Source of the DNA: Deltaproteobacteria bacterium
GTDB lineage: Bacteria; Myxococcota_A; Polyangia; JAAYKL01
Assembly: GCA_030595125.1 (NCBI GenBank)
Contig: JAUVDV010000048.1
Span: 1 to 43,078, forward strand
DNA length: 43,078 nt
Direction: 5' to 3'
Below the pieces are notes generated by a model. That model had not been told where the DNA came from. It saw nothing but the letters and a program-made list of their open reading frames with translations, and did no database searches. The position numbers were made by a program, and so were the translations under genes. Each line of letters begins with the position of its first letter. Position 1 is the first letter of the stretch. Shown piece by piece: positions 1 to 43,078 of this stretch.

Positions 1-302
1 AAATGCAGCGTCGAGCAGTCTTCGACCAGCGCGCCCTCTACGTCGCACGAGTCAAACCAGTGCACGTTGCCGTCTGTTCCGCACTGCTGGTACGACTGTG
101 GAATACAATCAGTGTCCGTGTCGGTGTCCGTGTCGGTGTCGACGTCCGTGTCAGTGTCCGTGTCGGTGTCCGTGCCGGGGCTCGCGTCGGCGTTGAACGG
201 CTCCGGGCGGTACGTGCAGTGCAGCGCCACCACCGCGCAAATAACGATAATCCATATAGGGCTCGCAAAAAAATAACTTCCCATTTTACACCGCCGATCC
301 AT
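1..302 (-). CDS. Edge-truncated lipoprotein with Asp-Thr stalk
   Basis: Only the N-terminal part is in the window; the gene continues past the left edge. The frame reads a short basic start (MDRRCK), a hydrophobic segment (WIIVICAVVAL) ending at a Cys, then an alternating Asp-Thr stalk (about nt 111-176) and a Cys-containing segment (QSYQQCGTDG, DCSTLH). This is the general plan of an exported protein tethered to the membrane by an acidic linker. The lipobox (ALHC) is poor, so lipidation is uncertain. ATG at 302 is preferred because it gives positive charge before the hydrophobic core. ATG at 284 lacks such charge. ATG at 434 has a strong GGAGGG upstream, but would add about 44 unconvincing residues before the signal. 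Function unknown; three other proteins in the window share the stalk style. Confidence 0.6.
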   Translation of the reverse strand, partial: MDRRCKMGSYFFASPIWIIVICAVVALHCTYRPEPFNADASPGTDTDTDTDTDVDTDTDTDTDTDCIPQSYQQCGTDGNVHWFDSCDVEGALVEDCSTLH

Positions 303-519
303 CCCGTCCGGCTGCGTTACTCCTCCTCGAATTGGCGATGCCAGTCCTTCGTCGTCGTGCCTTGCCGGACGGGCGCCTCGACGCCGCAAATCTGGGAACA
401 TATTCTTCCGCGAACCCATTGTCGAATACCTCATGACACCCTCCGTTACATGAAGAACTACAATTGTACCAGCATTGAGGTGCTGACGCATATCCATATC
501 TGACCCGGCCTTTTGGTCT

Positions 520-654
520 GACCCCACCCCCTCGGTCCCCCTCCCCATTGCAGGGAGGGGGAAGGAAGAGGGAACGCCGATCTGATTTGAATCTGAGCTA
601 GCCCCTCCCCGCAATGGGGAGGGGTTGGGGTGGGGTCTCCCCGGGAGGGGGGTC
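520..654 (-). repeat. Family A palindromic element, 135 bp (minus orientation)
   Basis: Two GC-rich stem-loops (arms CCCCTCCCC/GGGGAGGGG around a loop such as ATTGC) flank a spacer of about 40 bp. The element is bounded by GACCCC and GGGGTC. Its reverse complement matches the copy at 5357-5491 over the full 135 bp, differing mainly in the spacer. It encodes nothing visible and resembles a small non-autonomous (MITE- or REP-like) element. Confidence 0.8.
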
Positions 655-676
655 CCACGCATGAAATGCATCGTGG

Positions 677-697
677 CCGCGGGTTTTACACCCGCGG
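677..697. repeat. Family B palindrome, single copy
   Basis: A perfect CCGCGGG/CCCGCGG stem with a TTTTACA loop, preceded by GCATCGTGG as at 2491-2499 and 12797-12805. It is followed by two tandem copies of a short CGCCGCGGGA unit. Confidence 0.75.
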
Positions 698-809
698 AAC
701 GCGCCGCGGGACGCGCCGCGGGACGAGGGGCAGGACGTTTGACCTGACTTGCGTCCGCGCCCTGATGAGGGCGCGGTCAGGATGACCTTCGGCCAAGCCC
801 GCTGGGCTG

Positions 810-859
810 GCGCTTGCGCATCCTGACCGCGGCGTTTACGCTGCGGGACGAGGGGCGGG
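810..859 (+). repeat. Family C repeat, copy 1
   Basis: Shares GCGCTTGCGCATC, GCGGCGTTTACGC and ACGAGGGGCGGG with 8865-8908, with a 6-bp insertion (CTGACC) relative to that copy. Both copies lie just upstream of a housekeeping gene. Origin unknown. Confidence 0.65.
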
Positions 860-897
860 TCACTGTGCCCGCCCTCAATACAACCAGGAGACCCAGC

Positions 898-2223
898 ATG
901 AAATTAAGCATTATAGGAACGGGATATGTCGGGCTGGTGTCCGGAGCGTGTTTCGCGGAGATGGGCAACGAGGTTCATTGCGTGGACACGGACGAGGCCA
1001 AGATCTCCCTGCTTCGCTCCGGCGGTATCCCCATCTACGAGCCCGGCCTCGAAAAGCTGGTGAAGGCCAACGTGGATCGGGGCACCCTCCTCTTCACCAC
1101 GAGCATCCAGGAAGCCATGGCGAAAACCGATATCGCCTTCATCGCGGTGGGCACTCCCCCCGGGGAGGACGGCAGCGCCGACCTGAAGTACGTGCTGCAG
1201 GTGGCCAAAAGCATCGGCGAGCACATGGGCCACCGCATGATTGTGGTCAACAAGTCCACCGTGCCTATCGGTACCGCGGACAAGGTGACCAGAGTCATCA
1301 GGGGCGAGCTGGACAGGCGCGGCAGCGACCTCGAGTTCTCCGTTGTCAGCAACCCGGAGTTCCTCAAAGAGGGCATGGCGGTCGCCGATTGCATGAGCCC
1401 GGATCGCGTGGTCATCGGCACCGATGACGAGCGGGTCATCAAGGTAATGGAGGAGCTGTACGCCCCGTTCCAGATCAAGCGACCGAGGGTGGTCTTCATG
1501 GACGTGCGCTCGGCGGAGATGACCAAGTATGCGGCCAACGCCATGCTGGCCACCAAGATCAGCTTCATGAACGAGATGGCCGGCATCTGCGAAAAGGTGG
1601 GCGCCGACGTCAACAAGGTGAGGATAGGTATCGGCTCAGACAGCCGCATTGGGTTTAGCTTCATCTATCCGGGTTGCGGCTACGGGGGCAGCTGCTTTCC
1701 AAAAGATGTGCAGGCGCTTATCAGAATAGCCGATCAAAGCGGTCACGAGCCCCGGATCCTCGCGGCGGTGGAGAGGGTGAACGACGATCAGAAGCGGGTT
1801 CTGGCGCAGAAGATCGCGGTACGCTTTGGTGAGGACCTCAATGGAAAGGTGTTCGCCTTGTGGGGGCTGGCGTTCAAGCCGGGAACGGACGACATGCGCG
1901 AGGCGCCCAGCCTTACTATCGTCGAAGAGCTGGTTCGCAGGGGAGCCAAGATCCGAGCCTACGATCCCCAGGCGACGAAACAGGCGCGCGACGTGTACCT
2001 CAAGGGCAACGAGGGCGTCGAGTACTTTTCAAGCAAGTACGATGCCCTCGACGGTGTCGACGCGATGATCCTGGTAACCGAGTGGAACGAATTTAGAAGC
2101 CCGGATTTCCCGGAGATGGCCAAGCGCATGAAGGGCGCGATCATCTTCGACGGGCGCAACCAGTACAGCACGGAAAGGCTCAAAGACGCGGGGTTCGAGC
2201 ACTTCCAGATTGGAGTGCGGTAG
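898..2223 (+). CDS. ugd: UDP-glucose 6-dehydrogenase
   Basis: Oxidises UDP-glucose to UDP-glucuronate with two NAD+, supplying precursors for surface polysaccharide. The 441-residue protein has the normal family length. It starts with the NAD-binding Rossmann motif (IIGTGYVGLVSG). The catalytic Cys is at residue 266 in GCGYGGSCFPKD, and the C-terminal UDP-binding domain includes GLAFKPGTDDMREAPS. ATG at 898 is chosen because AGGAGA sits just upstream and the Rossmann strand starts immediately; the longer in-frame start at 814 would run through repeat C. The gene stands alone between repeat-filled gaps, with no glycosyltransferase cluster beside it. It could in principle act on UDP-ManNAc, but the motifs fit UDP-glucose best. 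Confidence 0.95.
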   Translation: MKLSIIGTGYVGLVSGACFAEMGNEVHCVDTDEAKISLLRSGGIPIYEPGLEKLVKANVDRGTLLFTTSIQEAMAKTDIAFIAVGTPPGEDGSADLKYVLQVAKSIGEHMGHRMIVVNKSTVPIGTADKVTRVIRGELDRRGSDLEFSVVSNPEFLKEGMAVADCMSPDRVVIGTDDERVIKVMEELYAPFQIKRPRVVFMDVRSAEMTKYAANAMLATKISFMNEMAGICEKVGADVNKVRIGIGSDSRIGFSFIYPGCGYGGSCFPKDVQALIRIADQSGHEPRILAAVERVNDDQKRVLAQKIAVRFGEDLNGKVFALWGLAFKPGTDDMREAPSLTIVEELVRRGAKIRAYDPQATKQARDVYLKGNEGVEYFSSKYDALDGVDAMILVTEWNEFRSPDFPEMAKRMKGAIIFDGRNQYSTERLKDAGFEHFQIGVR

Positions 2224-2291
2224 GGGCGAGTCTCCGCCTGTCTCGCCCTGACGACGTGCCTCGCCCTGACGACGTGCCTCGCCCTGTGCGT

Positions 2292-2453
2292 CCGCGGAAA
2301 TAAATCCCGCGGCCAGAAATACGCCACTTCGTGTCGGAAAGGGCTTCGCCCTGAGGCAATGAAGACCCAAAGAGCTGTTTGGTAAGTGTCCTTTCTTGAG
2401 GCCAAAAGGCCTTTTTTGTTCTACATTTCTGGCCGCGGGATTTATTCCCGCGG
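2292..2453. repeat. Family B composite element, 162 bp
   Basis: Terminal inverted repeats, each a CCGCGG(A/G)-type palindrome followed inward by CCAGAAAT, enclose a unique interior. The interior starts CGCCACTTCGTGTCGGAAAG and contains the hairpin GGGCTTCGCCC. The same element, with matching ends and interior, occurs at 20680-20839. It has no coding capacity, which suggests a MITE. It fills most of the gap between ugd and the next gene. Confidence 0.8.
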
Positions 2454-2499
2454 GAGAAGAGAGGAACGGCAAGCCTTTATTGCGCGCAGCGCATCGTGG

Positions 2500-2520
2500 C
2501 CGCGGGTTTTATACCCGCGG
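2500..2520. repeat. Family B palindrome, single copy
   Basis: CCGCGGG/CCCGCGG stem with a TTTTATA loop, preceded by GCATCGTGG. The upstream GAACGGCAAGC resembles 12771-12781, so the repeat unit is longer than the palindrome. It ends 30 bp before the next start codon. Confidence 0.75.
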
Positions 2521-2550
2521 GACAAGGGGACATAGGACGAGACATTTTTC

Positions 2551-3441
2551 ATGAACAATCCGCAGCACATCATTCTGTTTCATCATTTTCGGCGGTTGCT
2601 GGAGGCGGCGGCGTTGGAGGGGATAGACGTGGCGCCGCTCAAGGGGGCGCACCTGCTGACCGGCGTCTACCCCGATGACGAGGATCGCGGCGTCATGTCG
2701 GACGTGGATTTCCTGGTGCGAAACAGGGACTGGCCGCGAACGCTGGAGCTGATGACCGAGCTGGGGTTCGAGCGACGGGATCACTTTGCGGACGAATCCC
2801 TGTCGCACGAGGCCGGGTTTTATCTGCACGTGGACGACACGAGAAAGATCCTCTTCGAGCCCCATAGATATTTGTTCGAGCCCGGCCGGTTCACCATCGA
2901 TCACGAGGCGCTGTGGGAGAGATCGTCCGAGTCCACTTTCGACGCCACGCCATGTCGTCGCCTGGCGCCCGAGGATCATTTCTGTCACATCGCCTTTCAC
3001 GCGACGATTCATCGGCTCATGAGCCTGGAGCGGACGGTGCGCGACCTGGATCTGTTGCTGCGCTCCATTAAAGCTGGTTTCCAACAAATTCCCCTCCCCT
3101 CCCCGCAATGGGGAGGGGCCGGGGGTGGGGCGAACGACGTCCCGGAGAAAATCATCCGGCGCGCGCGGGATTGGAAGGTAACCCGTTCGGTGTGGTTGTT
3201 CTTCTCCCTCATCGCCGAGGTTCGCGACGATCCGGAGCTTGATGCGGTTGCTGCGTCCATCGCTCCTGTGCGACCCATCCGCTCCACTATTCGACTGATG
3301 GTTCCCGACTCGCGCGGGACCAGGCTCAAGAGACTGAATCATCGCATTGCGGCCGCTGTTCTGTGGCCGGTGTTGTTCGACAATCCCCTCCTCGTGGCCC
3401 GCTTCGTGGCCAATCATCCTGTCCTGAATAATTTGTCCTGA
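2551..3441 (+). CDS. Nucleotidyltransferase-like protein with an in-frame repeat insertion
   Basis: The 296-residue protein resembles the uncharacterised nucleotidyltransferase family (NTP_transf_5). It has APLKGAHLL near residue 28, then RGVMSDVDFLVR near residue 50, where the D-x-D pair would bind metal, and a His-rich HIAFHATIHRL segment near 153. In other bacteria such proteins often sit near polysaccharide genes; here ugd is upstream. Residues about 181-195 (PLPSPQWGGAGGGAND) are encoded by a family A hairpin that lies in frame without a stop. This segment looks foreign to the domain and may be a tolerated surface loop. The substrate is unknown. ATG at 2551 follows GGACGAGA, a modest ribosome-binding site. 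Confidence 0.7.
   Translation: MNNPQHIILFHHFRRLLEAAALEGIDVAPLKGAHLLTGVYPDDEDRGVMSDVDFLVRNRDWPRTLELMTELGFERRDHFADESLSHEAGFYLHVDDTRKILFEPHRYLFEPGRFTIDHEALWERSSESTFDATPCRRLAPEDHFCHIAFHATIHRLMSLERTVRDLDLLLRSIKAGFQQIPLPSPQWGGAGGGANDVPEKIIRRARDWKVTRSVWLFFSLIAEVRDDPELDAVAASIAPVRPIRSTIRLMVPDSRGTRLKRLNHRIAAAVLWPVLFDNPLLVARFVANHPVLNNLS
3091..3130. repeat. Partial family A repeat inside a coding frame
   Basis: A half-element with the same hairpin (CCCCTCCCC, loop GCAAT, GGGGAGGGG) followed by GGGGGTGGGG. It corresponds to one of the two stem-loops of the 135-bp element and is translated in the nucleotidyltransferase-like gene. Confidence 0.75.
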
Positions 3442-3475
3442 CGACGACGACCCATCCCCTGGCCACTGCCTTAGA

Positions 3476-3608
3476 GACCCCACCCCAACCCCTCCCCATT
3501 GCGGGGAGACCCCCCTCCCTGCCTCCCCCCATTGGGGGGGGAGGTGATCGGCGCTCCCTTTCTCTTCCCCCTCCCTGCAATGGGGAGGGGGACCGAGGGG
3601 GTGGGGTC
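3476..3608 (+). repeat. Family A palindromic element, 133 bp
   Basis: Same ends (GACCCCACCCC and GGGGTGGGGTC) and the same right-hand half (GATCGGCGCTCCCTTTCTC, then the second stem-loop) as 5357-5491. The left interior is rearranged. Flanking CCCATCCCCTGGCC is shared with 5329-5342. It occupies the centre of the 347-bp gap 3442-3788. The rest of that gap is AT-richer and contains TTGACT (3661) and TTGACG (3693), possible -35 boxes without a good -10. Confidence 0.75.
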
Positions 3609-3788
3609 AGGCCGGGGGGATAGGTTTTCACAAGCGCGGCTTGCCACTGCTGGAAAAAAATTGACTATTCCTTTTTGGGGAGTATTGAGCTGTTGACGTT
3701 TTCAACAATGAAATCGACTTCGTAATTTGTAAGCAGCTCACATTAAACAGAAAAGCGTTTTTTCATTACAATTTGAAGGGAGCGAAAA

Positions 3789-5288
3789 ATGACTAAAAGG
3801 TTATTACTTGGGGTTCTAATGGCTACATTGTCACTAGGATTGATGCAACTTGGCTGTGGCGATGATAGTAGCCCCCTCGGGCCGTCGGACACGGATTCGG
3901 ACTCGGATTCAGACTCGGATTCAGACTCGGATTCGGACACGGATTCGGACACGGATTCGGACACCGATTCAGACACGGATTCGGACACGGATTCAGACAC
4001 GGATTCAGACACGGATTCAGACACGGACACGGACACCAACACGGATACCGATACCGGAGCGTGCATCGATCCGGTGGCGGGAGATCCGACGGTGACCTCG
4101 TCGTTGACTGTCTTGCTGGCGCAGGACACGACGTCCGACACCTACACGCTCACTTTCAGTGAGGACGTGTTCAATGTCGACACAACCACTGTGACCTGGG
4201 CCGTTACCACCGGATCCGGGACCCTGGACAGCATAACTCCGGTAAGCGCCACCGAATACACGGTTGCCTTCTCCGGCCTCGCCAACCTCGACTCCTACAC
4301 CCTCTCGGTGGGCACCGGCGTCGAGGACACATGCGAGAACGCTCTGGCCGCTATTGTAGACATTGTCATCACCGTCGATGGCTGTACGGATGACGCCAAC
4401 GAGGATAACGACACGCTGGCCACGGCCACGGACATCGGCACCGACGAGTTGACCTGGTTCAACGGCATGGTCGCCGACGATAGTGATTACTGGGAGATCG
4501 ACGCTAACCCGTCCACTTTCACCAACATCCTTATCGATGTGCAGTTCACCCATGCATCGGGCGACATCAACGTGGAACTCCTTAACTCCACCGGTACGGT
4601 TCTCGCCAGTTCTACGTCCGCCACCGACGACGAGTATATCGACTTTGTCGTTCCCGCCGGCGGAGCATATTTCATTCATGTCTTCCCCGTCGGAGGAGGC
4701 AACTGCAACACGTACGATCTGTGGTGGGACGATATCGAACCTCCAGGTCCTGCAGACGATAATTACGAGGAGAACGACACCTGTGCGGCGGCATTCGACC
4801 TTACCTCGGACGAAACGGTCTGGCTTTCCGACATCGATGGTCTGGGTATTTCATGGGACGAAGATTGGTATGAGATTTACGTCACCGGCTTATCCTGGGC
4901 CCGCGTTATCGCCCACCTCGATTTCGCTCATGCATCGGGTGATGTCAATATGCGTCTGTTTGCGAGCGATTGTACTACAAGTCTTGATTTGGCAGGCACA
5001 GGCACTGACGATGAGCACATCGACTTCACGGTATCGGCTGCTGGCACCTACTATCTCAGGGTCTATACATGGTCTGGTACAGATGGAAACACCTACGACC
5101 TCTGGTGGGACGATGTTTCCACTACAATCGGGAACGGCGACTGCTGCACGGCAAACGGATCGCCCGGTTGCACCATGACGTGGCTGGAAGCTTGTGTCTG
5201 TCAGGTAGATTCCTTTTGCTGCACCACAACCTGGGACAGCATTTGCGCCAGCAAGGTCACCTCGGAGGGATGCGGCACCTGCCCCTGA
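3789..5288 (+). CDS. Surface lipoprotein: Asp-Ser/Thr stalk, Ig-like, two PPC domains, Cys-rich tail
   Basis: A 499-residue exported lipoprotein. The signal peptide ends in the lipobox LGC (Cys about residue 22). A stalk of about 55 alternating D-T/D-S residues follows (nt 3885-4056). Next come an Ig-like segment of about 100 residues (TLTFSEDVF, YTVAFSGL), then two PPC-like beta domains, each opening with an acidic N/E-D-N/D motif and ending in YDLWWDD. The last 45 residues are Cys-rich (CVCQVDSFCCTTTWDSIC). PPC domains usually accompany secreted proteases, but no catalytic domain is present, so a binding or structural role is more likely. AGGGAG precedes the ATG. The stalk DNA is a near-perfect 6/12-bp tandem repeat and should vary in length by slippage without breaking the frame. 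Confidence 0.8.
   Translation: MTKRLLLGVLMATLSLGLMQLGCGDDSSPLGPSDTDSDSDSDSDSDSDSDTDSDTDSDTDSDTDSDTDSDTDSDTDSDTDTDTNTDTDTGACIDPVAGDPTVTSSLTVLLAQDTTSDTYTLTFSEDVFNVDTTTVTWAVTTGSGTLDSITPVSATEYTVAFSGLANLDSYTLSVGTGVEDTCENALAAIVDIVITVDGCTDDANEDNDTLATATDIGTDELTWFNGMVADDSDYWEIDANPSTFTNILIDVQFTHASGDINVELLNSTGTVLASSTSATDDEYIDFVVPAGGAYFIHVFPVGGGNCNTYDLWWDDIEPPGPADDNYEENDTCAAAFDLTSDETVWLSDIDGLGISWDEDWYEIYVTGLSWARVIAHLDFAHASGDVNMRLFASDCTTSLDLAGTGTDDEHIDFTVSAAGTYYLRVYTWSGTDGNTYDLWWDDVSTTIGNGDCCTANGSPGCTMTWLEACVCQVDSFCCTTTWDSICASKVTSEGCGTCP
3885..4056 (+). repeat. In-frame tandem repeat encoding the Asp-Ser/Thr stalk
   Basis: Units of GACACGGATTCG or GACTCGGATTCA type repeat for about 170 bp. The unit is a multiple of three, so copy-number change alters stalk length only. 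Confidence 0.9.
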
Positions 5289-5356
5289 CCCCGGCTTGCG
5301 CCCGCGCCCTGACCCTTATTTCGAAACCCATCCCCTGGCCCCTTCCCATTGCGGGC

Positions 5357-5491
5357 GACCCCCTTCCCGGGGAGACCCCACCCCAACCCCTCCCCATTGC
5401 GGGGAGGGGCTAGCTCAGATTCTATATAGATCGGCGCTCCCTTTCTCTTCCCCCTCCCTGCAATGGGGAGGGGGACCGAGGGGGTGGGGTC
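5357..5491 (+). repeat. Family A palindromic element, 135 bp
   Basis: Best copy of the family: it begins GACCCCCTTCCCGGGG, has stem-loops near 5391-5413 and 5451-5475, and ends GGGGTGGGGTC. It is the same length as the inverted copy at 520-654. Together with the hairpin at 5515-5536 it accounts for most of the 320-bp gap 5289-5608. Confidence 0.8.
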
Positions 5492-5514
5492 GCCGAGGGT
5501 GGGTGACAACGACA

Positions 5515-5536
5515 GGGCAACCACGGTGGGTTGCCC
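5515..5536. repeat. GGGCAACC/GGTTGCCC hairpin
   Basis: Arms GGGCAACC (5515-5522) and GGTTGCCC (5529-5536) with a short loop. Part of it (GGGTTGCCCCTAC) recurs downstream of repeat C at 8926-8937, so it looks like another dispersed palindrome. There is no U-tract, so it is not a classic terminator. Confidence 0.55.
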
Positions 5537-5608
5537 CTACTACGTATTCCTGCTCCTAACTTGAGAACAGATCCCTGCGCTGATATGAAACGTCAAGGCA
5601 GGATAAAC

Positions 5609-7840
5609 ATGAAAAAACTCTTTTTATGCGCCGTTTCACTCGCCCTGATGACCGTCTTGGGATGCGGCGACGACAAGTCGGAAAAAGCGCGGGGCGACCT
5701 GTCGGGTTCTCCCACCCTGACGGTAGTTCTGGATGCGGGCGTTCTCGACCACGACGCCGAGCCCCCTCCGCCTCCGCCGGGGGGCAGGCCGGTGACCGCC
5801 TACCGGGACGGGGTGGCCACTGAGATGACCGAGGGACAGGCGGCGGCCGAGGGCCTCTCGGTGATCGATCTGAGTAATTACTGGGTGCCGTTCATCTTCT
5901 CCGAGCGGGACGGGCCGGATGGAGAGCGGCTGCCCAACGAGTTTCGACCCATCTACCGCAAGCTGGCCAACGACTGGCACTACGAATCGCGCACAATGGC
6001 CGAGGCGCGAAGGGTGGTGGAGCGAAGAATAGAGCGCGCGAGAAACGCCAGGATATTTGAGCTTCGACAGGAGGGCGTGAGCGAGGAGGAGATCCGGGAA
6101 CTCCTGGGCCTCGAGCCGGAGGACGCCGGGGTCGATGAGGAGGTTCCCGACGCGGGACCGAAGAGCGGCGCGGGCGACTCGGAGCACTTCCTGGAGGTGT
6201 ACGGGATCCCGCCGAGCCTCTCCGTCCTGCGGCGCCGGGCCGTGTCGGAGATCGATCGGTCGTGCTACGGCGAGGTTGATTTCGACGCCATCAAGAGGTT
6301 CGACGGCTTCGTGTCCTACAGAAGCAATGAAGCGGCGAAGGCGGAGGCGAAAAAGGGTCGCACGTTTGCAAAGAAGATGCGCGTTCAGATGGAGAAGCTG
6401 GGCGTGGAGGATCCGCTGGATCTGGCGAGCAACCCCGAAAACAAGATGTCCGGAGGACTCATCCGCATCGCCATGCGCTACGAGGCGTTGATGGAGGCGC
6501 AGAAGCTGCTGGTCTGCGAGGGGCTGTTCGATCTGAGCCCCGGGCAGTATTTCCGGAAGGGCGGGCTCGACTGGAAGACTCACCAGGCACTGTCCGCTTT
6601 TGAGAAAAAGAACCGCATTTTCGCCTGGGGGTTCCTCGGCAAGGAGACCCTGCAGGCGCTGCAGAAAACGCCGCTGGAGCGTCTGTACGACTCTTTTGGC
6701 AGGGTCGTTGCGGAGCGCATCGTGGACGCCATGGGGATCATCGAGGACGGATCTGCGGTTGACGCTGAGGGTAAAAAGGCGACCTACAAGGACGAGAAGG
6801 GCGAGGTTCACCCGGTCCCCAACCTGGTGGCGGAGTATACCGCGCACCTGCTCAAGCACATGGATCTCGGCACCCCGCAAAAGGTTGTGAATTTCCTCGC
6901 AGCCGCTTCGGACAGGCGACTCGATCGTTTGTTCGTGGCCGTTCCGTTTCCGTCGTTGCCGCCCTATTATTCGGACAAGATGGACCTCAAGTCGATCATC
7001 GATCGCGGCGATGTCTGGTACGAATACCTTTACACCATGGACGGCAAGAAGCGGGGCCAGTCCCGCAAGCGCATGCCCATGAACACGCTCCTCGTTCGGT
7101 GGAACGAGCAGGAAATACCGCTGGTCACCATGAACACCACCATCGGCTCCTGGCGCACGGAGCTCGCCTCGGACGGCTACGAATACTACAAGTACAAGAA
7201 CTCGGACGTGGGCGTGCGGGTGTGGAAGGACATAGTCGCCGGACCGGTCTGGCTTCCGCCGGAGACGACCCCGGTGGGCGACATGGTCAAGACGGTGACC
7301 TTTCGCGGGCGCGTGGTGCGGGTGCCCAATTACGACGAGTTCGGGCCCTGGTACGGCTCGGCCTACGGTCTGGTCGCCGCGTTCCACGAGCGGCAGATAG
7401 AGCGGAAGAACGGAGAGTTCCGATACCTGGATAACGGGATCAGGTCTCACGGTTCCGTGGACTACAACTCCATTTTAAGGAGGTACTCCCACGGATGTCA
7501 TCGGCTCTACAATCACCTGGCCATCCGGATGTTCGATTTCGTGTTGCGGCACGTGGAGTTCAAGCGCGTGGGGCAGACTACCGCAGGATTCAGTCGCACA
7601 GGAGAGGTGGACGAGGAGAGCTTTACCATCACCCTCCGATCCCGTGGTTACAAGTACGAGCTTTTGAAACCGGTCCCGGTTGAGGTGCTCCGGGGAAAGA
7701 TCAGAGGAAAGCAGCGCTCCCCCATAGAGCACTACATGCCCAAGCCCGACGTGGAGTACGGGGACGACGCAGAGTTTCTGCCGCCCGAGTACAGGAAGAT
7801 TGACGAGCCCGACCCGGACGCGGGCGTCGCCGCACAGTAG
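5609..7840 (+). CDS. L,D-transpeptidase (YkuD) lipoprotein with peptidoglycan-binding-like domain
   Basis: Probably forms 3-3 peptidoglycan cross-links, or attaches proteins to peptidoglycan, in the periplasm. The 743-residue protein begins with a lipoprotein signal (lipobox VLGC). A Pro-rich and Asp/Glu-rich N-terminal region follows, then a peptidoglycan-binding-like segment (GGLDWKTHQALSAFEKKN, near residue 315). The C-terminal YkuD domain has the hallmark His of HGSVD and the catalytic Cys at residue 630 in SHGCHR. At over 700 residues it is longer than typical YkuD enzymes and recalls the YcbB-type multidomain members. ATG at 5609 is chosen because the signal peptide starts there; the upstream in-frame ATG at 5531 adds unlikely residues. 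The FHA gene follows after 6 bp, so they are probably cotranscribed. Confidence 0.85.
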   Translation: MKKLFLCAVSLALMTVLGCGDDKSEKARGDLSGSPTLTVVLDAGVLDHDAEPPPPPPGGRPVTAYRDGVATEMTEGQAAAEGLSVIDLSNYWVPFIFSERDGPDGERLPNEFRPIYRKLANDWHYESRTMAEARRVVERRIERARNARIFELRQEGVSEEEIRELLGLEPEDAGVDEEVPDAGPKSGAGDSEHFLEVYGIPPSLSVLRRRAVSEIDRSCYGEVDFDAIKRFDGFVSYRSNEAAKAEAKKGRTFAKKMRVQMEKLGVEDPLDLASNPENKMSGGLIRIAMRYEALMEAQKLLVCEGLFDLSPGQYFRKGGLDWKTHQALSAFEKKNRIFAWGFLGKETLQALQKTPLERLYDSFGRVVAERIVDAMGIIEDGSAVDAEGKKATYKDEKGEVHPVPNLVAEYTAHLLKHMDLGTPQKVVNFLAAASDRRLDRLFVAVPFPSLPPYYSDKMDLKSIIDRGDVWYEYLYTMDGKKRGQSRKRMPMNTLLVRWNEQEIPLVTMNTTIGSWRTELASDGYEYYKYKNSDVGVRVWKDIVAGPVWLPPETTPVGDMVKTVTFRGRVVRVPNYDEFGPWYGSAYGLVAAFHERQIERKNGEFRYLDNGIRSHGSVDYNSILRRYSHGCHRLYNHLAIRMFDFVLRHVEFKRVGQTTAGFSRTGEVDEESFTITLRSRGYKYELLKPVPVEVLRGKIRGKQRSPIEHYMPKPDVEYGDDAEFLPPEYRKIDEPDPDAGVAAQ

Positions 7841-7846
7841 GGACGT

Positions 7847-8845
7847 ATGGCTATACGGCTCACCATTGTCGACCCGAACGACGCGGACGCCGAGCATGTA
7901 CGGGGGTTCGTTCAGGACAGGGTAGTCATCGGCCGCGCCAGGTCGTGCGATATATGCCTCCCGGATATGGCCGTCTCGACCAGGCACCTGGAGATCAAGG
8001 TAGAGGGAAACGATTACAAGGTTGTCGATCTCGGAAGCCTGAACGGCACTTACATCGACGGGAAAAAGCTGGTCGCCCATCGCCCCAAGATCCTGCACAA
8101 CGAGGATGTCATTCACGCGGCGGATTTCAAAATCCACTTTCGCCTCGGTGTCTTTCCTTCTCCCATGGACGTGGGCGCGGAGTCCACGCGTCAGGCGCGT
8201 CGGATGGTGGCCTCGTTGCTCACCGGGTCTTCTTTTCGGGGTCGGCTGCCGGTGATTCTGGTGCTCGGCGGGCCGGGCAAGGCGGGCCGGTTCGAGATTC
8301 CTCCCGCGCCGTCGAGGATAGTGATCGGGCGCACCCGGGACATGGATATACGGCTGGAAGATCGGGACCTGTCCAGAGCGCACGCCGAGATAATTTTTGA
8401 AGATGGAGTGATCCGGGTGAACGATCTGGGAAGCAAGAGCGGTATCGTGGTCGACGGAGAACGGGTGGAGACGCTGGAGCTCGAGTCGGGAAAGTCATTT
8501 GTCGTCGGCAACACCACCCTGGCGCTGGAGCACCCCGCAGACGAGATGCTCGCGTCCATCCAGGAGGCTCCCGAGGAGGAGACGTCGTCGTTCTCGCCCG
8601 ACAAAAACGAGCGTGACACCATGCCTCCTGTTGAAGCGGAATCTCCCGCAAAACAGGATCCCGAACCGCCGATTCCTGTGGGGCCCGAGGATCCACTGAA
8701 CTATCCGGGCCAGCCGGGCTACCTGCGCACAACCCGCGAGATGCCCAAGCCTCCCGTCGAGCCGGGCAGCGATCTGGGCCTGATAATCATCGGCGTGATC
8801 ATCGTCGTGGCGGCGGTTGCGGGATTGGTGTTCTTGTTTACGTGA
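7847..8845 (+). CDS. Double-FHA protein with C-terminal membrane anchor
   Basis: A 332-residue protein with two forkhead-associated domains, which bind phosphothreonine peptides. FHA1 (about residues 20-100) has IGR, STRH and SLNGTYIDG, all the usual binding positions. FHA2 (about residues 145-230) has IGR and SRAHAEI, but SKSG where SxNG is usual, so its binding may be altered. A linker rich in Pro and Glu follows. The last 22 residues form a hydrophobic helix (LIIIGVIIVVAAVAGLVFLF) with no signal peptide at the front, so it is probably tail-anchored with the FHA domains in the cytoplasm. Its partner may be a Ser/Thr kinase substrate; one kinase is encoded at 33723-35381. Association with the upstream L,D-transpeptidase gene suggests a role in envelope regulation (inference). 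Confidence 0.85.
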   Translation: MAIRLTIVDPNDADAEHVRGFVQDRVVIGRARSCDICLPDMAVSTRHLEIKVEGNDYKVVDLGSLNGTYIDGKKLVAHRPKILHNEDVIHAADFKIHFRLGVFPSPMDVGAESTRQARRMVASLLTGSSFRGRLPVILVLGGPGKAGRFEIPPAPSRIVIGRTRDMDIRLEDRDLSRAHAEIIFEDGVIRVNDLGSKSGIVVDGERVETLELESGKSFVVGNTTLALEHPADEMLASIQEAPEEETSSFSPDKNERDTMPPVEAESPAKQDPEPPIPVGPEDPLNYPGQPGYLRTTREMPKPPVEPGSDLGLIIIGVIIVVAAVAGLVFLFT

Positions 8846-8864
8846 GGCTACACCCCCTGGCCTT

Positions 8865-8908
8865 GCGCTTGCGCATCGCGGCGTTTACGCCGCGGAACGA
8901 GGGGCGGG
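8865..8908 (+). repeat. Family C repeat, copy 2
   Basis: Matches 810-859 apart from a 6-bp gap and a few changes. It is followed by GGGGGTTGCCCCTAC, related to the hairpin at 5515-5536. It fills the middle of the gap between the FHA gene and tal. Confidence 0.65.
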
Positions 8909-8994
8909 CCGCGGCACGGGAGGGGGTTGCCCCTACAGACTTTTCATTCGTTATGGGGTAAAGCATTTCTTTACGAATTGAAAAGGAGCTTCAA

Positions 8995-9639
8995 ATGAAA
9001 ATATTCATCGACACGGCTGACGTTGAATTGATCCGCGAGCATGCTGAAATCGGGATCATCGACGGCGTGACAACCAATCCCTCGCTCATCGCAAAGACCG
9101 GGCGGAAGTTCGAGGAGGTGGTGCGGGAGATCTGCTCCATCGTCGACGGGCCCATCAGCGCCGAGGCCATTTCGCCGGACGCGAAGGAGATGATCCCCGA
9201 GGCCCGTGAACTGGCGAAAATCCACCCCAACGTCGTGGTCAAGATCCCCATGACCGCGCAGGGTCTCAAGACGGTCAAGGTGGTGTCCGCTGAGGGGATC
9301 AAGACCAACGTCACGCTTTGCTTCTCCTCTCCACAGGCGTTGCTCGCCGCAAAAGCCGGCGCCACGTACATCAGCCCGTTCGTGGGTAGGCTGGACGATA
9401 TCTCCGCCCAGGGGATGGGACTCATCGAGGAGATGATGGAGATCTATGATAATTACGATTTCGAGACACAGGTGCTCGTCGCCTCCATCCGAAATCCCCT
9501 GCACTTCATCGAGGCGGCTCAGATGGGCGCCCACGTGGCCACCGTTCCTCCCAATGTCCTTTCGCAGCTCCTCAAACACCCTCTCACCGATATTGGAATA
9601 GAGAAGTTCATGGCGGACTGGGAGAAGGTTCCCAGTTGA
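8995..9639 (+). CDS. tal: Transaldolase (TalC/MipB-type)
   Basis: A 214-residue member of the small transaldolase/fructose-6-phosphate aldolase family of the pentose phosphate pathway. It starts MKIFIDTAD, with GVTTNPSL near residue 25. The Schiff-base Lys is at residue 83 (VVKIPMT). SPFVGRLDD follows near 128. The residue equivalent to Tyr131 of E. coli FSA is Phe here (about 129), which favours transaldolase over aldolase activity. AAGGAGC lies 6 bp before the ATG. The stop overlaps the Nudix start (TTGA), indicating translational coupling. Rpe, another enzyme of the same pathway, is encoded at 26388-27032. Confidence 0.93.
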
Positions 9640-10325
9640 AAAGGTCGGGGCACGTCGAGAAGGTCACGATAACGCATCGGCAGGACGCTCCCTCCGTGTC
9701 GGAAAAAAAGTTCCTGTCTCTGCATCACCTGCGCATTGAGAACACGTACCTGGACGGCGAGGTGAGCCGGGAATACTCGTACGACGCGGTGCTCAGAAAG
9801 TGGATCGACGCGGTTGTTCTGTTGCTCGTGGGGAAAGTGGACGGACAGGATTGCGTGTGCCTGCGATCGTGTATCCGTCCCCCGCTGCTCCTTCGCGAGG
9901 GCCTCCATCTTCCCGTGCCGGAGAACCACCGCTATGACTTTTTGTGGGAGTTGCCGGCGGGACTCCTGGAACCAAAAGACACCGGGCTGGACGGGATAAG
10001 GAGCAGGGCGAAAGCGGAGGCCATGGAGGAGACCGGCTATTGCGTGAATACCGAGTCGTTCGAGATCCTCCCGGGTGCGTCGTTTGTGTCACCGGGGGTG
10101 ATCCCGGAGCGGCTCTGGTTTGTGTGCGCCACCATAGAAGATCCGAGTTCGAGGGTTGTACCGCTTGGAGACGGCAGCCCGGTGGAGGAGAAGGCGGAGA
10201 TCTGGTGGGTCCCGCTTGTCGAGGCGGGCGGGATGTGCGATTCAGGTGACATCGAGGACATGAAGACTGAACTGGGCCTGCGGCGATTGCTGGCCCGCGC
10301 GACCAACGGACAGGAGAACCCGTGA
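9636..10325 (+). CDS. Nudix hydrolase (ADP-ribose pyrophosphatase-like)
   Basis: A 229-residue protein that starts at TTG inside the tal stop (TTGA overlap) and ends inside the next start (GTGA overlap). The Nudix box follows WELPAG and reads AEAMEETGY near residue 130. The usual R-E of the REUxEExGU core is A-E, but the metal-binding Glu residues are kept. The box also has a slightly long loop before it ([10 protein letters not shown]). The layout (WELPAG, then FVSPGV) resembles ADP-ribose or nucleoside-diphosphate-sugar pyrophosphatases. It may sanitise a nucleotide-sugar or cofactor; the exact substrate cannot be told. Confidence 0.82.
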
Positions 10326-12745
10326 AGTCCGATAAACAGAAGAAAAAGCAAGGTCGGCCGTCCGGATCCGGGCCCAGCCCGATGATCATAGGAATAGCCG
10401 TGGTGGTGGCGGCCACCCTGGCGTGGTTCATGATGAACAAGGGCAAGGGGGGGCCATCTGACCCACAGGGCGATGCCGCTCTCGAGAAGCTTACGGGCGG
10501 TACGGAGTTCGAAAATCTGGGGCGAACAGTGGCCATTGGTCCGTCGGTGAGCGGTGTCACTGCGAAGGGAACCGAGGTAATTCAGGTCGTGGATGTAAAG
10601 GGGTTGAAGGCAGCCCTCGACGGCGTGGACGTGGACGCGGTGATCGATCTGCTCAAAAAAGAGACGATCGCGCACGTGCTGGTTGATCCTTCCATCACCG
10701 TGCGAAACCCCATGCCCCTCAACAACGTGCGCAACCGACTGGCCCTCGCCCACGCGGCGGGAAGGCTCAACGCCACGCTGATGAGCAAGAAGTTCTTTCT
10801 GTACGAGATCGACAAACCGGCGCCGTCCCTCACCATGAAGGAGAAGGCAGCTGTCATTCAGATGGTGCGGCACGAGTTGGGGGTGCAAGGGGTAGAGGCT
10901 CCAAAGCTGAGCGACACCCTGACCGCCGAGAACGGATGGAAGACGATACTTACCGTGCGCAAGGTGCAAGGGAGGCACCTGGTCTTTTTCTTGCTCGACG
11001 AGGACTCGCTGGAGGATTCGGTGAAGAAGGGGGCGAGCAAGCTCTCGAACTACTGGAACAGGAAGGGATTCGAAGAGGAGTTCGGGCCTCTGGAAGAGGC
11101 CCTCGCAAGCAAATTGACCCTGGAATTTGAAATTGCCTACGACGAGGGAACATTCGTCGGGCCCAGGGACAACATCTTCCTGTGGCGAATCATTGAGCCG
11201 GGGATCTACGGTGTCAGGATGAAGACGGGCGATAGGCTCCGGCAGCTTCCACCCTGGTACACGGTGACCAACAACTTGCGAACCATAAAGTCCATTCTGG
11301 AACGGATGTGCAAGAAAATGGGCCGCGAGGATCCGGGGTGCTGGACCGAGGCCGATCGTTCCATCGGGCGCTTTCGGACGGTCCACTGGCGCGAGCGTTC
11401 TCCGGGCAAGGAAATAGAGGATCTCTACCGGGCCTCGCCGCAGGTGCCCTCAACCGAGATGATCACAAAGGAGAATATTCTCAAATCCCTGGTGGGGTTG
11501 AATGACTGGCTGGCGGACAACCAGGTCTACCCCAGCGGCCGCTGCATCTATCGGTACTTCCCCACGAAGGACAAGGAGAACGACGAGTACAACTCGGTCC
11601 GTCACACCCTCGGACCCTTCTCCATGGCCCTGACGCAAGAGTTCGCTCCCAATCCCAGGTACAAGGAAGTGGCCGACTCGGGCATGCGTTACATCGAGGA
11701 TCGCATACGCTGGGGCGGCGCTCCAAGGAAGGGTAACGGAGAGATCGACAGCTCTATCGACACGTGGATGGGCAAGCCGCTTCCGGGGCCCGACGTGGCA
11801 ATCTACGAGGTGGACGAGAACGAGTTCGACAGCGAACTGAACGTGGACTGGGCTTCCAAGATGGGAGGCGTGTCCGTGGCCATCCTCGGCTATACCCAGT
11901 ACAAGCGCGTCGGCTGGGAGCTCTCCGAAAATGGGGAGAAGGTCCTGCGGGGTCTGGCGAACTTGCTCCTCTACATGCAGAAGGAAGACGGCTCGTTTCA
12001 CCACTATTACGTGGCGAGGAAAAACAAGTACTACGCGACTCGGAACTCCATCTATCCGGGGGAGATTCTATACGCCACGGCGCGGCTGTTCGGCGAGACG
12101 AGGGATGAGCGATTCCGCACGGCGTTCAAGCAGTCCATGAAGAAGAACCTGGACTGGTTCAAGCAGGAGATGGAGCAGAAGGAGCCGGACGGCACTTATA
12201 TGGAAGACCGGCGAAAGAATCTGGTGCAGTTCCAGCCCTGGATCGCAATGGCGATGGAGGAGATGCATCGATACGATCCGGATCCCTCCTATGTGGAGGC
12301 CTCCAACCTGGTGTCCATGTGGGTCCTGGACACCTATCAGTTCAACGAGACAAATTCGTTCTATCCGGATTACCTCGGTGGGTACATGAAGGTGCTCGAC
12401 GAGCTGCCGGCGATGCACGCCTTTGTCTACACCGAGGGAACCGCCGCGTCGTACGTTCTGGCGCACAGGGGAGGCGCCTCAAAGGAGGTTATCGAGAAGC
12501 TTCGCAAGGGAGCGCTCCTGTCGGCCAGGTTCATCATCCAGATGCAGACGAGACCCGGTGAGAACGACTACTACTACCCGAACCCAGAGAAGGCCAAGGG
12601 TGCGGTCAGATACTGCATGAACCACAACAAGCAGCGAATCGATTACACCTATCACGCGCTGAGCAGCATGTATCGCATCCTCCACGCGGCCACGCCGGAG
12701 GATTACGCCTTCATCCAGTCCATCGAGATGCCCAAAACCTGGTAG
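10322..12745 (+). CDS. Membrane-anchored protein with putative alpha/alpha-toroid domain
   Basis: An 807-residue protein starting at GTG within the Nudix stop codon. A basic N-terminus ([10 protein letters not shown]) precedes one transmembrane helix (about residues 21-38, IIGIAVVVAATLAWFMM), so most of the protein is probably periplasmic. Residues from about 390 onward contain repeated helical blocks such as LLLYMQKEDGSF and ILYATARLFGETRDERFR, typical of six-hairpin glycosidase or terpenoid-cyclase-like toroids. The N-terminal half (about 40-380) is not recognised. The fold is inferred from helix pattern, not from a known active site. Its coupling to tal and Nudix genes might suggest a sugar-related substrate, but this is weak. 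Confidence 0.6.
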   Translation: MKSDKQKKKQGRPSGSGPSPMIIGIAVVVAATLAWFMMNKGKGGPSDPQGDAALEKLTGGTEFENLGRTVAIGPSVSGVTAKGTEVIQVVDVKGLKAALDGVDVDAVIDLLKKETIAHVLVDPSITVRNPMPLNNVRNRLALAHAAGRLNATLMSKKFFLYEIDKPAPSLTMKEKAAVIQMVRHELGVQGVEAPKLSDTLTAENGWKTILTVRKVQGRHLVFFLLDEDSLEDSVKKGASKLSNYWNRKGFEEEFGPLEEALASKLTLEFEIAYDEGTFVGPRDNIFLWRIIEPGIYGVRMKTGDRLRQLPPWYTVTNNLRTIKSILERMCKKMGREDPGCWTEADRSIGRFRTVHWRERSPGKEIEDLYRASPQVPSTEMITKENILKSLVGLNDWLADNQVYPSGRCIYRYFPTKDKENDEYNSVRHTLGPFSMALTQEFAPNPRYKEVADSGMRYIEDRIRWGGAPRKGNGEIDSSIDTWMGKPLPGPDVAIYEVDENEFDSELNVDWASKMGGVSVAILGYTQYKRVGWELSENGEKVLRGLANLLLYMQKEDGSFHHYYVARKNKYYATRNSIYPGEILYATARLFGETRDERFRTAFKQSMKKNLDWFKQEMEQKEPDGTYMEDRRKNLVQFQPWIAMAMEEMHRYDPDPSYVEASNLVSMWVLDTYQFNETNSFYPDYLGGYMKVLDELPAMHAFVYTEGTAASYVLAHRGGASKEVIEKLRKGALLSARFIIQMQTRPGENDYYYPNPEKAKGAVRYCMNHNKQRIDYTYHALSSMYRILHAATPEDYAFIQSIEMPKTW

Positions 12746-12805
12746 GTTTTCTTTCCGCAGGAGAATGTAGAACGGCGAGCATACATCGCACGAAGTGCAT
12801 CGTGG

Positions 12806-12918
12806 CCGCGGGTTTTACACCCGCGGTAGAAGAGAGGCAGAAACAAGCACTGAAGGGTTTGGAATCATGAGAAGTGGGCTGGGGCCCCGAAATAATCCCG
12901 CGGGTATAAAACCCGCGG
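12806..12918. repeat. Family B composite element, second subtype
   Basis: Two inverted palindromes (TTTTACA loop at 12806-12826, TATAAAA loop at 12898-12918) with CGTGG outside on the left and CCACG outside on the right. The interior differs from the 162-bp type. It separates the convergent ends of the toroid-like gene and the lytic transglycosylase gene; the stems could slow transcription, but no U-tract follows. Confidence 0.7.
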
Positions 12919-12971
12919 CCACGATACGGCCTATTGGGCCGTGAATGAAAAACTCCCTTCATCGATCCCGG

Positions 12972-15350
12972 CTACGGCAAGGTCAACTTCGGGGTCAGCA
13001 CCGGACGATCCGGGTCGTACAGGAATGAGTAAGTCGCCAGGGTGGACAACACGCGCTTTGTGTAACCGCGAGTTTGCTTGAAGGGGATCTTCTCCACGAA
13101 GATGTCGAGATCGGAGCCCGGCCTTGCCTTGAGCCACCTTGCCACGGCGCCTTCCCCCGCGTTGTAGCCGGAGACTACGAGGGCCGGGTGGTCGTCGAAC
13201 TTGTCTTTCAGGTAGGCGAGATATTCGGCGCCGAGTTTGATATTGGTAGCCGGATCGCGAAGAAGTTTCCTGTTTATCTTGATATCCAGCCTCCTGGCCA
13301 TGGACCTGGCGGTGGGCATTATGATCTGCATGAGCCCGATGGCGTTGGCCCAGGACTCCACCCTGGGGTTGAAGCCGCTCTCCTCGCGCATCACCGCCCA
13401 CAATAGCGATTTTTCCACGCCGCTCTCCTGCGCGGAGGCAGTCACAAGCTCGTCGTAGGCCGTTGGATAGGCGAGGGTCCAGTTGACCAGATCGTTACCG
13501 GACGGATAACGCCTCTTCCACGAGCCCAGGATTCCGGAGGTCACCTCTCTCACAGCGTTGAATTGCCCCATTCGTCGAAACAGCGCTGCAGCGACCCAGT
13601 GAATTTCCGCCGAGCTGTCCGGGGAGCCGAGTACTCTCTGGATTTCACGGCGCGCACGGGTTGTCAGGCCGAGGCGGAGCAGTTCCACTCCTGTGGCGAG
13701 CCCCGGGTTATCGTCCAGAAGATCCGGAGAAAAGGTTGTGTTGAGTTTACCCCCCGGAGGCGACAGCCGCGCCATCAGCGCGTTGGTCCGACCCGGATCG
13801 ATCTCGTTAAGGCGACCGTATGCGATGACCATGTAGTATGACAGGGGAGCGGAGGCGATGACCTGTTCGTAGACATCCGCAGCGCGCCCCGTGTCACCCA
13901 GGAGCTCCTCCACGCGGGCCATCCAGTACCCGGAGCGACCGGCGGTGTACCAGCCGCTCTCCACAGGGAAAAGTTCGTAGTACATGGAGAGGAATTTTTT
14001 GGCGGATTCGAGTTCGTCGCGGGTGAGGGCGTCCAGAGAAGCTATCCACAGCGCTTCCGAACGCATATCCCCGCTCGGGTACAGCGTGGGGATGGACAGG
14101 ATCAGTTCCTTGAAGGTGTCGCGATCCCCGAGCGCAAGGTGACTACGAGCGCTGTGCAGGCGCGCGTCGTCCGCGTACGAGTGATGCGCAAAATCCTCCT
14201 CGATGACGGCGAAGAGACGGATGGCGTCCAGGTGTCGATCCGACGAAACGTAGGCCCGACCGCCCTTGAGAAGCGCCTTCACCCGGATGTTGGGATCGTC
14301 GCAAACGGATGCCGTCTCTTCAAATAACTGTGCGGCTTTGCCGTGGGTCTTCATTCTCACCATGACAATCGCCTGCTCCAGCTTGGCGCGGCAGTACAGC
14401 TTTCCGTTTTTCCTTGCGAGTCGGATGACTTTTGCAAACGAGGCCTTTGCCTCCGCGTTGCGCATCTTTCTCATCTGCTTCGCCGCCCTGTCGTACGCCT
14501 TGAGCGCCGCCGGTTTTTCCTTTCTGATCTTGACCGGCTTCTTTCCGACCGCCCTGAGAAGTACGTCCTCGTGCTTCGACGCGAGTGAGGTCCAGTGCGC
14601 CCCCGGGGATTGGGCGCGTAGCTTTTCGATGATCTTTAGCCCTTCATCCGCGCGCTCGGGGTTGATCTCGTCGTCTGGACTCCCGGATCGCGCAAGACAG
14701 GACACCAGCCGACTCGAGGCTTCCTCACGCCGGTTCTTTCCGGGCCGCCCGTCCAGAAACCTTCTGTAGGCCTGCTCGGCCTCCTCCCGGCGATCGAGAA
14801 GCCGAAGGGAATCGGCGGTGATCATGGCTGCGTTCGATGCCGGAGTCGTCCCCGGTGCGACGGCGCTCGCAAGCTTCATGGCGAGTTCGTATTTCTTGAG
14901 GGTCAGGGCGCTCTTCGCGGCGGTCTCCCACGCGATGTCCGCCACCAGGGGTAGCTGGTGGGCCAGCTGTGGAAGCTCTCTCAAGGCGCGGGCGTTGTCC
15001 CCTAGTCGTTGGGCCAGATACGCGGCAAGAAACCGCGCGCGGGGGGTAAGTATTGGATCCTCTACCTCTGCAGCCATGTCGTCGAAAACACGCATGGCGT
15101 CTTCGAGACGATCTTCGGCCAGAGCGACTGCCGCCTCGCCCTCGAACACGTCGTCGAAATACGGGGCCAGATCCGCAACATCGATCAGGTTGGAATCCGG
15201 TTCGTCTCCCTGCGGCACGGAAGCGTCGGGCAATCCGGTGGGTTCGGGCGGTTTTAGAACCGTCGAACGCTGTTCCCGAAGCGCGCACGAAGCGATGAAC
15301 AATAAAACGAGGAGGGACAATATTCCGATTCTGTGACCGATACGCGACAT
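12972..15350 (-). CDS. Soluble lytic transglycosylase, lipoprotein, TPR-rich
   Basis: Cleaves peptidoglycan glycan strands in the periplasm, forming 1,6-anhydro ends. The 792-residue protein begins with a lipoprotein signal (lipobox IASC, Cys about 22). A long helical TPR-like superhelix spans about residues 60-620 (for example YELAMKLASAV, EEAEQAYRRFLDG). The Slt catalytic domain at the end has the catalytic Glu at about 657 (REESGFNP), then GLMQIIMPTA and SGYNAGEGAV. This matches the Slt70 plan, here lipid-anchored. ATG at 15350 is chosen because the signal sequence starts there; the in-frame start at 15425 adds 25 residues before it. It is transcribed divergently from the outer-membrane protein gene at 15527. 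Confidence 0.9.
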   Translation of the reverse strand: MSRIGHRIGILSLLVLLFIASCALREQRSTVLKPPEPTGLPDASVPQGDEPDSNLIDVADLAPYFDDVFEGEAAVALAEDRLEDAMRVFDDMAAEVEDPILTPRARFLAAYLAQRLGDNARALRELPQLAHQLPLVADIAWETAAKSALTLKKYELAMKLASAVAPGTTPASNAAMITADSLRLLDRREEAEQAYRRFLDGRPGKNRREEASSRLVSCLARSGSPDDEINPERADEGLKIIEKLRAQSPGAHWTSLASKHEDVLLRAVGKKPVKIRKEKPAALKAYDRAAKQMRKMRNAEAKASFAKVIRLARKNGKLYCRAKLEQAIVMVRMKTHGKAAQLFEETASVCDDPNIRVKALLKGGRAYVSSDRHLDAIRLFAVIEEDFAHHSYADDARLHSARSHLALGDRDTFKELILSIPTLYPSGDMRSEALWIASLDALTRDELESAKKFLSMYYELFPVESGWYTAGRSGYWMARVEELLGDTGRAADVYEQVIASAPLSYYMVIAYGRLNEIDPGRTNALMARLSPPGGKLNTTFSPDLLDDNPGLATGVELLRLGLTTRARREIQRVLGSPDSSAEIHWVAAALFRRMGQFNAVREVTSGILGSWKRRYPSGNDLVNWTLAYPTAYDELVTASAQESGVEKSLLWAVMREESGFNPRVESWANAIGLMQIIMPTARSMARRLDIKINRKLLRDPATNIKLGAEYLAYLKDKFDDHPALVVSGYNAGEGAVARWLKARPGSDLDIFVEKIPFKQTRGYTKRVLSTLATYSFLYDPDRPVLTPKLTLP

Positions 15351-15418
15351 GAAATACAGCCTATCAGCGCTCGCCCGTTTTGCGCCAATTTTAGGTTCGA
15401 CCAAAAGAAACGACCGCC

Positions 15419-15448
15419 TTGACATGAAGAATGACCACCTTGTATCGT
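15419..15448 (+). promoter_or_regulatory. Candidate promoter for the outer-membrane protein gene
   Basis: TTGACA (15419-15424), 18-bp spacer, TATCGT (15443-15448), about 78 bp before the ATG at 15527. The -35 is perfect and the -10 matches 4 of 6. It lies in the divergent intergenic region. Confidence 0.4.
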
Positions 15449-15526
15449 CCCGACAACAGATTGCACTAAGATTGCGAGATCGAGTCCCTTTTCGGGTGTT
15501 CTCGACATGTGCGAAAGGAGCGATCG

Positions 15527-16720
15527 ATGTTCAGAAGAATCACAATCGGACTGGCTGCTGCGGCGCTTGTTGTGCTCTTCGCCGGGCAGTCACAGGCCGC
15601 TGACGACGATGAAGGATTCGTCGGTGTCGGGGCCAATTTTTCCTGGAACGACTTCAAGAGGCCCATGCTCTCGTACTCGGGCGCTGACGTCACCCCGGCC
15701 AGGTCGTCCATGGCCTTCGATGGGCCAAACTTCGGCGGCGCCTTTCACTGGGGAATCATAAACCAGCTGGTGTTGACCGGCACGGTGGATTTCGGGTTCT
15801 TCACCCACACTGTGTACCCATACCCCGAGAAGGGCGCGGGTGACATCGACTCGTTCACCGCCAACTTCTGGCAGGTGGGCGTGCTCATCGGCGCAAAGTA
15901 TTTCTTCAGCGAGCCCGAGGAAGGTGGTGTCAACCTCTACCTCAGCGCAGCGGTCGGCAAGTACTTCGCGGGCGCCGGCAGCAACGGCAAGGCAAGCCAG
16001 AATCGCGACTCCCTGAAGAGCGCCTTCTACGATGAAGACAATTGTAGTCCTTTCGGCTGGGATACCTGCGAGGATGACGACAAACTTGAAGGCGATGACC
16101 TCGACGAAGAGTGGGATGAGTTCATCGATGACGGTGATGGCGAAGATATGTGGGATGACGCCGGGGACGACGACAGCGACGCCCAGAACGCCATCGACGC
16201 CGAGCTCAAAATGATCGGCAAGCTTTCATCCCCGTTTGTGGTTCAGCTGGCCGTGGGCGCGGAGTTCTTCGCCACGGACGCCTTCAGCGTCGGAGCCGAC
16301 ATCCTGGGCCTTCGCTTCACCTTCGCCTCTGCGGACGTGGGCAAGGTCGACGGGACCAGCGTTGCCTCGGGTACCGGCGCCTGGACCGGCGAGCAGAAAT
16401 TCATCAATCTCTATGTTTATTCCGGCCTCACCATGAACTTCAACCTGACTTCGGGTGCCGGTAGTTCCGGCAAGAAGAAGGACAAGGACAAGGAAGGGGA
16501 CGCTCCCGTCGACGATGGCTGGGGGACCCCGACCGGAGGCACTGGCGGAGGCGCGACCGACGATGGCTGGGGTTCTGGTGGTGGCTGGTCCACAGGTCCG
16601 ACCGCTCCGGCGCCTGCCCCGGCTCCTGCTCCGGCGCCTGCCCCGGCTCCTGAGGCAGCTCCCGCAAGTGCTCCTCCTCCTCCCCCGCCGCCCCCGCCCC
16701 CCGCCGAAGCCCCCTATTGA
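15527..16720 (+). CDS. Outer-membrane beta-barrel-like protein with acidic loop and Pro-rich tail
   Basis: A 397-residue protein with a clear signal peptide (cleavage after GQSQA). Alternating short strands follow (FVGVGANFSWNDF, LVLTGTVDFGFF, LYLSAAVGKYF, FVVQLAVGAEFF), as in a small outer-membrane barrel. Residues about 170-225 are a very acidic stretch (CEDDDKLEGDD, DDAGDDDSD), plausibly a cation-binding loop. The C-terminus is low complexity: a Lys/Asp segment, Gly/Trp-rich repeats, then Ala-Pro repeats and a run of Pro. Such a tail could cross or bind peptidoglycan (inference). ATG at 15527 has AAGGAG 8 bp upstream. No specific function is recognised. Confidence 0.7.
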   Translation: MFRRITIGLAAAALVVLFAGQSQAADDDEGFVGVGANFSWNDFKRPMLSYSGADVTPARSSMAFDGPNFGGAFHWGIINQLVLTGTVDFGFFTHTVYPYPEKGAGDIDSFTANFWQVGVLIGAKYFFSEPEEGGVNLYLSAAVGKYFAGAGSNGKASQNRDSLKSAFYDEDNCSPFGWDTCEDDDKLEGDDLDEEWDEFIDDGDGEDMWDDAGDDDSDAQNAIDAELKMIGKLSSPFVVQLAVGAEFFATDAFSVGADILGLRFTFASADVGKVDGTSVASGTGAWTGEQKFINLYVYSGLTMNFNLTSGAGSSGKKKDKDKEGDAPVDDGWGTPTGGTGGGATDDGWGSGGGWSTGPTAPAPAPAPAPAPAPAPEAAPASAPPPPPPPPPPAEAPY

Positions 16721-16862
16721 TTTAAAAAACCAGACTCTTCACATGTTCAGGTATCTCACTGCGAAAATGTGCGTATAATGCCTTTCCCCCCCTCAAGAAA
16801 TGGGGTGGATTGACCGGAGTAGAATGTGCCTTGTGGTTTGATTTCAAGAGAAAGAAATTACG

Positions 16863-19800
16863 TTGCCAACACCTGAAAATACAAGGCCGGTGCACCACCT
16901 AGCCAGGCTTTCGTACCTACAATCGCTATTTGTTCATCGCCGGGTGCTCATCGTGAGCGACGACCGAACACTTGCTTCATTCATGCTGGAATCGCGCGCG
17001 CGCTATGTTTGCGCCATCTCGGATCGGGAATCTTTAGAACCGTGGCCCGTCGATGAGGAAGGCCAGGTTGGCGAGTTCAAGGTTGTAAGCTATGACGATA
17101 TCGAATTTCGGGACGGCATGTTCGACGTGGCCGTCGTCATGGACCTCACTGCGGTTCCTTCACATGTGAATTTGCTGAACGAACTCCGCAGGATCGTCGG
17201 CCCCAAGGGCGTTGTGATAGCCGGCGCGCCCAATCCGATCTGCGAGCAGAGAATCGGCCCCGATCCAAATGCTCCGTCCATCGACTATTACGAGCTGTAC
17301 GAGATCCTGGCGGATGCCTTCCCCAGCGTGCAGATGATCGGGCAGGCTCCTTTCCTGGGTTACGCGGTGTCTGATCTCGCCGCAGGAGAAGACAGCGACG
17401 GAGTGAGTTTCGATGCGGGGCTTATGGAGTCCGGCGCCGAGGATATCGAGTGGTTTATGGCGGTTTGTGGTGAATCTCCGGTGGAGATCGAATCCTATTC
17501 CATCATACAGGTTCCGCTCGACACAGTTCAGATGGGCGGTGGCCTGGCCGACGAACTCGAGGATGCACGGCGCGAAGTGAGCGAGCTTGGCGGCGAGAGG
17601 GAGACCTGGAAGAAAGAAAACGAGACCTTGCGCGACGATGCCCAACGGATCGAGGCGGATCTCAAGGAGGTCCGGCTCGAGATGGGGACGCGGGGCGTCA
17701 AGATAGAGAGCCTCCAAAAAGACCTGGAGCACGAATGCCAGGAGGCCGAGGCCGCACGAGCGCGCGCGGTCAACGTTGCCAAGCAGTTCGACGACGATCG
17801 CAAGGCGCAGCAGGCCAAGCAGATCGAAGAGCAGATAGCCCGCCAAGGCACACAGAACGAGATCAAGGAACAGGCTCGAAAAGCACAGAACGAGATCAAG
17901 GAACAGGCCCGAAAAGCACAGGACGAGGCCAGACAAGCCCGAATGAGGGCGGAGTCCGCAGAAGTCGCACGGGACCAGCTGGTCGAACAGACCCGGGCCG
18001 ATCTGGCCGAGCTCGAGAAACTGCGGGATCGACAGGAAGAACTCGAACGCGCCCTATCTGATCATCAGGAGAAGGAACGAGATCTCACGGAGCAATTGGC
18101 CCAATCTCGCGAACAAGCTTCGGAGGCTCAGGAGGCAAAGGCAGCTCTGTCGGCCCTCGAGGATTCCGCTCAGAAGGACCGGGCGATGTTCGAGGGAGAA
18201 GTTGTAGCCCTCGAAAAACAACTGACGCAGGTCGGGGGAGACCTCCGGGTTGCCAGGGAGGACCTGACGCGCCATGAGGCCCTCGCCCGAGATCTGGCGG
18301 TTCAGCTCGATGAACGCGCCTCGATCGAGACCGAGAAAGAAGCGCTGGACAGGGAAATCCTGGACAGGAAAACGGCACTGGCGCAGCGGGACGGAAAAAT
18401 CGCCGAGCTGGAGGCCGAGCTACAGGCCGCCGGTTGGCGTGCCGACGAGCTGGAGGCGCGCGGACAAGAAAAAGACCGCGAACTGGAGGAAGCCGGGGCG
18501 TCGCTGTCCGCGAAGGAAGACGAACTCGCAGCTGCCTTCGGAGCGATCTCCGGTCATCATCGGGCGCGGGTGGAGGCCGAGCTTTCGCTTGCAACCACCG
18601 AAGCTCGCCATACACAAACCGAGAAGGAACTCGACAAGTTTATCGAATATTCACGAGAGCTAGAGGCCGAGTTTGCAGCGGTGACCGGCGCGTGTTCCGG
18701 TCATCACCGGGCACGGGTGGAGGCGGAGCTCGAACTGGCAACCGCGCAGGCACGTCATTCGCAGACCGAGAAAGAGCTCGACGAGTTCATCGAAAGAGCC
18801 CGCAACGCAGAAGAGTCTTTCACGGGGGAAAAGGCACGTTCCTCCGACGAGTTGACCTTTCTGGAAAACCAGCGGACCTCTCTGGAGAACCAGCTGACCT
18901 CTTCGGAAAACGAGAAGGCCTCTGTGGAAAACGAGAAGGCCTCTCTGGAAAACGAGAAGACCTTTCTGGAAAACCAGCGGACCTCTCTGGAAAACGAGCT
19001 GGTCTCTCTGGAAAACGAGCTGGCAGCGGACCGCGAAAAAATCCGCAATCTCGAGCCGCATAAATTAAGGGTGGAAGAGCTCAACTCGGAGATCATGTCC
19101 GGGGCGAAAATGCGCGCGTCCATGGAGAACAACCTGGCCGATCTCGACGACAAGCTGATCGAGAAAGACACGCAGCTGACCAGAGCGAAGCAGCTGGTTG
19201 ACGATCTGGAATACAGGGCTGCCGAGTCCGATGATGCACTCGCGGCGATCCGATCCGAACTGGATGGAGCCATAACGCACGCGGAGAAAAAGTCGCAGGA
19301 GCTGAACGAGGCGGAGGTGAGGATACGACAGGAGGTGGCAAGGGAAATCGCGGAGGTGAGGGCCGACGTGAAAGAGGGGGAGCATCTCCAGGTGGAGCTG
19401 ACCGATGTCCGCCTGGAGCTCAACGGTGTGAGAGCCGAGCTTTCTGGCGAGGTTGAGAGAACCCGACAGGCCGGAGCCGATGCAGCCCGCCTGGCGGGAG
19501 AGAATGACGACATGAAGGCCCGGCTGGATGAGCGTGAACGCAAGTTGAACAATTGCGCCGACGAAGCTGCCGCCGGGGAACGGGCGTTGCTGGCGATGCG
19601 AGACGAGGTCTCTGCGCTCGGGCAACAGATGACCGCCATGCGCGAAGCTCTCAGGGCGGAGCAGGTTCGCAGCCGCTCTCTTCTGGCGGAGATGGATCGC
19701 CTGGGAGAACTCGAGGATAAATCGGGCGATATTGACAGGGAACGCGAGGAGCAAGCGGCCGATATCGACAGGGAACGCGAGGAGAACGCCGCTCGGATCG

Positions 19801-20585
19801 GGCAGCTGGAATCAAAGATTGAGAGCGTCGAGGTCTCTGCAGAAGCGGAGCAGTCCCAGCTCAAGAGCAATTTTGCCGAGGCGAACGAACGGGCGAACGA
19901 ACGGGCGGGACAGTACGAGCAACGCATCCAGTCTCTCCTCGACGAGATCGAAGTTGAGAAGGAAAAGGCCGCGAAGTCCGCGCCCGACGAGACTGCGGCG
20001 GCGGAGCTGGTTCAGATCCGGCTCACCTCCGCCAAGCAATCCGAGACCATCAGGCGTCTCACCGACGAGAGCAAGGAGCGCGAGCCCCTTCTGGAGTCGC
20101 TCACGTCTCAGCTCGAGGAGCGCGAACGGCGCGTCACCATGATGGAGCGAAAGACGCGGCAGATCGAGGAGCAGCTCAAGGAGAACGAGGGCGATACCGC
20201 GGCGTGGAACACGGAACTCAAGTTTCGCAATACGAGGATCACCCAGCTCGAAAAAGAGATCTCGGGGCTGAAAGATCGACTGACCGAGGAACCCTCAATC
20301 GGTCAGAGTACCGACGTGGGGGCATCCGTACCGCCGTCTGAGTCGCTCAGACCCAGCCAGTTCCCCGCCGAAGTTGCCGCCATGAAGCACCAGGTGTCCG
20401 ACCTGAACGAGCAGCTTGGAGACAAGGACGCGGAACTGCTGATTCTGCACGGCAAGCTGGAGACCGAGAACAGGGATCTCAAGAGAACCCGTCAGGCGTT
20501 GAAGGATATGCTCGCAGGCGGAGGAATCGAATCGGGTACGGCTGTTCATATCAACGATATCCTCTCTGCCCTGAACCGAAAGTAA
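16863..20585 (+). CDS. Giant coiled-coil protein with degenerate methyltransferase-like N-terminal domain
   Basis: A 1240-residue protein with no signal peptide or membrane helix, probably cytoplasmic. Residues about 20-220 follow a class I methyltransferase pattern: RVLIVSDD, FRDGMFDVAVVMDL, then LLNELRRIVGPKGVVIAGAP. The Gly-rich SAM loop is missing after the first strand, so it is probably non-catalytic. The rest (about 225-1240) is nearly all heptad coiled coil. It contains internal duplications: NEIKEQARKAQ twice, a block from GHHRARVEAEL twice, and eight 7-residue SLENEK-type units. The plan recalls scaffold proteins such as myxobacterial AglZ or FrzS (pseudo-domain plus coiled coil), but no orthology is claimed. 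It starts at TTG after AGAGAAAGAA; a perfect TATAAT lies at 16774-16779, with no good -35. Confidence 0.75.
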   Translation: MPTPENTRPVHHLARLSYLQSLFVHRRVLIVSDDRTLASFMLESRARYVCAISDRESLEPWPVDEEGQVGEFKVVSYDDIEFRDGMFDVAVVMDLTAVPSHVNLLNELRRIVGPKGVVIAGAPNPICEQRIGPDPNAPSIDYYELYEILADAFPSVQMIGQAPFLGYAVSDLAAGEDSDGVSFDAGLMESGAEDIEWFMAVCGESPVEIESYSIIQVPLDTVQMGGGLADELEDARREVSELGGERETWKKENETLRDDAQRIEADLKEVRLEMGTRGVKIESLQKDLEHECQEAEAARARAVNVAKQFDDDRKAQQAKQIEEQIARQGTQNEIKEQARKAQNEIKEQARKAQDEARQARMRAESAEVARDQLVEQTRADLAELEKLRDRQEELERALSDHQEKERDLTEQLAQSREQASEAQEAKAALSALEDSAQKDRAMFEGEVVALEKQLTQVGGDLRVAREDLTRHEALARDLAVQLDERASIETEKEALDREILDRKTALAQRDGKIAELEAELQAAGWRADELEARGQEKDRELEEAGASLSAKEDELAAAFGAISGHHRARVEAELSLATTEARHTQTEKELDKFIEYSRELEAEFAAVTGACSGHHRARVEAELELATAQARHSQTEKELDEFIERARNAEESFTGEKARSSDELTFLENQRTSLENQLTSSENEKASVENEKASLENEKTFLENQRTSLENELVSLENELAADREKIRNLEPHKLRVEELNSEIMSGAKMRASMENNLADLDDKLIEKDTQLTRAKQLVDDLEYRAAESDDALAAIRSELDGAITHAEKKSQELNEAEVRIRQEVAREIAEVRADVKEGEHLQVELTDVRLELNGVRAELSGEVERTRQAGADAARLAGENDDMKARLDERERKLNNCADEAAAGERALLAMRDEVSALGQQMTAMREALRAEQVRSRSLLAEMDRLGELEDKSGDIDREREEQAADIDREREENAARIGQLESKIESVEVSAEAEQSQLKSNFAEANERANERAGQYEQRIQSLLDEIEVEKEKAAKSAPDETAAAELVQIRLTSAKQSETIRRLTDESKEREPLLESLTSQLEERERRVTMMERKTRQIEEQLKENEGDTAAWNTELKFRNTRITQLEKEISGLKDRLTEEPSIGQSTDVGASVPPSESLRPSQFPAEVAAMKHQVSDLNEQLGDKDAELLILHGKLETENRDLKRTRQALKDMLAGGGIESGTAVHINDILSALNRK
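18861..19028 (+). repeat. Eight 21-bp in-frame repeats in the coiled coil
   Basis: Units of CTGGAAAACGAGAAGGCCTC type encode seven-residue blocks (LENQRTS, LENEKAS). One unit equals one heptad, so gain or loss would lengthen or shorten the coil without shifting its register. Confidence 0.9.
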
Positions 20586-20679
20586 GGGCGCGGCATGATC
20601 TGAAGATTGATCGTATCTTTTCATGTACTTCATTTATTGCCAAGATCGTCCAATGTCGCCAGCCCGCCCTGCGCCAGCA

Positions 20680-20839
20680 CCGCGGAAATAAATCCCGCGG
20701 CCAGAAATGCGCCACTTCGTGTCGGAAAGGGCTTCGCCCTGAAGCACTGAGAGCCGTAAGGGCTTTTTCTGAAGTGTCTTTTCGTAGGCCTCGGGCCTTT
20801 TGTGTTCTTCATTTCTGGCCGCGGGATTTATTTCCGCGG
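20680..20839. repeat. Family B composite element, 160 bp, second copy
   Basis: Same ends (CCGCGGAAATAAATCCCGCG and its complement), the same inner CCAGAAAT arms and the same interior CGCCACTTCGTGTCGGAAAG as 2292-2453; the centre is diverged. It fills about half of the 341-bp gap 20586-20926. The rest of the gap holds a possible promoter at 20851-20881. Confidence 0.8.
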
Positions 20840-20850
20840 TACAGCTTTTT

Positions 20851-20881
20851 TTAACAAGAACGTGCACATTTTTGATAAAAT
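20851..20881 (+). promoter_or_regulatory. Candidate promoter for the choice-of-anchor-L lipoprotein
   Basis: TTAACA (20851-20856) and TAAAAT (20876-20881) with a 19-bp spacer, or GATAAA with 17 bp. It lies 45 bp before the ATG, directly beyond the family B element, in an AT-rich patch. Confidence 0.4.
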
Positions 20882-20926
20882 GTGGTCCGTTCAACGATCC
20901 AATATACAGAGAAGAGGAGGTTCCAG

Positions 20927-22024
20927 ATGCGATGTATGACAACTCTGTTTTCGGCGGCGCTCATCCTGGTTGCCGGGCTGTTGACGGCCTGCGAAGAAGA
21001 TAGTGATGTTTTCCCGGGTGAAACAGATACGAGTTCGGACACGGACTCGGACACGGATACGGACTCGGACGCAGATTCCGACACGGACTCGGACACGGAC
21101 TCGGACACGGATTCGGACACAGACTCCGACACGGACGGCCCCATCGTCATGGATTGCTCCGCTTGTCCGGGAATCGGCGCCACTGTGCCGAACCTCATGT
21201 GCGCAATTGATATATGCGACGAAAGCGTCGTCGTAGATTACGACTACTACTCTCCCTCGGGAGCGCCTCTCGCCGGCACTGCAGAGGGCGTGACCCACTT
21301 CGGCACCTCCCCGGATCTCGATCCCCAGCTGAATGACTCATACGCTCTCATGGCGACCGGACCGTGCACGGGCACCGATCACTCGGGCGGGTTGACCGGC
21401 CTCGGGGGAGGCGCCCTTCCGGATCCGTTCTCCAGCGACGGATACGATACCTTCGATGTATTGGAATGGAGCATGACGCTCACCGCGCCTCCCGGGGCGA
21501 ACGGCTTTGAGATCAAGTACGTGTTCTTCTCCGTAGAGTACGATGAATACGTTGCTACTGTGTTCAACGACAAGTTCTACATATTCATCGAGGCCATGAG
21601 CACCAACGCGGGTGAAAGGACGGTCATCAACTTCACCGAGTGCCGCGATCCGGGCGCCTACACTGATTTCGTGTGCGACGGGGCCACCATGAACTACTGC
21701 GACGATGGGGAACCGTACTGTTACATCGCAATCAACACCTCGCTTTCCGAGTGTTGCTGGTACGACAGTTGTCCGGACGGTCCGGCGACCACAGATATCT
21801 CCGACACGGGCTACGAGTGTGCCAACGGACAGGGGCAGGACACCGCTCTCAAGGGATCGTCCACCGGCTGGTTGTACACCCAATGGGCGGTCCAGCCGAA
21901 CGAGACCTTCAAGATCATCTTCCATATCCACGATACGTCTGATCATATTTACGATTCCGAGGTGATCCTGGACAGCTTCCAGTTCCTGGGTACGGTAGAT
22001 CCCGGAACCGACGTCATCGAGTAG
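20927..22024 (+). CDS. Choice-of-anchor-L domain lipoprotein with Asp-Ser/Thr stalk
   Basis: A 365-residue exported lipoprotein. The signal peptide ends in LLTAC (Cys about 21). An acidic D-S/D-T stalk follows (nt about 21034-21136), then a Cys-containing domain (MDCSACPG). The main domain (about 110-360) shows the choice-of-anchor-L pattern: LNDSYALMATG, FEIKYVFFSVEYDEYV, VFNDKFYIFIE. This domain is common in large surface proteins of bacteria from several phyla; its function is unknown. It carries further Cys residues (ECCWYDSC) likely to form disulphides. GAGGAGG sits 6 bp before the ATG, which decides the start against the in-frame codon at 20882. It converges on the minus-strand gene with only 6 bp between stops. 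Confidence 0.8.
   Translation: MRCMTTLFSAALILVAGLLTACEEDSDVFPGETDTSSDTDSDTDTDSDADSDTDSDTDSDTDSDTDSDTDGPIVMDCSACPGIGATVPNLMCAIDICDESVVVDYDYYSPSGAPLAGTAEGVTHFGTSPDLDPQLNDSYALMATGPCTGTDHSGGLTGLGGGALPDPFSSDGYDTFDVLEWSMTLTAPPGANGFEIKYVFFSVEYDEYVATVFNDKFYIFIEAMSTNAGERTVINFTECRDPGAYTDFVCDGATMNYCDDGEPYCYIAINTSLSECCWYDSCPDGPATTDISDTGYECANGQGQDTALKGSSTGWLYTQWAVQPNETFKIIFHIHDTSDHIYDSEVILDSFQFLGTVDPGTDVIE
21034..21136 (+). repeat. In-frame tandem repeat encoding the second Asp-Ser/Thr stalk
   Basis: GACACGGACTCG-type units, about 100 bp. Codon choice differs slightly from the 3885-4056 array (more GACTCG), so the arrays are not a recent duplication of one another. Confidence 0.88.
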
Positions 22025-22030
22025 AACAGG

Positions 22031-23410
22031 TCAGATCAATATCAGATCGTCGTCTGAGATCTCCTCCATGTCAGTGAGGTCCTCGATGCTCTCGATGAAA
22101 TCATCGTCGATCACCCGGCTCTTCATGAGCTTGAATTCCGTATCCTCGATGCGTTCCTTGGCCAGACGGGCGAAGTGCGCGAGCAGATCCGGGACGGCTT
22201 CCACCAGTGGATAGAAGAGCTCTCGTGCGAGGAAGAGCAGTGTGGCGGGCGTGGTAGTTTGCACTGTGGCGGTGGCCGGTTCTTCGTGAACGAGAGAGAT
22301 CTCCCCGACGATGTCACCCGGGCCGAGTTCGGCCACCTGGATCGGTCCGCTGTTATCGTCCTTGATCACCTCGGCTTTTCCCTGGAGGATGACGAACAGC
22401 CCGGTGCCCACGGTGCCCTGCTCGATGAATGTCGTTCCCGACGGTACCTCGTGCCCGGTGAAGCGGGCGAGGAGCTGATTTCTGGAGTCCTGGTCGAATC
22501 CGCTGAACAGCGGGTTGGTTGCCAGCAGGTTGGAAACAAGACGTTCGCGGGTGAAGCGAGCCATCGCGCCGGCCACGTTGGGGATGGTCTGCGCGAGCTC
22601 AGTCAGATCCACGTTCTTTAGTTCCAGCACATCGACGGCGCCGTCACAGACCACTGACGCTCCCCGGGGATCCGAGCTGATAAGGGCCATTTCGCCAAAG
22701 AGGGATCCGGGACCGAGCCGGGCCAGCGGGACATCCACGTCCCCTTCGCCGGGTCTGGAGATCTTCTTGACGACCAGGACCTCGCCCCTCGCCACGAAGT
22801 AGATCGCGTCGCCGACGTCACCCTGAGAAATGACCACGTCACCGTTTGTATGACGCTTGAGGCGCAACAGACCGAGCAATTTTTTGAACGCCTCGGGTTG
22901 TAGAGTCGAGAAGATCGCAAGCGGCGGAACCACATTGGAGTAGTTGGTTATGTTTTCGGTAAACGCGGCCATCTGCGCGACCCCCTCCACGACCTCCAGG
23001 TCCTCCATTTCGTAATCCAGATCAAGGTCGTCTCTCACGTGCACGCCGTAATCGACCGGCGCAAGCTTGACACCACGTCCCAGGGAGGGGGAGCCCGCCG
23101 CGTATTTCTGAACGAGGGCGTCGAGGAGCGGCCCGACCTCCGCTCCCATGGCCTCAATCTGCTTGATGGCCACCAGTCCCCGAAGAGGAGAGCCCGACTT
23201 CACATCGTGATCGGCTATCGCCTGGTAAATCTGCGCGGCGAGCTTGTCCTTGTTCGCGGCTGCCAGAATGTCGGCGATCTCCATGCGCAGATTGAAATCA
23301 AGGGGGGCTCCCTCCAGCACCAGTCGGAAAACCTTCAGCCCATCGACCAGCCGGCCCCCGGCTATCCTGCTCTCGGCTTCTTTCTTGATATCCATAAGGC
23401 TACGGGGCAT
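22031..23410 (-). CDS. Tandem cyclic-nucleotide-binding-domain protein with helical N-terminus
   Basis: A 459-residue protein, probably cytoplasmic. An N-terminal TPR-like helical region (about 1-85, AGGRLVDGLKVFRLVLEG) is followed by a linker and two CAP_ED domains. The first (about 165-290) has FGEMALISSDPRGASV, a complete phosphate-binding cassette with the expected Glu and Arg. The second (about 300-410) has GEISLVHEEPATATV, where the Arg is missing, so it may not bind cNMP. No DNA-binding helix-turn-helix or enzymatic domain is attached. The C-terminus is acidic (DDDFIESIEDLTDMEEISDD). ATG at 23410 is chosen because GGAGGA lies 6 bp upstream. It may sense cAMP, cGMP or another ligand and act through the helical part (inference). 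Confidence 0.82.
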   Translation of the reverse strand: MPRSLMDIKKEAESRIAGGRLVDGLKVFRLVLEGAPLDFNLRMEIADILAAANKDKLAAQIYQAIADHDVKSGSPLRGLVAIKQIEAMGAEVGPLLDALVQKYAAGSPSLGRGVKLAPVDYGVHVRDDLDLDYEMEDLEVVEGVAQMAAFTENITNYSNVVPPLAIFSTLQPEAFKKLLGLLRLKRHTNGDVVISQGDVGDAIYFVARGEVLVVKKISRPGEGDVDVPLARLGPGSLFGEMALISSDPRGASVVCDGAVDVLELKNVDLTELAQTIPNVAGAMARFTRERLVSNLLATNPLFSGFDQDSRNQLLARFTGHEVPSGTTFIEQGTVGTGLFVILQGKAEVIKDDNSGPIQVAELGPGDIVGEISLVHEEPATATVQTTTPATLLFLARELFYPLVEAVPDLLAHFARLAKERIEDTEFKLMKSRVIDDDFIESIEDLTDMEEISDDDLILI

Positions 23411-23527
23411 CGATTCCTCCGTTCTATTGCGTCTGACATGTGAACGAGAACATGATACGCGATTACGGAGCGGATCAATAGATTGTTTGATGTGGATATG
23501 AAACTGCATTTTCCATAAAGGGGCGCA

Positions 23528-24085
23528 ATGCGGATTGTCGCGGGTGAAGCAAGGGGCGCGAGACTCAAGGTGCCGGCGGGAAGGGAAGTTCGGCCCACCT
23601 CCGATCGCGTGAGGGAGGCGATTTTTTCCTCGCTCGGGCAGAGCGTTCGCGACGCCTCGGTGCTGGATCTCTTCGGTGGATCGGGCGCCCTTGGACTCGA
23701 GGCGATGAGTCGGGGCGCGACCGGGGCGGTATTTGTGGAGAGATCCGAAATGATTCGCAAGATCCTGGAGGCGAACATCGCAATCCTGCGTTATCAGAAG
23801 AGTACCCGGGTCGTTTCGGGCGATGCGTTGGGGGCGCTACGGCGTCTTGGCGACGAGAAGGAGCGTTTCGATATTGTTTTTGTAGATCCTCCGTACGCAT
23901 CCGATCTGGCGCAACGGGCGGTGGAGGAGCTGGCCGCAAGCGATCTGATGACACCCCTCTCAATCATTGTCGTCGAGCACAAGCGATCCCAGACCATTCA
24001 TTGTCCGAAGAGCTTGCAAGTTTCGACAACGAAACGCTATGGTGATACGTCGATAACCTATTTGAGACAGGCAGAGCCGACCTGA
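23528..24085 (+). CDS. rsmD: 16S rRNA (guanine966-N2)-methyltransferase
   Basis: Methylates G966 of 16S rRNA. At 185 residues it has normal length. It shows the family start (MRIVAGEARG), then RPTSDRVREAIF. The SAM loop is DLFGGSGALGLEA near residue 48. The catalytic DPPY lies near residue 122. It is followed after 28 bp by coaD, a gene pair common in bacteria. AAAGGGGC precedes the ATG. Confidence 0.93.
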   Translation: MRIVAGEARGARLKVPAGREVRPTSDRVREAIFSSLGQSVRDASVLDLFGGSGALGLEAMSRGATGAVFVERSEMIRKILEANIAILRYQKSTRVVSGDALGALRRLGDEKERFDIVFVDPPYASDLAQRAVEELAASDLMTPLSIIVVEHKRSQTIHCPKSLQVSTTKRYGDTSITYLRQAEPT

Positions 24086-24113
24086 AGGCCTTTTCACCAA
24101 ACGAGGAAGAATC

Positions 24114-24599
24114 TTGACAGAACGAATTGCAGTCTATCCCGGATCCTTCGATCCGCTGACCAATGGACACATGGACATTATAGAGCGGGGCGCCCGCATC
24201 TTCGACAAGTTAGTAGTGGCGATCGCCCAGAACAGCAGAAAGACCAGCCTGTTCGACGTCAAAGAACGCACGGGCATGATCGAGCATGCTGTATCTCACT
24301 TTCCCAACGTGGAGGTAGATGCGTTCGAGGGGCTAACCGTCAAATACGCCATCTCGAAGAACGCATGCGCGGTCTTGAGGGGCCTTCGGGCGGTCGCCGA
24401 CTTTGAGTACGAACTCCAGATGGCCAACATGAACAGGAAGATCTCGGGCAATATCGAGACCATGTTCATGATGACCTCCGACAAATGTTTCTTCGTCAGT
24501 TCACAGAACGTCAAGGAGGTCGCACGCCTCGGTGGCGACGTGGAGGAGTTGGTCCCACCCAAGGTGTTGGAAGAGATCAAGAAGAAGTTCGGCTCTTGA
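24114..24599 (+). CDS. coaD: Phosphopantetheine adenylyltransferase
   Basis: Transfers AMP to 4'-phosphopantetheine, the penultimate step of coenzyme A synthesis. The 161-residue protein has YPGSFDPLTNGHMDII at the start (the T/HxGH-type nucleotidyl motif) and LRGLRAVADFEYELQMANMN in the middle. The C-terminal SSQNVKEVA resembles the family SSSxVKEVA. The start is TTG, with GAGGAAGA upstream. The 3' end overlaps the convergent membrane gene by 23 bp. Confidence 0.95.
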   Translation: MTERIAVYPGSFDPLTNGHMDIIERGARIFDKLVVAIAQNSRKTSLFDVKERTGMIEHAVSHFPNVEVDAFEGLTVKYAISKNACAVLRGLRAVADFEYELQMANMNRKISGNIETMFMMTSDKCFFVSSQNVKEVARLGGDVEELVPPKVLEEIKKKFGS

Positions 24600-26343
24600 G
24601 GACCGCTTCGCCGGGTGGGACGGCGTCGTAGAGGTGGTTGTCGTCACCGGCCCCGGAGTGATACCCGATCAGATCCCCGATACGTCTGGCCATGAATGCG
24701 GTTGCCAGCACCACCGACACACCTGCGGCGAGCACTCGACCTGCGGCGATGAGATCCTCGGGTAGTCCGTACCAGTTCCAGGCCATTGCCAGGGCAGCCG
24801 TCACCATGAGGAGCGAGGCTCGTACAATCGTCTGACGTCCCTGTCTGACGCGCGCCCTCCTGTCGCCCGCCCGGGCCGTCCAGAACCACCTCGCCGTAGC
24901 CAGAACGAGCCACGTTTTGAGGGCGAAGACGGCCACGCCGGCAAGCAACATCATGGTGTTGCGCACGACCAGCTCGTTCATGGGAAGGGACGGGATGAGC
25001 CAACCACCGAAGCCGCACGCGGTGATGGCCATGGCCCCGCTCACTGCGGCGAACCACGACGATATTACGGCGATCGGGGTGGGGTTTTTTCGGTCTGGTA
25101 ACGCCGGCCAGAGCAGGGAGATGGCGAGAATGAAAGCGGCAAGGGCGAACGGGTTGGACCAGGCGTGCCATCCCCAGAGTGATGATTCCTGGCTCGCCAC
25201 CAGATTCCACATGCCGAAACTCGATCCGAAGGTTCCGGCCAGCACCAGGGCAACGGGCACCGGGAGCAAGTGCAGGATCGCTCCAAACCCGCGATACACC
25301 ACGGGGCCACGCTCGTAGAGCGCCACGATAGCCAGGCCGGCGACCACCGTGCCAAGGAGTGCGAGCGAGGCGCCCATGTCCGCCCGGGTGGAGATGACCA
25401 CTGCGGGCAGAAGCAACATCGGAACCGACGCGACGGAGAACCCCAGAGCTGTGACCAGCGGGTTTCTGATCTTTGGGTGTGCGTCCAGACGGGATATGTT
25501 CCGCCTGCGGCCGGCGAACGCCAGGAAGAAACCCAGGGTCAACGAGGTGAGGAGGATGGCGGCAAACTCGTCCACCTCCAGCGGGTTTACCGATGTGAGT
25601 CTGGCCTTGAAGGCCCGGATCTCCCCCGAGACCGTGAGGAACTCGAAGGTATGAAGACCCTCCGCATCCAACCCGGCCAGGTCTGATGGAGAGGCCAGGG
25701 CCACGCTGTCGACGCTCAGGAATCGATCTCCCCGATCGATTCCCTGCCTGTCGGCGAGGCCTTCGCGGGTTACCGATTGGACGATGAGTTCGTTTCCCGT
25801 TTCGGAGTGAGTAAGCGAAATACCCGCAAGATCCAGAATGACTTCGGCTTCCCTGGTCCTGCGCGCGGCCACTTCGACACCACCACCCGTGGGGCGCAGA
25901 TCTAGGGAAATAATTTGGCTGACGGCCTGGATCCTGGTTTCGCCCATGGACAGGGCCGATGGAAAGCGGACCGAGATTTTCCCTGTGAACTCCACCGGTT
26001 CCACGGCCATGGTGGACATCACAGTATTGGTAATTGGGATCTGTACCAGTACGTCGCTCACAGCAGTGCCGTCCAGCTCGATTATTCGATGAACGGCGTC
26101 CACCATTCCGTGCGGATCGAATTGACCGTCGAACGAGATCCGGGCCGGGCCCTCCACGAAACCGGTCCCGTTGATTTCGAAGATGTCGCCCGGCTCCAGC
26201 ATTTTCGGATTGACTTCATCAATGGAGGCCAGAGTGGCGGCGGGCAGGGATTCGCAACCAGACATCGCAGCGATACCGGACATGGCAATGGCTATCGCGG
26301 TGAGATGGGTGAGCGCAAGTCGGCGTGTGTGCAAATCTGTCAC
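24577..26343 (-). CDS. Lipoprotein fusing an IPT-like region, a PDZ domain and a NuoH-like membrane domain
   Basis: A 588-residue protein starting at GTG. The signal peptide ends in the lipobox MSGC. An IPT/TIG-like beta region follows (about 38-145, NPKMLEPGDIFEINGTGF), then a PDZ-like domain (about 150-250, LIVQSVTREGLADRQGIDRGDRF). About nine hydrophobic segments lie between 258 and 555. Parts resemble complex I/hydrogenase membrane subunit NuoH: FGGWLIP, then FALKTWLVLATARWFW, like the NuoH GGW and KxFxF...R segments. The conserved acidic loop of NuoH (AExxRxPFDLPEAE) is not seen, so proton pumping as part of complex I is unlikely. No other complex I genes are nearby. Role unknown; it may be a membrane sensor or a scaffold. 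Confidence 0.6.
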   Translation of the reverse strand: MTDLHTRRLALTHLTAIAIAMSGIAAMSGCESLPAATLASIDEVNPKMLEPGDIFEINGTGFVEGPARISFDGQFDPHGMVDAVHRIIELDGTAVSDVLVQIPITNTVMSTMAVEPVEFTGKISVRFPSALSMGETRIQAVSQIISLDLRPTGGGVEVAARRTREAEVILDLAGISLTHSETGNELIVQSVTREGLADRQGIDRGDRFLSVDSVALASPSDLAGLDAEGLHTFEFLTVSGEIRAFKARLTSVNPLEVDEFAAILLTSLTLGFFLAFAGRRRNISRLDAHPKIRNPLVTALGFSVASVPMLLLPAVVISTRADMGASLALLGTVVAGLAIVALYERGPVVYRGFGAILHLLPVPVALVLAGTFGSSFGMWNLVASQESSLWGWHAWSNPFALAAFILAISLLWPALPDRKNPTPIAVISSWFAAVSGAMAITACGFGGWLIPSLPMNELVVRNTMMLLAGVAVFALKTWLVLATARWFWTARAGDRRARVRQGRQTIVRASLLMVTAALAMAWNWYGLPEDLIAAGRVLAAGVSVVLATAFMARRIGDLIGYHSGAGDDNHLYDAVPPGEAVLKSRTSS

Positions 26344-26387
26344 ATGGAAACGTTATCGTTCCCTGCCCGGTGAGATCCAGTTTTGGG

Positions 26388-27032
26388 CTATCCTCGAATG
26401 CTCTCGATCGCGACACGGTAATCATCGGCGCCGTACACCGCGTTCCCTGCCACCAGGACGCTCGCGCCCGCCGCGCGTATTTCTGCGCTATTGCCCGGGA
26501 TTACTCCGCCGTCGATCTCTATTTCCACATCGAGGCCGGACCCGTCGATCAGCTTTCGCACCTTTTCGACCTTTTTCAGTACTGCCGGAATGAACTTTTG
26601 ACCCCCGAATCCGGGGTTGACGGACATGATGAGCACCAGGTCGGTGAGATCGAGAACCGTCTCGAGCCCGTTCACCGGCGTGGCAGGATTATAAGCGACC
26701 CCGGTCTTCATTCCGAGATCGCGGATTTTCTGAAGGGTTCGGTGAAGGTGCACGCAAGCCTCAACGTGAACGGTGAGCACGTCTGCCCCGGCTCTGGCGA
26801 AGGAATCCAGGTGATTTTCGGGGGACTCGATCATCAGGTGAACATCGAGGGGAAGGCTGGTGGCCCTTCGCGCCGCAGCCACGATTGGCGGCCCCAGGGT
26901 AATATTGGGGACGAACCGTCCGTCCATTACGTCAACGTGAATCCAGTCGGCGCCGGCCTGCTCGACAGCCTTTATCTCGGCATCAAGGCAACCGAAATCC
27001 GCCGATAGAATAGATGGTGCGATCTTCGCCAT
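26388..27032 (-). CDS. rpe: Ribulose-phosphate 3-epimerase
   Basis: Interconverts ribulose-5-phosphate and xylulose-5-phosphate. The 214-residue TIM-barrel protein begins KIAPSILSADF. It has HVDVMDGRFVPNIT, LDVHLMIE, SVNPGFGGQ and EIDGGV, which supply the metal-binding His/Asp residues and the phosphate site. ATG at 27032 gives the family N-terminus. An alternative TTG at 27044 overlaps the upstream stop (TTGA) and adds four residues; no clear ribosome-binding site decides between them. Either way it is coupled to the ribbon-helix-helix gene, so it may share that gene's regulation. Confidence 0.94.
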   Translation of the reverse strand: MAKIAPSILSADFGCLDAEIKAVEQAGADWIHVDVMDGRFVPNITLGPPIVAAARRATSLPLDVHLMIESPENHLDSFARAGADVLTVHVEACVHLHRTLQKIRDLGMKTGVAYNPATPVNGLETVLDLTDLVLIMSVNPGFGGQKFIPAVLKKVEKVRKLIDGSGLDVEIEIDGGVIPGNSAEIRAAGASVLVAGNAVYGADDYRVAIESIRG

Positions 27033-27040
27033 TTGTCGGC

Positions 27041-27223
27041 TCAACGATCTTTGATCAGCGGAAGCTGACCGGGCAAAACATACTTGTAGTGCGCGAGAAC
27101 GCTGTCGATGCCCTCACGTATGTAGACCGAGACCGGAACCTTGGTACGCGTGCTCAGTTCCTTGAGCCGTCGATCCTGATCGGAGGTGATGTAGATCGTT
27201 GTGGAAATCTTCTTTCTTCCCAT
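27041..27223 (-). CDS. Ribbon-helix-helix transcriptional regulator
   Basis: A 60-residue protein with the ribbon-helix-helix pattern: a beta strand (KISTTIYIT), helix 1 (DQDRRLKELSTRTK), a turn with VPVS, and helix 2 (YIREGIDSVLAH). Such proteins bind DNA as dimers to palindromic operators. AAAGGA precedes the ATG. The inverted repeat at 27255-27269, 32 bp upstream, is a likely autoregulatory site. The partner gene is rpe rather than a toxin, so an antitoxin role is not favoured. It is small and only loosely conserved, but the start, motif and operator agree. Confidence 0.78.
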   Translation of the reverse strand: MGRKKISTTIYITSDQDRRLKELSTRTKVPVSVYIREGIDSVLAHYKYVLPGQLPLIKDR

Positions 27224-27254
27224 GTCATTTCCTTTTTAACACCCTGGTCAACAT

Positions 27255-27269
27255 AACGTACCATACGTT
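27255..27269. promoter_or_regulatory. Palindromic operator for the ribbon-helix-helix regulator
   Basis: A perfect inverted repeat AACGTA-CCA-TACGTT. On the minus strand it falls where a -10 box would lie 17 bp after TTGGCG, so a bound regulator would block the promoter of the RHH-rpe operon. It also lies about 100 bp from the divergent start at 27371. Confidence 0.55.
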
Positions 27270-27370
27270 GCACTACACGCCAATGCGGAGCCGGCAATTA
27301 TCGGGCTTGAATGATCAATGAGTTTCACCGATCATGTGTCAACACTTTATAGACAACAGAGGTGGTTTCC

Positions 27371-30070
<2,700 letters not shown>

Positions 30071-30091
30071 AGCGCTGATTTCTCTCCCTCC

Positions 30092-31705
30092 GTGAAACAT
30101 TATTTCATCACGCTGTTCGTCATACTGTTGACCCTCGTTGCGGCCTGCGGCTCCGATCGGAACGAAAATCGTCCGCCGCCGCCCCCGGACCAAGTGGAGG
30201 AGATCCCCTCTGAAACAGTAAAAAACGCGGAGCCGACCTGCGCACAGTTGATGTCGAATATGGTTCCCATGGAGCCGGGGAACGATCTCGATCTGTATCA
30301 TGACTCCCTCCCCCGGATACTCGTGGTCACCAAGATCGTCCCGGTGATCTACCTCCTTGCGCCGACGCGATCCGGGGAACCCAAGATCGTCGCGCTTGCG
30401 AACGATCTGGACAGGGGATACAGGAGCGAGCGAGCGGTCAGGCGATTGGTCAAAGAGCTGGCCGGCGACAAGCAGATCCTGAGGGAGGTCCTCCTGAGCC
30501 AGGGTTACCTCTTCGAGGAGCGGCCGAGGGTTGCCGCCGCGCTCGTAAAGGTACTCAAGATCTCCGACCTGTTTGACGAGAAGACGGTGTACCGACATCG
30601 GGGGGGCATTGTAGAGAAGCTCACCGAACTCGATGGTGACTTTGTCGACGATGAAGGCAATCGCGCCACCATTCTCCTCAACGATCGAATCTCGGCTTCG
30701 GCTTGCGACCTGGCGCATCCTCTGCACATGGATCTGGATCGGGTGAAGGAGGAGACAGAAGCGCGGCGGATCACACCCCTGTCCCACTCGAGGGATCAGG
30801 CGATAGTGCGCCTGGAATATCCGAACGGTTTCGAAGCGAGGGCCCTCATCGAAAACGTTGGAAACCGGACATCCGTTGTGTGTATCGACGGCAATGCACG
30901 AGATATCTCGGACGCGCGCGCCGGCGCCAAGATTTTCTGGGACTGGAACCGCGCCCTGCGTGAGACGGCGAAGAAAATGGTCGCGGAAAGACCCGGGTTC
31001 GACGAGCCTGTGGATGAGGTTGAAGGCGATCAGGAGGACGGAAAACTGCGAATAGCCTGGCACAAGGCCTACTACCGTCACAAGCGCAAGTTCAAATATC
31101 GCGAGGAGGAGTACCGGATTTTCGACCGGCTGGGGAATCCCATCCCTCCCCAGGTATGCATCGATTTCATCTTCGATACCTGGGAGCGATCGTCGGGCAA
31201 CTGGTTTCGAAAATTACGAGCGACTCCGGGCAGGACGTCGGGATATCTGGATTTATCATTCATGAAGCTGAACCGCCGCCATACCCCGTCAGTCCTGGAG
31301 ATGTCGTCCGTTCCGGGCGGGGTCCTCGAAAGGTACGACTTCCCCGCACAAGACAGGGTTCCGTTCAGACGCCACAGGGAATTCGCTTCGGCCCTGGCGA
31401 GGAACTCCCATGCCCTGCGAGAAGGCGACCTCCTCGTGATACACGGCCTGCGGGAGGAGGATATGGAGAACCACTTTCACACGGTGATGGTTCTTTCGAC
31501 AGATCCGTTGACTGGAATTCCCACTCTTGTGGCGGGCAATGCCGGACGGCCTCGGATCCGTTCCATTTCGGCGGCAATGCGCAATGCACCGAGAAGATCC
31601 ATCAAGCATCGAATAAGGATCAATCAGGGTTGGATAGAGAAGAGAAAGCAAGCCTTCGATCGAGGTGATCCCCTGGTTCACCCCGGAGACGGAGGTATGT
31701 TATGA
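30092..31705 (+). CDS. Lipoprotein, putative papain-like (NlpC/P60 or CHAP-like) hydrolase
   Basis: A 537-residue lipoprotein starting at GTG (a stop lies 24 bp upstream in frame, so it cannot be much longer). The lipobox is VAAC (Cys 19), followed by a Pro-rich linker. The middle region (about 50-340) is not recognised. The C-terminal part has a candidate Cys nucleophile at 356 (PPQVCIDFIFDTW), then GDLLVIHG and HFHTVMVL (His 461 and 463). This order of Cys, GDL and His fits the papain-like peptidase fold of NlpC/P60 and related amidases. The match is by motif order only. It could cleave peptidoglycan peptides or another periplasmic substrate. It has no clear ribosome-binding site and is probably translated with the preceding gene. 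Confidence 0.58.
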   Translation: MKHYFITLFVILLTLVAACGSDRNENRPPPPPDQVEEIPSETVKNAEPTCAQLMSNMVPMEPGNDLDLYHDSLPRILVVTKIVPVIYLLAPTRSGEPKIVALANDLDRGYRSERAVRRLVKELAGDKQILREVLLSQGYLFEERPRVAAALVKVLKISDLFDEKTVYRHRGGIVEKLTELDGDFVDDEGNRATILLNDRISASACDLAHPLHMDLDRVKEETEARRITPLSHSRDQAIVRLEYPNGFEARALIENVGNRTSVVCIDGNARDISDARAGAKIFWDWNRALRETAKKMVAERPGFDEPVDEVEGDQEDGKLRIAWHKAYYRHKRKFKYREEEYRIFDRLGNPIPPQVCIDFIFDTWERSSGNWFRKLRATPGRTSGYLDLSFMKLNRRHTPSVLEMSSVPGGVLERYDFPAQDRVPFRRHREFASALARNSHALREGDLLVIHGLREEDMENHFHTVMVLSTDPLTGIPTLVAGNAGRPRIRSISAAMRNAPRRSIKHRIRINQGWIEKRKQAFDRGDPLVHPGDGGML

Positions 31706-31707
31706 CA

Positions 31708-31736
31708 CTGACGAATTAGTCTGTTTGTGCTATATT
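31708..31736 (+). promoter_or_regulatory. Candidate promoter for the MglA-like/obg operon
   Basis: CTGACG (31708-31713), 17-bp spacer, TATATT (31731-31736), with TGC directly before it, an extended -10. It lies 39 bp before the ATG at 31776, in the only gap between the lipoprotein pair and the GTPase pair. Confidence 0.5.
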
Positions 31737-31775
31737 TTACGCTTGGTTTTTCGAGAAGGATATTGTTGAAAATCG

Positions 31776-32693
31776 ATGGCACATGTCAATTTTCAGAAAT
31801 CGTTTTTAAGATTCAAGATCGTTTACGATGGTTTCGATCTTTGCGGTAAAACAACCAATCTTGAAGAACTCCACAAGATGCTCGGGGGCAACGCGGAGTT
31901 CGTATCCCTTCAGACCGAGGGCGATCGCACCATATACTTCGACTACATTCCGTTGAATCTGGGCAAGCTCGGCAACATAGAAACGGTTTTCAGGATCTAC
32001 ACGGCTCCCGGGAAGGTTCGCGACAACAAGACCCGCAAGATGATGCTCCGGGACGTTGACGGTGTCGTGTTTGTGGCGGACTCCCGGAAAGAAGCGATGC
32101 CCAATAACGTGGAGAGTCTGTTTAACCTGGAAGAAAACCTGGTGCAAGAAGGCGGGGAGCTGTCAACTTTGCCCATGGTGATCCAGTACAACAAGCGCGA
32201 TCTCGACGACATCGCGAGCATTGAGCAGATGGAAAAGGATCTGAATCAGGCGGGCCGGCCATATTTCGCCGCGAGCGCGTTGAAGGGCGAGAACGTCAAG
32301 AAAACCCTCCTGGCCATCGCACAGACAGTGTACGAGGTGGCCACCGAGCGATATGGACTCGCTGGTCCCGTTGAGAGAGAGGTGGATGGCGAGGACAACT
32401 GGTCGAGCATTTCAATGGTGCCTCCTCCCCCGCCCGCCGAAAAGCTCTCGGGGACCCCGCAGCCGAGCGAACGGGTTGTGGACTCCTCGGACGAGCAAGT
32501 AAGCCTTCTCAAGTCCCAGTTCGGGGAGATCCGGGAGGAGATCGCCGAGATCGGGATCAAGATCGACGAACTTCGAGCGGACCTCTCCAGGAAGTTAATA
32601 CAAGAAGCCGACCAGTGCTTCTCTGACTACCTCGAGGATGTCGAAGAGACGAGCGCTCAAAACGAAGAAAAGAAACCCCCGGACGCCGGCTGA
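31776..32693 (+). CDS. MglA-family small GTPase with coiled-coil tail
   Basis: A 305-residue protein. Residues about 12-195 match MglA, the Ras-like polarity GTPase of myxobacteria: KIVYDGFDLCGKTTN (P-loop, G19 to T26), EGDRTIYFDY (Arg 51), YTAPGKV, VDGVVFVADS and QYNKRD (139-142). Two positions differ from active MglA. Residue 21 is Asp where MglA has Gly, equivalent to Ras Gly12. Residue 80 is Lys where MglA has the catalytic Gln. The Arg equivalent to MglA Arg53 is kept. A C-terminal extension of about 100 residues has a Pro-rich linker and a coiled coil (FGEIREEIAEIGIKIDELRADL). No mglB (roadblock) gene is beside it. The obg gene starts 3 bp after its stop. Confidence 0.85.
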   Translation: MAHVNFQKSFLRFKIVYDGFDLCGKTTNLEELHKMLGGNAEFVSLQTEGDRTIYFDYIPLNLGKLGNIETVFRIYTAPGKVRDNKTRKMMLRDVDGVVFVADSRKEAMPNNVESLFNLEENLVQEGGELSTLPMVIQYNKRDLDDIASIEQMEKDLNQAGRPYFAASALKGENVKKTLLAIAQTVYEVATERYGLAGPVEREVDGEDNWSSISMVPPPPPAEKLSGTPQPSERVVDSSDEQVSLLKSQFGEIREEIAEIGIKIDELRADLSRKLIQEADQCFSDYLEDVEETSAQNEEKKPPDAG

Positions 32694-32696
32694 CAA

Positions 32697-33707
32697 ATGC
32701 AATTCATAGACGAGATCACCGTGATCGTGAAAGCCGGAGACGGTGGCGATGGAGCGATCGCGTTCAGAAGGGAGAGGTTTCGCCCCAAGGGCGGTCCCTC
32801 GGGTGGAGACGGGGGAAAGGGTGGTGATATCATCCTTCGCGCCGATCCGAACCTGGGCACACTGATCGATCTGAAATACAAAAACCGACTGGAATCAAAA
32901 CGAGGTCAGAACGGCGGCGGCAAGGATCGTCACGGTCGGGGCTCCGAATCCCTCATCGTCAGGGTGCCTGTCGGAACCGCGGTCCATGACGCCGACACCG
33001 GCGAACTTATCGGTGATCTGGTGGAGGACGGGCAGGATCTCGTGGTAGCTGCCGGCGGCAAGGGCGGGCTGGGTAACATGCACTTCACCACCCCCTCCAA
33101 CCAGGCGCCCCGAAAGGCATTGCCCGGAGAACCCGGGGAGGTTCGAACTGTAAGGCTCGAACTCATGTTGCTGGCGGACGTGGGGCTGGTGGGAATGCCC
33201 AGCGTGGGCAAGTCGTCCCTGATTGCGCGTTTTTCCGCCGCCCGACCCAGGATTGCGGAGTACCCGTTCACCACGCTGGTTCCCAATCTCGGAGTGGTGG
33301 AGCTCGGGGAGGGGAGTTCGTTCGTGATGGCCGACATTCCGGGGCTCGTACGCGGAGCGTCCAGGGGCACCGGCCTGGGGTTCAGGTTCCTCAAGCACGT
33401 GCAACGCACGGCGATCCTGCTGCACATCCTGGCGGTCGATCCCGCCGGAGAAAACGATCTGCTCGACGATTTCGATGCGCTGGTCAATGAACTCCACGAA
33501 TTCAACCCCGAGATGGCAAAGAGACCCTCCCTCGTGGCCCTCAACAAATGCGATCTACAAGAGACCAGAGATGCGGAGACTCCCCTGCTCGATGCCCTGA
33601 AGGAACGCGGGCTCGAACTCCATCTGTGCTCCGCCGCAACCGGAGAGGGGCTCGGGGATCTTCGCGCCGCCATCGTGCGAAAGCTCAACGAAAGGGAAGA
33701 CGGGTAG
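32697..33707 (+). CDS. obg: Obg GTPase
   Basis: A 336-residue GTPase involved in ribosome assembly and stress control. It has the Gly-rich Obg fold (GGDGGKGGDII, then GKGGLGNMHF), followed by the G domain: VGMPSVGKSSL (G1), DIPGLVRGA (G3) and NKCD (G4). The short OCT domain of some Obg proteins is absent, as in E. coli-type lengths near 390 minus tail; 336 residues is the usual short form. The start ATG lies 3 bp after the MglA-like stop, so the two GTPases are translated from one message. Confidence 0.95.
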   Translation: MQFIDEITVIVKAGDGGDGAIAFRRERFRPKGGPSGGDGGKGGDIILRADPNLGTLIDLKYKNRLESKRGQNGGGKDRHGRGSESLIVRVPVGTAVHDADTGELIGDLVEDGQDLVVAAGGKGGLGNMHFTTPSNQAPRKALPGEPGEVRTVRLELMLLADVGLVGMPSVGKSSLIARFSAARPRIAEYPFTTLVPNLGVVELGEGSSFVMADIPGLVRGASRGTGLGFRFLKHVQRTAILLHILAVDPAGENDLLDDFDALVNELHEFNPEMAKRPSLVALNKCDLQETRDAETPLLDALKERGLELHLCSAATGEGLGDLRAAIVRKLNEREDG

Positions 33708-33722
33708 TTGAGCGGACAATTA

Positions 33723-35381
33723 TTACGAGGGCGGAGTGGACATGGATCTGGGTCGCTCCAGAAGCGGTCTCAAGACCTGCGCCAGGTCCGCTGAATCGAC
33801 GGGCTTGGTCAGGAAGATCTTCACGCCCATGGACTCGAGCAAAGTAGCTTCACTCTGGCCCCCCCGGTCTGTGACGACGATGATCTGCAGGTTCTCCGTC
33901 GCAGAATCTCCTCGAATGGTGGCGACCATCTCGAAGCCGTTGATCACCGGAAGAGACAGGTCGAGTATGAGCGCGTGCGGCTTGACCGATTCGATCATTT
34001 TCAGGGTCATGGGCCCGTCCGTGGCCGAATGCACGCGGCAACCGGGAACCGTGGCTTTCGCCGTCCCGTGCACGAGGGACCTGAAGTCGGGATCCGCGTC
34101 AGCCACCAGGAGTTTGCCCCGGGTGCCGTTGGGGGTGGACCGAAAAGAGGGGTTGGATCCCGAGCCGGAGCCGGAGCCTTGTGTACGATGCCTGCCCGAG
34201 GCTGATCTGCGACGGGGTGTGGTTCGGGCGGTGCTCGGGCTGCTGTGAGGAGCGAGAGAGGGGCGTCGATCGTGGGGCAGCGGCATGGCCTGGATCTCGA
34301 GGAGATCGCCGAGAAATTCTTCGCAATCCTGATATCGCTCGTGGGGCTCCTTGGACATGGCCCTCATGATCACTTCGTCGATGGCTTCGGGAATTCCCGG
34401 CCGTCTTGTGGACGGGAACACGGGGATCTCGGTGATGTGCTTTTGAAGAATTTCCACCCAGGAATCTCCGCCGAACGGGATCGATCCGGTGATGATTTCG
34501 TAGAAAGTGGCTCCCAGAGAGTAGACATCAGTGAGCTTGGAGCGATTGGCGCCGGGTTTGCCCTCAACCAGTTCGGGGGCGATGTAGGCCGGGGTCCCCG
34601 CCAGGGTTCGCAAGTCGTCTTCTACCTGGACGTCACGCACCAGACCGAAATCCATGATCACCGCGCGCATGGGGGCGGCCGTGAGCATGATGTTCGCTGG
34701 CTTTATATCGCGGTGAATGGAGCCGGCCTGATGGAGAGCCTCCACTCCGCTTACCGACTGGATCATGATGTCGACCGCATCGTCTACCGGAATGTAGAAT
34801 CCCCGCCTGTTGTGGGAATCGATCAGCTGCTCCACCGTCTCTCCGTCCAGATATTCCATGACGAAGTAGGGGGTGCCCTTGTCTTCGCCGAACGAGAATA
34901 TCTGGGCCACGTTCTCGTTGCGGACGGCCGCCATGGCCACGGCTTCCTGTCGAAAACGATCGCTGCACTCATCGGACTCGGCCAGCTCCGGAATGAGAAA
35001 TTTGACCGCCACCTTTCGCTTGAGGGAGGAGTCCTCCGCGAGAAAGACTGTTCCCATGGATCCCCGACCCAGTTCGTTTTCGAGGCGATACTTGCCCTCG
35101 AGTACGATGCTGGACGGCATCATGGGATGCTCCGAATCGCTTTTTGGAACCGGCAGTTTCTTATCTCTGTCTATCGGGCCGGGCATCTCGGTCACTGCCC
35201 TGGTCATCGGCCCCTGGGATTTTCTCCCCTCGCCGTTCGAGTTACTTACGACCTCCCGATCCCATCCGCTGGACAAGTTTGGGCTGGAAGGCCTCGGGGT
35301 GAAAAAGGTTCCGTCGCTATCGCACCTCTCGCACCGTTGTTCGCCCTCACTGATAGGGGCACCGCAGACTTCACATCTCAT
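33723..35381 (-). CDS. Zinc-ribbon/Ser-Thr kinase/receiver fusion
   Basis: A 552-residue signalling protein. The N-terminus is a zinc ribbon (CEVC...CERC, residues 3-20). A Hanks-type kinase domain follows (about 98-365): GRGSMGTV, VAVK (Lys 127), HRDIKPAN (Asp 225), DFG (244-246) and GTPAYIAPE. All catalytic residues are present. A Ser/Gly/Arg-rich linker leads to a response-regulator receiver (about 422-542) with ADAD, phospho-acceptor Asp 474 (LILDLSLP), and Lys 526 (LTKP). No transmembrane helix is seen, so it is probably cytoplasmic. The fusion would let a histidine kinase control Ser/Thr phosphorylation (inference). ATG at 35381 is chosen because the zinc ribbon begins there; GTG at 35408 is possible. 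It ends 15 bp from the obg stop, convergent. Confidence 0.88.
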   Translation of the reverse strand: MRCEVCGAPISEGEQRCERCDSDGTFFTPRPSSPNLSSGWDREVVSNSNGEGRKSQGPMTRAVTEMPGPIDRDKKLPVPKSDSEHPMMPSSIVLEGKYRLENELGRGSMGTVFLAEDSSLKRKVAVKFLIPELAESDECSDRFRQEAVAMAAVRNENVAQIFSFGEDKGTPYFVMEYLDGETVEQLIDSHNRRGFYIPVDDAVDIMIQSVSGVEALHQAGSIHRDIKPANIMLTAAPMRAVIMDFGLVRDVQVEDDLRTLAGTPAYIAPELVEGKPGANRSKLTDVYSLGATFYEIITGSIPFGGDSWVEILQKHITEIPVFPSTRRPGIPEAIDEVIMRAMSKEPHERYQDCEEFLGDLLEIQAMPLPHDRRPSLAPHSSPSTARTTPRRRSASGRHRTQGSGSGSGSNPSFRSTPNGTRGKLLVADADPDFRSLVHGTAKATVPGCRVHSATDGPMTLKMIESVKPHALILDLSLPVINGFEMVATIRGDSATENLQIIVVTDRGGQSEATLLESMGVKIFLTKPVDSADLAQVLRPLLERPRSMSTPPS

Positions 35382-35540
35382 GGTATCGAGCCACCCTCGT
35401 CGCACCAATTGGTGATTCCAATGTCACTGTACACTCTGAACACATTTATTGACGATTGACAAGGTACTATCGTGTCGAAATAAAAAAATGGTAGAAGTAA
35501 CGCAACTTTACAGGAAAAAAGGTGAGCGATTGGGTAGCCA

Positions 35541-36176
35541 TCAGAAGCGGCCGGTGAGGAACGGATTGTGCTTGCGTTCCACCCCGATGGAAGTGACAGG
35601 ACCGTGGCCCGAATATGCCTTCACCGAGTCGTCCAGGGGCATCAATTTTTTCTTGATCGACTCGATCAACTGCTTGTGAGAACCGCCTGGAAGATCGGAT
35701 CTGCCGACGGAACCGGCGAAGAGCGTGTCGCCCACGAAAACCACCTCGTCGAAGAGGAAGCAAACGCCGCCGGGGGTGTGACCGGGGGTGTGGATCACGC
35801 TGCCCTCGTGCTCTCCCACCTTCACCGTGTCTCCCTCTGATATCTCCACGTCGATCTTCGGAATTTCCATGGGGGGCAACCCGAACATCCTGGCCTGGTC
35901 CGGCATGCTCGCAAGCATGGGAGCGTCAGCAGCGTGCATGGCGAACGGAATAGAGAGTTCCTTGACAATCGCCGCGACCGCGCCGGCGTGATCGAGGTGC
36001 CCGTGGGTATTGTAAATGCCCTCGACTTTCACGTTCTTGAAGCTCGCGGTCTTGATGAGCTTTCTGGCCTCGTCGCCGGGATCGATGAAGATTCCGGTCA
36101 TCGCCTGGTCGTCCCACACCAGGTAGCAGTTTTCCTGAAACGGTCCGTTGACGATTGTTTCTACATTTAGGGGCAT
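35541..36176 (-). CDS. Metallo-beta-lactamase-fold hydrolase (glyoxalase II-like)
   Basis: A 211-residue protein of the MBL fold. THGHLDH supplies His 58, His 60, Asp 62 and His 63. Later metal ligands are in HTPGHTPGG and VGDTLFAGSVGR. The sequence ends HGPVTSIGVERKHNPF, typical of the hydroxyacylglutathione hydrolase/YcbL group. It probably hydrolyses a small thioester such as S-lactoylglutathione, or an analogue. It lies in tandem behind the outer-membrane protein gene (16 bp gap), but the two have no obvious functional link. Confidence 0.9.
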   Translation of the reverse strand: MPLNVETIVNGPFQENCYLVWDDQAMTGIFIDPGDEARKLIKTASFKNVKVEGIYNTHGHLDHAGAVAAIVKELSIPFAMHAADAPMLASMPDQARMFGLPPMEIPKIDVEISEGDTVKVGEHEGSVIHTPGHTPGGVCFLFDEVVFVGDTLFAGSVGRSDLPGGSHKQLIESIKKKLMPLDDSVKAYSGHGPVTSIGVERKHNPFLTGRF

Positions 36177-36192
36177 GGCGCGACCTCCGGAA

Positions 36193-36969
36193 TTAGAACA
36201 TGAAAGCGATGCCGATGGAGATTACCGGGAAGAACAGCTTGCCGTCCTTGACTTTTCCATCATCAATTATTTTCTCATCGTACCAGTAGTAGAGCGCCAG
36301 GAGCTGGAGCTTCAGCGCAACATGCTGGCCCAGACCGATGTGGGCGCCGGCGCCGCCGCCGAAGATCCAGGAGCCTATGGCCGTATAGCCCTTGTCCGGG
36401 TCGTCGGTTCCTCCCCACTGGAAGTTCCGACCGCCGGTCAGAATAAGGTACGGTGCGAACCTTGTGGAGCGCACGATGACGAACTTGAGGAACGGCAAGA
36501 CGGTGAAGCTGTCCGGGTACTCCAACTCGCTGGAGAAGATATGGGTGTAACTCAGGTCGATCCCGGGGGCCAGTCGATTTACGACGTAGTAGGCGAAGGC
36601 GCCGCCGATAGTCAGTTGAAAATAGTCGCCGGATCCGTAGCCACCGAGGCCAAGGCCGAGTTCTATGTCTCCCTTCGCGAACGGTTTGCCGTCCGGAAGA
36701 TCGTCGAGGGCGTCCTGCAGGGCGTCGTCCTCGTAACCGTAATCGTCATCGTCCTCCAGTTCCACGTCGGGAACGAACGGCTCCTCGAGAACAGGCTCTT
36801 CGGCCTCCGCGGGCTCGGGCTCCTCGGCCTCCGCAGGTTCAGGCTCTCCGGCATCTGCGGATTCGAGCACTCCGGCATCCGGTGAAACTTCGTCCTGGGC
36901 AAATCCGGACTGCGGCAACGAGAACAGGACCGCAAACACCGCAATCATGATGAACGCTGTTCTGCACAT
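36193..36969 (-). CDS. Outer-membrane beta-barrel protein
   Basis: A 258-residue protein with a signal peptide (MCRTAFIMIAVFAVLF, cleavage after GFA). A linker of Glu/Pro/Ala repeats follows (EPAEAEEPEPAEAEEP), then an acidic stretch, then a barrel-like domain of amphipathic strands (IELGLGLGGYGSGDYF, APYLILTGGRNF, ALKLQLLALYYWY). The last residue is Phe (IAFMF), the usual outer-membrane assembly signal. ATG at 36969 fits the signal peptide; an in-frame ATG at 37026 would add 19 residues and is less likely. Neither has a strong ribosome-binding site. Function unknown. Confidence 0.72.
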   Translation of the reverse strand: MCRTAFIMIAVFAVLFSLPQSGFAQDEVSPDAGVLESADAGEPEPAEAEEPEPAEAEEPVLEEPFVPDVELEDDDDYGYEDDALQDALDDLPDGKPFAKGDIELGLGLGGYGSGDYFQLTIGGAFAYYVVNRLAPGIDLSYTHIFSSELEYPDSFTVLPFLKFVIVRSTRFAPYLILTGGRNFQWGGTDDPDKGYTAIGSWIFGGGAGAHIGLGQHVALKLQLLALYYWYDEKIIDDGKVKDGKLFFPVISIGIAFMF

Positions 36970-37053
36970 GAACGGGATAATAACCCGATTGTGCGTGGGC
37001 GCAAACGGCGTCTTTCCCGATTTCATGTTATTGTTTTTTCAGGGGAGTAAATT

Positions 37054-37935
37054 ATGCCGATGACCATGTCATGCCCGAACTGCAATCTCGAGTACGATCT
37101 TTCCGTCTACGAGGCCGGCCAGCGCTGTCGTTGTCAATGCGGTCAGGTCATCGTGGTTCCGGATGAGATGCCCACATTCCGCGCGGCGCGATCTCTCCAT
37201 TGTTCCAACTGTGGCGGCGCCCTGGAGAAGGGGCGACCGGATTGTTCGTTTTGCGGGGCGATGATCGACCTGACCGACACGCGACTCACAACATATTGCT
37301 CATCATGTCTCTCCATGAGCAAGGAGGGCGCCAGGTTTTGCTCCGAGTGTTCAAAGCCCATCGGTGGCTTGCCTGAGAAACCCCAGGAAACCGGCGAGCT
37401 ATGTCCTCGCTGTGTGGTGAAGATGCGTCGGCGGGTCGTCGGCGATCATCAACCCCTGGAGTGTCCGATCTGTTGCGGACTTTTTGTGGATGCCACGGAT
37501 CTGGACACTATGATCTCCGATCAGGAGAAGAAGGTGGGGGCGAGTGAGGGACTTGCGGGCGAGCAACCGGTCAAGGCCGAACTCGACCGGCAAAAGGTGG
37601 TCTACGTCAAGTGCCCGGTCTGCGACAAAATAATGAATCGCCTCAACTACGGGCGTCTCTCCGGCGTAATCATCGACTACTGCCGCGATCACGGATACTG
37701 GCTCGACGCGGGCGAACTGGAGAAGATCGCCAAATGGGTGGCCACCGGCGGCCTGGTCAAGAAACGACAGCAGGAAATCGATGATCTGAAACAGCAAAAC
37801 GCCCGGCTCTCCTCCTCTGCCATTGCTTCCGGGGGGTTTTACTCGGGAGGAGACAGCGAGATGCGCGAGGACACCTATCTTGCGGCGGGCGCTGGATTTG
37901 GCCTCATGAAGATTATTACCAGTCTCTTCGACTGA
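37054..37935 (+). CDS. Multi-zinc-ribbon protein
   Basis: A 293-residue, probably cytoplasmic protein with many Cys pairs: CPNC and CRCQCG at the start, then CSNCGG/CSFCG, CSSC/CSEC, CPRC/CPICCG, and CPVC paired with CRDHGYWLDAGEL (about 190-225). The last is a zf-TFIIB-like ribbon; the pair CPRC...CPICCG is a second, degenerate one. The C-terminus has a short coiled coil (KKRQQEIDDLKQQN) and a hydrophobic end (AGAGFGLMKIITSLF). Such proteins are common, and their roles are unknown. GGGGAG precedes the ATG. Its stop TGA abuts the stop of the opposite gene, forming TGATCA. Confidence 0.8.
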   Translation: MPMTMSCPNCNLEYDLSVYEAGQRCRCQCGQVIVVPDEMPTFRAARSLHCSNCGGALEKGRPDCSFCGAMIDLTDTRLTTYCSSCLSMSKEGARFCSECSKPIGGLPEKPQETGELCPRCVVKMRRRVVGDHQPLECPICCGLFVDATDLDTMISDQEKKVGASEGLAGEQPVKAELDRQKVVYVKCPVCDKIMNRLNYGRLSGVIIDYCRDHGYWLDAGELEKIAKWVATGGLVKKRQQEIDDLKQQNARLSSSAIASGGFYSGGDSEMREDTYLAAGAGFGLMKIITSLFD

Positions 37936-39867
37936 TCACTTTGACTTGTCGTCTGCGGTTCCGGATTCTTTGAGCACCCGGTAGACCTCGTGCTCCCGAA
38001 ACAGCCGGACGAGATCTCCGTCGATGTGATTGTCCTTGACCTCAAAATCCAGGATCTGCAACGCGCGCTCCAGTGAGACGGCCTTCTTGTACGGCCGATC
38101 CGCTGCGGTCAGCGCGTCGAAGATGTCAGCCACGGCCATGATTTTGGCCGGCAGGGGAATCTCATCTTCCTTCAGGCCGTAGGGATAGCCCGTGCCGTTG
38201 AGCTTCTCGTGGTGTGCGCCCGCGAAAAGGGGGAGGTTCCTCATGGATTTTCCCCACGGGATCTTCTTGAGAAACGAGATTGTGTGAGCTGCGTGGGACC
38301 GGATCTCCTCGAGCTCTTCGGGAGTGAGGCTGCCCTTCGCCACAAGCAGTGCCTTGAGCTCCTCCGCTTCCAGGTACGGTTGTCGCTTGCCGTTGAGATC
38401 GAAGTAATTGCGAGAGGCCACTTCTTCTACTTTTTTGAAATCGCCTTCCGCCAGGATGGTGGGCTCATTGGCCGAGCTGATGATGCGCCAGCACTCATCG
38501 ATCTCGCTCAAAGCGCGCTGGGATCCGTGGTCGAGAATTGCCAGTTCCTGGTCCGGCGTGCCCTCCTCGATCATCATGAGGCGCCGCTGCAAGTGGTCGT
38601 TTTCGATGGAACGTCTGATGAAATCGAACCGGGCGCGGACGATCTTGAGGTTGGGTGGATAGAGTTTTTTGGCCTTGACGAGCACTTCTTCGCGAACACC
38701 GACCTTGCCGAAATCGTGCAACAGTGCGGCAGTCTCGATTTCTTCCAGAATCTCGTCGTTGAATTTTATATCCGCGTACTTGCCATCGGACTGATTGTGG
38801 ACCACCTCCGCGAGCCCGCGTGTGAGCGAGGCCACCCTGAAGGAGTGCCCCGAAGTAGTTGGGTCCCGCTGTTCGATGGTGTGCACCGAGGCGCGCACGA
38901 ATCCTTCGAAAATCCTCTTTATCTCCGCGTATAAAAACGCGTTATCCATGGCCACCCCGGCCTGAGAGGCGAGGGTCTCCACCAGGTCCTTGCCCCGCGC
39001 GTCCATCGGGATGACCTCCCGATCGAAATCCCCCGGGGAGAGGAGCTTGGCCGACGGATTTTGCTTCTTGTTGATGAGCTGGACCACGCCGAGGACTTCG
39101 CCCACCTGATTGATCATCGGGACCGCGAGTACCGAGCAGGTTCGATACGCCATGCGCTCGTCCCAGGTGGAATCGAACTTGTAAGGCGCCTCCTTGGGGA
39201 TGTTGTGGACGTCCGGAATATCGATGGAACGTTTCATCACGACCGCCGCTCCGGCGATGGAACCGGCCGAGACGGGCATGACGAACTCCTTGGATTCGTA
39301 GTGGATGCTGTCGTTCTGGGAGAGCTTGAAGCGGAGCTGCGTCTTGTCGGCATCGTCGGAACTCGCCTCGACGACGTAAATGCTTCCCGCGTCGGCTCCA
39401 ATGAGATGGCGGCTCTTTTCGAGGATCATGTCCAGCAACGAGTCCACATCTTTTTGGGCGCTCAGGCTCTTGCCGATCTCGATGATCTCCTTGAGTTCGT
39501 AGTCGCGTCTGCGCAGACTCTGCTCCCGATCGACGCCGTCGACCCTGAGGCTGTGCATCAGGAGGGCGTTGGAGATCGAGCGAAAGAGGCTTTCCGACCG
39601 GGCATCGCGGGTGAACACCTCGAAATAGTCTCCTTCGGGAGCGTCGTCCAGGTTGGACGCGATGAGGATGCGCGGCCTGTCTCCAGCTTCTGAGACGGTG
39701 CTTCCATCCTCCTCGATCAGCACCTCGCCTCCGTCCGTGCCTTGCGAGATCTGCAGGGCGCCCCCGGGAAGAGACACCACTGCCCAGCCGGCCTTTTCAA
39801 GCCGCCGTCCGAGACAGTTTTTTAACCATTCTTCAAGATTGGTGCGCGTCATCGTCATCGTCCCCAT
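37936..39867 (-). CDS. GAF/HD-GYP domain protein, putative cyclic di-GMP phosphodiesterase
   Basis: A 643-residue cytoplasmic signalling protein. A GAF domain lies at about 125-315 (LLDMILEKSRHLIGADAGSI, GVVQLINKK). The HD-GYP domain at about 320-630 has HSFRV, HDFGKVG (His 384, Asp 385), HHEKLNGTGYP and ADIFDALTAADRPYK. HD-GYP enzymes hydrolyse cyclic di-GMP; the GYP signature here reads GTGYP within HHEKLNGTGYP, the family form. Between the HD and GYP motifs is an insertion of about 100 residues compared with compact members. It follows phoH with a 35-bp overlap, if the first ATG is used; ATGs at 39858 and 39852 are also possible, the last having GGGG 9 bp upstream. Coupling with phoH suggests one transcript. 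Confidence 0.88.
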   Translation of the reverse strand: MGTMTMTRTNLEEWLKNCLGRRLEKAGWAVVSLPGGALQISQGTDGGEVLIEEDGSTVSEAGDRPRILIASNLDDAPEGDYFEVFTRDARSESLFRSISNALLMHSLRVDGVDREQSLRRRDYELKEIIEIGKSLSAQKDVDSLLDMILEKSRHLIGADAGSIYVVEASSDDADKTQLRFKLSQNDSIHYESKEFVMPVSAGSIAGAAVVMKRSIDIPDVHNIPKEAPYKFDSTWDERMAYRTCSVLAVPMINQVGEVLGVVQLINKKQNPSAKLLSPGDFDREVIPMDARGKDLVETLASQAGVAMDNAFLYAEIKRIFEGFVRASVHTIEQRDPTTSGHSFRVASLTRGLAEVVHNQSDGKYADIKFNDEILEEIETAALLHDFGKVGVREEVLVKAKKLYPPNLKIVRARFDFIRRSIENDHLQRRLMMIEEGTPDQELAILDHGSQRALSEIDECWRIISSANEPTILAEGDFKKVEEVASRNYFDLNGKRQPYLEAEELKALLVAKGSLTPEELEEIRSHAAHTISFLKKIPWGKSMRNLPLFAGAHHEKLNGTGYPYGLKEDEIPLPAKIMAVADIFDALTAADRPYKKAVSLERALQILDFEVKDNHIDGDLVRLFREHEVYRVLKESGTADDKSK

Positions 39868-40948
39868 CTGATCGCGTTGTCACTCCGTTGCCGCGATCCG
39901 CATAGGCCTTAATTATATCTTGAACGAGAGGATGTCTTACCACATCAACTTCCGTGAAGCGGCAAAAACCGATCCCTTCCATGTCTTTCAGCACATGCTC
40001 GGCATCCACCAACCCCGACGTAATAGAGCCGGGAAGGTCGATCTGGCTGGTGTCGCCCGTGACCACGGCCTTGGATGAGTATCCCAACCTCGTGAGAAAC
40101 ATCTTCATCTGTTCCCTGGTCGTGTTCTGGGCCTCGTCGAGGATCACGAAGGCGTCGTTCAGGGTCCTGCCGCGCATGAACGCGAGCGGCGCTATCTCTA
40201 TTTGTCCCTGGGCGATGAACGCTCCGGTACGATCCGGATCGAGCATATCGTGCAGGGCATCGTAGAGCGGTCGCACGTACGGGTTGATCTTGTCGACCAT
40301 ATCGCCGGGTAGAAACCCCAGGCGTTCGCCCGCTTCTACCGCCGGCCGCGCCAGGATGATCCGTTTCTTGCGCTGGCTCATCAGCTCCGATATGGCCAGA
40401 GCCACCGCCAGATAGGTCTTGCCCGTCCCGGCGGGGCCTATGGCGAAAGTGAGGTCGTTGTTGCGGATCATGTCGACATAGCGCTTCTGTGCGAGTCCCT
40501 TGGGGGTGATCAGTCGCTTGCCGGTAGTTACGTGGACCACGTCGTTGAAGATGTGGTCGAGCCTGGCGTCCTTGTCCTGTAAAAGGATCCGGGATCCCCG
40601 AAGGACGTCGGCCTCCTTGAGGCGCCGGCCGTCCTTGCAGATGAGAGCCAGCTGGTCGATGAGCCTCAAAGCGGCGATCACCGCGTCCGTGTCTCCCTTG
40701 ACATAAACTGTGTCACCTCGCTGCCCCACGGTGACCCCCAGCTCTTTCCCGATCACCGAGAGGTTCTCCGATCTCGGACCGAGCACTTTCATCATCAGGT
40801 TGTGGTCATTGAATGTGTATTCGTCAGACAAGACGGAACTGCTTACGGGAATGCTGGACACGACTTTTGACACAATAAATGAGTATCCCAGCCCGCTCCG
40901 AGTGTCCAGCCCGGTTGGAAGGTCGCCAGAATCGAGGGCGCGCATCAT
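39833..40948 (-). CDS. phoH: PhoH-like ATPase
   Basis: A 371-residue protein (with the start chosen here) of the PhoH family, cytoplasmic ATPases linked to RNA metabolism. The N-terminal part (LGPRSENLSVIGKELGV) is the small KH-like domain. The ATPase core has GPAGTGKTYLAVALA (Walker A), then ARPAVEAGERLGFLPGD and FVILDEAQNT (Walker B). The open frame extends to 41206, but the upstream part lies antisense to the lipoprotein gene at 40992; ATG at 40948 avoids that overlap and keeps the N-terminal domain. No good ribosome-binding site was found, so the start is uncertain. In many genomes phoH is followed by an HD-domain gene (pgpH) and ybeY; here an HD-GYP gene follows and no ybeY is seen. Confidence 0.9.
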   Translation of the reverse strand: MMRALDSGDLPTGLDTRSGLGYSFIVSKVVSSIPVSSSVLSDEYTFNDHNLMMKVLGPRSENLSVIGKELGVTVGQRGDTVYVKGDTDAVIAALRLIDQLALICKDGRRLKEADVLRGSRILLQDKDARLDHIFNDVVHVTTGKRLITPKGLAQKRYVDMIRNNDLTFAIGPAGTGKTYLAVALAISELMSQRKKRIILARPAVEAGERLGFLPGDMVDKINPYVRPLYDALHDMLDPDRTGAFIAQGQIEIAPLAFMRGRTLNDAFVILDEAQNTTREQMKMFLTRLGYSSKAVVTGDTSQIDLPGSITSGLVDAEHVLKDMEGIGFCRFTEVDVVRHPLVQDIIKAYADRGNGVTTRSDGDDDDDAHQS

Positions 40949-40991
40949 CGATCTGCTTGTAATAACGAGTGGCTGTTTGTATTGAGCTGGA

Positions 40992-41855
40992 ATGACCCAT
41001 TTTATACCAACACTATTCTCGCCGGTCATCGGAGCCGCATTTCTTTGCGCCGCCCTGGTTTTGCTCATGACCTGCTGCTGTGAAAAACCACCCTCGAAAA
41101 ATGCCGAGATCACCGCCGCTTCGGCCATTGCACCCATCGAAACAGACAAACCGTTAAGACCCGAGATGGGGGGATTCAAAACCGGCATGCAATTTAAAAA
41201 ATGCATGGGCGTGGCAAAATTCCACGGGTTCGAAGTTCACGAAAACATTGGCATGTCCGGTGCGTGGGGCAACGGCAGGCTGTTTGGACGTCAGACCCAT
41301 GTCAACTGGAAATTTGTCGGATCGCTCCCCTACGCACTGCTCACCGAAATGGAGATCGATTTCGTCGAATACAAGGAGGCATCAGCCCTGGCGAAGACAG
41401 CCCTCTTTTTACAGTTTGAAAAAATGTTGGGCAAACCGTCGGTTGCGCCGGACAACCCGGACGATGACGCAAAAAAGGATCACGAGAACGCCCTGTGGGA
41501 ATTTGCGGAATCGAAGGTGACGCTCAGAAAGGAAATCAGCTGGCCCAAGGGCCACCCATCACCGGTAACGAAGTACGATTTGATTCTCCGGCACAGCGGC
41601 CCCATGCCCACACTCCCCGAACCCCCCCGGGACGAGAGCGTAGTGAAGGCGGCAACCGAGCAGATGCTCCAGGCGATCCAACACCTCACCGAGATCGGGA
41701 AAGACACTTCGCGGTCACTGGAACCGGATCCCGGGAAGTGTTTGAATCAACTTTTGGACCGGGATCCCGGTAGCGTGGGGCCGGTGGCTCAGTGTATTTT
41801 GAAAGCCGTTTCCGTTGCGCAGGCAGATCCCTGCCTCGACGCTTGCCGCAAGTAG
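40992..41855 (+). CDS. Lipoprotein of unknown function
   Basis: A 287-residue exported protein. A hydrophobic signal (FSPVIGAAFLCAALVLLM) ends in a run of Cys (TCCCEK), with LMTC as the lipobox. The mature part is mixed alpha/beta: an N-terminal segment with GGFKTGMQFKKCMGVAKF, a middle strand-helix region (LLTEMEIDFVEYKEASALAKTAL), and a C-terminal helical part with four Cys (KCLNQLL, AQCILKA, PCLDACRK). These could form disulphides in the periplasm. I do not recognise a family. It is transcribed divergently from phoH, with little room (about 44 bp) for two promoters. Confidence 0.72.
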   Translation: MTHFIPTLFSPVIGAAFLCAALVLLMTCCCEKPPSKNAEITAASAIAPIETDKPLRPEMGGFKTGMQFKKCMGVAKFHGFEVHENIGMSGAWGNGRLFGRQTHVNWKFVGSLPYALLTEMEIDFVEYKEASALAKTALFLQFEKMLGKPSVAPDNPDDDAKKDHENALWEFAESKVTLRKEISWPKGHPSPVTKYDLILRHSGPMPTLPEPPRDESVVKAATEQMLQAIQHLTEIGKDTSRSLEPDPGKCLNQLLDRDPGSVGPVAQCILKAVSVAQADPCLDACRK

Positions 41856-41884
41856 GTCAATTTCAGGTGTCAGTCACTTTTTTT

Positions 41885-43078
41885 TCAGGGGCAGGAGAGG
41901 TCGGCGTACTCGGTGGGAATGGATGTTTCTTCGGCAGTGGTCCCCGCAGTGCCGGGTGCACCGGCGTAGCTGCTCGATCCGGATGTGGCTGTTCCACCAG
42001 CGCCTGCCGAGGCCGTGAGTGTTCCGCTGAAGGTGCTCGTCGGCGAGAACAGTTTTACCCTTCCGCCGCCGGCGCCTCCTCCTCCCCAGGCCCAATCGCC
42101 GGAAGTATTGCCGAGAGCTGCGCCGCCCGCCCCTCCGTCAGCCGACATTGTGCCAGCGCCGATGATGGTTGTGCCGACGACAACTATTCCGCCTCCCGAA
42201 CCGCCGCCACCGCCCGCTCTGTAACCGCAGGTGCTTGTGTTTGACGGCGGCAGCTCTCCTTTGGCAGTGATGAGTCCCTCAATTTCAGCCTCTCCCCTCG
42301 CCAGGATGAGGATCGCTCCGCCGCCGGTGCCTCCAACGGCGCCTTCGTTGGTGCACCCCGCAGAGTTGCCTCCCGCGCCGCCCCCGGATCCCATGGAGAT
42401 CTCCGCGCCGGTCTGTGTGTCGTAGGGAAGACCAACGGCGCCTTTGCAGTGGGACGAAGTGTCTCCGGAACAGAGGGCGCAAGTGCTTCCATATGTATCC
42501 AGCGGCTGGCCGCCCGAGCCGCCGTAACCTGCGCCCGAGCCGGCTTGCCCGACGTTCGCGCCCGGACCTCCTCCACATCCCTGTCCCGAACCTGAGCCAC
42601 CGTTTCCGCCGGCAGATAGCGATGGTCCACCTCCGAGTTCACCGGCAATGTCGCCATTGATCTCGCCGGTTCCCACGATCCAGATATTCTCGGCCTTTAT
42701 TGAGAGGATTCCACCCGTGCTCGCACCGTCATGTGGTGTAACTACGAGTGTGCCAGCAATGTAAACGTCCCCCGTATAGCAGAGATCCCCGTCGAGAGTG
42801 TGGGTTTGACCGTCCGGAACGACGAGGTGGTCGGTGGTGTCGACGACCTCGGTGTCGCAAAAATCACCAACGCCGTCCGAATCTTGATCGTCGCTATTGC
42901 CGAAAGCCTGTCCGGGGCAGTTGTCGCAGAAGTCGGGCACCCCGTCACTGTCGCTGTCCACATTGTCATCGCCGCCGTCGCAGACGTCTTCGTCGTCACA
43001 GACACCGTCTGAATCCGAATCGGGACAGGTATCTGTGTCGGAGTCTGTGTCAGAGTCGGTGTCGGAGTCTGTGTCAGA
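41885..43078 (-). CDS. Edge-truncated surface protein: Asp stalk, TSP3-like repeats, Gly-rich domain
   Basis: The C-terminal 397 residues are present; the start lies beyond the right edge. The visible part begins in a D-T/D-S stalk (nt 43018-43078). TSP type-3-like calcium-binding repeats follow (DSDSDGVCDDED, DSDSDGVPDFCDNCPGQ, DQDSDGVGDFCD). After a segment starting VVPDGQTHTLDGDLCYTGDV comes a long Gly-rich domain (GGNGGSGSGQGCGGGPG, GGGGGSGGGIVVVG). The Gly-rich part alternates short hydrophobic strands with Gly runs, as in beta-helical or PGRS-like proteins. The end is EYADLSCP. It is probably secreted and cell-surface. The stalk matches those of the other three stalked proteins in the window. 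Confidence 0.75.
   Translation of the reverse strand, partial: SDTDSDTDSDTDSDTDTCPDSDSDGVCDDEDVCDGGDDNVDSDSDGVPDFCDNCPGQAFGNSDDQDSDGVGDFCDTEVVDTTDHLVVPDGQTHTLDGDLCYTGDVYIAGTLVVTPHDGASTGGILSIKAENIWIVGTGEINGDIAGELGGGPSLSAGGNGGSGSGQGCGGGPGANVGQAGSGAGYGGSGGQPLDTYGSTCALCSGDTSSHCKGAVGLPYDTQTGAEISMGSGGGAGGNSAGCTNEGAVGGTGGGAILILARGEAEIEGLITAKGELPPSNTSTCGYRAGGGGGSGGGIVVVGTTIIGAGTMSADGGAGGAALGNTSGDWAWGGGGAGGGRVKLFSPTSTFSGTLTASAGAGGTATSGSSSYAGAPGTAGTTAEETSIPTEYADLSCP

Follow-up and report, generated by a model that had tools for sequence, protein, structure and literature searches.

An orphan MglA-family GTPase with substituted catalytic residues and a helical tail, upstream of obg

Our comparisons indicate that an MglA-family GTPase encoded upstream of obg has lost residues of its switch machinery within one genus, while the residues that grip phosphate, magnesium and guanine are unchanged there. 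The gene lies on a contig of 43,078 nucleotides from the deltaproteobacterial genome of an uncultured myxobacterium; this whole stretch was analyzed and is called the window. We consider it fairly probable from the sequences that the protein is a recently eroded, hydrolysis- and switch-deficient orphan paralogue of MglA, which is kept under purifying selection and would act through its tail as a nucleotide-bound scaffold. The Asp and Lys residues at the positions of Ras Gly12 and Gln61, to which the initial annotation had drawn attention, appear to be one outcome of an erosion of the switch across the lineage.

Results

The gene runs from an ATG to a TGA codon and is listed with its motifs and neighbors in Table 1. 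Residues 1–186 of the product match Myxococcus xanthus MglA in the PDB (phmmer, E = 1.3e-46). When its AlphaFold model is compared by Foldseek, MglA structures take ranks 1–14. The MglA-like GTPase annotated here is thus confirmed as a member of the family by both sequence and fold. The GTPase domain is predicted with confidence, the surroundings of switch I excepted. Group 1 MglA proteins have an Arg beside the G2 Thr, the intrinsic Arg finger, and a TVPGQ G3 motif (PMC4316618); the window protein retains this Arg, and its G3 motif reads TAPGK. It has the fold of the Group 1 proteins of M. xanthus and Thermus (PDB 6izw, 6h17 and 3t12), is about 45% identical to them in the GTPase domain, and has in common with them Arg53, NKRD and a switch II of the form T-x-x-G that lacks the usual Asp. 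It differs from them in that Gly21 and Gln82 are substituted, a C-terminal linker and helix are added and no mglB adjoins the gene; in the orthologues of the sister species, Thr54 or Pro80 is also gone.

Table 1. Features of the GTPase gene and its surroundings in the window (residue equivalences refer to M. xanthus MglA or Ras)
Feature	Position	Strand	Remarks
DUF885 protein	27362..30070	+	upstream; syntenic in G001, G002 and G006
Lipoprotein-like ORF, 537 aa	30092..31705	+	no Pfam family; upstream; syntenic in G001, G002 and G006; beside obg in G003
MglA-family GTPase paralogue, 305 aa	31776..32693	+	eroded catalytic residues and helical tail
P-loop, GFDLCGKT	31830..31853	+	Asp21 = MglA Gly21 / Ras Gly12; Gly19, Gly24, Lys25 and Thr26 retained
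Switch I, TEGDRTI	31914..31934	+	Arg51 = MglA Arg53 and Thr52 = MglA Thr54, both retained in the window copy
Switch II, TAPGKV	32001..32018	+	Lys80 = MglA Gln82 / Ras Gln61
Guanine-binding motif, NKRD	32190..32201	+	retained across the genus and nearest relatives
Proline-rich linker, residues ~201–236	32376..32483	+	AlphaFold; low confidence, poorly ordered
Predicted continuous C-terminal helix, residues 237–297 (61 residues)	32484..32666	+	AlphaFold
obg/cgtA	32697..33707	+	starts 3 bp (CAA) past the GTPase TGA

The alignment upholds the two substitutions first noticed in the P-loop and switch II, as well as the persistence of the Arg53 equivalent and of NKRD. Such residues are rare at these places: of 125 other members of the MglA family, 113 have Gly at position 21 and the rest Ala, Ser or Pro, with a charged residue in none, and 123 have Gln at position 82. 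Hereafter, residues are numbered as in MglA unless stated otherwise.

The orthologues come from two sister species (G001 and G002; the window's genome is G000), a sister genus (G006) and a more distant genome (G003). Those of the sister species are 81–82% identical and, as in the window, lie directly 5' of obg; each of the three genus members has an intact frame and the same synteny. The G002 orthologue has Asp21, Gln82, Thr54Ile and Pro80Ser, and the G001 orthologue has His21, Lys82, Thr54Ile, Val83Ala and Arg89Leu. Written in the order G000/G002/G001, positions 21, 54, 79, 80, 82 and 89 read D/D/H, T/I/I, A/V/V, P/S/P, K/Q/K and R/R/L. Arg53 is retained in the three species, and Gly19, Gly24, Lys25, Thr26, Asn141, Lys142 and Asp144 are unchanged in all of them. 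The idea that Asp21 and Lys80 (window numbering) are fixed in a clade that keeps the tail and the obg linkage does not hold: G002 has Gln82 and G001 has His21, and together with the G006 orthologue they rule the pair out as a clade signature. A salt bridge between the two residues as a maintained unit is likewise not supported, since Asp21 stands with Gln in G002 and His21 with Lys in G001. Sequencing error is disfavored by the recovery of the gene, with synteny, in three separate genome bins.

The G006 orthologue is canonical at every substituted position and has a homologous tail, and the loss in the genus is therefore derived. In the G003 relative, Gln82 is retained, position 21 is Ala, and Thr and Asn replace Arg53 and Thr54; this protein sits on a long branch, which makes its exact placement less sure. 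The five tail-bearing proteins form one clade (support 100/99) of orphan MglA paralogues with a homologous C-terminal helix. A search of 317 genomes from the class gave no further clear orthologue, and the orthologue is missing from most of the bacterial family. A looser group of relatives, with canonical or Arg53-lacking members, occurs in G014, G194 and G139. Two of these genomes carry long tail-bearing relatives with frames of 692–762 aa (loci L199 in G139 and L195 in G194), and the G139 protein has Met at the Arg53 position.

In the genus, changes at conserved positions are not scattered over the protein. We tested 43 columns in which at least 93% of 123 homologues agree and G006 still has the consensus residue; 14 of them belong to the P-loop and switch regions, whose boundaries follow what is generally known of the fold. 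Genus-specific changes occur at eight columns, every one of which belongs to these regions (hypergeometric p = 2.1e-5; p = 7e-6 to 4e-5 at conservation thresholds of 0.85 to 0.95, and 0.0018 at 0.98). No such change was seen at the conserved fold or guanine-binding columns of this test. In the same genomes, the corresponding count of changed columns is 1 of 47 for canonical MglA, 1 of 47 for the paralogue on contig C66 and 7 of 48 for the more divergent C184 group. The dN/dS of the GTPase domain among the genus orthologues is 0.24–0.29, compared with 0.034–0.051 for canonical MglA of the same genomes, 0.15–0.18 for the C66 paralogue and roughly 0.10–0.13 for obg. By these values the gene is constrained yet fast-evolving, and by the column test its losses concentrate in the switch machinery; a dN/dS well below 1 indicates constraint without saying on which function. 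In the tree, the path from G006 measures 0.83–0.91, against 0.28–0.30 for canonical MglA in these genomes.

The added C-terminal tail had been described as a coiled coil. The model safely supports a long predicted helix (block-mean pLDDT about 88–94 over residues 237–297); since the heptad periodicity is only moderate, a coiled coil is likely rather than certain. The tail is homologous in the sister genera, where it shares an end motif of the D-x(n)-Y-[LI]-x-[DE] type.

The window contig has no Robl_LC7 domain, as expected from the earlier remark that no MglB-like roadblock gene lies nearby, and the GTPase is thus not part of a coupled MglA–MglB pair with mglB within four genes. The genome has two Robl_LC7 matches on other contigs (C186 and C67), and the MglB-like roadblock protein on C186 is encoded just upstream of a canonical mglA. 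Besides the window GTPase, this genome encodes that canonical MglA and two further paralogues. The C66 paralogue groups with a Myxococcus sequence in a separate clade and has a different C-terminal extension. SofG and other orphan MglA-family proteins are also not coupled to MglB (PMC4316618); they have orphan status in common with the window GTPase, and SofG is likened to it by description.

The start of obg 3 bp past the GTPase gene agrees with what had been reported for the window, and in both sister species the gap is 0 bp. The two genes are likely co-transcribed. In G006, a 223-aa ORF with no Pfam match lies between them (locus L121, 6091–6762, minus strand; receiver-like, as judged by eye only), and in G003 the GTPase gene is on another contig while the 537-aa neighbor is still 5' of obg. 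In both G006 and G003, the 537-aa gene is followed downstream by a related small ORF that is encoded on the opposite strand. Because the window has no room for this ORF, the tight spacing there may stem from gene loss. At 26 other obg loci, the flank of about 1.5 kb held no MglA-like gene directly upstream of obg. The linkage is direct in three genomes, interrupted in G006 and absent in G003, and a conserved GTPase–obg functional module is not supported by G006, G003 or the other 26 loci. No paper functionally linking MglA with Obg was found among titles and abstracts naming both. The proposed link to ribosome or growth control was drawn from this adjacency, which offers it little support.

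The 537-aa lipoprotein-like gene is found near obg in five family genomes (among them L121, 8590–10209, minus strand, and L178, 6407–8122, plus strand), and possible Cys, His and Asn catalytic residues can be picked out in its product by eye only. The DUF885 protein has a long Lys/Glu/Arg-rich low-complexity insertion mid-protein, which is unaligned in relatives, while its matching flanks are conserved.

Other substituted MglA-like proteins came to light in these comparisons. In two Myxococcota MAGs (L067, 6001–6585, plus strand; L083, 4704–5288, plus strand), an MglA encoded at dnaX-recR has Pro in place of Gly21 and Asp in place of Gln82, an independent case in which both the Gly12 and the Gln61 position of Ras are substituted; no mglB was seen between recR and mglA. 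MglA-like proteins of WOR-3/Stahlbacteria-type genomes (L047–L052, L059, L063 and L064) form one clade in which the intrinsic Arg finger is replaced by Gln (TELDQTLF).

Discussion

Based on these findings, we propose a mechanism for this lineage. GTP hydrolysis, and probably GTP/GDP switching too, would have been lost within one genus, while the fold, guanine-nucleotide binding and the tail would be retained under purifying selection. The nucleotide would probably be a structural cofactor that stays bound permanently, and the protein would be a constitutive scaffold that makes a functional contact or a dimer through its long C-terminal helix. Its activity could then be set by the amount of protein, without a GAP/GEF cycle, as in Rnd and RhoH. 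By sequence, the protein falls in the hydrolysis-deficient class of pseudo-GTPases, in which catalytic residues are lost and nucleotide-binding residues kept. Standing against the scaffold proposal, Ras-family proteins substituted at Gly12 or Gln61 can retain slow intrinsic hydrolysis, the intrinsic Arg finger is retained, and G002 keeps Gln82. We also considered that the genus may hold a pseudo-GTPase in transition, with species-specific losses, a nucleotide-bound scaffold role and the canonical sister-genus orthologue as the before-state; we regard this as somewhat short of an even chance.

By the precedent of other substituted GTPases, the proteins of all three species probably hydrolyze GTP very little. 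In M. xanthus MglA, the T54A and P80A proteins are made and stable and their function is abolished, G21V is impaired and motility is reduced, and Q82A and Q82R fail to accumulate (PMC3000849). Rnd and RhoH, in which position 12 is not Gly, are GTPase-deficient; their activity is set by level rather than by cycling, and switch II of RhoH is altered (PMC13236570). The likeness of these atypical eukaryotic Rho GTPases (Rnd1–3 and RhoH), which stand outside the MglA family, is one of functional analogy only, and they are established families, whereas the changes in the window's lineage are recent and species-specific. A natural Gly21 substitution in an MglA without MglB has already been published: Bdellovibrio bacteriovorus MglA (Bd3734) has Ser21 and no MglB, and is proposed to be permanently GTP-bound (PMC3983030). 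Like the window GTPase, it is an orphan with a natural change at Gly21; unlike it, only Gly21 is reported as substituted, the other motifs are conserved and the gene lies at a dnaX-recR locus, and the window's host, unlike B. bacteriovorus, has an MglB elsewhere in its genome.

The initial annotation had favored a slow or GTP-locked enzyme, and a constitutively GTP-bound slow GTPase that signals through its tail, possibly in ribosome or growth control through Obg, is the alternative that fares best, although we judge it unlikely. It fits the window copy, where Asp21 and Lys80 (window numbering) occur together with Arg51, Thr52 and NKRD; solved structures of NRAS Q61K and Q61R are GTP-bound, the Bdellovibrio orphan is a further parallel, and obg follows within 0–3 bp in all three genus members. 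The copies of the sister species fit it poorly. The pair is not fixed there, and in both G001 and G002 Ile replaces Thr54, the residue that senses the gamma-phosphate; this speaks against a GTP state as a conserved feature, as does the looser or absent obg linkage in G006 and G003 against the Obg connection. Thus the impaired-hydrolysis part of the earlier reading is consistent with the repeated, varied loss of catalytic and gamma-phosphate residues beside kept nucleotide-holding ones, whereas a GTP lock as a conserved trait is not. Since Thr54Ile is found in two species, the state common to all three would be one that does not switch rather than a GTP-locked one, and this would favor the nucleotide-bound scaffold.

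Less likely still is simple decay, in which the gene is heading to a pseudogene and the catalytic residues went first. Accelerated evolution from G006, a raised dN/dS and the lack of an orthologue in most of the bacterial family are what decay would give; three intact frames at 81–82% identity with a dN/dS this low disfavor a pseudogene, and the tail is conserved and the fold and guanine-binding columns are free of genus-specific change.

A GTPase that still switches by altered chemistry, for example one that cycles slowly by means of the retained Arg finger and has its own putative GAP or GEF, would accord with Arg53 in all three species and with Ser, Ala or Pro at position 21 in other, mostly otherwise canonical MglA relatives, but it is improbable, as a charged position 21 with loss of Thr54, Pro80 or Gln82 removes several needed elements, differently in each species.

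Hydrolysis-deficient small GTPases are mostly known from eukaryotes, with Rnd, RhoH and Rbj as examples, and in bacteria the Bdellovibrio MglA is the known hint of one. The lineage of the window GTPase offers, in closely related genomes, four natural proteins, one canonical and three differently eroded, which allow a comparison on the loss of switching that would otherwise call for designed mutants. Should the eroded forms prove to bind both nucleotide and a partner, they would show that an MglA scaffold is able to function in the absence of cycling.
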